Positions 1-64,000 of a stretch of DNA of 64,000 nt are shown here, piece by piece; the stretch's first letter is position 1, and each line of letters begins with the position of its first letter. Source of the DNA: Arthrobacter luteolus NBRC 107841 (lineage in GTDB: Bacteria; Actinomycetota; Actinomycetes; Actinomycetales; Micrococcaceae); assembly GCF_001552075.1 (NCBI RefSeq), contig NZ_BCQM01000002.1, positions 310,001 through 374,000 on the forward strand. Direction: 5' to 3'. The position numbers were made by a program, and so were the translations under genes. The notes beneath the pieces are model-generated. The model did not search any database. It was not told where the DNA came from and was given only the letters and a program-made list of their open reading frames with translations.

Positions 1-1
1 A

Positions 2-694
2 ATCGCCAATTACATCCACGCGGTTGAACAGCTCACAACCACCACGCTGCGCAACGTCGTCGGCGGATTGAACCTCGAAGAAGCGCTCACCTCCCGCGAC
101 CGCATCAACGGCCAGCTCCGCGGTGTCCTCGATGAGGCGACCGGACGCTGGGGCATCCGTGTCTCGCGGGTTGAGCTCAAAGCGATTGAGCCGCCCCTGT
201 CCATCCAGGATTCCATGGAGAAGCAGATGCGGGCGGAGCGCGAACGCCGCGCGACCATCCTGACGGCCGAAGGTACCAAGCAGTCACAGATCCTCACCGC
301 AGAGGGCCGCCGGCAGGCGGCCATCCTGGCGGCGGAAGGCGATGCCAAGGCTGCGATCCTGCGGGCCGACGGCGAATCCCAGGCAATCCAGAAGGTCTTT
401 GACGCCATTCACAAGGGCAATCCGGACCAGAAGCTCCTCGCCTATCAGTACCTTCAGACCCTGCCGAAGCTGGCGGAGGGCAGTTCCAACAAGGTGTGGA
501 TCATTCCGAGCGAGCTCGGGGAGGCACTGCGTGGGGTGGGTTCCGCGCTCGGCGACTTCCTGCCGGACATCAAGGGCGGCTCGGGCCATGCACCCGCCGG
601 ACCGGTCCCAGCCGCGGAATCCGGTGCCGGCGTTGCTGGCAGCGTTTCGCCGCAGCCCGCAAAGCCGCTCGGCGGCGAAGAGCCCGCCCCGTAG
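2..694 (+). CDS. SPFH/Band 7 (stomatin-like) protein, C-terminal part
   Basis: The reading frame is open from the left window edge, so the N-terminus is missing and 230 residues are visible. The first visible residues (IANYIHAVEQLTTTTLRNVVGG) match the end of a Band 7 domain. They are followed by an alanine- and glutamate-rich coiled coil with repeated AEG-xx-Q-xx-IL units, then a short hydrophobic block and a Pro/Ala/Gly-rich tail. Stomatin/HflK-type proteins form membrane-associated oligomers. The membrane anchor would lie in the part not shown. The exact role, for example in protease control or membrane microdomains, cannot be told from this fragment. Confidence 0.88.
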   Translation: MANYIHAVEQLTTTTLRNVVGGLNLEEALTSRDRINGQLRGVLDEATGRWGIRVSRVELKAIEPPLSIQDSMEKQMRAERERRATILTAEGTKQSQILTAEGRRQAAILAAEGDAKAAILRADGESQAIQKVFDAIHKGNPDQKLLAYQYLQTLPKLAEGSSNKVWIIPSELGEALRGVGSALGDFLPDIKGGSGHAPAGPVPAAESGAGVAGSVSPQPAKPLGGEEPAP

Positions 695-724
695 TCAGCG
701 GTCACGGGCTTGGCCTGCTGCCGG

Positions 725-730
725 TATAAT
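725..730 (+). promoter_or_regulatory. Possible upstream rbpA promoter (-10 TATAAT)
   Basis: A perfect TATAAT lies in the 216-bp gap between the SPFH gene and rbpA. No good -35 hexamer sits 16-18 bp upstream, so this is a candidate housekeeping promoter only. It would give a leader of about 175 nt. Confidence 0.4.
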
Positions 731-769
731 TGACTGTTTGCCGGGTTCGGGCGGTTGATCCGTTGTGCC

Positions 770-797
770 GGGAACAGGATCTGCAGCGAGGGCGTTG
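770..797 (+). promoter_or_regulatory. SigR/SigH-type promoter of rbpA
   Basis: GGGAAC (770-775) is followed by an 18-nt spacer and then GTT (794-796, within CGTTG). This fits the GGAAY-N18-GTT consensus of the thiol-oxidative-stress sigma factors SigR (Streptomyces) and SigH (mycobacteria). rbpA is a known member of the Streptomyces SigR regulon, so motif and gene agree. The predicted start is about 105 nt upstream of the rbpA ATG. Confidence 0.72.
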
Positions 798-910
798 TAC
801 CTGACGGGCCTGTTTGTGCGGCAAGAGGATTTTTAGCGGCTGTGCTCACGCGCAGCGGGCACTATGGATGGACCTTCACGGGTCCTTCGAAACTGATTTA
901 GGGAGAAGAA

Positions 911-1258
911 ATGAGCGATCGTAGCCTTCGGGGTATGCGTCTGGGTGCGCAGAGCATGGAGACGGAATCCGGTGTGGAGCCGGCTCCCCGCCAGCGTGTC
1001 GAGTACCGCTGCGAAGACGGCGAACGCGTGTTCGTGACCTTCGCCGCGGAAGCGGAAGTTCCTCCGGTCTGGGTTTCCAAGACCGGCAAGGAAGCGCTGC
1101 TGGTGGATGGCGAGAAGCCGGACACGAGCAACGAAAAGCCCGTCCGCACCCACTGGGACATGCTGCTCGAGCGACGCAGCATTGAAGAACTCGAAGTCAT
1201 CCTCCAGGACCGCCTGGACAAGCTGCGGGAACGCCGCGGCGAGCGTACAGCTTCCTAA
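911..1258 (+). CDS. rbpA: RNA polymerase-binding protein RbpA
   Basis: The 115-residue product has the RbpA layout: a flexible N-terminal arm (MSDRSLRGMRLGAQSME), a small core (about residues 28-75), a basic linker, and a C-terminal sigma-interacting helix region (RTHWDMLLERRSIEELEVIL). RbpA binds RNA polymerase and the group I/II sigma factor, and stabilises open complexes in actinobacteria. A strong ribosome binding site (GGGAG at 901-905) precedes the ATG. The convergent neighbour is ppm1, the same pairing as Rv2050/Rv2051c in M. tuberculosis. A SigR-like promoter upstream suggests induction by thiol stress. Confidence 0.96.
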   Translation: MSDRSLRGMRLGAQSMETESGVEPAPRQRVEYRCEDGERVFVTFAAEAEVPPVWVSKTGKEALLVDGEKPDTSNEKPVRTHWDMLLERRSIEELEVILQDRLDKLRERRGERTAS

Positions 1259-1322
1259 CGGAACACCGCGCATCGGAGATCTGTTGGTCTGCGGCGCGGG
1301 CGCCCTGAACGATATCTGAACA

Positions 1323-1368
1323 ACAACAAAGGGCCGGCTGCCAGAAATGGCAGCCGGCCCTTTGTTGT
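1323..1368. terminator. Bidirectional terminator, rbpA / ppm1
   Basis: Perfect 21-bp inverted repeat (1323-1343 and 1348-1368) with a GAAA tetraloop. The outer stem is A/T-rich, so a T-rich tract is present in both directions. It lies between convergent rbpA and ppm1. A 13-bp direct repeat (GTTGTGTCTGCTA, 1364-1376 and 1380-1392) follows, and its second copy contains the ppm1 stop codon. Confidence 0.93.
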
Positions 1369-1389
1369 GTCTGCTAGCTGTTGTGTCTG

Positions 1390-2118
1390 CTAACCGCGGC
1401 CGGTCAGCTTCTGCCACCGGGCGGAGAGGCCCCACTTGGTAACGTTGGACATCGCCTCGAAGACGATGTTTCCGCTCATCTTGGAAGCACCGAACTCGCG
1501 CTCCACGAAGGTAATGGGGACTTCCTGGATGGTCATACCGAGACGCGCCACCCGGAACGTCATGTCCACCTGGAAGCCGTAGCCGACGGATTCAACGGCC
1601 GCGAGGTCCAGCCGTTCCAGCGTGCTGCGGCGGAAGGCGCGGTAACCGGCGGTGATGTCACGGACCCGGATGCCCAGCATCAGCCGGGAGTAGGTGCTCC
1701 CGGCACGGGAGAGAAGCTTGCGGTGCAGCGGCCAGTTGACGACGGAGCCGCCCGGAACCCAGCGGGATCCGATAACCAGGTCGGCTCCGGCCTTGGACGC
1801 TTCCAGCAGCAGGGGGAGCTGTTCCGGCTTGTGGGAACCATCGGCGTCCATTTCCACCAGGATGTCGTAGCCGTTCTCCAGGCCCCACCGGAAGCCGGCA
1901 ATGTATGCCGCGCCCAGACCTTCCTTGCCTTTGCGGTGAAGGACGTGGACCTGCGGGTCGCGTGCCGCCTGTTCATCGGCGTAGGCGCCGGTGCCGTCCG
2001 GGCTGTTGTCGTCCGCAATCAGTACGTCGGAGTCCGGGACCGCAGTCCGCAGCCGCTGGAGGGTCTTGGGCAGCGACTCGATCTCGTTGTAAGTGGGGAT
2101 GATGGTCAGGACGCGCAC
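1390..2118 (-). CDS. ppm1: Polyprenol monophosphomannose synthase
   Basis: A 242-residue GT2-family enzyme with the DPM1 signature: N-terminal LTIIPTYNE, the metal-binding region LVEMDADGSH (DxD) near residue 95, and VIGSRWVPGG. It transfers mannose from GDP-mannose to polyprenyl phosphate, supplying the lipid-linked donor for lipoglycan and protein O-mannosylation at the membrane. Only the catalytic domain is present. The N-acyltransferase domain fused to M. tuberculosis Ppm1 is absent, and there is no C-terminal membrane anchor. The start is GTG at 2118, preceded by GAAAGG at 8-nt spacing. Confidence 0.93.
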   Translation of the reverse strand: MRVLTIIPTYNEIESLPKTLQRLRTAVPDSDVLIADDNSPDGTGAYADEQAARDPQVHVLHRKGKEGLGAAYIAGFRWGLENGYDILVEMDADGSHKPEQLPLLLEASKAGADLVIGSRWVPGGSVVNWPLHRKLLSRAGSTYSRLMLGIRVRDITAGYRAFRRSTLERLDLAAVESVGYGFQVDMTFRVARLGMTIQEVPITFVEREFGASKMSGNIVFEAMSNVTKWGLSARWQKLTGRG

Positions 2119-2565
2119 GCAAAGGGCCTTTCAACGGACACGAGCCGCGCTGCTCGCGGCTCGGAGGGCTGCCGCACCGGCGGCAGAATTACCAGTATAT
2201 GGGACCACCTGTGGAGTTCCGGTTCCGGGATCCGGCACCTGCAGGCAGGCAAAGGGGCGGGTTCCGCCGTCTTCGGGCCAGTCCCGGGAATCCCGGACCT
2301 GTTTTCTACTGACGGATGAACCCACCCCAGTGTGTTGCAACTGATGACCCCGCACCAAAATGGGCGGAAGGTCCATCAACCCCCCACGCACGCGTGCTCG
2401 GGCCGTGGCAGCTCCAGACCGGCCTGGGCCGGTTCGGACTGCGGTCTCCCTAGACTACGTGCTGAGCGGAAAGTGTCAACACGCTGCTGACTAGGTCAAA
2501 CTGCATATCCGCAGGTCAGAGGCACAATTCGTGGTTCGCGGGCACCGGAAATATTTTTCGGGTAC
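2119..2565. other. Non-coding gap between ppm1 and the amidohydrolase gene
   Basis: 447 bp without a credible gene. The ppm1-proximal part carries a minus-strand -10-like TATACT (2194-2199) and two hairpins that would lie in the ppm1 leader: a perfect 9-bp stem with 5-nt loop (2141-2163) and a 6-bp stem (2169-2186). The remainder (about 2200-2565) shows no convincing promoter, terminator or RNA. An 86-codon frame on the minus strand there lacks coding character. Confidence 0.6.
2194..2199 (-). promoter_or_regulatory. Candidate ppm1 promoter (-10 TATACT)
   Basis: On the minus strand TATACT lies about 75 bp upstream of the ppm1 GTG. No clear -35 was found. The resulting leader would contain the two hairpins at 2141-2163 and 2169-2186. 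Confidence 0.4.
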
Positions 2566-4206
2566 CTAACTGAAATCGGCTGCGCGGTAGAGTTCCTCGC
2601 CGTGGTGCACTGTCTGCAGGCACCGTGGAAGTGTATCGGTATCCAGTGCCGGAAGCAGGGGTGTTCCCGCGCGCGGATCCGTGCTCCAGGAAGCCACGGA
2701 GGCATCCGGAGTCTGGACCATCAGCTCATCGGCCTCCCACACGGCAAAGGATGCCGGGGTGCCCGGTGCGAGCTGGCCCAGCATCGGATTGCCGGTTCCC
2801 GCGGCCCGCCATCCGGCCCGTGTGTGCGCGATGAAGGCGGCACGTGCAGATATCCGCTCCTGCGGGTTGGAATGCATCACGGCGGCCTGCACCGCGCGCC
2901 AGGGATCCAGTGCCGTGACGGGCGCGTCCGAGCCGAACACCACCGGGACACCCGCCGACAGCAGGGATGCGTACCGGTTCATGCTGCCGCTGCGGGAGCC
3001 GAGGCGCTGGGAGTACATCCGGTCGGGGCCGCCCCACATCGCGTCAAAGACTGGCTGCATGCTGGCCGTGACCCCGAAACGCACCAGGTCGGCGATCGCG
3101 GCGTCGTCGCTGAGTTCCACGTGCTCCAGCCGGTGGTGGGCGGCGCGGACGGCGGACTCCCCCACGGCGTCGGCGGCGAACCGCAGTGCGCTGATGGCTG
3201 CATCCAGGCCGGCGTCACCGATCACGTGGAAACCTGCCTGAAGACCGGCACGGGTGGCCAGTTCCAAATGCCGTCCTGCGTCGTCGACGCTGAGGTACAG
3301 GCTGCCGGACGTTTCCGGGGCGTCCGTGTACGGCTGGCGGAGCGCTGCGGTCCGGGCGCCCAGGGAGCCGTCGATGTTCAGGTCCCCGCCCAGTCCGAGG
3401 AGCTGTCCGCCGAACATTTCTGCCAGCTCTGAGAGTTCGGCTTCACTGCGCACCAGCTGCCCCCAGTATGGAAGGACCTGGGGCGCCGGGCCGGCTCCGA
3501 GGCTGCCCTCCAGACCCAGGAGCTGCCGCAGGTCCTCCGCTGGAACGATGTGCGGGGCCGCCATTTCCGCCACGGCAACGATTCCGCGCGAGGCCGCCAG
3601 GTTCAGGGCAGAGCGCTGATAGCCCGCCCGTTCGGAGAGACTGAGGTTCCGGGAAACGGTGCGGGCGGTGTCATGGGCGCCGCGGATGACGAACCCGTTG
3701 TCCCAGCCGTCCATGCCGTCCAGGCGCAGCTCCGCAGCCAGCGTCCCGGAGACTACCGCACAATGGACATCAGCCCGGGCCAGGTAGACCCGGCGCTGGC
3801 CGGACGCGGCATCCAGCTCTGCAGCCGTTGGCACGCGGCCCTCCGGCCAGCCCGATTCGTCCCAGCCATGCCCGGTGATCAGGCCCGGCGTCCTGCGGGA
3901 TGCTGCAGCGACGGCGTCGAGCAGTTCCGTGAGCGACCGCACCGCGGAGAGGTCCAATGAGGTTTCGGCGAGGCCGGCCTCAGTCAGGTGGACGTGTGAA
4001 TCCACGAAGCCCGGCGCGGCCAGCGCACCGTGCAGGTCCACCACCCGCATGGTGGAGTCCTGGATGGAGGTCGCAGCCTGCTCTGAACCAACCCAGGCGA
4101 TGGTTCCGCCGTCCACAAGCATGGCGGTTGCGAAGGGGTCGGCGGAACTGTAGACAGAACCGTTGCGGTAAAGGGTCAGGCTGTTTGCCGGGGCCGTGGT
4201 GTTCAA
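2566..4206 (-). CDS. Amidohydrolase family protein (YtcJ-like)
   Basis: About 546 residues with the amidohydrolase-3/YtcJ layout: an N-terminal beta-sandwich strand region, the metal-binding HxH of the TIM barrel (DSHVHL, His71 and His73), GHGWDE, a later HVIGDAG and HRLEHVE, and the late FGSDAPV aspartate motif. These enzymes hydrolyse C-N bonds of amides or formamides in the cytoplasm. The substrate is unknown. I chose the TTG at 4206, preceded by AGGTGA (4-nt spacing), because upstream codons overlap helY and read as non-coding sequence. The gap to helY upstream is 104 bp, so the two may be cotranscribed. Confidence 0.82.
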   Translation of the reverse strand: MNTTAPANSLTLYRNGSVYSSADPFATAMLVDGGTIAWVGSEQAATSIQDSTMRVVDLHGALAAPGFVDSHVHLTEAGLAETSLDLSAVRSLTELLDAVAAASRRTPGLITGHGWDESGWPEGRVPTAAELDAASGQRRVYLARADVHCAVVSGTLAAELRLDGMDGWDNGFVIRGAHDTARTVSRNLSLSERAGYQRSALNLAASRGIVAVAEMAAPHIVPAEDLRQLLGLEGSLGAGPAPQVLPYWGQLVRSEAELSELAEMFGGQLLGLGGDLNIDGSLGARTAALRQPYTDAPETSGSLYLSVDDAGRHLELATRAGLQAGFHVIGDAGLDAAISALRFAADAVGESAVRAAHHRLEHVELSDDAAIADLVRFGVTASMQPVFDAMWGGPDRMYSQRLGSRSGSMNRYASLLSAGVPVVFGSDAPVTALDPWRAVQAAVMHSNPQERISARAAFIAHTRAGWRAAGTGNPMLGQLAPGTPASFAVWEADELMVQTPDASVASWSTDPRAGTPLLPALDTDTLPRCLQTVHHGEELYRAADFS

Positions 4207-4310
4207 GGACTCACCTGTTCTTCTTTTCGTGCAGATGGAACCGCCCTTTTGAGCGGGACCGGTATATGCCGGCAGCGGAGGGTGCTGCAGGGACTCATCA
4301 TTGACGGGGA

Positions 4311-7172
4311 CTATTCGCTGACGGCGGAGTACGCGACGACGCCGCGCCGGATCAGCTCGATGGCTTCGCGGCAGCGGCGGCGCAGGGCATCGGGAATCTC
4401 CGGGACCTTCGCCAGCTGGTCGATCAGATCGATCACCTGCTTGGACCAGCGCACGAAGTCGCCGGCCGCCAGTTCCGTGCCGCTGAGCGCCACCTGGAGG
4501 TGCTTGCCGTTGACCCACTTGTACATCGGCCAGACGAGCCCGAGCTCCGGCTCACCGGTCAGCGGCAGTTTCTCCGCCTCCTCGATGTCCGTCAGTTCCG
4601 ACCACTGGCGGATGAGGATGTCGACGGCGCCGTCCAGCACTGCGCTCGGCATCCGCGGACGGAGGCCGCGTTCTTCACGTTTGGGCTGGTACACCAGTGC
4701 CGTGGCCAGGCATGCCAGCTCCACGGCGTCGACGTCGTCGAACGCGCCGCGCTCGAGTCCGAGGGCCGCCAGCAGGTCTTTTTCGCCGTAGATCCGGCGC
4801 AGCTTGTTCCCAGCCGGTGTTACGTGCGGAACGCCGTCGGCGTCCGGGGCGACATAGCCGTAGTGGGACAGGACACCGCTCACCCGGTCGAAGGTCTTCG
4901 CAATGGTGTTGGTGCGTCCCCGGATCTGCGCGGAGAGGTTGTCCGTTTCGCGCCGCAGCTTCCACCAGCGTTCGGCCCAGCGCGCGTGTTCCTCCCGGTC
5001 ACTGCAGCCATGGCACGGGTGGGCGCGCATGCGCCGGCGCAGGTCGGCGATGGCCTTTTCCTGGGCTTCGCTGCCGGCCGCGTGCAGGGAGGCTCCCCGC
5101 CCGCCGGCCGGCCGGGGCGGGCGGTGCTCGCGGAGCGCGTTGCGCAGCGAGGATGCAAGGTCCCGGCGGTCCTTGGGTGTGCGGGCATTGAATGATTTGG
5201 GGATGCGGATCTGGGAAACAACGTTCACCGGGCCGTCCAGGTCCTGCACATGGAGGCGGCGGATCTGCTTGTCCTCGGTCAGGATGGACGGGACAGGTTC
5301 GCGGCCGTTGGTGTCGGTGCTCAGGACGACGGCGTAACCGGGGCTGCGGCCGCCGGGGACGTCAACCACGTCGCCCGGCCGAAGTGTTTCCAGCGAAGCC
5401 GCGGCGGCACTGCGCCGGTTCTTCGCCTTGGACCGTGAGGCCGTGTGCTCCAGGTCGGAGAGCTGCCTGCGCAGTGCGGCGTATTCGCCGAAGTCGCCCA
5501 GATGGCAGGTCATCGCCTTTTCGTAGCCGGCGAGCGATTCTTCGCGTGCGCGGACCTGGCGTGCCAGTCCCACGACAGACCGGTCGGCCTGGAACTGGGC
5601 GAAGGAGGACTCCAGGATCTCGCGGGCGCGGCTGCGCCCGAACTGGGCAATGAGGTTGATGCTCATGTTGTACGTGGGTCGGAAGGATGAGTTCAACGGA
5701 TAGGTGCGCCGCGACGCAAGGCCCGCTACGGCAGCCGGGTCGGTTCCCGGCTGCCAGAGGACCACGGCATGGCCTTCGACGTCGATCCCCCGCCGTCCGG
5801 CGCGGCCGGTGAGCTGGGTGTACTCCCCCGCCGTCACGTCCACGTGGGCTTCGCCGTTGAACTTGTCCAGCTTTTCGAGCACCACCGAGCGGGCGGGCAT
5901 GTTCACGCCGAGTGCAAGGGTCTCGGTGGCGAACACGGCACGGACCAGCCCTGCGGCGAACAGCTTTTCCACCACCTCCTTGAAGGTTGGGAGCATACCG
6001 GCATGGTGGGCGGCAAAACCGCGGATCAGGCCTTCACGCCAGGTCCAGAAACCAAGCACCTCCAGGTCATCCTCCGGAATGTCCTGGCTGGCTTCATCCA
6101 CCATCCGCGCGATGACCCCGCGTTCCGATTCGCTGGTCAGCGTGAGGCCGGCGTCGACGCACTGCCGGACGGCGGCGTCGCATCCGTTCCGCGAGAAGAT
6201 AAACGTGATGGCAGGCAGCAGCCCGCGCTTGTCGAGCTGGGCGATCACCTGGGGCCGGGACGCCCTCGGTGTGCGGGTCAGGGTGCCGCCCGCGCCCGAA
6301 GCGCCGCTGCCCCGGGACTGGCTCCGTGCCTGGCTCCGGCCACCCGGGCCGGAGCGTCCGCTGCCCCAACGGGCGCGCTGGTTCAGGCGGGACTCCGCGC
6401 GTGCGAGTTCCTGCAGCTCTGGATTGACCTTGAACCGGTCCTTGATCCCGGCGGACCCGTCGGAGTCTTCGGCAGCTTCGTCGAAGGAGACATCAGTGGC
6501 GAAGAGGTCGAGGATCTCCCGGCCCACCATAACGTGCTGCCACAGCGGCACTGGCCGGTGTTCGGTGACCACCACGTCGGTATCGCCGCGGACGGTGTCC
6601 AGCCAGGCCCCGAACTCTTCGGCGTTGGAGACCGTGGCGCTGAGGGAGACCAGCTGCACGTCGGACCGGAGGTGGATGATGACTTCCTCCCACACGGCTC
6701 CGCGGAACCGGTCCGCCAGGTAGTGGACCTCGTCCATCACCACGTAGCCCAGGTCATCGAGGGTTTCAGAGTTCGAATAGAGCATGTTCCGCAGGACTTC
6801 GGTGGTCATCACCACCACCGGGGCGTCGGGGTTGATGCTGGTGTCACCCGTCAGCAGCCCAACGTTCTCCGCGCCGTAGGAGGCGGACAGCTCAACAAAT
6901 TTCTGGTTGCTCAGGGCCTTGATCGGTGTGGTGTAGAAAGCCTTGAGGCCCCGCTCCAGTGCCATATAGACGGCGAACTCACCTACGACCGTCTTTCCGG
7001 CGCCGGTGGGCGCGGCGACCAGGACGCCGCGGCCTGCTTCCACTGAGCGGCAGGCTTCCAGCTGGAAAGGATCGAGGTCGAACCCCAGGGACTGTTCGAA
7101 GACTCCCAGATGGGTCCGTGCGTGGCCGGTTCGTTCTTTGGCGGCAAGATACCGCTCAGACGGGGAAGTCAT
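4311..7172 (-). CDS. helY: Ski2-like DEAD/DEAH-box RNA helicase HelY
   Basis: A 953-residue superfamily 2 helicase. The N-terminal RecA domain has Walker A APTGAGKT (residues 54-61), a DEVH box (VMDEVHYLADR) and the SAT motif LVSLSATVSN. The second RecA domain ends in TGRAGRRGIDVEG. A helical C-terminal region and a DSHCT-like domain follow, as in Ski2/Mtr4 and mycobacterial HelY. A Gly/Ser/Arg-rich insert of about 45 residues separates the two RecA domains. The likely role is 3'-5' RNA unwinding in RNA turnover. It lies downstream of tatC on the same strand, the order seen in M. tuberculosis (Rv2092c-Rv2094c). The ATG at 7172 starts the conserved region directly. Confidence 0.92.
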   Translation of the reverse strand: MTSPSERYLAAKERTGHARTHLGVFEQSLGFDLDPFQLEACRSVEAGRGVLVAAPTGAGKTVVGEFAVYMALERGLKAFYTTPIKALSNQKFVELSASYGAENVGLLTGDTSINPDAPVVVMTTEVLRNMLYSNSETLDDLGYVVMDEVHYLADRFRGAVWEEVIIHLRSDVQLVSLSATVSNAEEFGAWLDTVRGDTDVVVTEHRPVPLWQHVMVGREILDLFATDVSFDEAAEDSDGSAGIKDRFKVNPELQELARAESRLNQRARWGSGRSGPGGRSQARSQSRGSGASGAGGTLTRTPRASRPQVIAQLDKRGLLPAITFIFSRNGCDAAVRQCVDAGLTLTSESERGVIARMVDEASQDIPEDDLEVLGFWTWREGLIRGFAAHHAGMLPTFKEVVEKLFAAGLVRAVFATETLALGVNMPARSVVLEKLDKFNGEAHVDVTAGEYTQLTGRAGRRGIDVEGHAVVLWQPGTDPAAVAGLASRRTYPLNSSFRPTYNMSINLIAQFGRSRAREILESSFAQFQADRSVVGLARQVRAREESLAGYEKAMTCHLGDFGEYAALRRQLSDLEHTASRSKAKNRRSAAAASLETLRPGDVVDVPGGRSPGYAVVLSTDTNGREPVPSILTEDKQIRRLHVQDLDGPVNVVSQIRIPKSFNARTPKDRRDLASSLRNALREHRPPRPAGGRGASLHAAGSEAQEKAIADLRRRMRAHPCHGCSDREEHARWAERWWKLRRETDNLSAQIRGRTNTIAKTFDRVSGVLSHYGYVAPDADGVPHVTPAGNKLRRIYGEKDLLAALGLERGAFDDVDAVELACLATALVYQPKREERGLRPRMPSAVLDGAVDILIRQWSELTDIEEAEKLPLTGEPELGLVWPMYKWVNGKHLQVALSGTELAAGDFVRWSKQVIDLIDQLAKVPEIPDALRRRCREAIELIRRGVVAYSAVSE

Positions 7173-7218
7173 ATATCCAGCCTAGACGCTGTGGAGTCAA
7201 TGGACTGACTCACCGGTT

Positions 7219-7264
7219 CCTGCCTCCTGCCGCGCTCCCCGGAGGGGCGGAGGCAGGAGGCAGG
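7219..7264 (-). terminator. Hairpin immediately after tatC
   Basis: A 13-bp perfect outer stem (7219-7231 with 7252-7264) encloses a small inner CCCC/GGGG stem and abuts the tatC stop codon. There is no T-tract on the minus strand, so it may attenuate or stabilise the tatC transcript rather than fully terminate before helY. Confidence 0.5.
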
Positions 7265-8098
7265 CTACAAATCCTCCAGCGATGACGCCTTGTCCGCGTC
7301 AGCTCCAACCGCGGCTTCCCGGGCGGCATTCCGCCGGGCCCGCCGCTTGTCGTTGAGGAAGCACAACCCCACGGCCACCGCGAAGAGCACCAGGAGCGGC
7401 GCCGCAAGATAGAACATGCTCAGCGCGTCTCCGCCGGGGGCTGCCATAGCCGCGAAGAGGCAGATGATGAAGACGGTGATCCGCCAGTACTTCACGATGG
7501 TCCTGCCGGGGAGCAGCCCGAGCAGGTTCAGGCCCACCATCACCACGGGGATCAGGAACGCTATTCCAAAGGCCAGCAGCAGCCGCAGGACGAAGGCCAG
7601 ATAGACCGAGGCGGTAATGACGTTCGCCGCGCCCTCCGGCGTGAAGTCGGTGAGGACTCCGACGGCGTTGGGCAGAATCAGCCAGGCAAGCCAGACGCCT
7701 GCCAGGAAGAGCGGGACGGCGGCCGCCAGGAAACCCAGCGCGGCGCGGCGCTCCTTGGTCTTCAGGCCGGGGGTGATGAACGCCCAGAGCTGATACAGCC
7801 AGAAGGGGCTGGAAACCAGCAGGCCGATGAAGACCGAGACTTGGATCATCTGGTCGAAGGAGGTGGCCACGCCGTCGAAGTTGATTGTGGCGAGGCGCCC
7901 CTCCTGCTCCGAGAGTTCCCGGACCGGACGGGTCAGTTCGTTAAAGACGGGCATGTAGAGGAAAAATCCGCCTACCGTGCCCAGAACGATGGCGATGGCC
8001 GCCTTGAAGAGCCGGTTGCGGAATTCCCGCAGATGATCCTTGAGGGCCATCCGCCCCTCAGGGTTGGATTTGCGCCCTCTTGTCAGCGCCACTGCCAC
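7265..8098 (-). CDS. tatC: Sec-independent protein translocase subunit TatC
   Basis: 277 residues with six predicted transmembrane helices and the TatC N-terminal signature MALKDHLREFRNRL (residues 17-30), where the twin-arginine signal is recognised. PFWLYQLWAFITPGL and the GLLPGRTIVKYWR segment are also typical. With TatA it exports folded proteins across the cytoplasmic membrane. The GTG start at 8098 overlaps the tatA stop codon by one base, indicating translational coupling. The family's basic, short N-terminal extension supports this start over the internal ATG. The C-terminus is charged and cytoplasmic. Confidence 0.96.
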   Translation of the reverse strand: MAVALTRGRKSNPEGRMALKDHLREFRNRLFKAAIAIVLGTVGGFFLYMPVFNELTRPVRELSEQEGRLATINFDGVATSFDQMIQVSVFIGLLVSSPFWLYQLWAFITPGLKTKERRAALGFLAAAVPLFLAGVWLAWLILPNAVGVLTDFTPEGAANVITASVYLAFVLRLLLAFGIAFLIPVVMVGLNLLGLLPGRTIVKYWRITVFIICLFAAMAAPGGDALSMFYLAAPLLVLFAVAVGLCFLNDKRRARRNAAREAAVGADADKASSLEDL

Positions 8099-8397
8099 TA
8101 CGGATTGGTGGGCGGATTACCGGTGCCGGAACTGGTGCCTGACGGCGGGGTCTGTCCGGTCTCGGGGCCTGGGTTCCGGGTGGGGGCAGCCGGGGCCGGG
8201 TTGTTCACAACGCGGCCTTCGACGGGTTCCCCGTCAGCGGTGCCGGTTGTATTCTCGTCCTTCATCTGGCGCACCTCGGACTTGAAAATCCGCAGGGACT
8301 GTCCAACGCTGCGGGCGAGCCCGGGCAGCTTTGGCGCACCAAAAAGCAGGATCGCAATAACAATGATGATGACAATATGCCAGCCTTCTAGGCGCAT
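8098..8397 (-). CDS. tatA: Sec-independent protein translocase subunit TatA
   Basis: 99 residues: a short N-terminus, one transmembrane helix (IVIIIVIAILLFGAPKLPGLARSVGQ, about residues 8-25), the FG-x-PKLP hinge, an amphipathic helix, and a Pro/Thr/Gly-rich tail. This is the TatA/E pattern, forming the pore-like assembly recruited by TatC. The ATG at 8397 is preceded by AAAGGA. It is the upstream partner of tatC in a two-gene unit. Confidence 0.95.
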   Translation of the reverse strand: MRLEGWHIVIIIVIAILLFGAPKLPGLARSVGQSLRIFKSEVRQMKDENTTGTADGEPVEGRVVNNPAPAAPTRNPGPETGQTPPSGTSSGTGNPPTNP

Positions 8398-8429
8398 GCC
8401 GGTGTCCTTTCGTTTGACGTTATTTTATG

Positions 8430-8768
8430 TCAGAGCCCGGGGATATCGCGCCACGCGCGCGGTTGTCCCCGCAGGCGCCGGCGTTCCACCCGGCGTTCGC
8501 GCCGGGCATCCTTCCGCTGTGCCTTGCCCTCTTCATACCGGCGGCGTGCTGCCTCCGGGTCCTCGAAGATGGCCGGCCCGCGGGTGCCTGCTTCCTCCGG
8601 TGCTGCCGGAGTTGGGGCGGGCGTGAAAGACAGCCGGGATCCGGCAGCCTGGACTTCGCTGAGCACTGCCATGAACCGGCGGAAGATCCGGTAGCCGATC
8701 AGGGCATAGAAGAGCAGGGCCACCGCTGTGAGGGCAACCCATATCAATATCCACGACCACCAAGGCAT
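8430..8768 (-). CDS. Small membrane protein of unknown function
   Basis: A 112-residue product with one N-terminal transmembrane helix (WSWILIWVALTAVALLFYALIGY, residues 4-26), an FRRFMAVLSEVQ amphipathic stretch, and a highly basic C-terminal half (ARRRYEEGKAQRKDARRERR). I do not recognise a named family. It sits between pafBC and tatA on the same strand, 32 bp upstream of the tatA start. Location and topology would be consistent with an accessory membrane protein, but no function is supported. Confidence 0.75.
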   Translation of the reverse strand: MPWWSWILIWVALTAVALLFYALIGYRIFRRFMAVLSEVQAAGSRLSFTPAPTPAAPEEAGTRGPAIFEDPEAARRRYEEGKAQRKDARRERRVERRRLRGQPRAWRDIPGL

Positions 8769-8842
8769 GGTTCCAGCATAGATGAGGTAAGCAAGGCTGC
8801 GTTGCCGGTACTGCTTGCCGCTGTCGAGGTTTCACCGGCTGT

Positions 8843-10840
8843 TCATTCGTAGTTTCCGAGGGCCGCCGTGAGCCAGGCCGTGGTCCGGGCGCGCAGTTCG
8901 GGCGGCTCTGTCACTGCTCCTGCACCGCCCAGGCGGGCGATGAAACCGGGAATCCAGCCGGTTGACGGAGTCCGCAGGACCACCGCCTGTCCCCCGTCGG
9001 GCAGGGCGCTGCGCAGTTCAGCGTGGTACGCCTCGGCTACCCATGCGGCTTCGGCACTAAGGCGGATTGTGACGGATTCGTCGCTGTCTCCGGGAGTGAA
9101 GAGGCTGGCCGGGAAGTGTGGAGAGGGCTCGGGTACGTCCGCGGTGATCGGGCCGGCGTCTTCCCAGCTCACAATCCGGTCCACCCTGAAGAACCGGGTT
9201 GCCTCAGCCCGGTGGCACCAGGCATCCAGGTACCAGGTGTCGTTTTCGGAGAAGATGCGGCGCGGGTCAATGACCCGTTCAGAGACTTCGTCCCGGCTGG
9301 GAACCACGTAGCGGATCGCGAGCCGTCTGCGGCCCACGCTGCCGCGCAGCTCTTCGAGGATGGCAGGGGCCGAGCCGGCGGGAACGAGAGTGGCCGCGAG
9401 GGTGTTGCCGGCAGCGCCGGCGGTTCCAGCCGCCTCGCTCAGTTTCGCGTGGGCACTGGAAATGGCATCCGGCGGCGCGATGCCCGGCAAGGCGGCCAGC
9501 GTGTCGAGTCCCACGATCAGGGCTGCCGCTTCGTCCATGGCCAGCCGCACCGGCTGGGACAGGTTATCGGCGTTGTCAATGAAGATTTCACCGGTTTCGA
9601 AGTTTACGTCCATCAGGCCATTGGGATAGTAGCGCGGGCCGCTGACGAACAGCAGGTTCAGGTCAGCTGCCAGCTGATCGCGGCTGATGCCGAATTTCCG
9701 GGCCGTTTCATCCATGTCTGCGCCCTGGTTGGCCAGGATGTACGGGACCAGGTCCAGCAGCCGGCTCAGGTGTTCCTGCGCCCCGGAGGCTTTGGCTGGC
9801 CGCGTCCGCGCTGCAGCCGGTGTCCGGTGCTCGGGGACGGGTTCTTCCTGTGCTGCCAGGGCACGTGAGAGCGCGTTGCGGACGGCGCTGCGCAGCTCGG
9901 GGGGATGGATCGCCTCGGCCGCGGGGCCTAGCGCAGCGGTATCCGCAGCCAGGGTGTCAAGGTCGGTGACCGAGAAGCACAGGCGGTCCCGTCCAGCTAC
10001 CGGGGCCGGAAGGCCGGCGGGCAGAGAACCGGAACCGGCTGCGCGAAGCCGCAGTTCAGCGCCCGCACCTGAGCTGACGTCGACGACGGCGGTTTGCGGG
10101 TCGAAGACAGTGTCCAATGACGCCAGGGAAGCGTGAATGTCGAAGCCCGCCGGGACGGTGAATGCTGCCTTACCGGTCTTGACCGGGGTGGTCATCCGGG
10201 AAAGCCGGAAAAACCGCTCTGCCTGGCGGTCCAGGTCCCAGCCCACTACATACCACCGCCCGTAGCGTGAGCCCATTCCCCAGGGCTGAAGGCGCCGGGT
10301 GCTTTCCGCTCCCCCGGACGCACGGTAGCCGAAGCTGATGGGCAGGCCGTCGGAGGCTGCCCGGAACACGGCCGTGAAGTTGGGATCCGTGGTCCGGATT
10401 CCGGGCTGCACGGGACTGGCTGCGGCGTCCTCGGCCAGAACACCGCGGGCGCGCAGTTTGCGCAGCGCCCGCGCGGCAGCGGAACCAAGGGCGGCCTGTT
10501 CCCACATTTGTGCCGCGAGGGCCAGCACCGCGGACTCAGCGGCGGTGAACGCAACCTCCGGCAGGCGGTACTCCTCGCTGCGGATACGGTAGCGCTGTGC
10601 GGAGTTGTCCTGTTCGTAAAGCAGATCGTCGCTGTAGGACTCCACCGGGATGCCCTGCTCACGCAGGAAGGCCTTGTCCCGGTCGAAGAGCTTTTCCCGG
10701 GCTTCCGGGGTAGCTGCCTCGGAATAGAGCTCGATTTCCTCGAAGAGCTCATGCTTGGTGAAGCCCCGCCGGCTGGAGAGCAGGGCTATGACTAGGTTCA
10801 GCAGGCGTTCGGTTCGCTTCTCGGCGGGTTGCGGGCTCAC
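8843..10840 (-). CDS. pafBC: PafBC fusion: dual WYL-domain transcriptional regulator
   Basis: A 665-residue protein made of two tandem winged-HTH plus WYL units: residues 1 to about 330 (PafB-like; starts with RTERLLNLVIALLSSRRGFT) and about 355-665 (PafC-like; HLSRLLDLVPYILANQGADMDETARKFGI). Each half has a WYL-type core (RYGRWYVVGWDLDR; ENDTWYLDAWCHRA) with arginines proposed to sense nucleic acid ligands. PafB and PafC activate the LexA/RecA-independent DNA-damage response in mycobacteria. The single-chain fusion is natural in Arthrobacter. The start is GTG at 10840. It lies downstream of the FKBP genes and, as in mycobacteria, near pafA. Confidence 0.95.
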   Translation of the reverse strand: MSPQPAEKRTERLLNLVIALLSSRRGFTKHELFEEIELYSEAATPEAREKLFDRDKAFLREQGIPVESYSDDLLYEQDNSAQRYRIRSEEYRLPEVAFTAAESAVLALAAQMWEQAALGSAAARALRKLRARGVLAEDAAASPVQPGIRTTDPNFTAVFRAASDGLPISFGYRASGGAESTRRLQPWGMGSRYGRWYVVGWDLDRQAERFFRLSRMTTPVKTGKAAFTVPAGFDIHASLASLDTVFDPQTAVVDVSSGAGAELRLRAAGSGSLPAGLPAPVAGRDRLCFSVTDLDTLAADTAALGPAAEAIHPPELRSAVRNALSRALAAQEEPVPEHRTPAAARTRPAKASGAQEHLSRLLDLVPYILANQGADMDETARKFGISRDQLAADLNLLFVSGPRYYPNGLMDVNFETGEIFIDNADNLSQPVRLAMDEAAALIVGLDTLAALPGIAPPDAISSAHAKLSEAAGTAGAAGNTLAATLVPAGSAPAILEELRGSVGRRRLAIRYVVPSRDEVSERVIDPRRIFSENDTWYLDAWCHRAEATRFFRVDRIVSWEDAGPITADVPEPSPHFPASLFTPGDSDESVTIRLSAEAAWVAEAYHAELRSALPDGGQAVVLRTPSTGWIPGFIARLGGAGAVTEPPELRARTTAWLTAALGNYE

Positions 10841-10874
10841 ACGGCTAATCTACCGCCCGTCCGCGGGCAAATGC

Positions 10875-10921
10875 GCAAAGGGCGGACAGCCAGCGGGTTG
10901 CGCTGGCCGTCCGCCCTTTGC
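10875..10921 (-). terminator. Terminator between FKBP gene and pafBC
   Basis: A 21-bp stem with one mismatch (10875-10895 with 10901-10921) and a 5-nt loop. It lies after the FKBP gene stop and before the pafBC start, and its outer stem is GCAAAGGG/CCCTTTGC. This suggests pafBC has its own promoter. Confidence 0.8.
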
Positions 10922-10938
10922 AGCGGCGGAAGAAACTC

Positions 10939-11334
10939 CTACCGGACGCCGAGCAGGTCAACCACGAAAATCAGCGACTCGCCCGGGGCAATCGCAGATC
11001 CTGCGCCGCGGTCACCGTAGGCGAGGTGGGCGGGGATCTCGAGCCGGCGGCGGCCGCCGACCTTCATGCCGAGCAGGCCCTTGTCCCAGCCCTCGATGAC
11101 CTGGCCGATTCCCACCTTGAAGTCCAGCGGCGCGCCGCGGTTCCAGGAAGCATCGAACTCTTCGCCAGTCGAGAACGCCACACCGACGTAGTGGGTGGAG
11201 ACCATGTCCCCGGCCTTCGCCTCGGCGCCGTCACCGACGGTGATGTCTTCGATGACCAGATCGGTCGGGGCGTCGTGCTCCGGGAAATCGATTTCCGGCT
11301 TCTGACGGTCGTATTCGCGCTTTCCGAATGACAT
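10939..11334 (-). CDS. FKBP-type peptidyl-prolyl cis-trans isomerase (cytoplasmic)
   Basis: A 131-residue single-domain FKBP with the family core: VSTHYVGVAFSTGEEFDASWNRG, FKVGIGQVIEGWDKGLLGMKVGG and LAYGDRGAG...SLIFVVDLL. It catalyses proline isomerisation during folding. There is no signal peptide, so it is cytoplasmic. The ATG at 11334 begins the usual MSFGKREYDRQKPEIDFP lead-in; in-frame codons upstream run into the intergenic region and are not coding. It is preceded on the same strand by a second, lipoprotein FKBP gene 49 bp away. Confidence 0.94.
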   Translation of the reverse strand: MSFGKREYDRQKPEIDFPEHDAPTDLVIEDITVGDGAEAKAGDMVSTHYVGVAFSTGEEFDASWNRGAPLDFKVGIGQVIEGWDKGLLGMKVGGRRRLEIPAHLAYGDRGAGSAIAPGESLIFVVDLLGVR

Positions 11335-11383
11335 GTTGCTCCTTCGTTGTGGGACTGCCTGCAATCTTATCCGGATGAGCCGG

Positions 11384-12265
11384 TTACTTGGCTTCCAGGA
11401 TGTCGACCACGAACACCAGGGTCTCGTTCTGGAGTTCGTTGCCCTCAGCTGCGCCGTAGGCAGTGGCAGGCGGCGCAACAATCAGCACCTGGGATCCGAC
11501 CTTCTTGCCGGCCAGTCCGTCGGTCCAGGCCGAAATAACCTGGTCCAGGCCGAAGGAGGTGGCGCTTCCGCGCTCCCAGCTGGAGTCAAAGACGCTGCCG
11601 TCGGAGTACTTCACGCCGTGGTACTGCACCGTGACTGTGTCATCGGCTTCCACTACGGCGCCGTCGCCGGTTTTGAGTTCCTGGGCCACCAGTTCCGTGG
11701 GTGCTTCACCTTCGGGAATGGTGATGGTCGGCTTGCCGTCCTCAGCGAGGGTAACCGTCGGCAGGCCGTCGACCGGTGCGACGTCGGCGCCCCAGGCACG
11801 GGTGGGGACGTCGCGGGCGTCGGAGAGGGTGAAGACGATGAACTGCGCGGCGGTGCCGGCAGTCTCATTGGCAGGCACGTAGTACGCGAAGTCTGAGCCG
11901 ATGGGCGCACCGACCAGTGCGCTGTACATCTGCTCATTACCCTGCTTCAGGGTGTCGTCCACGGCAATGTCTTCGGCTGTTTCAGCGGTGTAGGTCTCCT
12001 GGCCGGCTTCTCCGCTCTCCGGATCGAGCACCACGAGGCGGACGGAGGCGGTCTGTCCTGCGGTGAGTTCCTCCCCGTCGCCGTCGTTGACCCGCACCAG
12101 GGTGGGCTCGTCAACGCTCAGGGGCGTGTCGAACTCGACGGTCGGCACCGTGTTGTCACCGTTGGAACTGACCTTCACGGAGGACAGGGGCTCGGAACTG
12201 CTGCTGCCGGAGCAGGCGGTGAGCAGCAAAAGGGCGGGCAGGAGCAGAGCTAGTACTTTTCGCAC
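11384..12265 (-). CDS. FKBP-type peptidyl-prolyl isomerase, lipoprotein
   Basis: 293 residues. The N-terminus is a lipoprotein signal peptide (MRKVLALLLPALLLLTAC, lipobox LTAC, Cys18), followed by a Ser-rich linker. A C-terminal FKBP domain (about residues 195-293) has VTVQYHGVKYSDGSVFDSSW and FGLDQVISAWTDGL. The middle region resembles a degenerate second FKBP-like fold. It would act at the outer face of the membrane on exported proteins. The GTG start at 12265 places the signal peptide at the N-terminus, and a GAAAGAAG purine run lies just upstream. It follows pafA on the same strand after a 136-bp gap. Confidence 0.92.
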   Translation of the reverse strand: MRKVLALLLPALLLLTACSGSSSSEPLSSVKVSSNGDNTVPTVEFDTPLSVDEPTLVRVNDGDGEELTAGQTASVRLVVLDPESGEAGQETYTAETAEDIAVDDTLKQGNEQMYSALVGAPIGSDFAYYVPANETAGTAAQFIVFTLSDARDVPTRAWGADVAPVDGLPTVTLAEDGKPTITIPEGEAPTELVAQELKTGDGAVVEADDTVTVQYHGVKYSDGSVFDSSWERGSATSFGLDQVISAWTDGLAGKKVGSQVLIVAPPATAYGAAEGNELQNETLVFVVDILEAK

Positions 12266-12401
12266 CGTACTTCTTTCAGTGGTGGGCAATGACACGGCCG
12301 CCGGGAACTGCACGGCCGGAAGCCCGGCCAGCCCCAGGGCAGCAAGACCCACCCTAACGCGTGGACCTGAAAGGAGCCTAGATCAGCTGCCCTCCGCAGC
12401 C

Positions 12402-13763
12402 CTACAACGTGGAGAGCAGGGCTTCGACCCGCTCATCGACGGCAGCGAATGGGTCTTTGCACAGCACGGTCTGCTGGGCCCGGTCATTGAGTTTGAGATG
12501 GACCCAGTCCACGGTGAAATCCCGGTTCGCGGCTTTGGCCCGCCGGACAAAGTCCCCGCGCAGCTTGGCCCGGGTGCTCTGCGGCGGCACATCCACGGCT
12601 TCCTTGATCTCCCGGTCATCGACCACCCGTGCCGTTTCACCCCGGGACTGCAGGAGATAGAACAGTCCCCGCCGCCGCGAGATGTCATGGTAGGTGAGGT
12701 CGATCTGGGCGAGACGGGGAGAGGCCATGTCCAGGCCGGCCCGTTCCGCATAACGGTCCACGAGCTTCTTTTTGATGGCCCAGTCGATCTCCGTATCGAT
12801 CCCGGAGGTGTCGCCCGATTCCACGGCTTCCAGGGTCCGCTGCCACAGGTCGAGGACCCGCGGAACATGCCGGTTGTGGGCGCCGTTCGTGTTCACGAAC
12901 TCCTGTGCCCGCTCCAGATAAATGTGCTGGAGCTCAAGGGCAGTCATGGTGGAGCCGTTGGCCAGCTTCAGGGGGGCGGAGCCGGTGAGGTCGTGGGAGA
13001 TTTCCCGGATGCTGCGGATCGGATTCTCCAGCCGGAGGTCGCGCATGATCACCCCGGCTTCGATCATCCGCAGCATCAGATCCACGGAACCAACCTTGAG
13101 CATGGAGGTGGTCTCGGACATGTTGGAGTCTCCGGCGATGACATGGAGCCGCCGGTAATGTTCAGCGTCCGCGTGCGGCTCGTCACGGGTATTAATGATG
13201 GGCCGGGACCGGGTGGTGGCTGAGGAGACGCCTTCCCAGATATGGTCGGCCCGCTGTGAGAAGGCAAACAGGGCACCGGACTGGGTGCGCAGGACCTTGC
13301 CCGCACCGACGAGCAGCTGCCGGGTGACCAGGAAGGGAATCAGAATGTCTGCCAGCCGGGAAAACTCCAGCCGCCTCGGGATCAGATAATTTTCGTGGCT
13401 GCCGTAGGAGTTCCCTGCCGAGTCGGTGTTGTTCTTGAACAGGTAGACGCTGCCGTTGAAGCCCTCAGCCTTGAGCCGCTCTTCCGCCTCCTCCACCAGG
13501 TCTTCCAGGATGAGTTCTCCGGCCCGGTCATGGGCAATGAGCTGGGCCAGGTCGTCACATTCCGCAGTGGCGTACTCCGGATGGGAGCCCACGTCCAGAT
13601 ACAGGCGTGAGCCGTTGGTGAGGAAAACGTTGGAGGACCTTCCCCAGCTCACAACCTTGCGGAAGAGATACCGGGCCACTTCCTCCGGGGAAAGGGGGCG
13701 CGAATCGGGTCCCGAGTAGGCGATCCCGAACTCTGTTTCGATCCCGTAGATCCTGCGGTCCAT
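12402..13763 (-). CDS. pafA: Pup--protein ligase PafA
   Basis: 453 residues, matching the usual length of about 452. Signatures include [10 protein letters not shown] at the N-terminus (ATP/Mg-binding glutamates), [42 protein letters not shown] and [13 protein letters not shown]. PafA is a glutamine-synthetase-like carboxylate-amine ligase that joins the C-terminal glutamate of Pup to lysines of target proteins. The ATG overlaps the prcA stop by one base (TGATG), so it is translationally coupled as the last gene of the pup-prcB-prcA-pafA run. Confidence 0.97.
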
Positions 13764-14524
13764 CAGTCTCCCTCCGCGCTGGCCAGGAAACGGTCCAGCT
13801 CCACCGTGCCGATCCGGCGGAAAGCCCGGACGCTTCCCCGGGCAGACTGCGGATCGCGGTCCAGTACGGCCACTTCCAGCAGACTGGCCCCGAGGAGCTC
13901 AGCGCTCTGGCCGGTGCCGGCGGATTCACCGTTGGTGGTTGTTTCCGGGGCCTGCCGCGTCGAGGAGAGTGCCCTGACCGCCACCAGGATGGCCTCGCTG
14001 AACGATGTATCCGGCGACCACGAACGGGCAAGCGAATCGTTGACGATGTCAGCCTGGCCGCCCATCACCACATAGTTGCTTTCATCGGCGATGGACCCGT
14101 CGAAGGTCAGCCGGTACAGGTGGTCGCTGTACGGGTCGGCGCCCACTTCGGCGACGGCCAGCTCCACCTCGAAGGGTTTCCCCTCCGTGGTGAATACCGA
14201 GCCCAGGCTCTGCGCGTAAACGCTGGCCAGTCCCCTGGCTGAGACGTCCTCCCGGGCGTAGGAATACCCGCGGACGTCGGCATACCGGACACCGGCCTGC
14301 CGGAGGCTTTCGAACTCGTTGTACTTGCCCACCGCGGCAAACCCGATGCGGTCGTAGATCTCGCCAAGTTTGTACAGTGAGGGCGACGGGTTCTCTGCCA
14401 CCAGGGCGATACCGTCGCGGCAGGTCAGGACCACCACGGAGCGGCCCCGTGCGATTCCTTTCCGGGCAAAGTCAGCCCGGTCCTTCATAAGCTGTTCGGG
14501 TGATACGTAGAACTGCTGGGTCAT
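13763..14524 (-). CDS. prcA: 20S proteasome alpha subunit PrcA
   Basis: 253 residues with the actinobacterial alpha-subunit N-terminus ([33 protein letters not shown]), which forms the gated antechamber ring, and the conserved [35 protein letters not shown] core. It has no catalytic threonine, as expected. A Thr/Ala/Gly-rich variable loop occurs around residue 195. It stacks on PrcB rings and docks the ARC/Mpa C-terminus. It starts 3 bp after the prcB stop and overlaps pafA by one base. Confidence 0.97.
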
Positions 14525-14527
14525 GTC

Positions 14528-15352
14528 CTACGCCTCCAGTCCGGCGGCACTGCGGCGGCTTACGAGCTCCTGGGCGAGCTGGTGCAGCTCACGTTCGGGG
14601 ATTTCCCGCATTCCGGCGGAGTTAACCACGTAGACCACCGGCCACAGCTGGCGGACCAGGTCCGGACCGCCCGTGGCGGAGTCGTCGTCGGCGGCGTCGT
14701 AAAGGGACTCGACGGCAACCTGCACGGCTTCATCCTCGTCCAGCCCGGGACGCCACAGCTTCTTCAGCGCCCCGCGTGCGAAGACGGAGCCGGAGCCGAC
14801 GCTGTGGTGTTCGTACTCTTCGTACCGGCCGCCGGTGACGTCGAAAGAAAACAGCCTGCCCACGTGCTTCTCGGTGTCGTAGCCGGCAAACAGCGGGATG
14901 ACGGCGAGGCCCTGGAGGGCCAGCGGAAGGTTCTGCCGCACCATGGCGGCCAGCCGGTTGGACTTGCCGTCCAGGCTCATTGCCGTGCCTTCGATTTTCT
15001 CGTAGTGCTCAAGCTCAACCTGGAAGAGCCGGATCATGTCCAGGGCCAGTCCGGCTGTCCCGGCGATGCCGAGCACCGAGTAGCTGTCGGCCGGGAAAAC
15101 CTTGCGGATATGGCGGCTGGCGATGATGTTGCCCATGGTCGCCCGCCGGTCACCGGCCACAAGGACGCCCCCGGCATAGGTGAGGGAGACGATGGTGGTC
15201 GCCTGCGGTGCGGCCGCGCCCGCCGATCCTGCCGGTGCCGATCCGAGGCTGCGGGCCGAGGGCAGCAGCTCCGGATAATGACGGCCAAGGTGCTCGGTGA
15301 AGGACGAGCCCGCTGCCGCGGCGACGGCCTGGGCAGGATCTGAGTGCGTCAT
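14528..15352 (-). CDS. prcB: 20S proteasome beta subunit PrcB
   Basis: 274 residues with a propeptide of about 51 residues, then the mature N-terminus TTIVSL whose first threonine (Thr52) is the catalytic nucleophile. [12 protein letters not shown] and the IGGxAG-like [25 protein letters not shown] follow. The residue before the cleavage site is Ala51, where M. tuberculosis PrcB has glycine. It forms the proteolytic inner rings. It is three bases downstream of pup and three upstream of prcA, so a tight operon. Confidence 0.97.
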
Positions 15353-15355
15353 CCG

Positions 15356-15565
15356 CTACTGACCGCCCTTCTGGATGAAACCCCTCACGAACTCTTCGGC
15401 GTTGTTTTCCAGCACACCGTCAATCTCGTCCAGGAGGTCGTCCACGCCTTCGGTCTGCGCCGTGGACTGCTCCGTGGGTTCTGCGGCAGGCGGCGGAGTA
15501 ACCTCGTCGGTTTCTTCGACTTCCTGCGGACGTGATCCTGTGTTCCTGCGATCCTGGGTTGCCAT
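15356..15565 (-). CDS. pup: Prokaryotic ubiquitin-like protein Pup
   Basis: A 69-residue acidic, Pro/Thr/Glu-rich, mostly disordered protein with the helix region DDLLDEIDGVLENNAEEFVRGF that binds the ARC/Mpa coiled coil, ending in Gly-Gly-Gln. The terminal glutamine means it must be deamidated to glutamate by Dop before PafA can ligate it. The ATG at 15565 has a good GAAAGGG site 8 nt upstream. It lies between dop and prcB. Confidence 0.97.
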   Translation of the reverse strand: MATQDRRNTGSRPQEVEETDEVTPPPAAEPTEQSTAQTEGVDDLLDEIDGVLENNAEEFVRGFIQKGGQ

Positions 15566-15604
15566 GCTGCTGCCCTTTCTTGCTGAGCGGATGTGCCCTA
15601 CGTC

Positions 15605-17215
15605 CTATGGTGCCACGGTAGGTTCCGGACCGGTCAGCAGCCGGGTCACAAAATCCTCCGCATCTGCAGAAACGTCAAAAAGTTCCCCGGTGAGCTCTTT
15701 CGTTCCGCGCAGCGGTTCGCGGGTGGGGACCCGCTGCAGGCGGCGCCTGGAGGGCAGTTCGAAGATGATTGAATCCCAGCTCGCACCGATCACCTCGTCC
15801 GGGAACCGGGTGACGCACCGGCCCCGGAAGTAGGCGCGGGTGTCTTCCGGGGGGTGGGTTACCGCCGCGGCGATTTCCTCATCCGTCAGGATCCGTTCCA
15901 TCTGGCCGCGGGCCGCCAGCCGGTAGTACAGCCCTTTCTCCGGGCGCATATCCGAGTACTGCAGGTCGATCAGGTTCAGGCGGGCATCATCCCAGGCCAG
16001 TCCGTCGCGGTCGCGGTAGGCCTGCAGCAGTTTCAGCTTGGCTACCCAGTCCACCTGCGCAGCGGCGGCCATCGGGTCCCGTTTCAGGGTTCCCACCACC
16101 GAGGTCCAGCGGTTCAGCAGATCCTCGGTGGCCTCATCCGCTCCCCCGCGGCCCCGGGCGTGCCCGGCGGCGGCTTCCAGGTAGATTTCCTGCAGGTCGA
16201 GTCCGGTGACCATCCTGCCGTCCTTCAGCTCCACCAGCTGGGACAGCGTGGGATCGTGGCTGATGGCCTGAAGCGCCCCGACGGGATCGCGCAGCTCCAG
16301 CACCGGGGCGGTTCCGTCCTCGATCATCGAAAGGACGGCCGACGCCGTGCCCAGCTTCAGGAGCGCCGAAACCTCGCTCAGGTTGGCGTCGCCGATGATC
16401 ACGTGCAGGCGGCGGTACTTCTCCGCGACGGCGTGCGGTTCGTCGCGGGTGTTGATGATGGGCCGGCGGATGGTGGTTTCCAGGCCCACCTCGGTTTCGA
16501 AAAAGTCCGCGCGCTGGCTCAGCTGGTAGCCCTGCCGCTGGTTGCTGGTTCCGATGCCCACCCGCCCGGAGCCGCAGATCACCTGGCGGGAGACAAAAAA
16601 CGGCAGCAGTCCGGCGACCAGGCGGGTAAACGGCACGCTGCGCGGCACCAGGTAGTTTTCATGCGCGCCGTAGGAGACACCCTTGTTATCGGTGTTGTTC
16701 TTGTAGAGGTGGACCGGAGCGAAGCCCGGGGTCGAGGCAATGTGGCGCATCGCTGCCAGTACGACGGCGTCGCCCGCCTTGTCCCACAGCACCGCGTCCC
16801 GCGGATTGGTGACTTCGGGTGAGGAATACTCGGGATGCGCATGGTCGACATAGAGGCGCGCCCCGTTGCCCAGGACCATGTTCATCAGCACCGCATTGTC
16901 CTCGGTGTCGCCGTACAGGGCCGACGGTCCCCCGCCCTCCATGGCAATCTGTTCCGCGTCCATGACCGGAGGCGAATCGGTGAGCTGCGAGGGGTCTGCG
17001 GCGGTCCGCGGAACCGTATAGCCGCGGGCATCGTTCAGGGGCGCCTCGTCCGTGTAATCCCAGCGGGTTCCGGTGAGGTTTCCCATTCCGGAGCGCACCG
17101 TCGCAGCGTAGGCGTTGACGATCTGGCTGGAGAGGACGGTGGCGTTGGCGCTCGGCAGAGCGGGTGCGAGTACGCCGTACTCCGTCTCCGTCCCCATCAC
17201 CCTGCGGACCGTCAC
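15605..17215 (-). CDS. dop: Pup deamidase/depupylase Dop
   Basis: 536 residues, paralogous to PafA and longer, as Dop usually is. It has [13 protein letters not shown] at the N-terminus, [43 protein letters not shown] and [20 protein letters not shown]. It hydrolyses the side-chain amide of the Pup C-terminal glutamine and removes Pup from substrates. The GTG start at 17215 overlaps the arc stop by four bases (GTGA), and the gap to pup is 39 bp. Confidence 0.96.
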
Positions 17216-18975
17216 AGATACTGTCCCGGATTGGCTGTCGTTTCGATGGTCCGGCCGGGTTCCTGGCCCGCCTTGCCCTGGATGATTGTCCGGATGTAGG
17301 TGATGCGTTCGCCCTTTTTGCCGGAGATGCGTGCCCAGTCATCAGGATTGGTGGTGTTGGGCATATCCTCGTGCTCGCGGAACTCGTCCACGACGGCGCG
17401 CATCAGGTGCTCGATGCGCAGCCCGCGCTGGCGCAGCGTCAGGAAATCCTTGATGGCGTACTTCTTCGCCCGGTCCACGACGTTCTGGATCACGGCTCCG
17501 GAGTTGAAGTCCTTGAAGTAGAGCATTTCCGTGTCCCCGTTGGCATAGGTCACTTCCAGGTACTCGTTGGACTTGTCCTCCGCGTACATCTTCTCCACCG
17601 TCCGGCGGATCATCTCGCGGACCGTGGCCACCGGATCGTAGCCGTGCTCGGCCAGGTCATCCCGGTGCAGCGGAAGGTCAGGCGTGAGGTACTTGGCGAA
17701 AATCTCCCCCGCCCCTTCGGAATCGGGGCGCATGATCTTGATCTTCACATCCAGCCGGCCGGGGCGCAGGATCGCCGGATCGATCATGTCCTCACGGTTC
17801 GAGGCGCCGATCACGATCACGTTTTCCAGTTTTTCCACGCCGTCGATCTCGCTGAGCAGCTGCGGCACAATCGTGGTCTCGACGTCGGAGGAAACCCCGG
17901 TTCCGCGGGTGCGGAACAGCGAGTCCATCTCGTCGAAGAACACCACCACGGGGCTGCCGTCGGACGCCTTCTCACGGGCGCGGGCGAAGATGAGCCGGAT
18001 ATGGCGCTCGGTTTCGCCAACATACTTGTCCAGCAGCTCGGGTCCCTTGATGTTGAGGAAGTAGCTGCGGGTTCCCAGCGTGCCGGTCTGTTCCATCACC
18101 CGGGCTGCCAGCGAATGTGCGACGGCCTTGGCGATCAGGGTCTTTCCGCAGCCGGGAGGGCCGTAGAGCAGAATCCCCTTGGGTGCCTTCAGGCCGTGCT
18201 CACGGTAAAGGTCCGGATGCATAAAGGGCAGTTCGACGGCGTCCCGGATGGCCTCGATCTGCGGACCCAGGCCGCCGATATCGGAGTAGGAAATATCCGG
18301 GACTTCCTCCAGGACCAGATTCTCGACTTCGCTGCGCGGGATTTTCTCCAGGGCGTAGCCGATGCGGGTGTCCACGGTCAGGGCGTCGCCGACCCGGATT
18401 TTCTCCTCGATCAGCGGCCCGTTGAGCCGGACCACGCGCTCGTCGTCGGCCCGGCCCACCACCAGGGCGCGGTCCCCTTCCAGGAGTTCCTGCACGGTAA
18501 AGAGTTCGCCGGCCTTCTCGAAACCAAGCCCGGCCACCACCGTCAGCGATTCATTCAGCAGGACTTCCTGGCCCGGGACAATCTGGCCAAGGTCCAGGAG
18601 CGGGCTCACCGCAACCCGGAGCTTGCGCCCGGACTGGATGATGTCCACGCTTTCCTGGACCGTGGCTGTGGTGCTGACGCCGGGTTCGGGTTCCTGCCGT
18701 CCGTTGACGGCGATGACCGTGCCGAAGCTGAAGGGCGTGGCGCCCTCCTTCTCCAGCGCGTCCTTCAACCGGATGATCTCCGCCTTGGCGGTTTCCAGCA
18801 TTGCCACCAGCCGCGCATTGTTGTGCGTCAGTGCTGCCAGCTGACGGTCCACGTTGCGCAGCTTATCCCGCAGGATGTTGAGCTGCCGGGATTCCGCACC
18901 GGCTGCAGTTCCGTAAGGGGCATCGGTACGCGTACCTTCAACCCCGGCCCCGCTGGTGTTTTCCGCTTCAACCAT
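17212..18975 (-). CDS. arc: Proteasome-associated AAA+ ATPase ARC/Mpa
   Basis: 587 residues: an N-terminal coiled coil (about 25-70) that captures Pup, tandem OB folds (about 75-225), an AAA+ domain with Walker A GPPGCGKT, Walker [12 protein letters not shown] and the sensor/arginine region [12 protein letters not shown], and a C-terminus ending in Gln-Tyr-Leu, the tail that docks into the PrcA ring. It unfolds pupylated proteins and feeds them to PrcAB. I chose the ATG at 18975 (AAGG 10 nt upstream). An in-frame extension of 21 codons upstream has no family similarity. It overlaps dop by 4 bp. Confidence 0.95.
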
Positions 18976-19088
18976 TGTCCGACCGCCTTCATCGCTCCAG
19001 GGTCCCCTGGTTTGACGATAACGCAGTGGCGCACGCAATGCACCGTGCCCGGAGTCTTGTGTTTTCCAGCTTTCCGGCTATGGCGGGG

Positions 19089-20138
19089 CTACTCGGCGCC
19101 GTTGTCCTCCTGGAACCGTTCAGCCTTTGCCAGGGCACCGCGCTGGACGGTCGAACTGGCGTCCTTCGCGGCCCGGCGGAGCTTCTTATCGGAGACCTGA
19201 CGTTCGCCGACGGCTGCCGGAGTCCAGGCGTTCAAATCCTCCTGGCTGAAGTCCGTTTTGGAGGCGCGCCGCTTGGCGACCAGGCCGGTGGCGCCCTCAG
19301 CGAGCCGGCGTGCTGAAAGCAGGAACCCGGTGTGGGCGACCATCCGGTGGTCCGGACGCACTGCCAGACCTTCCAAGTGCCAGCCGCGGACCATGGATTC
19401 CCAGCCCTCGGGCTCGGTGAACCGGCCGTCGGCGCGGATGGCTTCAGCTGTCCGCGAAAGCTGGGTGACCGTGGCGACGTAGGAGATCCAGACGCCGCCC
19501 GGGGCCAGGACCTCGGCCACCGCGTCGGTGCATTCCCACGGAGCCAGCATGTCCAGGACCACTCGGTCCACGCTGCCGGGTTCCTGGTTTTTGACGACCT
19601 GGTCCTGGAAGTCGCCCAGGGTGATTTCCCAGGCGGGGTGCGGGCCGCCGAAGAAGGTCTCCACATTGCCGCGGGCGATGTCAGCGAATTCCTCGCGGCG
19701 CTCGTAGGAGTGCAGCGAGCCGTTGTCTCCCACGGCGCGGAGCAGCGAGATGCTCAGCGCGCCGGATCCGACCCCGGCCTCGACGACCCGGGCGCCCGGG
19801 AAGATGTCTGCCATGGTGACGATCTGGCCGGCGTCTTTCGGGTAGACCACGGCTGCCCCGCGGGGCATGGAGAGCACGAAGTCCGAGAGCAGCGGCCGGA
19901 GGACCTGGTACTGGTGCCCCGTGGTGTTCGTGACAATCGTGCCTTCGGGAACGCCGATGATGCTCTCGTGCGGGAGGTAGCCGCGGTGGGTGTGGAAAGC
20001 CCCGCCCTCGGTGAGGGTGATGGTGTTCCGGCGCCCCTTTTCATCGGTGAGCTGGACGCGTTCCCCGGGCCGCAGGGGTCCACGGCGCATTTCCGCGCCG
20101 TGGGCAGCGGGAGAAGAGGGTGTACCCGGGTTGTTCAT
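19089..20138 (-). CDS. trmI: tRNA (adenine(58)-N(1))-methyltransferase TrmI
   Basis: 349 residues. An N-terminal beta-barrel (GERVQLTDEKGRRNTITLTEGGAFHTHRG) precedes a Rossmann methyltransferase with the SAM loop VVEAGVGSGALSISLLRAVG and the catalytic-region DMLAPWECTDAVAEVLAPGG. It makes m1A58 in the T-loop of tRNA using S-adenosylmethionine. The extra C-terminal tail of about 65 residues is basic. Its position upstream of arc on the same strand is the conserved actinobacterial order. Confidence 0.95.
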   Translation of the reverse strand: MNNPGTPSSPAAHGAEMRRGPLRPGERVQLTDEKGRRNTITLTEGGAFHTHRGYLPHESIIGVPEGTIVTNTTGHQYQVLRPLLSDFVLSMPRGAAVVYPKDAGQIVTMADIFPGARVVEAGVGSGALSISLLRAVGDNGSLHSYERREEFADIARGNVETFFGGPHPAWEITLGDFQDQVVKNQEPGSVDRVVLDMLAPWECTDAVAEVLAPGGVWISYVATVTQLSRTAEAIRADGRFTEPEGWESMVRGWHLEGLAVRPDHRMVAHTGFLLSARRLAEGATGLVAKRRASKTDFSQEDLNAWTPAAVGERQVSDKKLRRAAKDASSTVQRGALAKAERFQEDNGAE

Positions 20139-20210
20139 ATGTGGCTGTCCTTCGGTTTCGGGCGGTGCGGTTGAATGCGGGGCCAGGCCTGCTGTCCCGC
20201 TGGTGGGTGG

Positions 20211-21380
20211 TTAGCTGCTGGTTTTCGGCCGGCGGCCGGTGACAGCGGCGACGACGGCGGACTGGCGGAGCAGGCCGACCACCGTGCCTTCGCGGTTGAT
20301 GACGGCATACTCGCTGCCGGTCAGCTGCGATAGGTACTGGATGAGTTCCTGACCGGTGGCGGCATCCGGAACGTAGGCTCCGGCAGCCAGCGCGCGGGCC
20401 ACGGCGTTCACCGGGGTCTGGAGCGCCAGGTGGGCGGGCACAGAGGACATGGCGCCGGGGTCGACGACGGCTTCCGGCCGCCCGGTGGGGCCGGTCACCA
20501 CAAGCACTGTGCCCGGAGGGCAGTCAGCTGCGAGCCGCCGGGCTTCGGACACCGGCGTCCCCGTGGGCAGCTGCCGGGCCGGTTCCATCAGGCTGCCGGC
20601 GGAAACCTCCGGCAGCCGAAGCCGCAGGCGGGCATTGCTGATCGAGGCTGAGGCACCCATCCACAGGAAGCCTGAGACCAGGGCCGTGATTATCACCAGG
20701 CTCAGGCCGGGCGTTTCACCTTGCAGATAGGGGGGAATAAAGACGGCGGCCACCAGGGCGGCGGCAATAATCCGCCCGGCCCAGCCGGCGGCGATCGTGC
20801 CCTTCTCCTGGACGCCGGTCGCCTTCCAGACCGCAGACTCCACGATGCGTCCCCCGTCCAGCGGAAGGCCGGGGAGGACGTTGAAGATGGCGACCAGAAC
20901 GTTGGCCCAGACAAATATGTCCGTCAGCAGCCAGCCCACGGTTCCGGGTTCGAAGAACGGCAGAACCAGGCGTCCGGCGAGGGCGAGGAGGAAGTTCGCC
21001 GCGGGTCCGGCCAGGGCGACGACCAGGGACCTGCCGGGGGTGGCGTTCACGTCGCCGAACTGGGTGTGTCCGCCCCACAGTGTCAGGACGATCCTGGGTG
21101 TGGGCCATTTCCAGGCCTGGGCAGTCAGGGCATGGGCCAGCTCGTGGGCCAGGACGGAGAGCAGCAGGAGCAGCGCATAGCCCAGGGCGACGGCGTACGC
21201 CCCGGGGCTGCCCAGTTCCGGGAGCGCCCGGGCGACCTGGGGTCCGAAAAGCAGGACGATCGCCGCGGCAATCACAAACCAGGACCAGGCCAGGGTGACC
21301 GGGACTCCCCCGATCTTTCCCAGCGGAATGCCTTCGCTGCGTCCTCCGCCGGCCGTCCCGCCGTCCGGGCCCTGCGTCAC
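20211..21380 (-). CDS. Site-2 protease family (M50) zinc metalloprotease with CBS region
   Basis: 389 residues. About six membrane helices span residues 28-240. They carry the zinc motif HELAH (His79, Glu80, His83) and the second metal-ligand motif NVLPGLPLDGGR (about 171-182). A C-terminal cytosolic part (about 260-375) resembles a CBS pair and may sense nucleotides. It belongs to the SpoIVFB/Rv2625-like branch of intramembrane proteases, with an unknown substrate. The start overlaps the HAD gene stop by 4 bp. It ends 72 bp upstream of trmI. Confidence 0.9.
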   Translation of the reverse strand: MTQGPDGGTAGGGRSEGIPLGKIGGVPVTLAWSWFVIAAAIVLLFGPQVARALPELGSPGAYAVALGYALLLLLSVLAHELAHALTAQAWKWPTPRIVLTLWGGHTQFGDVNATPGRSLVVALAGPAANFLLALAGRLVLPFFEPGTVGWLLTDIFVWANVLVAIFNVLPGLPLDGGRIVESAVWKATGVQEKGTIAAGWAGRIIAAALVAAVFIPPYLQGETPGLSLVIITALVSGFLWMGASASISNARLRLRLPEVSAGSLMEPARQLPTGTPVSEARRLAADCPPGTVLVVTGPTGRPEAVVDPGAMSSVPAHLALQTPVNAVARALAAGAYVPDAATGQELIQYLSQLTGSEYAVINREGTVVGLLRQSAVVAAVTGRRPKTSS

Positions 21381-22129
21381 TTTTGGGCTCCGGACTCTTG
21401 GGCTGCGGACCTTTGGGCTGCGGCGCTGGGCGCCGTCAGGGCCTGCAGGTCACTGACGCTGCGTCCGGCCAGCGTGGTCCATTCGATCCGGTCCGGATCC
21501 GGCGGCAGGGGAATGAAATGGGGTACGGCCAGGGCAGTCAGGCCGGCAGCACGGGCGGAGGTATAGCCCGGGTAGGAGTCCTCGATGGCGATGCACCGGG
21601 ACTTCACCAGGCCGGGAACACTCAGCGCCAGTTCGTCGAAGGCGAGCTGGTACGGCTCGGGATGCGGTTTGCCGCGTTCCACCATGTCGCCGGTGACCAG
21701 GAACCGGAACGTGCCCTCCGGAAGGTGGGCGGCGATGGCCCGGGCCAGGACCGCGGTGGACATGGTGACCATCGCACAGGGAATCCCGGAATCTGCAAGT
21801 TCCTCAAGCAGCTCACGGGCACCGGGCCGCCAGGGAACATCGGTGCGGACCTGCCGCGCCACCCGGTCCGTCAGGGTGGAAATAATGGCCTCGGCACTGA
21901 GGTCAACGCCGGCCTGCTGGAGCCGGTGCGCTGAGAAGGTGAGCGCCTGCCCCACGAGTTCCTCGGCCTCTTCATCAGTCCAGGTGCCGCCATGGGCGGC
22001 AACAAGGTCCTTCTCCGCCTGGATCCAATAGGGTTCCGTGTCGACGATCGTTCCGTCCATATCCCAGAAAACGGCCTGCAGCGGGCCGCCGGGGCCGCCG
22101 GACGGGAGGAAACTTCCAGGGAGGGACAT
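21377..22129 (-). CDS. HAD-superfamily phosphatase
   Basis: 250 residues with a haloacid dehalogenase core: motif I AVFWDMDGTIVDTEPYW (nucleophile Asp in DMDGT), a helical cap (about 40-100), motif II MVTMSTA, and motif III/IV GKPHPEPY...CIAIEDSYPGYTSARAAG. This is the beta-phosphoglucomutase/phosphatase subfamily; the sugar-phosphate substrate is not determinable. There is no Shine-Dalgarno sequence before the ATG. TAGACT ends 6 nt upstream of it, suggesting a leaderless transcript. It overlaps the M50 protease gene by 4 bp and diverges from the PAC2 gene. Confidence 0.9.
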   Translation of the reverse strand: MSLPGSFLPSGGPGGPLQAVFWDMDGTIVDTEPYWIQAEKDLVAAHGGTWTDEEAEELVGQALTFSAHRLQQAGVDLSAEAIISTLTDRVARQVRTDVPWRPGARELLEELADSGIPCAMVTMSTAVLARAIAAHLPEGTFRFLVTGDMVERGKPHPEPYQLAFDELALSVPGLVKSRCIAIEDSYPGYTSARAAGLTALAVPHFIPLPPDPDRIEWTTLAGRSVSDLQALTAPSAAAQRSAAQESGAQK

Positions 22130-22231
22130 ACCGCAAGTCTACGTGGCTCCGGGTGGGGTTCCTTGTCCCGGCCGGGTGACTCGGACAGGGGCGGGACTGA
22201 CACTGCGGTGCGGGGAGCATATGGTGAATCT

Positions 22232-23113
22232 GTGAGTTATACCGACAAGACCCCAGCCGCCGGCCTGCAGGATTTCTTTGGTGGCGGCTCCGGAGAGCGG
22301 GTCACCGTGATGCTGGCCGCCTTTGAAGGCTGGAACGACGCCGGAGAAGCGGCCAGTGACGCCCTGAGTTTCCTCTCCCAGTACTGGGACAGCGAGAAGA
22401 TCGCTGGAATCGATGCCGACGAGTACTACGATTTCCAGTTCACCCGCCCTGCAATCGAGCGGAACGCAGCAGGAAAGCGCAGGATCAAGTGGCCTACCAC
22501 CCGGATTTCCCGGGCAGAGGTCCCGGGGACCAACCTGGACCTGATCCTGGTTTCCGGGGTTGAACCGTCCTACAAATGGCGTGCCTACACGGCGGAAGTT
22601 ATTGGCCTGGCCAAGGAACTCGAGGTGGACTGCATCGTGCTCACCGGCGCGCTGCTGGCCGATGTTCCGCATACCCGTCCCATTCCGGTGACTGCCACCT
22701 GTGAGGAGGAGGACCTGAGGGAACACCTCGGCGTCGAGTCCTCGCAGTATGAGGGTCCCATCGGGATTGTGGGCGTCCTGGCCGAAGTGGCCAGCCTGGC
22801 CGACATTCCCACCCTCTCCCTCTGGGCAGCGGTGCCGCACTATGTGGGGCAGCCGCCCTCGCCCAAGGCGCAGCTGGCCCTGCTCCACCGTCTGGAAGAG
22901 CTGCTGCAGACCCCCATCGACACCGCGGTCCTCACCGAGGAAGCCGAGGCCTGGGAACGCGGTGTGGATGAACTTGCCACCGAGGACCCGGAGATCGCTG
23001 CCTATGTCCGGCAGCTCGAGGAAGCCAAGGACACTGCTGAGCTGCCCGAGGCGACCGGTGAGTCGATTGCGCGTGAGTTCGAGCGCTACCTCAAACGCCG
23101 GCGCCGGGACTAG
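22232..23113 (+). CDS. PAC2 family (proteasome assembly chaperone-like) protein
   Basis: 293 residues. The N-terminal alpha/beta domain contains VMLAAFEGWNDAGEAASDALSFL, YYDFQFTRP and DLILVSGVEPSYKWRAYT, diagnostic of the actinobacterial PAC2 (PF09754) family. A charged helical C-terminus (about 225-290) follows. PAC2 proteins are named after eukaryotic proteasome assembly chaperones, but their bacterial role is not established. The gene lies close to the proteasome locus and beside mshC. I chose the GTG at 22232 because codons upstream are non-coding. Confidence 0.9.
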   Translation: MSYTDKTPAAGLQDFFGGGSGERVTVMLAAFEGWNDAGEAASDALSFLSQYWDSEKIAGIDADEYYDFQFTRPAIERNAAGKRRIKWPTTRISRAEVPGTNLDLILVSGVEPSYKWRAYTAEVIGLAKELEVDCIVLTGALLADVPHTRPIPVTATCEEEDLREHLGVESSQYEGPIGIVGVLAEVASLADIPTLSLWAAVPHYVGQPPSPKAQLALLHRLEELLQTPIDTAVLTEEAEAWERGVDELATEDPEIAAYVRQLEEAKDTAELPEATGESIAREFERYLKRRRRD

Positions 23114-23121
23114 CCCGGAAC

Positions 23122-23160
23122 GGCACAGGGACCGCGGACAGAATCCGCGGTCCCTGTGCC
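23122..23160. terminator. Bidirectional terminator, PAC2 / mshC
   Basis: Perfect 17-bp stem (23122-23138 with 23144-23160) and a CAGAA loop between convergent genes, directly after the PAC2 stop codon. Confidence 0.9.
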
Positions 23161-23175
23161 TTCCGAAGGATGTGC

Positions 23176-24468
23176 CTAGCGCAGGCGGATTCCCAGGAGG
23201 GCGTCGAAGGCTGCTTCGGCCAGTTCCGCTCCGGCCAGGGACCCGGCTGCTGATTCCGCCGGCGCGTCGAGGAGCGCAGCGGCCCAGGCATCAGCGGCGG
23301 CCAGCGCGGCAGGTGCATTGAGGTCATCTGCCAGGGCCATACGGAAACTCTGCAGCAGCTCAGCGGCCGCCTGCTCCCCGGTCAGCGGCAGCGCCATGCG
23401 GTAGCGCCGGAGCCGGTCCTCGGCCCGGCCAAGGTCGTCAGCGGTCCAGAACCAGTCTGACCGGTAGTGGTGGCCGGCAAGGGTGATGCGGACGGCTGCC
23501 GGTTCCACCCCTTCCGTCCGCAGGCGGGAGACCAGGACCAGGTTGCCCAGGGACTTGCTCATCTTCTCGCCGTCGAGGCCCACCATGCCGGCGTGGGCGT
23601 AGTGCTTTGCCAGCGGCTCACCGGAGCAGGCGTACGCGTGTGCGGCGCTCATCTCATGGTGCGGGAAGGTCAGGTCCGATCCCCCGGCCTGGACCGTGAA
23701 GGGTGCCGGGAGGAAGCGGCGGGCAATGACCGAACACTCGATGTGCCAGCCCGGACGCCCGTCGCCCAGCTTCCCGCCGGGCCATACAGGTTCACCGGGG
23801 CGGGCGGCCCGCCACAGCAGCGCGTCGAGCGGATTCCGCTTTCCGGGCCGGGCGGGGTCACCGCCGCGTTCCGCGAACAGCGGCAGCATCTGCTCCGGCG
23901 TGAGGCCGGAAACCTGCCCGGGCCACCACGCGTCGGGGCCCTGCTTCTCAAGTTCCTGCGCGGCGTCGACCGAAAAGTAGACATCTCCGTCGGGTTCGGT
24001 CCCCGTCCCCGGCACACGGTATGCGATGCCCTTGTCCAGCAGTTCCTCGACCACGGGCACAATCCATTCAATGGACTCCACGGCACCGATGTAACTCTGC
24101 GGGGCAATGACGTTCAGCGCTTCCATGTCCTCACGGAAGAGCTGGGTCTGTTCCTTGGCGAGAACCGTCCAGTCGACCCCCGTCGCTTCAGCGCGTTCGA
24201 GGAGCGGGTCATCAATATCGGTGACGTTCTGCACGTAGTTGACTGTGTAGCCGGCGTCCCGCCACTGCCGGTTCAGCAGGTCGAACGCAACGTAGGTCGC
24301 TGCGTGTCCCATATGGGTCGCGTCGTACGGGGTGATCCCGCAGACGTACAGGCCGGCTTCACCCTCTGGCTGGACAGGCACAGCCCTTCGCAGCGACGAA
24401 TCGAAGAGGACAAGGCCTGGAGACTTTCCGGGCAGGACGGGCAGGGGGCGGGTTTTCCAAGCGATCAC
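23176..24468 (-). CDS. mshC: L-cysteine:1D-myo-inositol 2-amino-2-deoxy-alpha-D-glucopyranoside ligase MshC
   Basis: 430 residues, a cysteinyl-tRNA-synthetase paralog. It has [20 protein letters not shown] (zinc ligand Cys43; HMGH nucleotide-binding motif), WHIECS (second zinc cysteine), [15 protein letters not shown] and the KMSKS loop. It lacks the tRNA-binding C-terminal domain of true CysRS. MshC makes Cys-GlcN-Ins, the third step of mycothiol biosynthesis, with ATP. The start is GTG at 24468. It is on the same strand as uppP (60-bp gap), the usual actinobacterial order. Confidence 0.95.
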
Positions 24469-24528
24469 AGAATCAACTCTACTGACTTCGACAGCGGTTT
24501 CCGTTTTGCGTCCGGGACCGGTTCACGG

Positions 24529-25353
24529 TCAGGCCTGCAGCACACCGAAGCCCAGGGCAAGGTAGATGGCCACGCCAAGGGCGATCCGGTACCAGACGAA
24601 CAACTGGTAGCTGCGGGTCGAAACGTACCGGAGGAACCAGCCAATGATGATGAAGCCAACAACGAAGGCCACCACGGTGGCGAGTGCCGTCTCCGCCCCG
24701 CCGTAGGGACCGGTCTCTCCCCAGGACTTGGCCAGCTGGTACAGGCCGCTGCCGAAAACGGCGGGGATGGCCAGCAGGAAGGCGTACCGGGCCGCGGCTT
24801 CCCGGGTGTAGCCCATCAGCAGGCCCGCCGTGATGGTTCCACCCGAACGGGAGACGCCGGGAATGAGCGCCAGGGCCTGGGCGAAGCCGTAAAGGATGCC
24901 GTGCTTGTAGGTGAGCTTGTCCAGCGTGCGCTGCTGTTTGCCCACAATGTCCGCGATCGCGAGGAAAATGCCGAACACGATCAGCATGGTCGCAACGATC
25001 CAGAGGCTGCGGAAGGTGCTTTCGATCTGGTCCTGGAACAGCAGGCCCAGGACGACGATCGGGATGGTGCCGACGATGATCAGCCAGCCCATGCGTGCAT
25101 CCGGATCGGAGCGCGGTACCCGGCCGGTCAGCGAGCCGAACCAGGCCTTGACGATCCGGACAATGTCCTTCCAGAAGTACACCGCAACAGCCGTCTCGGT
25201 ACCGAGCTGGGTGATAGCTGTGAACGCAGCGCCGGGATCCTGAGCGCCGGGAAGGAGCTCACCGGCAATCCGCAGGTGCGCGCTGGACGAAATGGGCAGG
25301 AACTCGGTCAGGCCCTGGAGGAAACCGAGGAATATCGCTTCAAACCAATTCAC
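24529..25353 (-). CDS. uppP: Undecaprenyl-diphosphatase (BacA/UppP)
   Basis: 274 residues, about eight membrane helices. Both family motifs are present: [13 protein letters not shown] (residues 18-30) and [20 protein letters not shown], which contribute the Glu, Ser, His and Arg of the active site. It dephosphorylates undecaprenyl pyrophosphate for recycling as the peptidoglycan lipid carrier and can confer bacitracin tolerance. It is followed by mshC on the same strand. Confidence 0.96.
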
Positions 25354-25404
25354 CCTACGACTCTAGGGCACAGCGCAGCCCGGACCCGTCATGCGGTGCC
25401 CGTG

Positions 25405-25767
25405 CTACCGGTCCGTGCCGGACTGCCGCCGGTAATCGTCCTGGTCCGAGGAACCTGCAGGAATTTCCTCGGTCTCTTCATCCGCGCCGAACCGGGAAGG
25501 CTCATCAAACCCGGACCGGCGGAGCATTTCTTCATCGTCGTCGAGCAGGTCCTCGTCGCCGTCTTCGTCGTCGTAGATTTCCAGCGGCGTCACTTCGCCA
25601 TACGCGTCGTAGAGGACTTCTTCATACACTTCAAACGCGTCGGCGATGGCCAGGTAAGCACCTTCGACGGCGGGATCCTTCTCTCCGCGGCGGGCAGCAG
25701 CGGCAGCCAGGTGCTCTTCGAAGGCAGCGACCAGGGACTGGAGCGCAACGCGCGGATCTATGCTCAT
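25405..25767 (-). CDS. Conserved small acidic protein of unknown function
   Basis: A 120-residue product. The N-terminal half is helical (DPRVALQSLVAAFEEHLAAAAARRG, then a DAFEVYEEVLYDAYGE segment), and the second half is very acidic and likely disordered (EIYDDEDGDEDLLDDDEEM). I recall homologs in Arthrobacter but know no function; a primosomal label sometimes used for them is unsupported. Start is ATG at 25767. It lies 51 bp upstream of uppP on the same strand and diverges from the DUF5703 gene across only 35 bp. Confidence 0.8.
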   Translation of the reverse strand: MSIDPRVALQSLVAAFEEHLAAAAARRGEKDPAVEGAYLAIADAFEVYEEVLYDAYGEVTPLEIYDDEDGDEDLLDDDEEMLRRSGFDEPSRFGADEETEEIPAGSSDQDDYRRQSGTDR

Positions 25768-25802
25768 GGACTAGACGTTATCGGTAAAGCAGGCAAAATG
25801 GG

Positions 25803-26042
25803 ATGCAAATGCGAGAACAAATTCTTAGACCGGACCGGTCCCCTCAAGCCGGTCCCGCCAAGGGCTATGAGTACCTGGTCCTCTCCGTAGGCCCCGCCGA
25901 GTCCCTCCCTGAAGCCCGCCGGGCACTCACGGACCACGCTGAGTACGGCAAGTGGGAACTGGAACGGACCCGCATCTACCGCGGCGGCCACCACCGGTAC
26001 TGGCTTCGGCGGAAGATCATGCGGGTCGAGCGGACTTTCTAG
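25803..26042 (+). CDS. DUF5703 family small protein
   Basis: A 79-residue basic protein with the pattern GYEYLVLSVGP...ARRALTDHAEYGKWELERTRIYRGGHHRYWLRRKIMRVERT, which I recognise as actinobacterial DUF5703. No function is known. Three in-frame or nearby ATGs occur (25798 is out of frame; 25803 and 25809 are in frame), and 25803 is the longer choice. Its stop codon shares a CTAG with the stop of the convergent acyl-CoA dehydrogenase gene. Confidence 0.8.
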   Translation: MQMREQILRPDRSPQAGPAKGYEYLVLSVGPAESLPEARRALTDHAEYGKWELERTRIYRGGHHRYWLRRKIMRVERTF

Positions 26043-27229
26043 CCCGCGTCCTGTATATCCGTGCTGCCGGTTTCGCCTGCCTGCTCCTGGTCCACCGGGC
26101 CCAGCAGGGCATTTGCCATGGTGTTGTGGGCGGAATCCTCGCTTGAAGGATGGAACATACCGGCAAGGACGTCGCGGTACAGCCGCTCCAGTTCCTGGCC
26201 GCGGAAGTAGCTCCGGCCGCCGGCCACCTTCAGGGCGGTTTCAACGACCCCGCGGACGGTATCGGTGGTGCGCAGCTTGAGTCCTGACAGCCGCGCGAAC
26301 CAGAACCCGCCGTGGTCCGCCCCGGATTCGAGGTCACGGGCCACGGCCTCCAGCTCCAGCGCGGCTCCGTCCATCCGGATGGCCGCGTCGGCGATCCGCC
26401 ACCGGGTATGCGGATCCTGGGTTGCCGGCACCCCGTCCGGTTTCCGGAAGGCTGCGGCCTCGGCCGCAAGGGTGACCGCCCGGTCCCCGATCCCGGTGTA
26501 GACCGCGGAGAGCAGTGTTTCAAAAAGACTGAAGATGCCGAACACGAACAGATCAGCGTGCGGCCCCACCGGGGTGTGCCGGACGATCCGTTCCGAGGGC
26601 ACAAGAGCGCCCTCCAGCACCGTGGTGCAGGACTGGGAAGCCCGCATCCCCATGGTGTCCCAGTCATCCAGCGTGGTGATCCCCCCGGTGTCCCGGTCGG
26701 CAAAACCAAATACGAGCCGCGGCTCGTCGGGATCAGTGCTGTCCTTGCCGAAAATGCCCAGCCGCGTCCACGCCGGGGACAGGCTGGTGAAGATCTTGCG
26801 TCCGGTGAAGGCGTAGCCGCCGCTGCGCGGTTCTGCCACCGTCTTGGAATCGAAAAGCACGGCGCTGTTTCCCGGTTCGGAGATGCCGAACGCAAAGACC
26901 TCACCGCGCGCCGCTTCCTCGAGGACGAAGGCAAGCGAGTCATCACCCCGCAGCGAGAGCAGATGCGCCACCCCGCACCAGACCAGGTGCATGTTGATGG
27001 CCAGTGCGGTGGCCGGCGCAGCGGAAGCCAGCAGCCGCTGGCAGGCGGCCACCTCCGGGATGCCGAGTCCGGCTCCGCCCTGTGCGGGTGTGGAAAACAA
27101 TGCCAGGTAGCCGGCACGGCGGAGGTCCTCGAGGTCTTCGGCAAAGAACTCGTTGCGCCGGTCGTATTCCGGTGCCCGGCTGCGCAGCCGTTCGAGGAGT
27201 TCGGGGCTGAGGATATCTCCGGCAGACAT
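26039..27229 (-). CDS. Acyl-CoA dehydrogenase family protein
   Basis: 396 residues, normal for the family. It has an N-terminal helical domain, a mid beta-domain with FGISEPGNSAVLFDSKTVAE...YAFTGRKIFTSLSPAW (FAD/substrate region), WDTMGMRASQS, and the C-terminal helical bundle (YFRGQELERLYRDVLAGMFHPSSEDSAHN). It lacks the usual ExxxR-type catalytic glutamate context that I can identify, so it may instead be a flavin-dependent hydroxylase or desulfurisation-type member. A good AAGGAAG site precedes the ATG. The M20 peptidase gene lies 73 bp upstream on the same strand. Confidence 0.85.
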   Translation of the reverse strand: MSAGDILSPELLERLRSRAPEYDRRNEFFAEDLEDLRRAGYLALFSTPAQGGAGLGIPEVAACQRLLASAAPATALAINMHLVWCGVAHLLSLRGDDSLAFVLEEAARGEVFAFGISEPGNSAVLFDSKTVAEPRSGGYAFTGRKIFTSLSPAWTRLGIFGKDSTDPDEPRLVFGFADRDTGGITTLDDWDTMGMRASQSCTTVLEGALVPSERIVRHTPVGPHADLFVFGIFSLFETLLSAVYTGIGDRAVTLAAEAAAFRKPDGVPATQDPHTRWRIADAAIRMDGAALELEAVARDLESGADHGGFWFARLSGLKLRTTDTVRGVVETALKVAGGRSYFRGQELERLYRDVLAGMFHPSSEDSAHNTMANALLGPVDQEQAGETGSTDIQDAG

Positions 27230-27302
27230 GGTGCTCTTCCTTTTTCGGTTCGGTTTCTGGTGGTGCGGTTTGGTTCGGAGCTGGGTCGGGAAGGGTTCCC
27301 TT

Positions 27303-28604
27303 TTAGTATCCGTGGAGCAGGCGGGAGAGGACCCGGGTGCCGAACTTCAGTGAATCCACTGGGACCCGCTCGTCGACGCCGTGGAACATGCCGGTGAAAT
27401 CCAGGTCCTCCGGCAGGCGGAGCGGGGCGAAACCGTAGCCGGTGATACCCAGCCGGCTCAGGGACTTGTTATCAGTTCCGCCGGACAGCGTATAGGGCAG
27501 GACCGGGGCCCCGGGGTCTTCGGCCTGCAGTGCACTGACCATGCTGTCCACCAGGTTCCCGGCAAACGGCACCTCCAGGGACACATCGCGGTGTTCGTAG
27601 CTGATGTCGATTCCGTCGCCGGCCAGGCCCCGGATCACCTCGAGCAGGTGTTCCTCCTGGCCGGGAAGGGTCCGGGCGTCGATGAACGCCTCGGCCGTGC
27701 CCGGGATGACGTTGTGCTTGTAGCCTGCGGAGAGCAGGGTCGGATTGGCGGTGTTCTGGAGAGTGGCTCCAACAAAACGCGCCACCGTCCCAAGTTCCGC
27801 AAGAAGTTTCTCCGGATTGTCCGGATCGAATTCCACTCCCGTGAGTTCCGTAACCCCGTCCAGGAAGGCCCGGGTGGTGTCAGTGAGCTCGATCGGCCAC
27901 TGGTGCGCGCCGATACGCGAGACAGCACCGGCCAGCCGGGTCACCGCGTTGTCGGTATTGATCTGGGAGCCATGGCCGGCCCGGCCGTGGGCGCGCAGGC
28001 GAAGCCAGGAGATGCCCTTCTCCGCGGTCTGCAGGAGGTAGGTGCGGCGTCCGCCGATGGTGGCGGAGAATCCCCCCACTTCCGAGATCGCTTCGGTGGC
28101 ACCTTCGAAGAGCTCGGGCCGGTTCTCAACCGCCCAGCCGGCGCCGTAGCTTCCACCGGCCTCCTCGTCCGCGAAGAAAGCGAAAATGATGTCGCGCTGC
28201 GGCCGGGTTCCGGTGCGCGCCATATCCCGCATCACGGAAAGGATCATGGCGTCCATGTCCTTCATGTCAACCGCGCCGCGGCCCCAGATCAGCCCGTCCT
28301 GTTCTTCCCCGCTGAAGGGATCCACGCTCCAGTCCTGCTTCTGCGCGGGAACGACGTCCAGGTGGCCGTGGACCACGAGGGCCGGCAGTGAGGGATCGGT
28401 GCCTTCCATGCGCGTCACCACGGAGGCGCGGCCCGGGGCGGATTCGAAGAGATCCGGTTCGAGGCCGGCTTCCGCGATGAGGCCGGCGGTGTATTCGGCC
28501 GCCAGGCGCTCCCCCGGCCCGCTGCCGTCTCCATAATTGGAGGTATCGATCCGGATGAGGTCCTGGCAGATGCGGGTGACTTCGTCTTCGGCGCGGATAG
28601 TCAT
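27303..28604 (-). CDS. M20/M25/M40 family metallopeptidase
   Basis: 433 residues. The zinc motifs are ALVVHGHLDVVPA (His/Asp), IWGRGAVDMKD (bridging Asp), FFADEEAGG (general-base Glu followed by metal Glu) and a C-terminal His in the AEAFIDARTLPG...SGGTDNKSL region. A dimerisation domain is inserted at about residues 190-310. It probably releases amino acids from dipeptides or N-acyl amino acids in the cytoplasm. An AAGGAGAG site precedes the ATG. An M20 member also lies in the corresponding M. tuberculosis region (Rv2141c). Confidence 0.92.
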   Translation of the reverse strand: MTIRAEDEVTRICQDLIRIDTSNYGDGSGPGERLAAEYTAGLIAEAGLEPDLFESAPGRASVVTRMEGTDPSLPALVVHGHLDVVPAQKQDWSVDPFSGEEQDGLIWGRGAVDMKDMDAMILSVMRDMARTGTRPQRDIIFAFFADEEAGGSYGAGWAVENRPELFEGATEAISEVGGFSATIGGRRTYLLQTAEKGISWLRLRAHGRAGHGSQINTDNAVTRLAGAVSRIGAHQWPIELTDTTRAFLDGVTELTGVEFDPDNPEKLLAELGTVARFVGATLQNTANPTLLSAGYKHNVIPGTAEAFIDARTLPGQEEHLLEVIRGLAGDGIDISYEHRDVSLEVPFAGNLVDSMVSALQAEDPGAPVLPYTLSGGTDNKSLSRLGITGYGFAPLRLPEDLDFTGMFHGVDERVPVDSLKFGTRVLSRLLHGY

Positions 28605-28798
28605 GCAGGTCTCTCCTTGATCGCGGGTTTAGGGCCAGCCTAGCCACTTGCCGGCCCAGCGTCCCGGCGTTCTTAGCGCGGTGACATCTGCCGTGCGGCG
28701 TAAATGGGCCGATTCGTACTTCGTGCCAAAACCGTGTTAGAGTTTTTCCCGTTGCAAACGAAGAAACGGAATAAAAACCGATCTTCGGAAGACACCCT

Positions 28799-28882
28799 GC
28801 GCGGGTGGCGGAATGGCAGACGCGCTAGCTTGAGGTGCTAGTCCTCTTATTGAGGGTGGGGGTTCAAGTCCCCCTCCGCGCA
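28799..28882 (+). tRNA. tRNA-Leu, anticodon GAG
   Basis: An 84-nt gene. The acceptor stem GCGCGGG (28799-28805) pairs with TCCGCGC (28875-28881), closing with a G-T pair; the discriminator is A28882. The anticodon stem CTAGC/GCTAG encloses TTGAGGT, giving anticodon GAG (reads CUC and CUU). A long variable arm (CCTCTTATTGAGGG region) marks it as class II. The T-arm is GGGGG-TTCAAGT-CCCCC. CCA is not encoded. It stands alone, with its own terminator. Confidence 0.97.
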
Positions 28883-28905
28883 CAGTGGAGATACCCACAG
28901 CAAAG

Positions 28906-28950
28906 ATCCTCCCGGATTCCTTATGGAAACCGGGAGGATTTTTTGTTTTG
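28906..28950 (+). terminator. Terminator of tRNA-Leu
   Basis: A 10-bp stem (28906-28915 with 28930-28939) topped by a second TTCC/GGAA stem and followed by TTTTTT-G-TTTT. A classical rho-independent terminator 23 nt after the tRNA. Confidence 0.92.
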
Positions 28951-29053
28951 AGGTTTTCCGCGGCCGGTGTGTTCTTTATCTCAACGCCAGTCTCACCGGC
29001 GTGAGAAGTGCTGACCCTGTCACGGCCGCCGGGCCACCGGGTACGCTCGCATC

Positions 29054-30379
29054 ATGGACGGCAGCGGGCTCCTGAACGTGATCCTGGTGCTCTTCTTTGT
29101 CCTGCTGGGCGGAGTGTTTGCCGGTGCGGAAATGGCGCTCGTGTCGCTGCGTGAGGGACAGATCCTGCGGATAGAGAGCTCCGGAAAGCGCGGTGCGAAA
29201 ACGGCGCAGCTGGCCCGGAACCCGAACTTGTTCCTGTCCGCCATCCAGATCGGCGTCACCCTTTCCGGGTTTTTCTCCGCTGCCTACGGGGCATCTGCCC
29301 TGGCACCGGCTGCCGCGCCGGTCCTGGAAAGCTGGGGGCTGAGCCCCGCCGCGGCCCAGAGCACGGCATTCATTGCGATGACGCTGGTGGTCGCGTACCT
29401 GTCCCTGGTGTTCTCCGAGCTGGTGCCCAAACGGCTCGCCATGCAGAACGCCGAAGCCTTCACCCGCATCCTGTCTCCTCCCCTGGCCGGTTTCGCCACC
29501 CTGATGCGCCCGGTGATCCGCCTGCTGTCCGTCTCCACCAACACCGTGGTGCGGCTGCTGGGAGCAGACCCGAACCTCAAGAACATGCCCATTTCACAGC
29601 AGGAACTCCTGGAAATGGTGAAGTCCAGCCCGGTGCTTGCCGATGAAAGCCGGAGCATCCTGGCTGATGTTTTTGGTGCCGGTCAGCGCCTGCTGCAGGA
29701 GGTGATGCGGCCGCGTCCCCAGGTGGAATTCCTGCCGGCCTCACTCACCCTGGCCGAAGCCGGGCGCAGGGTGCACGTGCTGCCCTATTCCCGGTATCCG
29801 GTGACCGGGGAGTCCACCGACGACATCCTCGGTTTCGTCCATGTGCGGGACCTTCTCGGCCGGAGTCCGGAGTCTGCTGCAGACGTGCTGGTGGGCGGCA
29901 TTGTCCGGCCTATCCTGTTCCTGCCCGGCACAGCCACGGTGCTGCCCACGCTTTCACGGATGCGGCGGGGAAAAAGCCATATCGCCGTCGTTGTGGACGA
30001 ATACGGCGGCACCGACGGGATCGTGACGCTTGAGGACCTGGTGGAGGAGCTGGTCGGAGAGATTTACGACGAGTATGACACCGGCCGGGATCCGGAGGAC
30101 AGGCACCTGCTGGTGGAGGGCGAGCTGATGGTCGACGGCGGCCTCATCCTCCAGGAGTTCGCCCGCCTCACCGGCATGGAGCTGCCCGAGGGCCAGTATG
30201 AGACGGTGGCCGGCTACATCCTTGACCGGCTGGGACGAATGGCGGTGCCCGGGGACACCGTATCCGCGCCCGGCGGCCGGCTGCGGGTGACCGACGTCGA
30301 CCATCATCGGATCCGTGCCGTGCGCGTGATCCCGGGGCCGCCGGTTGCTGACCGGAGCACCGGCGGCGCGGAAATCTGA
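29054..30379 (+). CDS. CNNM/CorC-type hemolysin-family membrane protein
   Basis: 441 residues in the order DUF21/CNNM transmembrane domain (about 1-190; FAGAEMALVSLREGQI, SAIQIGVTLSGFFSAAYGA, VFSELVPKRLAMQNAE), paired CBS domains (about 205-335; EVMRPRPQVEFLPA, HIAVVVDEYGGTDGIVTLEDLVEELVGEI) and a C-terminal CorC/HlyC domain (about 350-425). Bacterial CNNM/CorC homologs transport Mg2+; the name hemolysin is historical. The CBS domains may bind Mg-ATP. It is 73 bp upstream of the APC permease gene on the same strand. Confidence 0.93.
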   Translation: MDGSGLLNVILVLFFVLLGGVFAGAEMALVSLREGQILRIESSGKRGAKTAQLARNPNLFLSAIQIGVTLSGFFSAAYGASALAPAAAPVLESWGLSPAAAQSTAFIAMTLVVAYLSLVFSELVPKRLAMQNAEAFTRILSPPLAGFATLMRPVIRLLSVSTNTVVRLLGADPNLKNMPISQQELLEMVKSSPVLADESRSILADVFGAGQRLLQEVMRPRPQVEFLPASLTLAEAGRRVHVLPYSRYPVTGESTDDILGFVHVRDLLGRSPESAADVLVGGIVRPILFLPGTATVLPTLSRMRRGKSHIAVVVDEYGGTDGIVTLEDLVEELVGEIYDEYDTGRDPEDRHLLVEGELMVDGGLILQEFARLTGMELPEGQYETVAGYILDRLGRMAVPGDTVSAPGGRLRVTDVDHHRIRAVRVIPGPPVADRSTGGAEI

Positions 30380-30452
30380 ATCTGCCGGTCCGCCGGATGA
30401 ATGCCCTCAGGTCCATTGCAGCCTGCTGGGCGCGGGGCGGAGAATACCGGGC

Positions 30453-31922
30453 ATGAGTCTTCCCAGCCCCGGCGAGGAAACAGCGGCCGGCAGCGCGCCG
30501 CAGAGCAGCACCGGCCCTGCCCTGAAACGGGTCATGGGGAGCAAGCTGCTGCTGCTGTTCATCATCGGCGATGTGCTGGGAACAGGCGTCTACGCCCTCA
30601 CCGGGCAGATCGCCGGCGAGATCGGCGGCGCCGCCTGGGCGCCAATCCTGATCGCGTTCATCGTTGCAACGGTCACGGCGCTGTCCTATCTGGAACTTGT
30701 GACGAAGTACCCGCAGGCCGCCGGCGCTGCCCTTTACACGCACAAGGCCTTCGGCATCCACTTTGTCACCTTCCTGGTGACGTTCGCCGTCCTGTGCTCG
30801 GGGATCACCTCAGCCTCCACAGCGTCGAAGTTCCTGGCAGAGAACTTCCTGGTCGGCTTCGACCTGGGCTGGGGGCAGTTCGGGGTCACCGTGGTGGCCG
30901 TGAGCTTTGTGCTGCTCCTGGCCGCGGTCAACCTGCGCGGTGTCGGCGAGAGCATCAAGTTCAATGTCTTCCTGACCGTGGTGGAGCTGACCGGACTGCT
31001 GATCGTCATCGGCATCGGTTTCTGGGCCATGGGGCAGGGCAACGTGGACTTCTCCCGGGTGATGGTCTTCGAAACCGAAGAGGGGAAATCTGTCTTCCTT
31101 GCCCTGACCGCGGCCACCTCCCTGGCGTTCTTCTCCATGGTCGGCTTCGAGGATTCGGTCAACATGGCGGAGGAAACCCGGGACCCGGCCCGCATCTTCC
31201 CGAAGGTTATGCTCACCGGACTCGGCATCACCGTCCTCATCTACGTCCTGGTGTCCGTCGCTGCCGTGGCCGTTGTGCCCGTCGGTCAGCTGTCTGAGAG
31301 CCAGACGCCCCTGCTCGAAGTCGTGCAGACGGGTGCCCCCGGATTCCCGATCGACGTTGTGTACCCGTTCCTGTCCATTTTTGCCGTCGCCAACACGGCG
31401 CTGATCAACATGCTGATGGCCAGCCGCCTGCTCTACGGCATGGCCCGCCAGGAGGTCCTGCCCCGGCCCCTGGCCCTGGTCCTGCCGGGGCGCCGCACCC
31501 CGTGGGCCGCGATCATCTTCACCACGGCCATCGCAGTGGGCCTGATCATTGTGGTCACCAATGTGATGGGCCCGCAGACTGTTTCTGCCCTCGGCGGGAC
31601 CACCGCCCTGCTGCTCCTGTGCGTCTTCACGGTGGTCAACATCGCCTGCATCGTCCTGCGCCGGCATCCGCCGGATCCACAGCCCGGCGAGGAGGAAGGC
31701 CACCCGCGCAAGACCTTCCGCTCCCCCGGAATTACCCCCTGGTTCGGAGCCCTGAGCTGCGCCTTCCTCGTTGGCCCCTGGGCCCAGGACCCCATTGAAT
31801 ACCGGATTGCCGGGATCCTGCTCGCCGTCGGCGTGGTGCTGTGGTTTTTCACCTGGCTCTGGAACCGGGCGGTCAAGGCCAAGCGCACACGCTTCACAGA
31901 TCCGGAGGAACTCCATGGCTAG
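30453..31922 (+). CDS. APC superfamily amino acid permease
   Basis: 489 residues, about 12 membrane helices. The first helix carries the unwound substrate motif LGTGVYALTGQIAG, and helix 6 has FSMVGFEDSVNMAEETRDPARIFPK. This is the cationic/neutral amino acid APC branch; the substrate is unknown. I chose the ATG at 30453 (GGAG about 10 nt upstream), which gives a short cytosolic N-terminus; longer in-frame codons upstream look non-coding. Its last eight bases overlap the start of the universal stress protein gene, so the two are probably cotranslated. Confidence 0.92.
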   Translation: MSLPSPGEETAAGSAPQSSTGPALKRVMGSKLLLLFIIGDVLGTGVYALTGQIAGEIGGAAWAPILIAFIVATVTALSYLELVTKYPQAAGAALYTHKAFGIHFVTFLVTFAVLCSGITSASTASKFLAENFLVGFDLGWGQFGVTVVAVSFVLLLAAVNLRGVGESIKFNVFLTVVELTGLLIVIGIGFWAMGQGNVDFSRVMVFETEEGKSVFLALTAATSLAFFSMVGFEDSVNMAEETRDPARIFPKVMLTGLGITVLIYVLVSVAAVAVVPVGQLSESQTPLLEVVQTGAPGFPIDVVYPFLSIFAVANTALINMLMASRLLYGMARQEVLPRPLALVLPGRRTPWAAIIFTTAIAVGLIIVVTNVMGPQTVSALGGTTALLLLCVFTVVNIACIVLRRHPPDPQPGEEEGHPRKTFRSPGITPWFGALSCAFLVGPWAQDPIEYRIAGILLAVGVVLWFFTWLWNRAVKAKRTRFTDPEELHG

Positions 31923-32325
31923 CGTCATCGTCGGGTACGTGCCCGGGCCCGAAGGTGAGGCGGCGCTGACCCACGCGCGGGCGGAAGCCGCCGTTGAACG
32001 GGACCTGCTGGTGATCGTCAACGTCCGCACCACAGGCCGCGGGCTGGGGCACGGTCACGCCCACGGCGAGGATGCCGCTGACGACCTCGACGCGATCGCG
32101 GCGGAGCTGCAGGCAGACGGCCAGCCCTTCGAGATAGCCCACCCCGAGGGGGACTTTGACCCGGCGGATGAGATCCTCTCCGCGGCGGAGCGGTATTCCG
32201 GCAGACTGATCGTTGTAGGGATCCGGCACCGGACTCCGGTCGGCAAACTCATCCTCGGAAGCACCGCCCAGCGGGTGCTGCTCGAAGCTGGCTGCCCGGT
32301 TCTCAGTGTTAAGGCGGGGCAATAG
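31915..32325 (+). CDS. Universal stress protein (UspA family)
   Basis: A 136-residue single Usp domain: VIVGYVPGPEGEAAL at the N-terminus and the ATP-loop-like VVGIRHRTPVGKLILGSTAQRVLLEAGCPVLSV at the C-terminus. A His-rich loop (GHGHAHGE) occupies residues 42-49. Usp proteins bind ATP/AMP and often modulate a neighbouring transporter. The ATG overlaps the permease reading frame by 8 bp, so a role in regulating that permease is a reasonable inference. Confidence 0.92.
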   Translation: MASVIVGYVPGPEGEAALTHARAEAAVERDLLVIVNVRTTGRGLGHGHAHGEDAADDLDAIAAELQADGQPFEIAHPEGDFDPADEILSAAERYSGRLIVVGIRHRTPVGKLILGSTAQRVLLEAGCPVLSVKAGQ

Positions 32326-32354
32326 GGTTGTAGGGCACTAAGGTTGTGGCGGGT

Positions 32355-32411
32355 CAGTGCACCAGCGGGGCAGCGGGGGCAGTACTCCAGCGGGGCAGTA
32401 CTCCAGCGGGG
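32355..32411 (+). repeat. Degenerate 16-bp direct repeats
   Basis: Three copies of a 16-mer: CAGTGCACCAGCGGGG (32355-32370), then CAGTACTCCAGCGGGG twice in tandem (32380-32395, 32396-32411), with a 9-bp partial copy (CAGCGGGGG) between the first and second. They fill most of the 99-bp gap between the convergent usp and kynU genes. I see no hairpin terminator here. Confidence 0.85.
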
Positions 32412-32424
32412 GCAGTGCGCCGGC

Positions 32425-33657
32425 CTACCTGCTGCCCTCAAGTTCCTCCGCAATCGCCTCGATGCCCGTCCATGTCTCCGCGAACGACGTCGACAGCGGT
32501 GAGAGGCCCAGCCGGATGCCGTCCGGGTTGCGGTAGTCCGGGATGATGCCGCGCTGCCACAGCCGTGCGGTGATGTCCTTGAACGCCGGATGGTCGATGG
32601 TGATGTGGCTGCCCCTGCTCGCCGGGTCCCGCGGGGACGCGAGCACAACACCGTACCGGGCCAGGACCTCGTCCACAGCTTCGACGGCGAAGGCCGTCAG
32701 GGCTACGGACTTTGCCCGCACAGCCTGGATCCCCACGCGGGCGATGAGGCTTGCCATGTCCTGCATGGCGAGCATCCCCAGGATGGGTGGGGTTCCGGAG
32801 ACCACCCGCGCAATACCGGCAGCCGGCACGTACTCAGCCCCCATGGCGAAGGGGTCACCGGCACCCAGCCACCCCTGGATCGGCTGCGTAAAAGTCTCCT
32901 GGTGCCGGCGGGCAACGTAGGCCCAGGCGGGCGCGCCGGGGCCGCCGTTGAGGTATTTATAGCTGCAGCCCGCCGCGTAGTCCACATTCCAGGCATCCAG
33001 TTCCGCCGGCACCGAGCCGGCCGAATGGCACAGGTCCCACAGCACCCGTCCGCCTGCCGCGTGGACCAGTCCGGTGATCGCCGGAACATCGGCGATAAAC
33101 CCGGAACGGTAGGCCACATGGCTCAGCACCACCAGGGCGGTCCGGGGTCCGACGGCGGCCGCAACCGCTTCGGGCGACACACCGCCGTCGTAAGCCGCAT
33201 CCACCCAGCGCAGGGTCAGCCCGCACTCGCGGGCGATGCCGTCCATCACATACCGGTCGGTGGGAAAGTTGTCCCGGTCCAGTACGATCTCCGTGCGCCC
33301 GGTCCCTGCGGCAACGGCGGCGCGGGCCAGCTTGTACAGCAGGACCGTGGTTGAGTCGGCGACGATGCACTGACCCGGAGCCGCGCCCAGGACGCTGGCC
33401 CCGAGCTGGTCGCCGACCGCCGCGGGCAGGCCCAGCCAGCCCTCGTCCCATCCGCGGATCAACCGGCCGCCCCACGCCTCACTGATGAACTCGGCCATCC
33501 GGTCCAGTGTTGCCGCCAGCGGCCGGCCCAGGGAGTTGCCGTCCAGGTAGGCACTGACACCGGGATCATTGTGCCCGATGAACAGTTCACGCAGGCCGGC
33601 CAGTGGATCTGCGGCGTCGAGTTCCTTGGCGCGGTTCAGGAAGGTGGAGGCTGTCAT
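32425..33657 (-). CDS. kynU: Kynureninase
   Basis: 410 residues, fold type I PLP enzyme. YLDGNSLG at residues 37-44, VLDRDNFPTDRYV, LSHVAYRSGF, WDLCHSAG and the PLP lysine in CSYKYLNGGPG (Lys234) match kynureninase. It cleaves kynurenine or 3-hydroxykynurenine to anthranilate or 3-hydroxyanthranilate and alanine. No other kynurenine-pathway gene is in the window. It ends 99 bp from the convergent usp gene and begins 18 bp after the MaoC gene's stop. Confidence 0.94.
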   Translation of the reverse strand: MTASTFLNRAKELDAADPLAGLRELFIGHNDPGVSAYLDGNSLGRPLAATLDRMAEFISEAWGGRLIRGWDEGWLGLPAAVGDQLGASVLGAAPGQCIVADSTTVLLYKLARAAVAAGTGRTEIVLDRDNFPTDRYVMDGIARECGLTLRWVDAAYDGGVSPEAVAAAVGPRTALVVLSHVAYRSGFIADVPAITGLVHAAGGRVLWDLCHSAGSVPAELDAWNVDYAAGCSYKYLNGGPGAPAWAYVARRHQETFTQPIQGWLGAGDPFAMGAEYVPAAGIARVVSGTPPILGMLAMQDMASLIARVGIQAVRAKSVALTAFAVEAVDEVLARYGVVLASPRDPASRGSHITIDHPAFKDITARLWQRGIIPDYRNPDGIRLGLSPLSTSFAETWTGIEAIAEELEGSR

Positions 33658-33675
33658 GGCCCGAAGGCTAGCAGC

Positions 33676-34593
33676 CTAAACGCCGGTCGATCCTCCCGCC
33701 GCACCCAGCGGACGCGCGGCTCCGTGGAAATGACGGCGGCGGGTCCGCTGGTTCCAGCCGGTGAACGTGGTTTCCCCGCGCTCCCCCGGTGATCCGGCGT
33801 CTGAAATCCGCAGGCTGACCGTCGCTGGGAGGAACACCGGAGACTCGAAGTCAATCTCCCATTCGAACGGTTCCTGCACTGCCGGCCCCGTCTCCGCGAC
33901 CACCCGGGAGGCGAGGTACATCCCGTGGGCGATCGAGCGTTTCATGCCCAGCGCCTTGGCGGACAGGCTGCTGAGATGGATGGGGTTGAAGTCGCCGGAG
34001 ACCCTGGCATAGTTCCGCCCGGCATCCGCACCGAGCCGCCACTGCGCCGTGGGCAGCGGCGGAACGAAGTCGGCCCGTTCCGCGCCGCGGGCCGGACGGT
34101 CGAGCCGGGGAAGGAACACGCCCTTCGCGAGGTACGTGGACCTCCCGGTCCAAACCAGTTCCGTCCCGGACCGGACTTCGGCGACCAGCTCAACCCGGGT
34201 TCCGGCACGGTGGCCGGCCAGGTTTTCCGCCCATGCCGTCACGGACAGCGGTTCCGTGTAGTGGATCGGCCGCAGGTGCCGGACCTCGTTGCGCAGATGC
34301 ACCATTCCCAGCAGCGGCAGCGGGAAGTCCTCCCGCGCCATGACACTCATGGCCACCGGGAACGCGAACGTGTGGACGTATCCGGAGGGAAGGGTGTCCT
34401 GCGCGTTGTGCATGACCAGCCGCTGGAAGTCCGTCAGCTTTGCCAGGTCCACCCGGGCCTGCGGCACGGAGTGCCGCGCCGCAGGAAGCTCGTCCGTGGA
34501 CGGCGGCGACAGCCTGCTGCGGGCAGCGTTGCCCACGGCGGCGAGGTACAGCCGTCCGAGGGCCGGGATTTCCTCCAGTTCCTGCACGCTCAT
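33676..34593 (-). CDS. MaoC/HtdX-type (R)-specific enoyl-CoA hydratase
   Basis: 305 residues, a double hotdog protein. The C-terminal hotdog has the hydratase-2 motif YARVSGDFNPIHLSSLSAKALG with catalytic Asp201 and His206 (and Asn203), followed by IAHGMYLASRVV. It should hydrate trans-2-enoyl-CoA to (3R)-3-hydroxyacyl-CoA. The family size and neighbours match HtdX (Rv0241c) next to fabG4 in M. tuberculosis. The ATG overlaps the stop of the FabG4-type gene by 4 bp. Confidence 0.9.
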   Translation of the reverse strand: MSVQELEEIPALGRLYLAAVGNAARSRLSPPSTDELPAARHSVPQARVDLAKLTDFQRLVMHNAQDTLPSGYVHTFAFPVAMSVMAREDFPLPLLGMVHLRNEVRHLRPIHYTEPLSVTAWAENLAGHRAGTRVELVAEVRSGTELVWTGRSTYLAKGVFLPRLDRPARGAERADFVPPLPTAQWRLGADAGRNYARVSGDFNPIHLSSLSAKALGMKRSIAHGMYLASRVVAETGPAVQEPFEWEIDFESPVFLPATVSLRISDAGSPGERGETTFTGWNQRTRRRHFHGAARPLGAAGGSTGV

Positions 34594-35930
34594 GCGCCCA
34601 CCATATTCTGGCCGCAGACCCGCAGGACAGTGCCGTTGATACCGGCGGCCGCATCCGAGGCCAGGAAGGCGATGGTTTCAGCGACGTCCAGGGGAAGCCC
34701 GCCCTGCTGCAGGCTGGAGAGCCGGCGGGCGACCTGCCGGGTCAGGGCAGGCATCCGGGCAGTCATGTCTGTTTCGATGAAGCCCGGCGCCACGGCGTTG
34801 ATTGATCCGCCCCGCGGAGCCAGCAGCGGTGCGGTGGCCTGGACCATGCCGATGATCCCGGCCTTCGACGCGGCGTAGTTGGTTTGCCCACGGTTCCCCG
34901 CGATGCCGCTGGTTGAGGCCAGGGAGACAATCCGGCCGCTCCGGCTGAAAGTCTCCGAGGCCAGGAAGCGCTCGTTCATCTTCAGCTGGGAGGAAATGTT
35001 GACGGCCAGTACCGAATCCCAGCGGGAGGAGTCCATGTTGGCGAGCAGCTTGTCCCGGGTAATGCCGGCATTGTGGATCACAATGTCCAGGTGCCCGTAG
35101 CGGTCCGCCGCGTGCTGCAGGATCCGGTCCGCGGCGTCATCCCGGGTGATGTCAACCTGCAGGGCCGTTCCGCCGATTTCGTTGGCCACGGCAGCAAGCT
35201 GCTCCCCGGCGGCGGGAACGTCAACCACAATCACCGTGGCGCCTTCGCGGTGCAGCACCCGGGCGATCGAAGCGCCGATTCCACGGGCTGCCCCGGTAAC
35301 GACGGCGGTTTTCCCGGCCAGCGAGGCCGTCCAGTCCGCCGGCAGCTCACCGGAGGCAGAACCGACGGTGATGAACTGGCCGTTGACGTAGGCGCTGCGG
35401 CCGGAGAGCAGGAAGTGCAGGGCGGCGGCCACGGATGGTGCGCCGGCGTCCGTGCCGTTGGCCAGCACGATGCCGTTGGCGGTGGCGCCTCCCCGCAGTT
35501 CATGGGCGAGGGACCGGAGGGTCCCGTCGATGCCCTGCCGGACTGCGGCGGCTGCCGGGTCCCCGGCTTCGGCGGCCGGACGGGAAACGGTGATGATCCG
35601 CCCGCCGGGGGCCAGATCCCGCAGGCTCGCACCGGCGTCGAGCACGACGGCGGAGAGGTCCTCCGGAGCGAGGGCCTCGTCCAGAACCAGGAGGATGGCG
35701 CCCAGGCGTTCCTTCGGAGTGGCATGCCGGCGCACATCCTGCTGCCAGGAAAGCAGCGTGGACGCCAGCACATCCGCCGACTCTCCCTTGCCCAGCAGCA
35801 GCACAGGGCCGGGGACCAGCGGTTTGGCAGGATCAAAGCGCCGCAGCACGGCCGGCCGGGGCAGGCCGAGTTTTTTGGCGATTTCCTTGGTGAAGCCGGA
35901 ATTTACAAGGTTCAGATAGGCATCGGTCAT
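34590..35930 (-). CDS. fabG4: FabG4-type high-molecular-weight 3-ketoacyl reductase / (3R)-hydroxyacyl-CoA dehydrogenase
   Basis: 446 residues. An N-terminal non-catalytic flavodoxin-like domain (about 1-195) is followed by a classical SDR domain with TGAARGIG (212-219), HNAG (286-289), Ser339, Tyr352 and Lys356 in the NYAASK motif. M. tuberculosis FabG4 (Rv0242c, 454 residues) has this architecture and prefers NADH and CoA-linked substrates. In this operon it most likely oxidises or reduces (3R)-hydroxyacyl-CoA/3-ketoacyl-CoA. It lies 2 bp after fadA2 and overlaps the MaoC gene by 4 bp. Confidence 0.93.
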   Translation of the reverse strand: MTDAYLNLVNSGFTKEIAKKLGLPRPAVLRRFDPAKPLVPGPVLLLGKGESADVLASTLLSWQQDVRRHATPKERLGAILLVLDEALAPEDLSAVVLDAGASLRDLAPGGRIITVSRPAAEAGDPAAAAVRQGIDGTLRSLAHELRGGATANGIVLANGTDAGAPSVAAALHFLLSGRSAYVNGQFITVGSASGELPADWTASLAGKTAVVTGAARGIGASIARVLHREGATVIVVDVPAAGEQLAAVANEIGGTALQVDITRDDAADRILQHAADRYGHLDIVIHNAGITRDKLLANMDSSRWDSVLAVNISSQLKMNERFLASETFSRSGRIVSLASTSGIAGNRGQTNYAASKAGIIGMVQATAPLLAPRGGSINAVAPGFIETDMTARMPALTRQVARRLSSLQQGGLPLDVAETIAFLASDAAAGINGTVLRVCGQNMVGA

Positions 35931-35932
35931 GA

Positions 35933-37264
35933 TCAGCGCGCCTCCAGGATAGCCACGAGGCCCTGGCCGCCGGCGGCGCAGATGGAAATCAGCCCCCGGC
36001 CGGAGCCCTTCTCGTGCAGCATCTTCGCCAGGCTGGCGACAATCCGGCCGCCGGTGGCCGCGAACGGGTGGCCGGCTGCGAGGGAGGAACCATTAACGTT
36101 CAGCCTGCTGCGGTCAATACTTCCCAGCGGACCCTCCAGGCCCAGCCGGGTGCGGCAGAATTCGTCGTCTTCCCATGCCGCGAGGGTGCTGAGCACCGTC
36201 CCTGCGAAAGCCTCGTGGATTTCGAAGAAGTCGAAGTCATCGAAGCTGAGGTTGTTCCGGGCCAGCAGCCGCGGAACGGCGAAGGCCGGGGCCATCAGGA
36301 GGCCGTCCCGGCCGTGGACGAAATCGACCGCACCGGCCTCGGCGTCGACAATGTTGGCGAGCATGGGAAGGTCGTTCTCCCGCGCATAGTCCTCGGAACC
36401 CAGCAGCACCACGGAGGCACCGTCGGTGAGCGGTGTGGAGTTGCCGGCCGTCATGGTCGCTTCGTCACCCAGTGCCCGGCCGAAGACGGGTTTGAGGGAC
36501 GCGAGTTTCTCCAGGGAGGTATCGGCGCGCAGGTTGGAGTCCTTGGACAGGCCCCGGTAAGGGGTCAGGAGGTCATCGAAGAACCCGCGGTCATAGGCGG
36601 CCGCCAGGTTCCGGTGGCTGTTGTAAGCCAGCTCGTCCTGGCTTTCCCGGGTGATCTTCCACTGTGCCGTCGTGAGCGCCTGATGTTCCCCCATGGACAG
36701 CCCGGTCCGGGGTTCGCCGGTGTTGGGCGCATTCGGCGCCAGGTCCCTGGGCCGGATCTTCGCAACGGCCGCGATCTTCTGCTTGGTGGTCCGGGCCCGG
36801 GAGAGATCCAGCAGTGCGCGGCGCAGCCCTTCGCTGACGGCGATGGGGGCATCGGAGGCGGAGTCGACGCCACCGGCGATCCCGGACTCCAGCTGACCCA
36901 GCTTGATCTTGTTGGCCAGGGACACCACGGTCTCGAGTCCCGTCGCGCAGGCCTGCTGAACGTCGTAGGCCGGCGTCTGGGGCGAAAGCGCGGAACCCAG
37001 CACCGCTTCGCGGGTCAGGTTGAAGTCCCGGGAGTGCTTCAGGACTGCACCGGCGGCAACGGCGCCAATCCGCTCGTTTTGGAGGCCGAACCGGGCCACC
37101 AGTCCGTCCAGTGCGGCGGTCAGCATGTCCTGGTTGGAGCTGTGTGCGTACGCTCCGCCGGACCGGGCAAACGGGATGCGGTTGCCGCCGATGACCACGG
37201 CATTCCGCACGGCGGGACCTGAGGGCTGGGCGGGCCGGGGCGCGGACGTGGGTTGAGCAGCCAT
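35933..37264 (-). CDS. fadA2: Acetyl-CoA C-acyltransferase (thiolase) FadA2-type
   Basis: 443 residues. Thiolase motifs are VQQACATGLE (nucleophile Cys106), NVNGSSLAAGHPFAATGGRI (His) and ISICAAGGQG (second Cys). The length and sequence are of the FadA2/FadI type. It cleaves 3-ketoacyl-CoA with CoA, or condenses acyl-CoAs. The ATG has a strong AAGGAGAT site. It is the first gene of the fadA2-fabG4-maoC operon, and its start lies 43 bp from a perfect 27-bp palindrome shared with divergent tetR. Confidence 0.94.
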   Translation of the reverse strand: MAAQPTSAPRPAQPSGPAVRNAVVIGGNRIPFARSGGAYAHSSNQDMLTAALDGLVARFGLQNERIGAVAAGAVLKHSRDFNLTREAVLGSALSPQTPAYDVQQACATGLETVVSLANKIKLGQLESGIAGGVDSASDAPIAVSEGLRRALLDLSRARTTKQKIAAVAKIRPRDLAPNAPNTGEPRTGLSMGEHQALTTAQWKITRESQDELAYNSHRNLAAAYDRGFFDDLLTPYRGLSKDSNLRADTSLEKLASLKPVFGRALGDEATMTAGNSTPLTDGASVVLLGSEDYARENDLPMLANIVDAEAGAVDFVHGRDGLLMAPAFAVPRLLARNNLSFDDFDFFEIHEAFAGTVLSTLAAWEDDEFCRTRLGLEGPLGSIDRSRLNVNGSSLAAGHPFAATGGRIVASLAKMLHEKGSGRGLISICAAGGQGLVAILEAR

Positions 37265-37307
37265 TCGTCGATCTCCTTGGGGGTCGGTGTGTGACGGGAG
37301 TTACTGT

Positions 37308-37334
37308 TACCCAGCGTACCTGATACGCTGGGTA
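37308..37334. promoter_or_regulatory. 27-bp perfect palindrome, likely TetR operator
   Basis: TACCCAGCGTA (37308-37318), CCTGA, then TACGCTGGGTA (37324-37334): 11-bp perfect arms around 5 bp. It ends 2 bp before the tetR GTG, and its right arm contains TACGCT, a possible tetR -10. It is the only conspicuous element between divergent tetR-acox and fadA2-fabG4-maoC, so one regulator dimer pair could control both. Confidence 0.85.
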
Positions 37335-37336
37335 TC

Positions 37337-38095
37337 GTGAACAGCGCAGTGAAACAAACCACATCTGCACCGGATGGCCGCTCCATCCGGTGGGAAGCCC
37401 ACCGGGCCGAGCGCCGCGGCGCCCTGATCAGGGCCGCCCGCCGCGCTGTGCACACCCTCGGTGCACAGGCATCGATGGAGGAGATCGCCGCCGCCTCAGG
37501 GACCTCGAAATCCGTCTACTACCGGTATTTCGGTGACAAGTCAGGGCTGCAGCAGGCGATGGGTGAAGTGGTTATCAACCAGATGCAGGAGAAGATCCTG
37601 GCGGCCGCCCGCAGCGCTGCCTCTCCCCGGTCCGGCCTGCGCGCCATGGTTTCCGCCTATCTGCAGATGGCGCAGACCTCCCCCAACGTGTATGCCTTCG
37701 TCACTGGAAGTCCCGCCGGTGAAGCGGCAGCAACGAACGGAAACGGTGTTGCCGCCGCCCTTTCAGACTTTTTCGCCAATATCAGCGCCATGATGGACCA
37801 CGCCGTGAAGGCCTACCTGGAAGGCCATGAATCGAATGCCCTGACCCAGGCCGCCGCCGGCTTCTGGCCGACAGCAGCCCTGGGCATGGTCCGGGCCGCC
37901 GGTGAGCGCTGGCTCGCCACGCCTCCCGGACCGGGCCGTCCCACCGAAGCAGAAATGACCGACCAGCTGACCGTCTGGTTGTTCGACGGCATCGGATGGG
38001 ACACCCCGGACCCCGCACTGACTTCAGACTCATCCTCAGCCACACCGCCGAACCGCACCGGGCGCAGGCCCGCCGCAGCCGGTGCCGACAAGTAA
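37337..38095 (+). CDS. TetR/AcrR family transcriptional regulator
   Basis: 252 residues. The N-terminal HTH (about residues 28-75) includes RGALIRAARRAVHTLGAQASMEEIAAASGTSKSVYYRYFGDKSGL, a typical TetR DNA-binding helix set. The helical C-terminal ligand domain is followed by a Ser/Pro/Arg-rich tail of about 30 residues. The likely ligand is an acyl-CoA or fatty-acid-derived effector, inferred from the flanking genes. The GTG start has no ribosome binding site and directly follows the palindrome. It is 9 bp upstream of the acyl-CoA oxidase gene. Confidence 0.92.
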   Translation: MNSAVKQTTSAPDGRSIRWEAHRAERRGALIRAARRAVHTLGAQASMEEIAAASGTSKSVYYRYFGDKSGLQQAMGEVVINQMQEKILAAARSAASPRSGLRAMVSAYLQMAQTSPNVYAFVTGSPAGEAAATNGNGVAAALSDFFANISAMMDHAVKAYLEGHESNALTQAAAGFWPTAALGMVRAAGERWLATPPGPGRPTEAEMTDQLTVWLFDGIGWDTPDPALTSDSSSATPPNRTGRRPAAAGADK

Positions 38096-38104
38096 GGACA
38101 CGCC

Positions 38105-40201
38105 ATGACGCAATCAGTCTCCACTCCCGAGCGCGAGCTTCCGGCCAGCACCGTCATCAGCGATGACGATACGGCTACGGTCAACGTCGAGGCCCTGGGC
38201 CGCGCACTGCTTGGCAAGTGGCACGACATCCGGCTGCAGGCCCGCAGGCTGGCGGGCAGCGACGCCCTGCACACACCTGCGGGGCTGACCCACACCGAGC
38301 ACCGGCTGCGGGTTATGGACCAGCTGAAGGTACTGGTGGACGCTGACGCCGTGCACCGGGCGTTCCCGGCCTACGTCGGTGGCCAGGACAACCACGGGGG
38401 CAACATCGCCGGCTTCGAGGAACTGGTGGTTGCAGACCCCTCCCTGCAGATCAAGGCCGGCGTCCAGTGGGGCCTCTTCGGCTCCGCTGTCCTGCATCTG
38501 GGCACCCGGGAGCACCATGAGAAATGGCTTCCGGGGATCATGAGCCTGGACATTCCGGGCTGCTTTGCGATGACGGAAACCGGCCACGGTTCCGACGTCT
38601 CCAGCATCGCCACCACCGCCGAGTACGACGCAGCGGCCCGGGAATTCATCATCAACACCCCGTTCCGCGCGGCCTGGAAGGACTACATCGGCAACGCGGC
38701 AGTCAACGGCAAGGCGGCCGTGGTCTTCGCGCACCTGATCACCAAAGGCGTGGACCATGGCGTTCACGCCTTCTATGTGGAGCTCCGCGATGACAACGGC
38801 TTCCTGCCCGGGGTTGGCGGCGAAGACGACGGCGTCAAGGGCGGGCTTAACGGCATCGACAACGGCCGCCTGCATTTCGACAACGTCCGGATCCCCCGGA
38901 CCAACCTGCTCAACCGCTACGGTGACGTTGCTGAGGACGGTACCTATTCCTCGACCATCGAGAGCCCGGGGCGCCGGTTCTTCACCATGATCGGCACCCT
39001 GGTCCAGGGCCGGGTCTCCCTGGACGGGGCAGCCGTCGCCGCCTCCAAGCTCGGCCTCAAGATCGCCGTCCAGTACGCCACGGAGCGCCGCCAGTTCAAC
39101 GGCGGCTCCGACACGGTCGAGGAAGTCCTGATGGACTACCAGCAGCACCAGCGCCGGCTGCTGCCGCTGCTGGCCACCACCTACGCGGCATCGTTCGCGC
39201 ACGATGAACTGCTTGCCAAGTTCGATGACGTTTTCTCCGGCGCCGACGACACCGTTGAGAACCGCCAGGACCTGGAAACCCTCGCCGCGGCCCTGAAATC
39301 GCTCTCCACCTGGCATGCCCTGGACACCCTGCAGGAATGCCGCGAAGCGACCGGCGGGGCTGGCTTCCTTGCAGAGAACCGGCTGACGGCCCTTCGCGCC
39401 GACCTGGATATCTACGTCACCTTCGAAGGGGACAACACCGTCCTGCTCCAGCTGGTCGCCAAGCGGCTGCTGGCCGATTACGCCAAGGAGTTCCAGGGCG
39501 CCGACTTCGGAGTCCTGGCCCGCTATGTGGTTGGCCAGGCAACTGAGCGCACCTTCAACCGTTCGGGCCTGCGCCGGATCGTGCAGACTGTCGCCGACAC
39601 CGGTTCGGAAAAGAAGTCAGCGATCGCCCTCCGGGACCCCAAGGCGCAGCACGATCTCCTGACCGACCGGGTGGCAACTATGGTCGCCGAAGTCGCCGGT
39701 AACCTGCGCGAAGCACGCAAGCTGCCCAAGGCCGAAGCCGCCGCAGTGTTCAACCAGAACCAGCACGACCTGATCGAGGCGGCCCGCGCGCACGCCGAGC
39801 TGCTGCAGTGGGAAGCCTTCACGCGGGGCCTGGACGGGATTGACGACGCCGGGACGCGCCAGGTGCTTACCTGGCTGCGGGATCTGTTTGGCCTGGGCCT
39901 GATCGAAAAGAACCTGGCCTGGTACCTGATGCACGGCCGGCTGTCCTCCCAGCGGGCCCGCACCCTGGGTGACTACATCAACCGGCTGCTCGCCAAGATC
40001 CGGCCGCACGCCCTGGACCTGGTGGACGCCTTTGGCTACGGCCCGGAGCACCTCCGGGCAGCCGTCGCCACCGGTGCCGAGAAGGCGCGCCAGGACGAAT
40101 CAATGGAGTATCAGCGGCTGCTGCGCGCCAGCGGCGGTGCAGCGATCGACGAGAAGACGCTCCTCCTGCGGAAGAAGCAGGCGGCCAAGGCCAAGGGCTG
40201 A
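38105..40201 (+). CDS. Acyl-CoA oxidase/dehydrogenase (ACOX-type, FadE5-like locus position)
   Basis: 698 residues, far longer than ordinary acyl-CoA dehydrogenases (about 380) and the size of peroxisomal acyl-CoA oxidases. Oxidase-like segments are CFAMTETGHGSD, EFIINTPFRAAWKDYIGNA, HAFYVELRD, DNGRLHFDNVRIPR, RVSLDGAAVAASKLGLKIAV and ECREATGGAGFL. The catalytic base is Glu441 in VTFEGDNTV. It introduces the trans-2 double bond into acyl-CoA; if a true oxidase, FADH2 is reoxidised by O2 to give H2O2. Arthrobacter species are known acyl-CoA oxidase producers. GTAAGGAC precedes the ATG, 9 bp after tetR. Whether it is an oxidase or a dehydrogenase cannot be settled from sequence. Confidence 0.9.
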   Translation: MTQSVSTPERELPASTVISDDDTATVNVEALGRALLGKWHDIRLQARRLAGSDALHTPAGLTHTEHRLRVMDQLKVLVDADAVHRAFPAYVGGQDNHGGNIAGFEELVVADPSLQIKAGVQWGLFGSAVLHLGTREHHEKWLPGIMSLDIPGCFAMTETGHGSDVSSIATTAEYDAAAREFIINTPFRAAWKDYIGNAAVNGKAAVVFAHLITKGVDHGVHAFYVELRDDNGFLPGVGGEDDGVKGGLNGIDNGRLHFDNVRIPRTNLLNRYGDVAEDGTYSSTIESPGRRFFTMIGTLVQGRVSLDGAAVAASKLGLKIAVQYATERRQFNGGSDTVEEVLMDYQQHQRRLLPLLATTYAASFAHDELLAKFDDVFSGADDTVENRQDLETLAAALKSLSTWHALDTLQECREATGGAGFLAENRLTALRADLDIYVTFEGDNTVLLQLVAKRLLADYAKEFQGADFGVLARYVVGQATERTFNRSGLRRIVQTVADTGSEKKSAIALRDPKAQHDLLTDRVATMVAEVAGNLREARKLPKAEAAAVFNQNQHDLIEAARAHAELLQWEAFTRGLDGIDDAGTRQVLTWLRDLFGLGLIEKNLAWYLMHGRLSSQRARTLGDYINRLLAKIRPHALDLVDAFGYGPEHLRAAVATGAEKARQDESMEYQRLLRASGGAAIDEKTLLLRKKQAAKAKG

Positions 40202-40230
40202 CACCGCTCCCAGCCGCCGCTGCGGGGCGT

Positions 40231-40276
40231 AAAACGCCGGTGCCCGCCTGGAGATCCAGGCGGGCACCGGCGTTTT
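40231..40276. terminator. Bidirectional terminator, acyl-CoA oxidase / glgA
   Basis: Perfect 21-bp stem (40231-40251 with 40256-40276), AGAT loop, with AAAA/TTTT at the base so that it works in both directions. A run of short repeats (GCTCA three times, then GGCCAGGTCA-GGCCAG) follows at about 40284-40316 before the glgA stop. Confidence 0.94.
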
Positions 40277-40322
40277 CCGCAGTCAGCTCAGCTCAGCTCA
40301 GGCCAGGTCAGGCCAGAAATGG

Positions 40323-41519
40323 TTACGGCACTACGGAGCGGTAAACGTCGAGCGTGGCCTCGGCGATCGCATCCCAGGAGAACTCCTTCGCAGCCCGCCG
40401 CCGTCCGGCTTCCCCCATTTCCCGGGCACGGAGCGGATCAGTGACGACGGCGGTCAGGGCCGCAGCGAAGTCGCGGACGAAGACCTCAGGGTGCAGCGGC
40501 GTGCCGGTGCCGTCATCAACCTGTTCCAGCGGAACCAGCAGTCCGGTCACGCCGTCGTCGACAACCTCAGGGATACCTCCCGTGGCGCTGGCTACCACCG
40601 CGGTCCCGCAGGCCATCGCTTCCAGGTTCACGATGCCGAGCGGTTCATAAATGGAGGGGCAGGCGAAAACCGTGGCGATGCTGAGGACCTTGAGCAGCTC
40701 CTGCCGCGGCAGCATCCGCTCAATCACAACCACCCCGCCGCGGGATTGTGAGAGTTCCTTGATCAGCACCGCTGTCTCAGCGGCGAGTTCCGGAGTGTCC
40801 GCCGCGCCCAGGCACAGGACCACCTGGACTTCGGGAGGCAGCAGGGCTGCAGCGCGCAGCAGGAACGGAACACCCTTCTGGCGGGTGTTGCGGCCCACGA
40901 ACACAACGCTGGGCGCATCCGGATCGATGCCAAGGGCGCGGACAGCATCCGGGTCCTCGTCGGGATGCCAGGCGGCGGTGTCGATGCCGTTGTGGACCAC
41001 CCGGACCTTGCCGGGAGTGACTTCCGGATAGGCGCGCAGGATGTCCCGGCGCATACCTTCAGAGACGGCAATGATGGCGGAGGCGGCGTCGTACGCGGTT
41101 TTCTCGACCCAGGAGGAGAGCGCGTAACCGCCGCCGAGCTGCTCGGCCTTCCAGGGCCGGAGCGGTTCCAGGCTGTGGGCGCTCAGCACGTGCGGCACGC
41201 CGTACAGCAGGGAACCCAGGTGTCCGGCCAGATTCGCGTACCAGGTATGCGAATGAATGAGGTCGGCGCCGGCAAAGCCCTGAAGCATGTCCAGATCGGT
41301 GCCGAGGGTCTGAACCGCCGGGTTGGCCTGGGACAGTTCAGCCGGCACGCCGTAAGCCAAGACCTGCGCGCCGTGGAAATCTGCCTGCCGCGGCGCACCG
41401 AAGCAGTGAACGCGCAGGTCAACCCGGCTGGCCAGCACCCGGCTCAACTCCGCGACATGCACACCGGCACCGCCGTAGATTTCGGGCGGGAATTCCTTGG
41501 AAACGATATCTATTCGCAC
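40323..41519 (-). CDS. glgA: Glycogen synthase, GT4 family (actinobacterial GlgA/GlgM)
   Basis: About 398 residues. It has the GT4 N-terminus [28 protein letters not shown], the acceptor region [13 protein letters not shown], and the nucleotide-sugar site [19 protein letters not shown] (EX7E). Mycobacterial homologs (GlgM) make maltose-1-phosphate from ADP-glucose, so the product may be glycogen or maltose-1-phosphate. I prefer the GTG at 41519; a TTG at 41528 is an alternative. It is divergent from glgC, which supplies its ADP-glucose. Confidence 0.92.
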
Positions 41520-41520
41520 C

Positions 41521-41568
41521 CTGACCAACGTAGTGCACGTCCCTTCCTTGATCTAGTGTGTTGGTCAG
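41521..41568. promoter_or_regulatory. Spaced inverted repeat in the glgA-glgC intergenic region
   Basis: CTGACCAAC (41521-41529) and GTTGGTCAG (41560-41568) are perfect 9-bp inverted arms separated by 30 bp. The left arm directly abuts the glgA start, and -10-like sequences lie between and beyond the arms. This may be a pair of operator half sites. Confidence 0.5.
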
Positions 41569-41598
41569 CAGGCTTATCTGCCCCTTCAGCGCTCAACA

Positions 41599-41614
41599 TT
41601 TTCCCTGGGGAAAA
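41599..41614. promoter_or_regulatory. 16-bp palindrome upstream of glgC
   Basis: TTTTCCCTGGGGAAAA: perfect 7-bp arms with a 2-bp centre, ending 16 bp before the glgC ATG and just upstream of its AGGAG site. The geometry suits an operator dimer site, or a 6-bp RNA hairpin beside the ribosome binding site. Confidence 0.55.
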
Positions 41615-41630
41615 GTCAGGAGTACGCACA

Positions 41631-42875
41631 ATGGCACCCAAGAAAGTCCTGGCCGTGGTTCTCGCCGGGGGCGAGGGGAAGCGGCTGATGCCGCTCACGG
41701 CCGACCGGGCCAAGCCCGCGGTGCCCTTTGCCGGCAAGTACCGGCTGATCGATTTTGCCCTGTCCAACCTGGTCAATTCCGGTTACCTGCAGATCGTGGT
41801 GCTGACTCAGTACAAGTCGCACAGCCTGGACCGGCATATTTCCGAGACCTGGCGGCTTTCGACCCAGCTGCAGAACTACGTGGCTTCCGTTCCCGCACAG
41901 CAGCGGGTCGGGAAGAGCTGGTTCCTGGGCAGTGCGAATGCCCTGTACCAGTCCATGAACCTGATCGACGACGCGCGGCCGGACATCGTCGTCGTCATCG
42001 GTGCAGACCACGTCTACCGGATGGACTTCTCCCAGATGGTGGAGGCGCACCTGGAGTCCGGTGCACCGTGCAGTGTTGCCGCGGTCCGGCAGCCGCTCGA
42101 AATGGTCGACCAGTTTGGTGTCATCGAGACCAACCCCGCGGTTCCGGGGCGGATCGCCGCCTTCGTGGAAAAACCGTCCACTACCCCCGGCCTGCCTGAT
42201 GACCCGGACAGCTTCCTTGCCTCCATGGGCAACTATGTGTTCACCACCGACGCGCTGGTTGAGGCGCTGCGGGTCGACGCCGAGCGGCTGATCACCAAAC
42301 ACGATATGGGCGGGGACATCATTCCCTACTTCGTGGAGCGCGGCGAGGCGGCGGTGTACGACTTCACCGAGAATGTTATTCCCGGTGCCACCGGCCGCGA
42401 CCACCGGTACTGGAGGGACGTCGGGACACTGGATTCCTACTACGACGCCCACATGGACCTGATCTCCCCGTTGCCGGCCTTCAACCTCTACAACCTGCAA
42501 TGGCCCATCTACACCCGCCAGAGTATTTCCCCGCCCGCGAAGTTCGTCCGCGGCGCTGATGACGAGCCGGGCACAGCCGTGGACTCGATTGTGTCCAACG
42601 GCGCAGTGATCTCCGGCGGCAGCGTCAGCGGCTCCGTGCTGGCCCACGACGTCTACATCGACGCCCAGTCCACGGTCAGCGACAGCGTCATCATGGACGG
42701 CGTCCATGTGGGTGAACGCTCGATCATCCGCCGGGCCATCATCGACAAGTTCGTCCAGGTCCCGGCCGGGGCCACTGTCGGCGTCGACCGGGAACTGGAC
42801 CTCGCCCGCGGATTCACGGTGACGGCGTCGGGCCTTACGGTGGTGAGCAAGGGACAGTCCGTGCGGACCGGATAA
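41631..42875 (+). CDS. glgC: Glucose-1-phosphate adenylyltransferase
   Basis: 414 residues. The nucleotidyltransferase loop [36 protein letters not shown], the catalytic [10 protein letters not shown], the glucose-1-phosphate site VEKP, and a C-terminal left-handed beta-helix (about 300-400) are all present. It makes ADP-glucose from ATP and glucose-1-phosphate for glycogen or maltose-1-phosphate synthesis. The ATG has an AGGAG site at 8-9 nt. It is divergent from glgA. Confidence 0.96.
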
Positions 42876-42993
42876 CGCCCGCAGCGGGGTTGGCCGATAC
42901 CGGGCTCTGCCCGGGTTCGCGGTAGAGTCGAGGAGCAGCAGATTGCCTCCGCCGTGTACACCGCCGGCGGACCCACACCGCAGAAACGACTCC

Positions 42994-44433
42994 ATGAGCA
43001 GCACTGACCTGAGCCCTGAAGACCTCGACGCCTGTCTTCGGGTCCTGTCCCAGATCCACGTCCTTGATGAAGAGCACCCGGACCATGTGGCCGTCCGCCG
43101 GGCCACGGCGAAGATGTTCAAAGCCGTCAAGAAACACCGCAAGGTCACCAAACGGGACGCTGTGGCGGAAGCAGACCGCGCCGTCGTCGCCCGCACGGCC
43201 ACCGGCGCGCCGGACCGGATCGATGACGAAACCCGCGGTGCCCAGCTGACCAGCGCCGCCCACGGTCCCTCCGCCGGTACCCTGCTCAAGGCGCGTAACT
43301 GCTACATCTGCAAGCAGCCCTACACCCTTGTCGACGCGTTTTATCACCAGCTTTGCCCGGAGTGCGCTGCCTTCAGCCACAGCAAACGGGATGCACGCAC
43401 GGACCTGAGGGGCAAGCGGGCACTGCTGACCGGCGGGCGCGCCAAAATCGGCATGTACATCGCCCTGCGGCTGCTGCGTGACGGTGCGCATACCACCGTC
43501 ACCACGCGGTTCCCCAAGGATGCTGCCCGCCGCTTCGCGGCCATGGAAGACTCCGCGGACTGGCTGCACCGGCTCAAAATCGTGGGAATCGACCTGCGTG
43601 ATCCCGCCCAGGTGATTTCACTGGCCGACGCCGTGGCGGCCGAGGGCCCGCTCGACATCCTAATCAACAACGCGGCGCAGACCGTCCGGCGCACCTCCAA
43701 CGCCTATCAGCCGCTGATGGACGCCGAGCTCGAAGAGCTGCCGGCCGGCCGGCCGATGCCGGAACTGGTGACTTTCGGCAACACCTACAACGCCCATCCC
43801 ACGGCCCTGGCCGGGTCGGTGGCTGAGCACCCGGTGCTGGCCGGAGACGCTGTGACCTCCCTCGCCCTGACCGCTGGATCATCCTCGCTGGCCAGGCTCG
43901 AGGCGGGCACCGCGATCGACGCCGGCGGACTGGTCCCGGACACCGCACCGATCAACAGCTGGACCCAGGTGGTGGACCAGGTTGAACCGCTCGAAATGCT
44001 CGAGGTGCAGCTGTGCAACGTCACTGCGCCGTTCCTGCTGGTGAACCGGCTGCGTCCATCGATGGCGGCCTCACCGGCACGGCGCAAGTACATCGTGAAC
44101 GTCTCGGCGATGGAGGGCCAGTTCGCGCGCCGCTACAAGGGCCCCGGCCACCCGCACACCAACATGGCGAAAGCCTCGCTGAATATGCTGACCCGAACCA
44201 GTGCGGGCGAAATGCTTGAGACCGACGGGATCCTCATGACCGCCGTGGACACCGGGTGGATCACGGATGAACGTCCGCACCCAACCAAGGTGCGGCTCGC
44301 CGAAGAAGGGTTCCATGCTCCGCTGGACCTGGTGGACGGAGCGGCGCGGGTTTACGATCCGATCGTGATGGGCGAAGCGGGAGAAGACCTGCACGGGGTC
44401 TTCCTTAAGGATTACCGGCCCTCTCCCTGGTAG
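42994..44433 (+). CDS. SDR-fold protein with N-terminal zinc ribbon
   Basis: 479 residues in three parts: a helical, basic N-terminal region (1-95); a zinc ribbon CYIC-x14-CPEC (Cys103, 106, 121, 124); and an SDR-like domain (about 140-479) with LLTGGRAKIG as the nucleotide loop and LINNAAQTVRR. The canonical catalytic Tyr-x3-Lys is not met: at TNMAKASLNM, Thr occupies the tyrosine position four residues before Lys. There is also a long insert (about 235-310). The function is unknown; it may be a binding protein or a non-reductive SDR. It lies 118 bp after glgC and overlaps the convergent ATPase gene by 29 bp. Confidence 0.82.
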   Translation: MSSTDLSPEDLDACLRVLSQIHVLDEEHPDHVAVRRATAKMFKAVKKHRKVTKRDAVAEADRAVVARTATGAPDRIDDETRGAQLTSAAHGPSAGTLLKARNCYICKQPYTLVDAFYHQLCPECAAFSHSKRDARTDLRGKRALLTGGRAKIGMYIALRLLRDGAHTTVTTRFPKDAARRFAAMEDSADWLHRLKIVGIDLRDPAQVISLADAVAAEGPLDILINNAAQTVRRTSNAYQPLMDAELEELPAGRPMPELVTFGNTYNAHPTALAGSVAEHPVLAGDAVTSLALTAGSSSLARLEAGTAIDAGGLVPDTAPINSWTQVVDQVEPLEMLEVQLCNVTAPFLLVNRLRPSMAASPARRKYIVNVSAMEGQFARRYKGPGHPHTNMAKASLNMLTRTSAGEMLETDGILMTAVDTGWITDERPHPTKVRLAEEGFHAPLDLVDGAARVYDPIVMGEAGEDLHGVFLKDYRPSPW

Positions 44434-47248
44434 CCCGCCGCCGGCGCACCGCACCCACGGCTTTGCTGAGCTCGGAAACCACCACAATGGTCGCGGCCAC
44501 ACCGATGCAGAGCAGCCACTGGTCCGCTGTCAGAGGGACGGTGTCGAACAGCGCCTCGAAGACGCCGAGCTGTACCACCAGGATCTGGAGCACGACGACG
44601 GCGCCCAGGGCCAGCCAGATGGTGCGGTTCGTGAACGTCTGCAGCGAGAACAGCGAGGACGTTTCGCTGCGGACGTTGAGCAGGTTGAAGACCTGGTAAA
44701 AAACGAAGGTCGTGAACGCCATGGTGGTGGCGAAATTGGGGCTCGCCGCCGCACTGTCCGGGAAAAGCGCCGGGACGCTCAGCAGCACCCAGCAGGTCCC
44801 CGCAGCCATCACCAGGCCCGAGACCAGGAGGGCGGCCAGCCGCTGGCCGGTCAGCAGGGGCTCCCGGGGTTTCCGGGGCGGCTGCTGCATCACTTTGGGA
44901 TCCGTGGAGTCCACCCCCAGTGCCAGTGCCGGCGGCCCGTCCATGATGATGTTGACCCACAAAATCTGGATCGCCGTGAAGGGTGCTCCTCCGGCGAAGC
45001 CAAAGGTGGCCGCGGCCAGGAAGATCAGCACGAAGCCCCAGGCAGTCGTGAGCTGGAACCGGACGAACTTCAGGATGTTGGCGTAGATTCCGCGTCCCTC
45101 TTCGACGGCGGCGACGATCGTGGCGAAGTTGTCATCGGTGAGGATCATCCGTGCGGCGCCCTTGGACACATCAGTACCGGTGATGCCCATGGCGATGCCG
45201 ATGTCCGCGCGCTTCAGGGCAGGTGCGTCGTTGACGCCGTCGCCGGTCATGGCAACCACATCACCGTTGGCCTGGAGCGCCTCGACGACCCGCAGCTTAT
45301 GCTCTGGTGAGACCCGCGCCAGCACACCGTACTGCGGTGCACGCTCCTGGAGTTCCTGCTCACTGAAACGGTCCACTTCGGCTCCGGCCACCGCACTCCC
45401 CCGGATGCCCAGGTCCTTGGCGATCGCCGAGGCTGTGACGAGGTGGTCCCCGGTGATCATGTGCACCTGGATGCCGGCGGCGTGGGCCACCGCGATGGCT
45501 TCGCGGGCTTCGGCGCGGGGCGGGTCCATGATACCGACCACGGCGAAGAGCACCAGGCCGGTTGCCGCTTCCTTCAGTCCGGCTGCGGAACCGGGGAGCG
45601 GTCCGTCCAGCGGGCGGCCTGCCACTGCCATGGTCCGCAGGCCCGTATCGGCCAGGGCCGTGATATCCGCCAGCAACCGTTCACGGTCGCCGTCGGTCAG
45701 CGGCTGCACACCGTCCGGAGCGGACATCGCGGTGCAAAGATCCAGCACAACGCCCGGGGCGCCCTTGACATTGCAGTAAACCGCGCCGGGCCGGTTGACG
45801 TTCTCATTAAATGTGGCCATGTACTTGTACTCGGAGTCGAAAGGAATTTCCGCGGCCCGCGGATGCTCGGCGCGGGCCCCGGAGGGGTCAATTCCGCCCT
45901 TTTCCGCCAGCACCACCAGGGCTCCCTCCGTGGGATCCCCGGTGAGCACACCGTCGGAAACGGTGGCGTCATTGCACAGGGCCATCACCAGGTACGCCTC
46001 GGTAAGCGCGGGAACCGGCAGCCCGTCCGGACTCAGGATCCGGCCCTCAATTCCATACCCGGTCCCGGTGACCCGGAACTGCCGCCCGTTGGCGGTGATG
46101 ATCCGGCGCGCTGTCATTTCGTTGAGCGTCAGCGTGCCGGTCTTATCTGTGCAGATCTGCGAGGTTCCGCCCAGGGTCTCCACGGCGGAGAGCTGTTTGA
46201 TGATGGCCCCGCGGGCCGCCAGCCGGGATGCGCCCATGGCCAGGGTGAACGCGACGACGGCGGTGAGTCCCTCCGGGATGGTGGCCACGGCCAGGGAGAC
46301 CGAGGTAAGCAGCAGGGAGTTCAGGTCCTCGCCGCGGAGCAGGCCCAGGACAAAAACCAGCGCGACGACGCCCAGGGCGATCCAGGTCAGCAGTGCCGCG
46401 AGCTGGTCGATGCTGCGCTGCAGGGACGTCTTTTCTTCAACGGTGCTTCCCAGAAGGTGGGCGATCCGGCCCATCTGGGTGCCCATGCCGGTGCTGGTCA
46501 CGACCATAACGGCACGTCCGCGGCTGATTTCTGTGCCCATGTAGAGCATGCCGTGCCGGTCGGCCACGGGTACGTCCTCCGTCTGGAGGGAGGCGGCGTC
46601 TTTGTTCACCGGCTGGGATTCACCGGTGAGGGCGGCCTCGGCGGCCTGCAGGCGCACCGCCTCCAGGAGCCTGCCGTCCGCCGGCACGGCGTCCCCGGCT
46701 TCCAGCAGGACGATGTCCCCGGGCACGAGGTCGGTGCGCGGAACCTGGGTCGCCCGGCCTCCGCGCCTGACCCGCGCCGTGCCGACATCGGTGCGGCGCA
46801 GCGCTTCCAGGCTGTTTTCGGCCCGGCGTTCCTGGACGTAATTCAGGATGGTGTTCAGGACGACGACAGCCAGGATGACGATCGGCGTCTCGAGATCCCG
46901 GGAAACGACGGCGCTGAGGACGGCAGCGGCCAGGAGCACCAGGATCAGCCGGTCCGAGAGCAGGGCAAGGATCTTCCGCCAGGCAGGTACCGCCGGAGCG
47001 CCGGCGAGCTGGTTGGGACCGTATCGGGACAGGCGTTCGTTGACCTGCTGTTCGCTCAAGCCGGTTTCGGGGCTGGATTCCAGCGCCGCCGCAGCATCCG
47101 GACCGGGCATGGTCCAGGGCGGCGGGATCTGGGTCTGCGGCTCTGCCTCTGCCTGCGCCTGGGCCTGTGCCTGCGCGCCGGGCCGTGGTTTGGGTGACGG
47201 GGCGTTCCTGCCGGACCGCCCGGAATCCGGGTTACTGCCATGCTGCAT
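44405..47248 (-). CDS. P2-type cation-transporting ATPase (SPCA/PMR1-like, Ca2+/Mn2+)
   Basis: 947 residues. It has an N-terminal cytosolic part with a Gln/Ala/Glu low-complexity stretch (about 20-40), the actuator motif ALTGESQPV, phosphorylation site Asp368 in DKTGTLT, KGAPGVVL, and the hinge MTGDGVNDAPALKRADIG. Ion-site motifs are IPEGLTAVV in M4 and NIIMDGPPALALG in M6, the form seen in SPCA pumps. M5 lacks the SERCA site I acidic residue, suggesting a single site II. I chose the ATG at 47248 (AGGGG upstream) because earlier in-frame sequence is non-coding. The gene tail overlaps the convergent SDR gene. Confidence 0.92.
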   Translation of the reverse strand: MQHGSNPDSGRSGRNAPSPKPRPGAQAQAQAQAEAEPQTQIPPPWTMPGPDAAAALESSPETGLSEQQVNERLSRYGPNQLAGAPAVPAWRKILALLSDRLILVLLAAAVLSAVVSRDLETPIVILAVVVLNTILNYVQERRAENSLEALRRTDVGTARVRRGGRATQVPRTDLVPGDIVLLEAGDAVPADGRLLEAVRLQAAEAALTGESQPVNKDAASLQTEDVPVADRHGMLYMGTEISRGRAVMVVTSTGMGTQMGRIAHLLGSTVEEKTSLQRSIDQLAALLTWIALGVVALVFVLGLLRGEDLNSLLLTSVSLAVATIPEGLTAVVAFTLAMGASRLAARGAIIKQLSAVETLGGTSQICTDKTGTLTLNEMTARRIITANGRQFRVTGTGYGIEGRILSPDGLPVPALTEAYLVMALCNDATVSDGVLTGDPTEGALVVLAEKGGIDPSGARAEHPRAAEIPFDSEYKYMATFNENVNRPGAVYCNVKGAPGVVLDLCTAMSAPDGVQPLTDGDRERLLADITALADTGLRTMAVAGRPLDGPLPGSAAGLKEAATGLVLFAVVGIMDPPRAEAREAIAVAHAAGIQVHMITGDHLVTASAIAKDLGIRGSAVAGAEVDRFSEQELQERAPQYGVLARVSPEHKLRVVEALQANGDVVAMTGDGVNDAPALKRADIGIAMGITGTDVSKGAARMILTDDNFATIVAAVEEGRGIYANILKFVRFQLTTAWGFVLIFLAAATFGFAGGAPFTAIQILWVNIIMDGPPALALGVDSTDPKVMQQPPRKPREPLLTGQRLAALLVSGLVMAAGTCWVLLSVPALFPDSAAASPNFATTMAFTTFVFYQVFNLLNVRSETSSLFSLQTFTNRTIWLALGAVVVLQILVVQLGVFEALFDTVPLTADQWLLCIGVAATIVVVSELSKAVGAVRRRRATRERAGNP

Positions 47249-47366
47249 GGGCTGCCCCTGTGCTGGGCTCGTCGGATGGTCCGGCCAGTCTAGCAACGGG
47301 GCATCGGGGCGGTAATGGTCCGCTGCCGAGTTGGTTGGCCCGGCCTGCGTCAGGGATTGTGGAGCA

Positions 47367-48371
47367 ATGCGTTCACTCTCCGCCGCCAAACACCTTCCCG
47401 GGCTGGCCGCCTCGGCTGTGGCCGTTGTTGCCTGCCTGGCGCTGCACCGGCTGCTGCCCGGCATTCCCGTCCTTACCGCAGCCGTTGTCCTGGGCCTGCT
47501 GGTGGGGAACCTGCCCGGTACGGCGCAGCGGACAGCTGGCTCCTGGAAACCGGGGCTGGCGTTGGCCGCGAAGAAGTTCCTGCGCTTCGGGATTGTGCTG
47601 TTGGGACTCAAGGTGTCCCTGGTAGACATCGCCGGGCTGGGCTGGCCAGCGGTCCTGCTGATCATCACCCTCGTGGGTTTTTCCTTCGGAGTGACCTATC
47701 TGGTCTGCCGTGCATTCGGGTTGCCGGGTGATGAGCCGGTGCTGATCGCTGCCGGCTTTTCGATCTGCGGTGTCTCCGCGATCAGCGCCGTCGCTGCGGC
47801 CCGGCAGATCCGGCAGGCTCAGACGGCGGTTCCGACCGCGATGGTCACCCTGTTCGGAACCCTGGCCATCGGCGTCCTGCCGTTGCTGTCCTCCCTGCTG
47901 GGCCTGCCGCCGGAAGTCTTCGGCTTCCTGGCCGGCGCCGCCGTCCACGACGTGGGGCAGGTGGTGGCCACGGCGCAGACCGCCGGCACAGCGGCCCTCG
48001 CCCTCGCCGTCGTCGTTAAGCTGGTCCGGGTGCTGATGCTGGCGCCCGTCAGTGCCGCGGCCGGCCTCCACCACCGCCGCCGTTCCGGCAGCGAGGGGAA
48101 GCTTCCGCCCCTTGTTCCGCTGTTCGTGGCCGGGTTCCTGGCCGCTGTGCTGCTGCGGACCACCGGAATCGTGCCGCCGGCGGTCCTGGGAGCAGCGGCC
48201 AGCGTGCAGGACTTGCTTTTCACGGCGGCGCTGTTCGGACTCGGGGCATCGGTGAAGGTCCGCAGCCTCCTGCGGTCCGGCGGGCCGGCCGCAGCCGCCT
48301 CACTGGTGTCCTGGCTGATCATCGTCGGGGCGTCGCTTCTGCTGGCCGTCCTTCTGGTTCCCGCGGCCTGA
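47367..48371 (+). CDS. YeiH/UPF0324 family membrane protein (putative sulfate exporter)
   Basis: 334 residues, about ten membrane helices. Family signatures include VVLGLLVGNLPG, FLRFGIVLLGLKVSL, AAGFSICGVSAISAV and AGAAVHDVGQVVATAQTAG. The family (PF03601) is annotated as putative sulfate exporters, but transport has not been shown for most members. I chose the ATG at 47367, which puts the first helix near the N-terminus. It is divergent from the P-type ATPase across 118 bp and 87 bp upstream of the next gene. Confidence 0.88.
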   Translation: MRSLSAAKHLPGLAASAVAVVACLALHRLLPGIPVLTAAVVLGLLVGNLPGTAQRTAGSWKPGLALAAKKFLRFGIVLLGLKVSLVDIAGLGWPAVLLIITLVGFSFGVTYLVCRAFGLPGDEPVLIAAGFSICGVSAISAVAAARQIRQAQTAVPTAMVTLFGTLAIGVLPLLSSLLGLPPEVFGFLAGAAVHDVGQVVATAQTAGTAALALAVVVKLVRVLMLAPVSAAAGLHHRRRSGSEGKLPPLVPLFVAGFLAAVLLRTTGIVPPAVLGAAASVQDLLFTAALFGLGASVKVRSLLRSGGPAAAASLVSWLIIVGASLLLAVLLVPAA

Positions 48372-48458
48372 CACGCTTGTCTTCCGGATTCGGCCATGGT
48401 TAGGATCTGGCTCACTGAGGGCCGGGTGTTTGGTGCCCGCCGGCGGCAGGGGGACAAT

Positions 48459-50147
48459 ATGACGGCTGTCCACCCTCGAACGCGCCGCGGGACGGGTCAC
48501 GAAGCGGTCCCTCGGAAGGCCGGCCTGCTGCCCAGGATTGCCGGGTTGGTGTGGTCCGGCCTCATCTTGTGGCTGCTCTGCTCAAACCTGGTTCTGCCTT
48601 CCTACGGATTCTCCCGTTACGAGACGTGGGCTGCTGTACTCTGCGGTGTGGGGGTACTGGGGCTCACCGTGGCCTTTCCCTGGCTGCTTGCCAGAATAGA
48701 CGCAGGAACTGCCGGGCACCGGTGGCTGCGGGCCCTTCTCTCGGTCCTGGGCTGGTCTGTGCTGTTCGCCTGCCAGGCCCGGGTAGCAGATGCCGTCCGG
48801 CTCCCGCCGGACTGGGACGCGGCTGCGGTGTACTTTTCCGCCCAGGCGCTGGCGGACCAATCGCCGGGAAACGTTGACTCGAGCTACTTCCAGATCAACC
48901 CCAATAACGTGCTGCTGATGCTCCTATTGAGCAGATTCCTGGAAACGGCTCAGGCCATGGGCAGTACTGACCTGCGGCAGTCGGTGGCCTACCTCAACGC
49001 GGCCATTCTCTTCTGCGGCATGCTGCTGACATATGCGGCGGCCGCACTGGTCGGCGGCCGGCAGACAGCCCGGCTGACGCTGATACCCTCCTTCATCCTC
49101 GTACTTCTTTCGCCGTGGCTGCCGGTTTTTTACTCCGATACGGCGGGGCTGCTGTTCCCAATTCTCATATTCTTCCTTCTGGCCGCCGCCGCGCGGTGCT
49201 CCTGGCCTATGCGGATTATTCTCTGGGCAGCAGCGGGAGCTGCCGGGGCTGTGGGATATGGCATCAAACCGACAGTTTTGATCTGCCTGGTGGCAGCCGG
49301 ACTTGTGGGCATATGCTCGCTCCGCAGACGCCTGTGGCGGCGGGACGCCGCGCTCACGCTGCTCGGGGTGGCAGTGACAGTGTTCTCTTTTGCTGGGACT
49401 CACGCTGCTATTGCGGCCTGGGAAAACTCGGGAGTGTTCAACGGCGCTCCCGTCTCCGCGGAATTCGCCATTCCCCCGACGCACTTCTTGAAGGTTGGGG
49501 CCCAGCAGTACCCAGGACCGTATGGTGACTACTTCGGTGCCTACAACGAGCCAGACCGTCTATCGACACTGGCAATTAGGGACCCGCAGGAGCGTTTCGA
49601 CGCAGGTCTCGAGGCATACCGGGACCGAGTGGACGCTATGGGCCCGGCAGGATACGCCGGGTTTCTGAATGCGAAACTGCGCTGGATCACGGGCGATGGT
49701 TCCTTCTTCAGCTGGGGCGAAGGGCGGATGACAGCGAACGAGTTTATCGCCGAAGATGGGCTGAGCCGGACCATCCAGGATTTCTACGGCCCGGGCCGAC
49801 CGGGATTCGGATTCATCCTCGACCTTTGGCAGGGGACCTGGTTCCTGCTCCTTGCTCTGTGCGGCGGAGCCCTCTTCCTGCGGGATCCCCGTTCGGCTGC
49901 GCTGGGCCCGGTTATGGCCCGCGTGAGCCTGCTGGGACTCTTGCTGTTCCTCATGTTCTCGGAGGGCAGAGCGCGGTTCCTCTATCTCTATGTCCCCTAC
50001 TTCATTCTCCTGGGCGCAGTTTCGCTGCGTTGCCTGCCCGGCCTGACCAGCCGCTGGCGGAACGCAGGCCGCAGGCCCCGGCCTGTGGAAGATGGGGCCA
50101 AGGTGGTTGAATGGACGGGTGTCGAACCAAAATCTGCGCCGCGATGA
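48459..50147 (+). CDS. Polytopic membrane protein, possible GT-C-fold glycosyltransferase
   Basis: 562 residues with roughly 11-12 predicted membrane helices. The first large extracytoplasmic loop has PPDWDAA (Asp118, Asp120), followed by helices and a second long extracytoplasmic segment (about 345-450; ENSGVFNGAPVSAEF, GPYGDYFGAYNEPDR). This topology, with an acidic motif in loop 1, resembles lipid-phosphate-sugar-dependent GT-C transferases (PMT/GT39-like). I do not recognise the exact family. The ATG at 48459 has AGGGGGA upstream. The last 29 bp overlap pepN. Confidence 0.72.
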   Translation: MTAVHPRTRRGTGHEAVPRKAGLLPRIAGLVWSGLILWLLCSNLVLPSYGFSRYETWAAVLCGVGVLGLTVAFPWLLARIDAGTAGHRWLRALLSVLGWSVLFACQARVADAVRLPPDWDAAAVYFSAQALADQSPGNVDSSYFQINPNNVLLMLLLSRFLETAQAMGSTDLRQSVAYLNAAILFCGMLLTYAAAALVGGRQTARLTLIPSFILVLLSPWLPVFYSDTAGLLFPILIFFLLAAAARCSWPMRIILWAAAGAAGAVGYGIKPTVLICLVAAGLVGICSLRRRLWRRDAALTLLGVAVTVFSFAGTHAAIAAWENSGVFNGAPVSAEFAIPPTHFLKVGAQQYPGPYGDYFGAYNEPDRLSTLAIRDPQERFDAGLEAYRDRVDAMGPAGYAGFLNAKLRWITGDGSFFSWGEGRMTANEFIAEDGLSRTIQDFYGPGRPGFGFILDLWQGTWFLLLALCGGALFLRDPRSAALGPVMARVSLLGLLLFLMFSEGRARFLYLYVPYFILLGAVSLRCLPGLTSRWRNAGRRPRPVEDGAKVVEWTGVEPKSAPR

Positions 50148-52731
50148 GGCCGCCGCCCGTTCCCGTCTGCTGACTGTCGATTCCTATGACGTCGACCTGG
50201 ACCTGGGCAATGCCGCTGATCCAGCCGCCGCCGGTTTCCGTTCCCGCACCACCATCCGTTTTTCGTGCAGTGAGGCGGGCACCACCACGTTCCTGGACTT
50301 CATCCACGGCGGAGTGGACGCCGTCGTCGTTAATGGGAATGCCTACGACCCGGCGGAGTCAGTGACCGGATCCCGGATTGCCCTGCACAACCTCCAGGCC
50401 GGAGAGAACACGGTGACTGTGCAGGGAACTGCCCTCTACAGCCGCAGCGGCGAAGGCCTGCACCGCTTCACCGACCCGGCCGACGGGCAAACCTACCTGT
50501 ACACGCAGTATGAACCCGCGGATGCCCGCCGTGTCTTCGCGAACTTCGAGCAGCCGGATCTCAAGGCATCATTCACCTTCCATGTGACCGCTCCGGCTGA
50601 CTGGGAAGTCGCCTCCAATGGTGTGGAAGCGGCCCGCACGCCCCTGGCGGACGGAAGGCTCAGCCGCTGGGATTTCGCTCCCACCCAACGGATCTCCACC
50701 TACATCACCACCGTGCTCGCCGGCCCGTACTTCAAGGCGTCTGACACCTGGTCCACGGAACTGCCCAACGGTACCGGGCTGGTGGTCCCCCTGGGCGCCT
50801 ACTGCAGGGCGTCGCTGGCGGAGTACTTCGACCCGGAGAGCATCTTCGACACCACCAAGCGGGGCCTGGACTACTTCCACCAGCTCTTCAACTACCCCTA
50901 CCCTTTCGGCAAGTACGACCAGGCGTTTGTGCCCGAATACAACCTGGGCGCCATGGAAAACCCGGGGCTGGTGACCTTCACCGAGGCGTACGTCTTCCGG
51001 ACCAAAGCGACTGAAGCGCAGTACGAGGCCCGGGCCAACACGATTCTGCACGAAATGGCGCACATGTGGTTCGGGGACCTGGTCACCATGCGCTGGTGGG
51101 ACGACCTGTGGCTGAAGGAGTCCTTCGCGGACTACATGGGTGCCCTGGCCGTGGACGAGGCAACCGGCTGGACGAACTCCTGGGTCAGTTTCGCCAACCG
51201 CCGGAAGGCCTGGGCCTACGTCCAGGACCAGCTTCCCACCACCCATCCGATCGTGGCTGACATCCCGGACCTCGAGGCCGCCAAGCAGAACTTCGACGGC
51301 ATCACCTACGCCAAGGGCGCCTCCGTCCTGAAACAGCTGGTTGCCTATGTGGGCTTTGAACCGTTTATCAACGCCTCCCGGGCCTACTTCGCCCGGCATG
51401 CCTACGGCAACACAACGCTGGCAGACCTGCTGGATGTCCTCGCTGAGGCATCAGGACGGGATATGGGGCACTGGGCACAGCTCTGGCTTCAGACCGCCGG
51501 CGTGCCGGTCCTGGAAGTGGACGCCGAGACGGCGGAGGACGGCACCTTCGAGGCCGTCACGGTCCGCCAGGACGCTCCCGACCCGGTCAGCGGCGAGCAG
51601 GTTCCGCGCCCCCACCGCCTGCAGCTGGGTCTGTACGACTTCAACGCCGAGGGCTGGCTGGAACGCTCCGGCAGCGTGGAGGTCGACGTCGAGGGGCGGC
51701 GCACGCCGGTCCCCGGGCTGGTAGGCAAAGCGCGTCCCGCCCTCCTGCTGCCGAACGACGGCGACCTCACCTACGCGAAGATCAGGTTCGATCCGGTCTC
51801 CCTCGCCAACCTGCTGGATCACCTCCCCCGGCTTCGTGATCCCCTGGCCCGTGCCATTTGCCTGTCGGCGCTCTGGAACAACGTGCGGGACGGTGTGCTC
51901 TCCGCTCACGACTACGTTCGGCTCGTCATCCGGGCCGCACCCACGGAAACCGGGGCGGGGGTTCTTCAGGCACTGCTCGAAAACGCCCGCGCCGCAGTGG
52001 AACGGTACGCTCCGGAGGAGATCCGGGCGCAGCTGCGTGAACAGCTGTTCACGGCCGTTGCCGCGCAGCTGGCTGCCGCCGCCGGCGGCAGCGACCTGCA
52101 GCTCATCTGGGCGCGGGCCGCCGCTGCCCTCGGCCGGCGCAGTTCCAGCCATAACCCGCTGTTCCGCGGCCTGCTCTCCGGTGAGGTGGCCTACCCGGGC
52201 CTCATCGTTGATGCGGACCTGCGCTGGAAACTGTGGCAGGCCCTGGCCGGGACGGGGTCTGCGGGGACCGGCGAACTGAAGTCCGAACTTGACAGCGACA
52301 ACACTGCGGCCGGCCGGGTAGGTTTCACGGTGGCTGCCGCGGCGCTGCCGGATCCCGCCGTCAAGGCAGGTGCCTGGAACGCAGCTGTCCATTCGAACGA
52401 GCTGTCCAACGAGCTGCTCTCCGCCACCATTGAGGGATTCAACATTGGCGGCCACGACCTTCTGGATCCTTTTATCGAGGACTACTTCGCGTCGCTGGCC
52501 GGGGTGTGGAGCAGCCGCAGCATCGAGCTGGCCTCACGGGTGGTCGCCGGCCTCTATCCGGCCGGTCAGGACCTTCCTCCGCACGTGGTTCCAGCGGACC
52601 ATCCCGTCGTGGAACTGAGCCAGCAGTGGCTTGAAACGAATCCGGAGGCACCGGCGGCGCTGCGCAGGATTGTCCTGGAACAGCAGGATCACCTGCTGCG
52701 GTCGCTTCGGGCGCAGGCGGCTGCGCGCTAG
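50119..52731 (+). CDS. pepN: Aminopeptidase N (M1 family)
   Basis: About 870 residues. Signatures are the exopeptidase motif GAMENPGLVTF and the zinc site HEMAH (His311, Glu312, His315) followed by the downstream Glu in WLKESFADYMG. The N-terminal beta domain and C-terminal ERAP1-like helical domain are both present. It removes N-terminal amino acids in the cytoplasm and may finish off proteasome products. I chose the GTG at 50119 because its VSNQNLRRDEAAARSRLLTV start fits the family; ATG 50092 is an alternative that would overlap the previous gene more. Confidence 0.95.
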   Translation: MSNQNLRRDEAAARSRLLTVDSYDVDLDLGNAADPAAAGFRSRTTIRFSCSEAGTTTFLDFIHGGVDAVVVNGNAYDPAESVTGSRIALHNLQAGENTVTVQGTALYSRSGEGLHRFTDPADGQTYLYTQYEPADARRVFANFEQPDLKASFTFHVTAPADWEVASNGVEAARTPLADGRLSRWDFAPTQRISTYITTVLAGPYFKASDTWSTELPNGTGLVVPLGAYCRASLAEYFDPESIFDTTKRGLDYFHQLFNYPYPFGKYDQAFVPEYNLGAMENPGLVTFTEAYVFRTKATEAQYEARANTILHEMAHMWFGDLVTMRWWDDLWLKESFADYMGALAVDEATGWTNSWVSFANRRKAWAYVQDQLPTTHPIVADIPDLEAAKQNFDGITYAKGASVLKQLVAYVGFEPFINASRAYFARHAYGNTTLADLLDVLAEASGRDMGHWAQLWLQTAGVPVLEVDAETAEDGTFEAVTVRQDAPDPVSGEQVPRPHRLQLGLYDFNAEGWLERSGSVEVDVEGRRTPVPGLVGKARPALLLPNDGDLTYAKIRFDPVSLANLLDHLPRLRDPLARAICLSALWNNVRDGVLSAHDYVRLVIRAAPTETGAGVLQALLENARAAVERYAPEEIRAQLREQLFTAVAAQLAAAAGGSDLQLIWARAAAALGRRSSSHNPLFRGLLSGEVAYPGLIVDADLRWKLWQALAGTGSAGTGELKSELDSDNTAAGRVGFTVAAAALPDPAVKAGAWNAAVHSNELSNELLSATIEGFNIGGHDLLDPFIEDYFASLAGVWSSRSIELASRVVAGLYPAGQDLPPHVVPADHPVVELSQQWLETNPEAPAALRRIVLEQQDHLLRSLRAQAAAR

Positions 52732-52732
52732 G

Positions 52733-53065
52733 CTACGGCCTTTTCGCGACGCTGAGCAGGAAGGCGGAGTCTTCCAGCGCGGACACGGCATGCCGGGCCT
52801 GCGGCACAATCAGCAGGTCGCCGGCGGATCCTTCCCAGGAGGTGCCTTCGGAGCTGAGGCTCACCCGCCCCTTGAGCACCATGATGGTGGCTTCGCCGGG
52901 GTTCTCATGTTCGTCCAGGACAAAACCGGCCGCCAGGGCAATAACCGTTTGGCGCAGGATGTGTTCGTGTCCCCCGTACACCGTGGCGGCGCTTCGCCCG
53001 GAGGAAGCCTGCCGGGCGGTTTCCAAATGGTTCCTGACCAGCGCCGTCAGCGACTTCTTTTCCAT
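52733..53065 (-). CDS. Cupin-domain protein
   Basis: A 110-residue small cupin. A short N-terminal helix (KSLTALVRNHLETA) is followed by the beta-barrel with AAGFVLDEHENPGEATIMVLKGRVSLS (cupin motif 1: His, Glu, Gly) and GDLLIVPQARHAVSALEDSAFLLSV (motif 2 with His). Probably metal-binding; ligand unknown. The ATG at 53065 has no ribosome binding site but TAGACT ends 7 nt upstream, suggesting a leaderless mRNA. It ends one base from the pepN stop (convergent). Confidence 0.88.
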   Translation of the reverse strand: MEKKSLTALVRNHLETARQASSGRSAATVYGGHEHILRQTVIALAAGFVLDEHENPGEATIMVLKGRVSLSSEGTSWEGSAGDLLIVPQARHAVSALEDSAFLLSVAKRP

Positions 53066-53080
53066 ACGGCGAAGTCTAAG

Positions 53081-53097
53081 GGCCGCTCCCGGCGGCC
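53081..53097 (-). terminator. Short hairpin after the lipoate ligase gene
   Basis: GGCCGC-TCCCG-GCGGCC, 6-bp stem with 5-nt loop, 10 bp after the lipoate ligase stop on the minus strand, without a T-tract. It also lies next to the cupin promoter, so its role is uncertain. Confidence 0.35.
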
Positions 53098-53106
53098 GTA
53101 AGAGTG

Positions 53107-54177
53107 TTACGGCACGCGGTTGATCCACTCGGGCGTATCGAACTTCGCCTCGACCTTCTCCTTGGCCCGGTTCATCTCCTTCTCCGAGATGGCGGACTGT
53201 TTGGCGCCGTACCGTCCGGCGAAGGTCTCCATCATCGTCTTGATAATCTCTTCGCGGCTGAGGCCCGTTTGCCGGCGCAGCGGATCCACGCGCTTTTTTG
53301 CGCTGCGGGTTCCCTTGTCGGAGAGTTTCTCCTTGCCGATGCGCAGGACGTCGACCATTTTGTCGGCGTCGATGTCGTAGGACATCGTGACGTGGTGCAG
53401 CATTCCACCGGAGCTGAGCCGTTTCTGCGCCGCCCCGCCGATCTTCCCCTGGTCGGTGGCGATGTCGTTGAGCGGCTGGTACCAGGCCTTGATGCCCAGG
53501 CGTTCAAGGGATTCCATGACCCACGCGTCCAGGAACGGGTAGGAGTCAGCGAAGCTGAGCCCGTCCACGAGGGACTGCGGGACGTAGAGGGAGTAGGTGA
53601 TGGCATTGCCGTGTTCCATGAACATGGCCCCGCCGCCGCTGATACGCCGGACCACGGTCACACCGTGCCGCTCCGCGCCGTCGGGATCCACTTCGTTGCG
53701 CAGCGACTGGAAGCTGCCGATCACCACAGACGGGGTTTCCCACTCCCAGAAACGAAGGGTCGGATGCCGCCGGCCGGCACCAACCTCTTCGGCCAGGACT
53801 TCATCCATGGCGACATGCATGTGCGTGGAGAGCGGCGTGGGAGGAATGATCTCCCACTCGTGGTCGGCCCAGCTGGTGGCCTTCGCCAGTGCCCGGCGTA
53901 TGGTGATGGCGACTGCCTCCGGGGAGAACCCGAACAGCACGGCGTCGGGGCTCAGCCGGGCCCGGACGGCAGCGCTGATCTGCTCCGCCGTACTCTCCGC
54001 CGGCAGGCCGTTAAGGGCAGCGTTGATGTCCTCGAGGGCATCATCCGGTTCCAGGAAGAAGTCTCCGCTGAGGGAGACAGACCCCAGGACTCCATCGCGC
54101 ACTTCAAGGTCCACAACAACGAGTTTCCCGCCGGGTACCTTGTATTCCCCGTGGCGGCTGTCGCGTTCTTCGTTCAT
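53107..54177 (-). CDS. Lipoate--protein ligase A family protein, circularly permuted
   Basis: 356 residues. The catalytic LplA domain (about 105-330) has RRISGGGAMF (177-186) and the lipoyl-AMP lysine motif KIGGAAQKR (Lys245). The accessory lip_prot_lig_C-like domain (KLVVVDLEVRDGVLGSVSLSGDFFLEP, about 18-45 and following helices to about 98) is at the N-terminus, whereas E. coli LplA has it C-terminal. A basic C-terminal extension (about 290-356) is extra. It attaches lipoate to E2/GcvH proteins using ATP. AGAGGGG precedes the ATG. Confidence 0.87.
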   Translation of the reverse strand: MNEERDSRHGEYKVPGGKLVVVDLEVRDGVLGSVSLSGDFFLEPDDALEDINAALNGLPAESTAEQISAAVRARLSPDAVLFGFSPEAVAITIRRALAKATSWADHEWEIIPPTPLSTHMHVAMDEVLAEEVGAGRRHPTLRFWEWETPSVVIGSFQSLRNEVDPDGAERHGVTVVRRISGGGAMFMEHGNAITYSLYVPQSLVDGLSFADSYPFLDAWVMESLERLGIKAWYQPLNDIATDQGKIGGAAQKRLSSGGMLHHVTMSYDIDADKMVDVLRIGKEKLSDKGTRSAKKRVDPLRRQTGLSREEIIKTMMETFAGRYGAKQSAISEKEMNRAKEKVEAKFDTPEWINRVP

Positions 54178-54230
54178 TCTGACCCCTCTTGGATACGCAA
54201 TCCGGACTTCTTCGATGCTGATGAAAACGA

Positions 54231-54262
54231 AAGGCCCGTCCGGAACAAACCGGACGGACCTT
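54231..54262 (-). terminator. Terminator of rpmE2
   Basis: A 13-bp stem with one mismatch (54231-54243 with 54250-54262) and loop AACAAA. On the minus strand it is followed by TCGTTTTC, giving a short T-tract. Confidence 0.82.
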
Positions 54263-54294
54263 CCAATCTTAGGCTGCTGCCAGGAAGCGAAATG

Positions 54295-54552
54295 CTACTT
54301 CTTGCCGCCGAAGCCCTTGAAGCGTGCGTTGAAGCGCTCGACGCGGCCTGCGGAGTCCATGATGCGCTGCTTGCCCGTGTAGAACGGGTGCGATGCGGAG
54401 GAGATTTCCACCTCGATGAGCGGGTAGGTGTTGCCGTCTTCCCACTCGATGGTCTTGGAGGAGGAGGCCGTGGAGTTCGTCAGGAATGCGGTGTCGGACG
54501 CGAGGTCGCGGAAGACTACCGGGGCGTACTTGGGGTGGATATCAGACTTCAC
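54295..54552 (-). CDS. rpmE2: 50S ribosomal protein L31 type B
   Basis: 85 residues: [15 protein letters not shown]...[24 protein letters not shown]. It lacks the zinc-binding cysteines of the C+ form, so this is the type B (zinc-independent) L31 that replaces the zinc form under zinc shortage in many bacteria. The GTG at 54552 with AAGAAGG at 8-nt spacing is the start; an in-frame ATG 17 codons upstream adds non-family sequence. An imperfect inverted repeat at 54600-54618 lies upstream. Confidence 0.95.
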
Positions 54553-54599
54553 AGTAATACCTTCTTTAGGTGACTGGATTTTGCCAGGCACGATGGGTT

Positions 54600-54618
54600 T
54601 CAAAAACTTAGGTTTTCA
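54600..54618. promoter_or_regulatory. Imperfect inverted repeat upstream of rpmE2
   Basis: TCAAAAAC-TTAG-GTTTTCA, 7-8-bp A/T-rich arms about 50 bp upstream of rpmE2. Similar A/T-rich palindromes serve as Zur boxes at C-minus ribosomal protein genes, but the match to known Zur boxes is weak. Confidence 0.35.
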
Positions 54619-54676
54619 CAAGCTCTGATGGCCAAACGGCCAACACTCAATCTTAGCCTAAACGGGCCAGCGGCTG

Positions 54677-55519
54677 TTAACCACGCCCCCAGTCTGTCAC
54701 TGATGCGCGGATCGAGGAGCGGATCCCCCGGGTTGTACCCGTGTATTCAATGATCAGTGGGCGGTAGAGCTCATCGAGCACCAGCACCAGTGACCCGGTG
54801 AATCCCCCGGGCTCGGCTGATTCGATGACTGCGGTGAGCTTGGTGGCCGGCTCCCCATTGTGCTCGGCATCGTAGTCCGGAAGCGCCGGCCGGGCGGCGT
54901 CCAGCAGGCCCCGGAGGCGTTCGGGATTCGACGTCAGTTCCGCGGCGTCAACCAGGACAGCTGCATAGGCTTCCTCGGCGCCTCCGTCCGCGTTGGCCGC
55001 AACCTCGGAATCGCCAGTGCGCAGGGTGCGGTCCGCCCCGTCGACGGTGATTTCCAGTTCACCGTCCTGGCTGCTCAACTCCATGCTGAACCCGGGAGCG
55101 GTCCGGAAGTCCATGCTGTACGTTCCCGGCGGCAGCCAGCTCGCCGCCGTCGTCAGGCTTTGCCGGGCGCCGGCTCCCGCCACCATGGCCGCCGAAATGC
55201 AGGATCCAGCGTCCGGGAAGGGTGCCGTGTCTCTGCGGAGAAGCCATTGGCAGGCCTCCTGAACATCTGACGCCATGCCGGCCTGGGCCCCGCTGACACC
55301 CACCTGCAGCGGCGGGGGCGCCGGCTCCGCATCAGGTTCCGCGGTGCGCACCCGCGCCTGCTGCGGGGCAGCAGGCACGGACGCGGAGGCGGCCTGCGTG
55401 GCCTGCCGCGTTTCCAGCTGCTCTGCCGTCGGACCGCAGGCGGCCGCCGCCGGCAGTAGCGCAGCCAGGCACAGCACGGTTATCCGTTGCCGCCGGATCG
55501 GGTGGACGCGTCTGGCCAT
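54677..55519 (-). CDS. Putative lipoprotein of unknown function
   Basis: About 280 residues. A basic n-region, hydrophobic core and lipobox (ITVLCLAALLPAAAAC, Cys28 from the ATG at 55519) indicate a lipoprotein, followed by an Ala/Pro/Gln-rich linker. The rest resembles secreted actinobacterial LppX/LprG-like or conserved hypothetical lipoproteins only in general beta-rich character. I recognise no family. A GTG at 55558 would extend the N-terminus by 13 residues. Two further cysteines (QEACQW and DAGSCIS) could form a disulfide. Confidence 0.75.
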   Translation of the reverse strand: MARRVHPIRRQRITVLCLAALLPAAAACGPTAEQLETRQATQAASASVPAAPQQARVRTAEPDAEPAPPPLQVGVSGAQAGMASDVQEACQWLLRRDTAPFPDAGSCISAAMVAGAGARQSLTTAASWLPPGTYSMDFRTAPGFSMELSSQDGELEITVDGADRTLRTGDSEVAANADGGAEEAYAAVLVDAAELTSNPERLRGLLDAARPALPDYDAEHNGEPATKLTAVIESAEPGGFTGSLVLVLDELYRPLIIEYTGTTRGIRSSIRASVTDWGRG

Positions 55520-55604
55520 GGAAGAGATCCCGGAGTCGGTGAGTGGTGCTTCGTGCACCGACAGTGTTGCACCGCAGGCCCTGGAACATAAGGGTGATCC
55601 GGCG

Positions 55605-56411
55605 CTAGGAAACGCGGCACTCCCAGAAGGCGACGGCGCTGGCCGCGGCGACGTTCAGGGAGTCCACTCCCCCCTGCATGGGGATGCGAACCGTGAGGTC
55701 CACCTCGGCCAGGGTGCTGCGGGACAGTCCGTCCCCCTCGGTTCCGAGCACCAGCGCCAGCCGGTCGTGATGCTGGGCGCCCAGCTCCTGCAGCGTCAGC
55801 GAATCTTCTTCCAGTGCCAGCGCAGCAGTGGTAAACTCTGCCAGGCGCAGATCCGCGAGGACCCCGGGCCAGGCCTGCAGCCGCAGCCACGGCACCTGGA
55901 ACACCGTTCCCATGCTCACCCGGATGGCCCGGCGGTACAGCGGATCGGCGCACTGCGGGCTCACCAGGACTGCGTCAACCCCCAGGGCTGCGGCCGACCG
56001 GAAGATTGCACCGATGTTGGTGTGGTCCACGATGTCCTCCAGCACGGCAACCCGCCGGGCTGCTGCGAGGACGGGACCCAGCTCCAGCGGCTTCGGCCGG
56101 TGCATGGCAGCGAGAGCTCCGCGGTGCAGATGGAAGCCGGTGATTTCCTCCAGGACTGCCGGTGATCCCACGAAGGCGGGAACATCGGGAAACGCATCGA
56201 GCACGTCCTGCAGATCCGGGAGCCACTTATCGGCCAGGAAGAAGGAACGCGGCACATGGCCGGCTTCAAGTGCCCGCCGCAGGACCTTGGATGACTCCGC
56301 GATGTACATACCCTCGGCTGGTTCCCGGAGCCGGCGCAGCGAGGTGTCGGTCAGCCTGGTGTAGTCGGCAACACGGGGATCCCCGGCTGATTCCAGGCGG
56401 TGGATGCTCAT
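55605..56411 (-). CDS. TrmH-family (SpoU) RNA 2'-O-methyltransferase
   Basis: 268 residues. An N-terminal substrate-binding L30-like domain (about 1-95; YIAESSKVLRRALEAGH) is followed by a SPOUT knot domain with motif 1 VAVLEDIVDHTNIGAIFRSAAALGVDAVL, motif 2 LALVLGTEGDGLSRSTLAEVD and motif 3 VRIPMQGGVDSLNVAAASAVAFWE. It methylates a ribose 2'-OH in rRNA or tRNA; the target is unknown. The ATG at 56411 overlaps the exporter stop by 4 bp (ATGA), which decides this start over one six codons upstream. Confidence 0.92.
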   Translation of the reverse strand: MSIHRLESAGDPRVADYTRLTDTSLRRLREPAEGMYIAESSKVLRRALEAGHVPRSFFLADKWLPDLQDVLDAFPDVPAFVGSPAVLEEITGFHLHRGALAAMHRPKPLELGPVLAAARRVAVLEDIVDHTNIGAIFRSAAALGVDAVLVSPQCADPLYRRAIRVSMGTVFQVPWLRLQAWPGVLADLRLAEFTTAALALEEDSLTLQELGAQHHDRLALVLGTEGDGLSRSTLAEVDLTVRIPMQGGVDSLNVAAASAVAFWECRVS

Positions 56412-57208
56412 GCGGTCACCATGTGCCACAGGGCCACAAGGCCGAGGCTGACAATAACCGTGCGCAGCACGACCGGGGAGAGCCGCCGGCCGACTGCCGC
56501 GCCCACGAAACCGCCGATCAGGGAGCTGACGGCAATGAGGGCCACCACGGGCCAGACGATGCGGTCGAAGGCGAAGATCATGTAGGACGCGGCGGCCACG
56601 AGGTTCACGCCCAGGACCAGGATGTTCTTCACGGCATTGGCGTTCTGCATGGTCCCGTGCAGGAAGATGCCGAGGATGCCGACCAGCAGAATGCCCTGCG
56701 CCGCCACGAAGTAGCCCCCGTAGACGCCCGCAAAGTAGACCAGGGCAATCAGGATCCAGGAATGGCCCGAACCTTTCGGCTCATCGGCCTGTCCCTCAGC
56801 CCGGGCGGCACGGGCCCGGACCCAGGACTGCAGCTTCGGTTGGAAAATAACGAAGAACAGGGCCAGAACGATGAGGTACGGCGCCACCGCGCCGAAGACG
56901 GCTTCGGGCAGGTTCAGCAGCAGCCACGCCCCGGTGATCCCACCAAGGATCGACGCCGGCAGCAGGCGGAGCAGGGTGCCCTTCAGGCCTGCCAGCTCGC
57001 GCCGGTAGCCCCAGGAGCCGGCCATGTTCCCGGCTACCAGTCCCATGGCGTTGCTGATGGTCGCGGTGACCGGGGCATAGCCCAGTGCCACGAGCACAGG
57101 GAAGGTCACCAGAGTGCCGGATCCAACGATGGCGTTGATGGTCCCGGCCCAGAGCCCGGCGAAGAAGATCAGGGCATCGTGGAACAGCCCCGCGGAGGAC
57201 ATAAACAT
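56408..57208 (-). CDS. TauE/SafE family sulfite-exporter-like membrane protein
   Basis: 266 residues, about eight membrane helices. The paired N- and C-terminal motifs are present: AGLWAGTINAIVGSGTLVTFP and FAGVYGGYFVAAQGILLVGILG. The family exports sulfite, sulfoacetate or related organosulfonates; the substrate here is unknown. It is translationally coupled to the TrmH-family gene and starts 14 bp after the ABC ATPase stop. Confidence 0.9.
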   Translation of the reverse strand: MFMSSAGLFHDALIFFAGLWAGTINAIVGSGTLVTFPVLVALGYAPVTATISNAMGLVAGNMAGSWGYRRELAGLKGTLLRLLPASILGGITGAWLLLNLPEAVFGAVAPYLIVLALFFVIFQPKLQSWVRARAARAEGQADEPKGSGHSWILIALVYFAGVYGGYFVAAQGILLVGILGIFLHGTMQNANAVKNILVLGVNLVAAASYMIFAFDRIVWPVVALIAVSSLIGGFVGAAVGRRLSPVVLRTVIVSLGLVALWHMVTA

Positions 57209-57222
57209 GGAACGCGGTGGCC

Positions 57223-58011
57223 CTAGCGCCGGGCCACGGCGCTGTAGCGGCCGGAGGCGTCCCGCTGCACAGCCAGCGGCAGGTCGAACGCGGTGCTGAG
57301 GTGCTCCTCGGTGAAGACGGAATCTATCGGACCGGCGGCCACCACTGTGCCTTCACGCAGCAGCAGCGCATGCGTGAAGCCGGGCGGTACTTCCTCCAGA
57401 TGGTGGGTGACCAGGACCATGGCCGGAGCCTCGTCGTCGGCAGCCAGGTTGGCCAGGCGCTGCACCAGGTCCTCGCGGCCGGCGAGGTCCAGGCCGGCAG
57501 CCGGCTCGTCCAGGAGCAGCAGTTCCGGGTCTGTCATCAGGGCGCGGGCAATCTGCACGCGCTTGCGCTCCCCTTCGCTCAGCGAGGCGAAGGGGCGGTT
57601 GATGAACGTGGACATGCCCCAGTCATGCAGCAGGCGGAAGGCCCGGCGCTCATCAAGCTTGTCGTACTTCTCACGCCACCGCCCGGTCATGCCGTAGGCG
57701 GCGGTGAGAACAACGTTCAGCACGGTTTCATGCTCGGGGATCTGGCTGGCCAGGGATGCGGATGCCAGTCCGATCCGGGGACGGAGTTCAAAGACGTCAA
57801 CCGCGCCCAGGATCTCCTCCAGGATGCCGGCCATGCCGCGTGTGGGATGCATGCGCCCGCCGGCGATCTGCAGCAGTGTGGTTTTCCCTGCACCGTTGGG
57901 TCCCATGATGACCCACCGTTCACCTTCCCTGACCTGCCAGTCGACGCCGTCCAGCAGGGTCTTTCCGCCCCGGACGACGCTTACTCCGGCAAATTCAAGA
58001 ACATCACTCAT
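57223..58011 (-). CDS. ABC transporter ATP-binding protein
   Basis: About 262 residues. It has Walker A MGPNGAGKTT, a Q-loop region, the signature SLSEGERKRVQIARAL, Walker B LLLLDEPAAGLDLAG and switch histidine VTHHLEEVP. No cognate permease is adjacent. It resembles the single ATPase that is divergent from serB2 in M. tuberculosis (Rv3041c), whose function is not known. I chose the ATG at 58011; a GTG at 58023 is possible. Neither has a clear ribosome binding site. Confidence 0.9.
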   Translation of the reverse strand: MSDVLEFAGVSVVRGGKTLLDGVDWQVREGERWVIMGPNGAGKTTLLQIAGGRMHPTRGMAGILEEILGAVDVFELRPRIGLASASLASQIPEHETVLNVVLTAAYGMTGRWREKYDKLDERRAFRLLHDWGMSTFINRPFASLSEGERKRVQIARALMTDPELLLLDEPAAGLDLAGREDLVQRLANLAADDEAPAMVLVTHHLEEVPPGFTHALLLREGTVVAAGPIDSVFTEEHLSTAFDLPLAVQRDASGRYSAVARR

Positions 58012-58136
58012 AGCAGTAGACACTAGGCTAAAGAAAGGCGCGTTGGCGAAACGCTACGCCGCTGTGCCGCTGTGCCGTTCCACAGGCCGGCCGGCAGACA
58101 GTGCCCCTTCAGGACTACCCGCAGAATGGAACCCGC

Positions 58137-59051
58137 ATGCCCCCCGAGAGCTTCCCGGAATTCAGTGTCGTCAGCTACGGTCGGGAGCTTGCCGATGAGT
58201 ATCTTGGCCGCGTCCAGCAGTCAGTGACCGAACTCGGTGCGCGCATCCTGGAGCTCGAAAACGCTGACGGCGAAGGCTATACGGTGTCCAAGCTGTTTGT
58301 TTCCTATGGCGGCAGGCTGGAATCCCTGCGCCTGGCCGTCGCGTCAGCTGCCGCAGCGGCACTGGACAGCGGTGCAGCGCCGGCGGAAAGCACCGTAGTC
58401 CCCGCATCGCTGCTGGAGCCGGCCCGGAAGCTGCTGGTGATGGACGTTGACTCGACCCTCATCAAGCAGGAGGTGATCGAACTGCTCGCCGCCCACGCCG
58501 GACGTGAGGCCGAGGTGGCGGCGGTGACCGAAGCCGCGATGCGCGGGGAACTGGACTTCGCCCAAAGCCTGCACGAACGGGTCAAAACCCTGGCCGGACT
58601 CCCCGAAACCGTGATCGATGAGGTCGGAACGCGGATCGAGCTCTCCGACGGCGCTGAAATCCTGGTGCACGCGTTCCTGGCGGCTGGACACGCCGTCGCC
58701 GTTGTCTCCGGCGGATTCAACCAGGTCCTTGCGCCACTGGCGGAGAAGCTGCAGCTGACGTTCGCCCGCGCCAACGAACTGGGAATTGAGGGCGGGGTCC
58801 TGACCGGCGCCGTCACCGGCGAAGTGGTGGACAGGGCGGTCAAGGCCCGCTCATTGCGGGAATGGGCAGCCGAGCTGGGTATCAAGGAAGAACACACCAT
58901 CGCCGTGGGCGACGGTGCCAATGACCTGGACATGCTGGCCGCAGCGGCCCTCGGCGTGGCGTTCAACGCCAAGCCGGCCGTGCAGGCCGCCGCTGACTCC
59001 GTGCTGAACCTGCCCAACCTGGACGTGGTCCGGCACTTCGTCAAGCTCTAG
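58137..59051 (+). CDS. serB: Phosphoserine phosphatase
   Basis: About 304 residues. An N-terminal regulatory region of about 90 residues (ACT-like, one copy only) precedes the HAD catalytic domain: VMDVDSTLIKQEVIELLA (nucleophile Asp103), VVSGGFNQV, and GDGANDLDMLAAAALGVAFNAKP. It makes serine from O-phosphoserine. M. tuberculosis SerB2 has two ACT domains, so this one is shorter. The ATG at 58137 was chosen; a GTG at 58101 would add 12 residues. It is divergent from the ABC ATPase. Confidence 0.93.
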   Translation: MPPESFPEFSVVSYGRELADEYLGRVQQSVTELGARILELENADGEGYTVSKLFVSYGGRLESLRLAVASAAAAALDSGAAPAESTVVPASLLEPARKLLVMDVDSTLIKQEVIELLAAHAGREAEVAAVTEAAMRGELDFAQSLHERVKTLAGLPETVIDEVGTRIELSDGAEILVHAFLAAGHAVAVVSGGFNQVLAPLAEKLQLTFARANELGIEGGVLTGAVTGEVVDRAVKARSLREWAAELGIKEEHTIAVGDGANDLDMLAAAALGVAFNAKPAVQAAADSVLNLPNLDVVRHFVKL

Positions 59052-59066
59052 GTCCCCGGAGGCTTC

Positions 59067-59096
59067 TCCCCCGGCAGCGCGTGCGCCGCCGGGGGA
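59067..59096. terminator. Bidirectional terminator, serB / SDR
   Basis: Perfect 9-bp outer stem TCCCCCGGC/GCCGGGGGA with an inner GCGC/GCGC stem across one mismatch, between convergent serB and the SDR gene. Confidence 0.8.
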
Positions 59097-59114
59097 TGAA
59101 ACTGGATACTGCGG

Positions 59115-59858
59115 CTAGGAGCCGAGGTAGTCCCGGCCGCCGATGTACTCGGTGTGGCCTGCCGGGACGTCGGCCACGGCCATGCGGGCCACCTCGGCGG
59201 CGAACTCTTCGACCGAGTAGAGCCGCCCGGCCTCTTCCCGGCGCGCTTCGATGGCTCCCGGATTGGCGCGGTCCAACAGGGTCGCGGTGACAGTTCCTTC
59301 GATCATGTCGCCGGAAACCACCACCAGGGAAATACCCTTCTCCTCCAGTGCCGGAATCATCGCCCGCAGGGCGTCTTCCCCGGCGCGCTTGCTGCGTGCC
59401 ACGGGCTCGTACTCCGGCATGGTCGGCACAGTGTTGATGAAGTGTGCCTGGTGGCTGGTGACGAACACCACGCGGGAGCCCGGCTTCATGGCTTCCGCGG
59501 CGGCTGTAAGCATGTTCACCTGCGCGTCACGGTTCAGCTTCAGCGCATAGTCCTCGCCGAGCCCGGTTTCCATGCCGCCGGAGGCATTCAGCACCAGGAT
59601 GTCCACTCCACCGAAGGATTCCCGGGCCGCATCGACCAGCGCTGCCGGGCCTTCCGGGGCGGTGAGGTCTGCTCCGACAGCAACGGCGCGGCCGCCGGCG
59701 GCCTCGATGCCCGCCACCACCTTGTTGGCCCGCGGGGCCTTCTGCCGGTAATTCACGACGACGCCGGCACCTTCGCCGGCGAGCAGCTTGGCTACCTCGG
59801 CTCCGATACCTCGCGAAGACCCGGTAACAATCGCGGCTTTGCCCTCAAGCTGGCCCAT
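59115..59858 (-). CDS. SDR family oxidoreductase (atypical active site)
   Basis: 247 residues. It has the Rossmann loop TGSSRGIGAEVAKLL and the NASGG element in place of NNAG. The usual Tyr-x3-Lys is not in register: in YEPVARSKRAGED the only Tyr is seven residues before Lys. It may be a member of an SDR subfamily with a shifted tyrosine; substrate unknown. I chose the ATG at 59858 with its strong AGAGGAG site; in-frame codons upstream belong to the non-coding gap before fabG. Confidence 0.85.
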   Translation of the reverse strand: MGQLEGKAAIVTGSSRGIGAEVAKLLAGEGAGVVVNYRQKAPRANKVVAGIEAAGGRAVAVGADLTAPEGPAALVDAARESFGGVDILVLNASGGMETGLGEDYALKLNRDAQVNMLTAAAEAMKPGSRVVFVTSHQAHFINTVPTMPEYEPVARSKRAGEDALRAMIPALEEKGISLVVVSGDMIEGTVTATLLDRANPGAIEARREEAGRLYSVEEFAAEVARMAVADVPAGHTEYIGGRDYLGS

Positions 59859-60000
59859 GGAAACTCCTCTTTGTGGAAAGTAGCTAAAAAGATAGCTGGC
59901 GGTACTGACGCTGCAAACCATCCTGCCAGCCAGCACGGCAGGGAGCGTTGGTGGAAACCTCCAAGGAATCCCCGCAGGTGGCGGACGGCAGGGCGTCCGG

Positions 60001-60729
60001 TTAGTGCCCCATCCCCAGGCCGCCGTCAACCGGAATCACGGCGCCGGAGATGTAACCGGCTTCCGGGCCCGCGATCCACCGGACAACCCCGGCCACTTCC
60101 TCCGGATCCGCGAAGCGGCCGGCGGGAATGGAGGACAGGTAGCTCTTCCGGGTGTCTTCGGGCAGGGCCTGGGTCATGTCCGTGTCAATGAAGCCGGGCG
60201 CCACGACGTTCGCCGTGATATTCCGTGACCCAAGTTCGCGGGTCAGGGACCGGGCAATGCCGATCAGGCCTGCCTTGGACGCCGCGTAGTTAACCTGGCC
60301 CGGGGATCCGTAGAGGCCCACAACGGAAGAAATCAGCACAACCCGTCCGCGCCGGAGCTTCAGCATGCCCTTGGAGGCGCGCTTGACCACCCGGAAGGCG
60401 CCGGTGAGATTCGTGTCCACCACATCGGTGAAATCTTCTTCGCTCATCCGCAGCAGAAGGGTGTCGCGGGTGATGCCAGCGTTCGCGACCAGGACTTCCA
60501 CCGGCCCGTGGACGGCTTCCACCTCGGTAAAGGCGGCATCGACAGAGGCCATGTCCGTGACGTCCGCTTTGACGCCGAGCATGCCTTCGGGGACGTCCCC
60601 GCTGCGGTAGGTAATGGCTACCCGGTCCCCCGCTTCCAGGAAGGCCTTTGCAATCGCCAGGCCTATGCCGCGGTTGCCGCCCGTGACGAGTACGCTTCGG
60701 CCGGCTGGTGTCGAGGGATCGTTCTGCAC
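60001..60729 (-). CDS. fabG: 3-oxoacyl-ACP reductase FabG
   Basis: 242 residues, a classical SDR: TGGNRGIGLAIAKAF (cofactor loop), NAGITRDTLLLRM, ISSVVGLYGSPGQVNYAASKAGL (Ser, Tyr and Lys in register) and VAPGFIDTDMT. This is the MabA/FabG1 type that reduces 3-ketoacyl-ACP with NADPH in fatty acid synthesis. It is divergent from the DUF3099 gene. The next gene downstream on its strand, another SDR, starts 142 bp away. Confidence 0.93.
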   Translation of the reverse strand: MQNDPSTPAGRSVLVTGGNRGIGLAIAKAFLEAGDRVAITYRSGDVPEGMLGVKADVTDMASVDAAFTEVEAVHGPVEVLVANAGITRDTLLLRMSEEDFTDVVDTNLTGAFRVVKRASKGMLKLRRGRVVLISSVVGLYGSPGQVNYAASKAGLIGIARSLTRELGSRNITANVVAPGFIDTDMTQALPEDTRKSYLSSIPAGRFADPEEVAGVVRWIAGPEAGYISGAVIPVDGGLGMGH

Positions 60730-60814
60730 GCAAAAATCCTTAAGCTGGGGTCAGGTGAGTAAGCTCCGATCCTATCGGCGCCCGGGTCAACTTCAAGAAC
60801 TACGGCGGCAGTGG

Positions 60815-60820
60815 GATAAT
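60815..60820 (+). promoter_or_regulatory. Candidate promoter of the DUF3099-SURF1 operon (-10 GATAAT)
   Basis: GATAAT lies 22 bp upstream of the ATG at 60843, with a weak -35-like TTCAAG 17 bp further up. It would initiate the three-gene operon. The GGAG ribosome binding site lies between it and the start codon. Confidence 0.45.
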
Positions 60821-60842
60821 AGAAGGACCTGTTTGGAGAATC

Positions 60843-61235
60843 ATGAAAAAGGCTACCCGCCGCGGCGGCCACATCCCGCGGATTACGGATGCCCCCACGG
60901 CCCACACTGACGAGATGCACTCGCGCATGGTCAAGTACACCGTGTCCATGAGCATCAGGCTCGTGTGTCTTTTCCTGCTCTTTTTCGTTCACGGCTGGAT
61001 GATGTGGGTGGTGATCGCCGGAGCTGTCGTACTGCCCTGGTTTGCCGTCGTGATTGCCAACGGAGGCAGCGACACCCGCAACATGGAGGGCTCTGATTCC
61101 GTGTACCACGAGGCTCCACAGCCGCAGTTGGAGGCTCGGCAGGCCCAGGACTCCGCCGAGACGACAGTCCTCCACGGAGAAATCATCGACGACGACGGCC
61201 AGTCCGGCCGGGGCAAGGCAGAGCCGCACGCATGA
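60843..61235 (+). CDS. DUF3099 domain membrane protein
   Basis: 130 residues with a basic N-terminus, two adjacent membrane helices (about 37-50 and 52-72; SIRLVCLFLLFFVHGWMMWVVIAGAVVLPWFAVVIAN) and an acidic cytosolic tail. This is the actinobacterial DUF3099 pattern; function unknown. GGAG precedes the ATG at about 6 nt. It overlaps the next gene by 4 bp (ATGA), so it begins a coupled operon with the zinc-site protein and SURF1. Confidence 0.85.
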   Translation: MKKATRRGGHIPRITDAPTAHTDEMHSRMVKYTVSMSIRLVCLFLLFFVHGWMMWVVIAGAVVLPWFAVVIANGGSDTRNMEGSDSVYHEAPQPQLEARQAQDSAETTVLHGEIIDDDGQSGRGKAEPHA

Positions 61236-61483
61236 ACCTGCTTGACCAGTTATCCGGCGGCGCCGCCTCAGAAGACCGCGCCCGCTGTTCCCGCAAAGGC
61301 TGCCGCGCGGACGCCGCCTGGCAGCTGCTCTGGAACAACCCGAAGATCCACACTCCGGAGCGGAGGAAGATCTGGCTTGCCTGCGGAGAGCACCGCGGCT
61401 GGCTGGAAGAGTACCTGCAGGTCCGGTCCCTGTGGAAAGAAACACTGCCCTTGGGGCCGGTTACCGAAAGCGACGCGCCATAA
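61232..61483 (+). CDS. Small conserved protein with probable zinc site
   Basis: 83 residues. Cys19 and Cys24 (CSRKGC), plus Cys51 and His54 (CGEH), are spaced to form a metal site, with a WQLLWNNPKIHTPERRKIWLACGEHR core. I recognise the pattern from actinobacteria but no characterised family. It overlaps the DUF3099 gene by 4 bp and its stop is immediately followed by the SURF1 ATG, so its expression is tied to SURF1. A link to cytochrome oxidase assembly is a guess from context. Confidence 0.8.
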   Translation: MNLLDQLSGGAASEDRARCSRKGCRADAAWQLLWNNPKIHTPERRKIWLACGEHRGWLEEYLQVRSLWKETLPLGPVTESDAP

Positions 61484-62374
61484 ATGTATAAGTTCCTCCT
61501 GTCCAGCCGCTGGCTCGGCTGGTTGGCCCTCGTCTGCGCGCTGGCGGCGGTCTGTGCGTACCTGGGCACCTGGCAGCTGGAGCGCCGGGATGCCATCCGA
61601 GAGGACATCGGCTGGGTGGAAACCAATTATTCGGCCGATCCCGTTCCCTTCGAGGAAGCGGCCGGGTACTTCCAGGAATTCGATCCCTCGGCCGAGTGGC
61701 TGCCGGTGGAGCTGACCGGGACCTATGACACCGCCAATCAGCGCATCGTCCGTAACCGTCCGCTGAACGGACGGCCCGGCTACGAGGTGCTGGTACCGCT
61801 GAAGCTTGCGGACGGGACCGCCGTCGTTATCAACCGCGGCTGGCTGCCCATCGGCGACAACGAAGCCGGCTGGCCGGACGAGATTCCCGGGGCACCGGCA
61901 GGAGAAGTGACTGTGACCGCCCGCCTCAAGCCCGCGGAGCCCACCCTGCTGCGCGGGGCGCCCGCCGGCCAGCTGGCGTCCATCGACCTCACTGAATACG
62001 AACGCCAGGCCGGATATCCGCTGCAGACCGCCGCGTACGGCCTGATGGACACCGAAGATCCCGCCCCCGAAACCCGTCCGGAGGCCGCGCCGAAACCGTC
62101 CGTGGATGAAGGGCCGCACCTTTCCTACGCCCTGCAGTGGTACGCGTTCGGGCTGCTCTTTTTCGTGGGGCTGGGCTATGCCGCCCGCCAGGAAGCCTGG
62201 AACCGGATCGAATCCGGCGAGGATGAAGAGTGGGATGAGGAGGACTGGGAGGACGACGGCGGGGTCACGCATTCCGCCGCACCGGCACCCAGGCGCACGC
62301 GCCCGGTCCGGAAACGCCGGAACCCGACCGGCGAGGAAGAGGAAGACGCGATCCTCGACGCCCAGGGAATGTAG
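61484..62374 (+). CDS. SURF1 family protein (cytochrome oxidase assembly)
   Basis: 296 residues. It has an N-terminal membrane helix (WLGWLALVCALAAVCAYLGTWQLERR), the periplasmic domain with VELTGTYDTANQRIVRNRPLNGRPGYEVLVPL and GWLPIGDNE, and a second helix (HLSYALQWYAFGLLFFVGLGYAARQE). The C-terminal cytosolic tail of about 70 residues is acidic then basic. SURF1/Shy1 proteins help assemble heme a into aa3-type cytochrome oxidase. It is the last gene of the three-gene operon and ends 81 bp before the shared terminator. Confidence 0.93.
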   Translation: MYKFLLSSRWLGWLALVCALAAVCAYLGTWQLERRDAIREDIGWVETNYSADPVPFEEAAGYFQEFDPSAEWLPVELTGTYDTANQRIVRNRPLNGRPGYEVLVPLKLADGTAVVINRGWLPIGDNEAGWPDEIPGAPAGEVTVTARLKPAEPTLLRGAPAGQLASIDLTEYERQAGYPLQTAAYGLMDTEDPAPETRPEAAPKPSVDEGPHLSYALQWYAFGLLFFVGLGYAARQEAWNRIESGEDEEWDEEDWEDDGGVTHSAAPAPRRTRPVRKRRNPTGEEEEDAILDAQGM

Positions 62375-62455
62375 TCCACCGGAGGGGTTCCAGCCTGTGA
62401 AGCTGACTCTCCGTTAGACGGCAGAGAGGTTCAGAGGGCAGAGGACTTAAGAGGA

Positions 62456-62495
62456 CAGAGGCCGCCGTGTTCCGATAGGAACGCGGCGGCCTCTG
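62456..62495. terminator. Bidirectional terminator, SURF1 / ABC-F
   Basis: 18-bp stem (62456-62473 with 62478-62495) with one G-T wobble and a GATA loop, between convergent genes. Purine-rich repeats (GGCAGAG-, GAGGAC-) precede it. Confidence 0.85.
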
Positions 62496-62545
62496 CCGTA
62501 CCGGACCTGCTCCGGCGTGGCCGGTTTCCCGCCCGGTGGCCGTTG

Positions 62546-64000
62546 CTAGGCCAAGGTCACCAGGTCCAGGTAGTCCTCGTTCCAGTGGTCTTCGTCGCCG
62601 TCCGGCAGCAGCACCACCCGTTCCGGGTTCAGGGCCGAGACGGCACCCTCATCGTGGCTGACCATCACCACCGCGCCGGAGTAGTTGCTCAGTGCACCCA
62701 GGATCTCCGCGCGGGAGGCGGGGTCCAGGTTGTTCGTCGGCTCGTCCAGGAGCAGGACGTTGGCGGAGGACGCCACGATCGTAGCCAGCGCCAGGCGGGT
62801 CTTTTCACCGCCGGAGAGCACGCCTGCGGGCTTGTCCACGTCGTCACCGCTGAACATGAAGGAGCCCAGCACGCTGCGGACCTCGGCGTCATCCATGTCC
62901 GGCGCCGAGGAACGCATGTTCTCCAGCACGGAGCGCTCGGTATCCAGGGTTTCGTGCTCCTGGGCGTAGTAGCCAACCTTCAGGCCGTGCCCCGGAATGA
63001 TCCGGCCGGTGTCCGGCTTGTCCACTCCGGCGAGCATCCGCAGAAGCGTCGTTTTGCCGGCACCGTTCAGGCCCAGAATGACTACCTTGGAACCACGGTC
63101 GATGGCCAGATCCACATCAGTGAAGATCTCCAGCGATCCATAGCTCTTGCTGAGTCCCTCCGCCATCATGGGCGTTTTGCCGCACGGCGCCGGATCCGGG
63201 AAACGAAGGGCGGCAACGCGGTCCGAGGCACGGACGGCGTCGAGCCCGCTCATCAGCCGGTCAACACGCTTGAGCATGCTCTGCGCAGCGGAGGCTCCCG
63301 AAGCGCGGGCCTTCATCTTGTTGGCCTGGGCCAGCAGAACGCCGGCCTTCTTCTCGGTGTTGGCACGTTCACGCTTGCGGGCGCGCTCATCGGTCTCACG
63401 CTGGATCTTGTAGCGCTTCCAGTCCATGTTGTAGATGTCGATGGTGGCGCGGTTGGCGTCCAGGCTGAACACCTTGTTGACCGTTGCTTCCAGCAGCTCC
63501 GTGTCGTGGCTGATAACGATCAGTCCGCCGGTGTGGTTCTTCAGGAACTCACGCAGCCACGCGATGGAATCCGCGTCGAGGTGGTTGGTCGGTTCGTCCA
63601 GGAGCATGGTCTCGGCGTCGGAGTAGAGGATCCGGGCCAGCTCCACGCGGCGCCGCTGGCCGCCGGAAAGCGTCTTCAGCGGCTGGTTCAGCAGCCGGTC
63701 CGGAAGGGCCAGGTTGGCGCAGATGGTTGCTGCTTCAGATTCCGCAGCGTAGCCGCCGGCAGCAAGGAACTCTGCCTCAAGCCGGTCGTAGCGGTTCATC
63801 GCCTTCTGCGAGACCTTCGGATCATCGCTGGCCATTTCGTCCTGGCACTTCTTGAGCTGTGCCACGACGATGTCCAGTCCGCGGGCGGAGAGGATGCGGT
63901 CACGGCCGAGCTGCTCCATGTCCGGGGTCCGCGGATCCTGCGGAAGGTAGCCGATGTCTCCGGTGCGCTTGATGTGTCCGTTGGCGGGAAGCGCCTCGCC
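62546..64000 (-). CDS. ABC-F family ATP-binding protein, N-terminus beyond the edge
   Basis: The reading frame is open to the right window edge, giving 484 visible residues; the first Walker A lies outside. Visible are NBD1 signature LSGGQRRRVELARIL and Walker B MLLDEPTNHLDADS, the linker with coiled-coil basic helices (RERANTEKKAGVLLAQANKMKARA), and NBD2 with GLNGAGKTT, LSGGEKTRLALATI and LLLDEPTNNLDPAS. Tandem NBDs without membrane domains define ABC-F, which act on ribosomes (translation factors or antibiotic protection). Which subgroup cannot be told here. Confidence 0.92.
   Translation of the reverse strand, partial: GEALPANGHIKRTGDIGYLPQDPRTPDMEQLGRDRILSARGLDIVVAQLKKCQDEMASDDPKVSQKAMNRYDRLEAEFLAAGGYAAESEAATICANLALPDRLLNQPLKTLSGGQRRRVELARILYSDAETMLLDEPTNHLDADSIAWLREFLKNHTGGLIVISHDTELLEATVNKVFSLDANRATIDIYNMDWKRYKIQRETDERARKRERANTEKKAGVLLAQANKMKARASGASAAQSMLKRVDRLMSGLDAVRASDRVAALRFPDPAPCGKTPMMAEGLSKSYGSLEIFTDVDLAIDRGSKVVILGLNGAGKTTLLRMLAGVDKPDTGRIIPGHGLKVGYYAQEHETLDTERSVLENMRSSAPDMDDAEVRSVLGSFMFSGDDVDKPAGVLSGGEKTRLALATIVASSANVLLLDEPTNNLDPASRAEILGALSNYSGAVVMVSHDEGAVSALNPERVVLLPDGDEDHWNEDYLDLVTLA

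Follow-up and report, generated by a model that had tools for sequence, protein, structure and literature searches.

Organization of the divergent locus

The window, a 64-kb stretch of DNA (genome G000, contig C2:310001-374000), belongs to a 3.9 Mb genome. It carries five genes, all of them real and intact open reading frames, arranged in two divergent arms. The minus strand encodes an HtdX-type double-hotdog MaoC protein, a probable (R)-enoyl-CoA hydratase (33676-34593, 305 amino acids), a FabG4-type SDR, the probable NAD(H)-dependent (3R)-hydroxyacyl-CoA dehydrogenase (34590-35930, 446 amino acids), and a FadA2-type 3-ketoacyl-CoA thiolase (35933-37264, 443 amino acids). On the plus strand, a TetR-family regulator (37337-38095, 252 amino acids) precedes a predicted acyl-CoA oxidase of the ACOX family, which would perform the FAD-dependent acyl-CoA oxidising step (38105-40201, 698 amino acids). 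The MaoC and FabG4 genes overlap by 4 bp, 2 bp separate FabG4 from the thiolase, and 9 bp lie between the TetR gene and the ACOX gene that follows it. The gap between the two arms measures 72 bp and contains a 27-bp palindrome with perfect 11-bp arms (37308-37334, no strand), a probable TetR operator. An earlier note on this DNA had described the five genes as one divergent unit; they are indeed found where it placed them, tightly packed in the two arms.

A kynureninase-like PLP enzyme is encoded 18 bp downstream of MaoC (32425-33657, minus strand), with PF22580 and PF00266 over their cut-offs and TIGR01814 at 227.6 bits, under its cut-off of 246.4. This gene is possibly co-transcribed with MaoC and is not required by the proposed beta-oxidation cycle. 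Together with the operator palindrome and a FadA-FadB pair in the same genome, it had been missed by the earlier note.

Family placement of the enzymes

The ACOX protein matches PF22924 with 138.3 bits (cut-off 27) and PF01756 with 76.1 bits (cut-off 22.1), and possesses an extra C-terminal helical domain. Its best PDB matches are the peroxisomal ACOX 2fon, 1w07 and 5ys9 (E 9.8e-71 to 1.4e-65), compared with E 1.3e-14 for the best dehydrogenase. The predicted structure aligns to Yarrowia ACOX1 across 579 residues, and its structural overlap is longest with 5y9d. Phylogeny, a check proposed in the earlier note, groups the protein with acyl-CoA oxidases, apart from dehydrogenases and the FadE5-like protein: in a quick tree whose ACAD branches are long, 62 ACOX rows (57 bacterial and 5 eukaryotic) split from the 7 ACAD/FadE5-like rows with an SH-aLRT of 99. 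The GHGS motif at positions 160-163 is present in all 57 bacterial and 4 of the 5 eukaryotic ACOX rows (the human sequence reads GHGT) and in none of the 7 ACAD/FadE5-like rows. The catalytic base Glu441, reported by the earlier note within VTFEGDNTV, is present in the FEGDN/YEGDN motif of the window protein, the glutamate alone being also common to ACADs. Identification as a FadE5-type dehydrogenase is contradicted by the tree placement apart from ACADs and by the Pfam matches of the window protein, from which PF12806, present in a FadE5-like protein of another locus (L161), is absent. The nearest public protein among the matches listed comes from Arthrobacter sp. Helios (99%); as the closest loci are also in Arthrobacter, the window probably derives from an Arthrobacter-like bacterium of the Micrococcaceae. 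For the 120 best-scoring relatives listed, NCBI names, where shown, are acyl-CoA dehydrogenase apart from P0092, the one exception seen, and the JGI names and some UniRef names are acyl-CoA oxidase. As judged from its sequence, the window ACOX is a full-length protein of the acyl-CoA oxidase family, with O2 probably as the electron acceptor and H2O2 as the product; both the PDB ranking and the tree agree with the earlier impression that the first enzyme looks like an oxidase.

The FabG4 protein is covered from residue 1 to 446, N-terminal domain included, by NCBIfam NF006110 (614.2 bits, cut-off 410), and its best PDB matches, 3u0b and 5vp5, are both FabG4 (E 5.5e-118). Ser339, Tyr352 and Lys356, the triad already seen to be intact in the earlier note, are kept in 83/83 rows, as is Asp237, which sits at the end of the second strand and is the presumed NAD-type cofactor residue. 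FadA2 matches NCBIfam NF006740 (765.5 bits, cut-off 539) and, in the PDB, the FadA2 structure 7xly (E 5.4e-168). Its Cys106, named in the earlier note, is conserved with His350 and Cys429 in 86/86 rows, and the histidine of the GHP motif is present in the window protein. For both enzymes the rows are ORFs from the fetched loci that are related to the window protein by blastp (E <= 1e-80). The MaoC protein, which contains PF01575, matches the HtdX structures 3wew/4oob over residues 48-266, that is, over both hotdogs (E 5.5e-31). Its GDxNPxH motif lies in the second half of the double hotdog, YARVSGDFNPIHLSSLSA from residue 195, and includes Asp201 and His206; it fits the hydratase-2 motif, in line with the full motif claimed by the earlier note. 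Cut after its histidine and loosened at two positions, the motif occurs in 61/61 rows (the window protein and 60 ORFs of 250-419 amino acids, E < 1e-15). By these matches the minus-strand genes are a FadA2, FabG4 and HtdX-type MaoC trio with intact active sites, for which we infer (3R) stereochemistry at the MaoC and FabG4 steps.

The same trio constitutes the mycobacterial htdX-fabG4-fadA2 locus, as indicated by the above matches to solved HtdX, FabG4 and FadA2 structures, and fadE5 lies near it. The parallel with an htdX-fabG4-fadA2-fadE5 locus, drawn in the earlier note, thus holds for the trio, but ACOX and TetR stand in place of a FadE5-like gene. At L161, a 611-amino-acid dehydrogenase with PF12806, called FadE5-like from its length and place, is located 1.6 kb beyond the trio, where the window has TetR, ACOX and one shared operator. 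One study (PMC6008564) describes FabG4-htdX as a conserved pair, the M. tuberculosis FabG4 as NADH-specific through a single Asp with a reductase rate four times its dehydrogenase rate, and hydroxyacyl-CoA dehydratase activity of HtdX in preliminary assays.

The reaction types of the unit follow the same order as in peroxisomal beta-oxidation (ACOX, MFE-2, thiolase), and the peroxisomal ACOX is a close homologue of the window ACOX, which lacks a peroxisomal-type SKL signal at its C-terminus. MFE-2, which has SDR and hotdog folds, is an SDR-hydratase fusion, whereas FabG4 and MaoC are separate ORFs in the window. The (3R)-hydroxyacyl-CoA dehydrogenase chain 2et6, from a fungal MFE-2, ranks only 18th for FabG4 (E 1.2e-46), behind ordinary FabG, and the names of the 18 PDB matches of MaoC include no MFE-2 hydratase. 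The likeness to MFE-2 is therefore one of reaction and fold and not of close descent. The term peroxisome-like, used in the earlier note, suits the ACOX, but for FabG4 and HtdX the better matches are the bacterial FabG and HtdX, ahead of MFE-2.

Conservation, distribution and the shared palindrome

Scanning genome contigs with ACOX yielded 68 loci, the closest of them in Arthrobacter species; the scan favours close relatives because its patterns were made from the window protein. Of these loci, 55 carry MaoC, FabG4 and FadA2 no more than 6 kb from ACOX, with the gene order and strands of the window. Four loci (L038, L040, L060 and L070), near contig ends, show only part of the arrangement, and the nine that do not have it are eight Microbacteriaceae and one Arthrobacter agilis record. 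The kynureninase-like gene is found within 6 kb of ACOX in 25/68 loci. From this shared gene order, MaoC-FabG4-FadA2-TetR-ACOX is one conserved unit.

The palindrome in the divergent gap reads TACCCAGCGTA-CCTGA-TACGCTGGGTA, its 11-bp arms being 100% complementary. An alignment of 14 Arthrobacter gaps shows no variation in the centre GTACCTGATAC; in the outer arms, some changes are paired on both sides and others break the symmetry. Of the 54 TetR-bearing loci, 47 have a single copy of this 11-mer, located in the gap, and the other 7 have it there with one mismatch; in the 14 loci where no TetR was detected, the exact form, the only one sought, is absent. These locus counts are not independent, as the species are related. 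A palindrome that adjoins the regulator's own gene and accompanies it through the related loci is a probable TetR operator, and the presence of its core, within one mismatch, in 54/54 TetR-bearing loci supports the TetR control assumed in the earlier note. The window genome holds a single exact site, with three more at three mismatches compared with one for a reversed control pattern, so that TetR appears to be specific to this unit. The regulator itself is over cut-off for PF00440 and PF19344 and for no NCBIfam model. We infer a local repressor with one target. The palindrome between the two arms is new in this analysis.

The phylum was surveyed through an even sample of 396 genomes, in which ACOX (E <= 1e-3) was detected in 45, FabG4 (E <= 1e-100) in 41 and both in 32. 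This co-occurrence corresponds to an odds ratio of 94 (Fisher p 1e-28, uncorrected for ancestry). The trio and ACOX adjoin in only 7 of the 32 genomes holding both: that of the window, G008 of the same family, G085 and G307 of another family within the same taxonomic order, and G009, G051 and G075 of another class, where all four enzymes are encoded in one direction. In 10 of the 25 unlinked genomes, ACOX and FabG4 share a contig with 200 kb or more between them; in the other 15 they are on different contigs. Linked and unlinked states require at least four changes among the 57 rows of the ACOX tree. Five genomes of one family (f4) possess ACOX without FabG4 and group with Microbacteriaceae in this tree.

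Twenty further FabG4 loci away from ACOX were fetched from the 41 FabG4 genomes. FadA2 and MaoC were beside FabG4 in all twenty, which makes the trio the core and ACOX one possible attachment; in many of them FadA2 is on the opposite strand, unlike in the window. Acyl-CoA dehydrogenase genes occur within about 7 kb of the trio in five (L161 and L171-L174), directly beside FadA2 in L172, L173 and L174 and farther away in L161 and L171, and the partner of the trio is thus an acyl-CoA-oxidising flavoenzyme in several lineages. On the evidence of gene neighbourhoods, FadA2-FabG4-MaoC is a wider actinobacterial trio, with ACOX as its neighbour in some lineages and dehydrogenases in others.

A probable second oxidase-type route and its alternatives

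The overall reaction of the unit is also that of the FadA-FadB complex, which is S-specific and built on crotonase and 3HCDH folds. In the window genome, FadA adjoins a full-length FadB, a further cluster encodes a hydroxybutyryl-CoA dehydrogenase, an enoyl-CoA hydratase and a thiolase, ETF genes are present, and ACOX is one of thirteen Acyl-CoA_dh_N matches. FabG4 displays no significant similarity to the FadB of its own genome. FadB-type proteins (E <= 1e-50) are encoded in 243/396 genomes, and a single genome of the 32 with ACOX and FabG4 (G058, a 310-contig draft) gave no FadB-type match. The presence of FadB, FadA and ETF in the same genome makes the unit a second, parallel route, most likely serving certain acyl-CoA or conditions. 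The unit, which the earlier note set apart from the FadB S-specific route, does not replace that route here. The absence of a neighbouring catalase, also pointed out there, extends beyond the window: a search with the three catalases of the genome, all on other contigs, detected none in the 64 kb and none in the vicinity of ACOX at 108 related loci.

Given the gene content, the residues, the family placement, the conserved order and the palindrome going with TetR, we consider it likely that these genes form a dedicated second oxidase-type beta-oxidation unit; the earlier reading was right in gene content and probably in function. In the proposed cycle, ACOX would oxidise acyl-CoA and pass the electrons to O2, producing H2O2; the HtdX-type MaoC would hydrate trans-2-enoyl-CoA to (3R)-hydroxyacyl-CoA, which FabG4 would convert with NAD+ into 3-ketoacyl-CoA; and FadA2 would cleave the latter into acetyl-CoA and a shortened acyl-CoA. 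TetR, bound to the single palindrome in the 72-bp gap, would repress both arms until released by an inducer, probably an acyl-CoA. The degradative direction is suggested by this assembly of enzymes, and the substrate may be branched or long-chain acids. That an oxidase can drive beta-oxidation in an actinobacterium is indicated by the rescue of M. tuberculosis ETF mutants by yeast Pox3 (PMC8593149).

An ETF-linked dehydrogenase in place of the oxidase, making the unit an ordinary dehydrogenase-type R-specific cycle like that of the dehydrogenase-bearing trio loci, would be compatible with the ETF of the window genome, the dehydrogenase genes at five of the twenty other loci, the NCBI names of the relatives and the lack of a catalase gene beside ACOX. 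We consider it unlikely, as the C-terminal domain and the grouping with eukaryotic oxidases, apart from dehydrogenases, speak for an oxidase, as do the JGI and some UniRef names. The trio could also run reductively, in elongation or modification of acyl-CoA chains, with ACOX acting apart. Elongation has been proposed for FabG4 with HtdX in M. tuberculosis (PMC6008564), and 9 of the 41 FabG4 genomes are devoid of ACOX, but a thiolase and an oxidising flavoenzyme around one operator suit breakdown, other trio loci carry dehydrogenases, the search returned no match to PhaC (PHA synthase), and the presumed NAD-type Asp237 is invariant in its rows; a reductive role is quite improbable.

Compatible with the oxidase-type unit, though less likely than not, is a specialization for a particular acyl-CoA instead of general fatty acids; this acyl-CoA could derive from a natural-product side chain, from a dicarboxylic or branched acid, or from an aromatic acid linked to kynurenine. 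The general FadA-FadB pair in the same genome and the kynureninase-like gene immediately after MaoC point in this direction, but that gene accompanies ACOX in a minority of the 68 loci.

Peroxisome-type beta-oxidation in bacteria has been proposed for Geobacillus thermoleovorans B23 from activities in extracts; the available part of that report, which cites a short-chain acyl-CoA oxidase gene of Streptomyces fradiae, names no oxidase gene of strain B23 and no R-specific steps (PMC2676291). Among the matches listed from open-licence PubMed Central titles and abstract starts, we found no description of an ACOX linked to HtdX-FabG4-FadA2. The oxidase-type unit proposed here would bear on annotation, since the NCBI names shown for the listed ACOX relatives are, with the single exception above, those of a dehydrogenase. 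We advance tentatively, at close to even chances, that complete oxidase-type R-specific beta-oxidation units under their own regulation exist in bacteria, and that in them a peroxisomal-family ACOX is already linked with hydratase 2, an R-dehydrogenase and a thiolase. If so, the peroxisome need not be where the oxidase was first coupled to the R route, which goes against a proposal that Pox1p stood outside beta-oxidation until Pox2p joined it. If H2O2 and (3R)-hydroxyacyl-CoA are indeed formed, a cycle of peroxisomal type would operate freely in the cytosol of common soil actinobacteria. Such bacteria would then be genetically accessible models for studying why an oxidase is used beside ETF-linked enzymes, what becomes of the H2O2, and whether the oxidase and the R route came together before there were peroxisomes.

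Fused proteins of the acyl-CoA oxidase family

Some other actinobacterial genomes encode single-chain proteins in which a cyclic-nucleotide-binding domain and a double hotdog are joined to an acyl-CoA oxidase family (ACOX) region. Such proteins are encoded at the fetched loci L154 (6046-9492, + strand), L151 (4414-7890, - strand) and L146 (2136-5534, + strand), and the public proteins P0001-P0005 are of the same fused kind. Their double hotdog matches the HtdX profile, at approximately full length in two of these three loci. Since the hydratase-2 motif GDxNPxH is altered to GNLxPxH or GNLRPAN, the sequence suggests that this hotdog is perhaps inactive. The fused protein could possibly be an oxidase controlled by a cyclic nucleotide.

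Gene neighborhood, palindrome and irregular loci

A kynureninase-like gene (window 32425-33657) lies 18 bp downstream of the MaoC gene on the same strand, and such a gene is found at most 6 kb from ACOX in 25 of the 68 loci of the ACOX scan. A linked unit in a genome of another family (L121 of G085, 11680-11840) has in its divergent gap the palindrome GTAGCAGGTAC-TGCGC-GTACCTGCTAC; this differs in sequence from the putative Arthrobacter operator, with which its arm has GTACCTG in common.

The record L045 (WNZI01000004.1), whose title names Vibrio cholerae strain 35D, also contains a complete Arthrobacter-type module with the putative operator core; the assembly is most likely mislabelled or contaminated. 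The ACOX frames of two Leucobacter loci (L063 and L073) and of L149 (genome G247) carry a stop or frame break within the matched stretch; these genes may have decayed, or the sequences may contain errors.

The first enzyme of the gene set

At four loci of other genomes (L171-L174), acyl-CoA dehydrogenase genes, paired in tandem at three of them, lie close to the FadA2-FabG4-MaoC trio; the first enzyme of the set therefore seems exchangeable. Outside the unit, the window contains a weak Acyl-CoA_dh_N match (26972-27193, - strand, G000:C2:336972-337193; E 9.4e-5) in a 435-aa frame.

The genome G139, which belongs to the same order as the window genome, retains TetR, FadA2, FabG4 and MaoC (L159), and the ACOX search of the phylum sample genomes gave no match in it. 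This genome offers a natural test of the role of the trio on its own.
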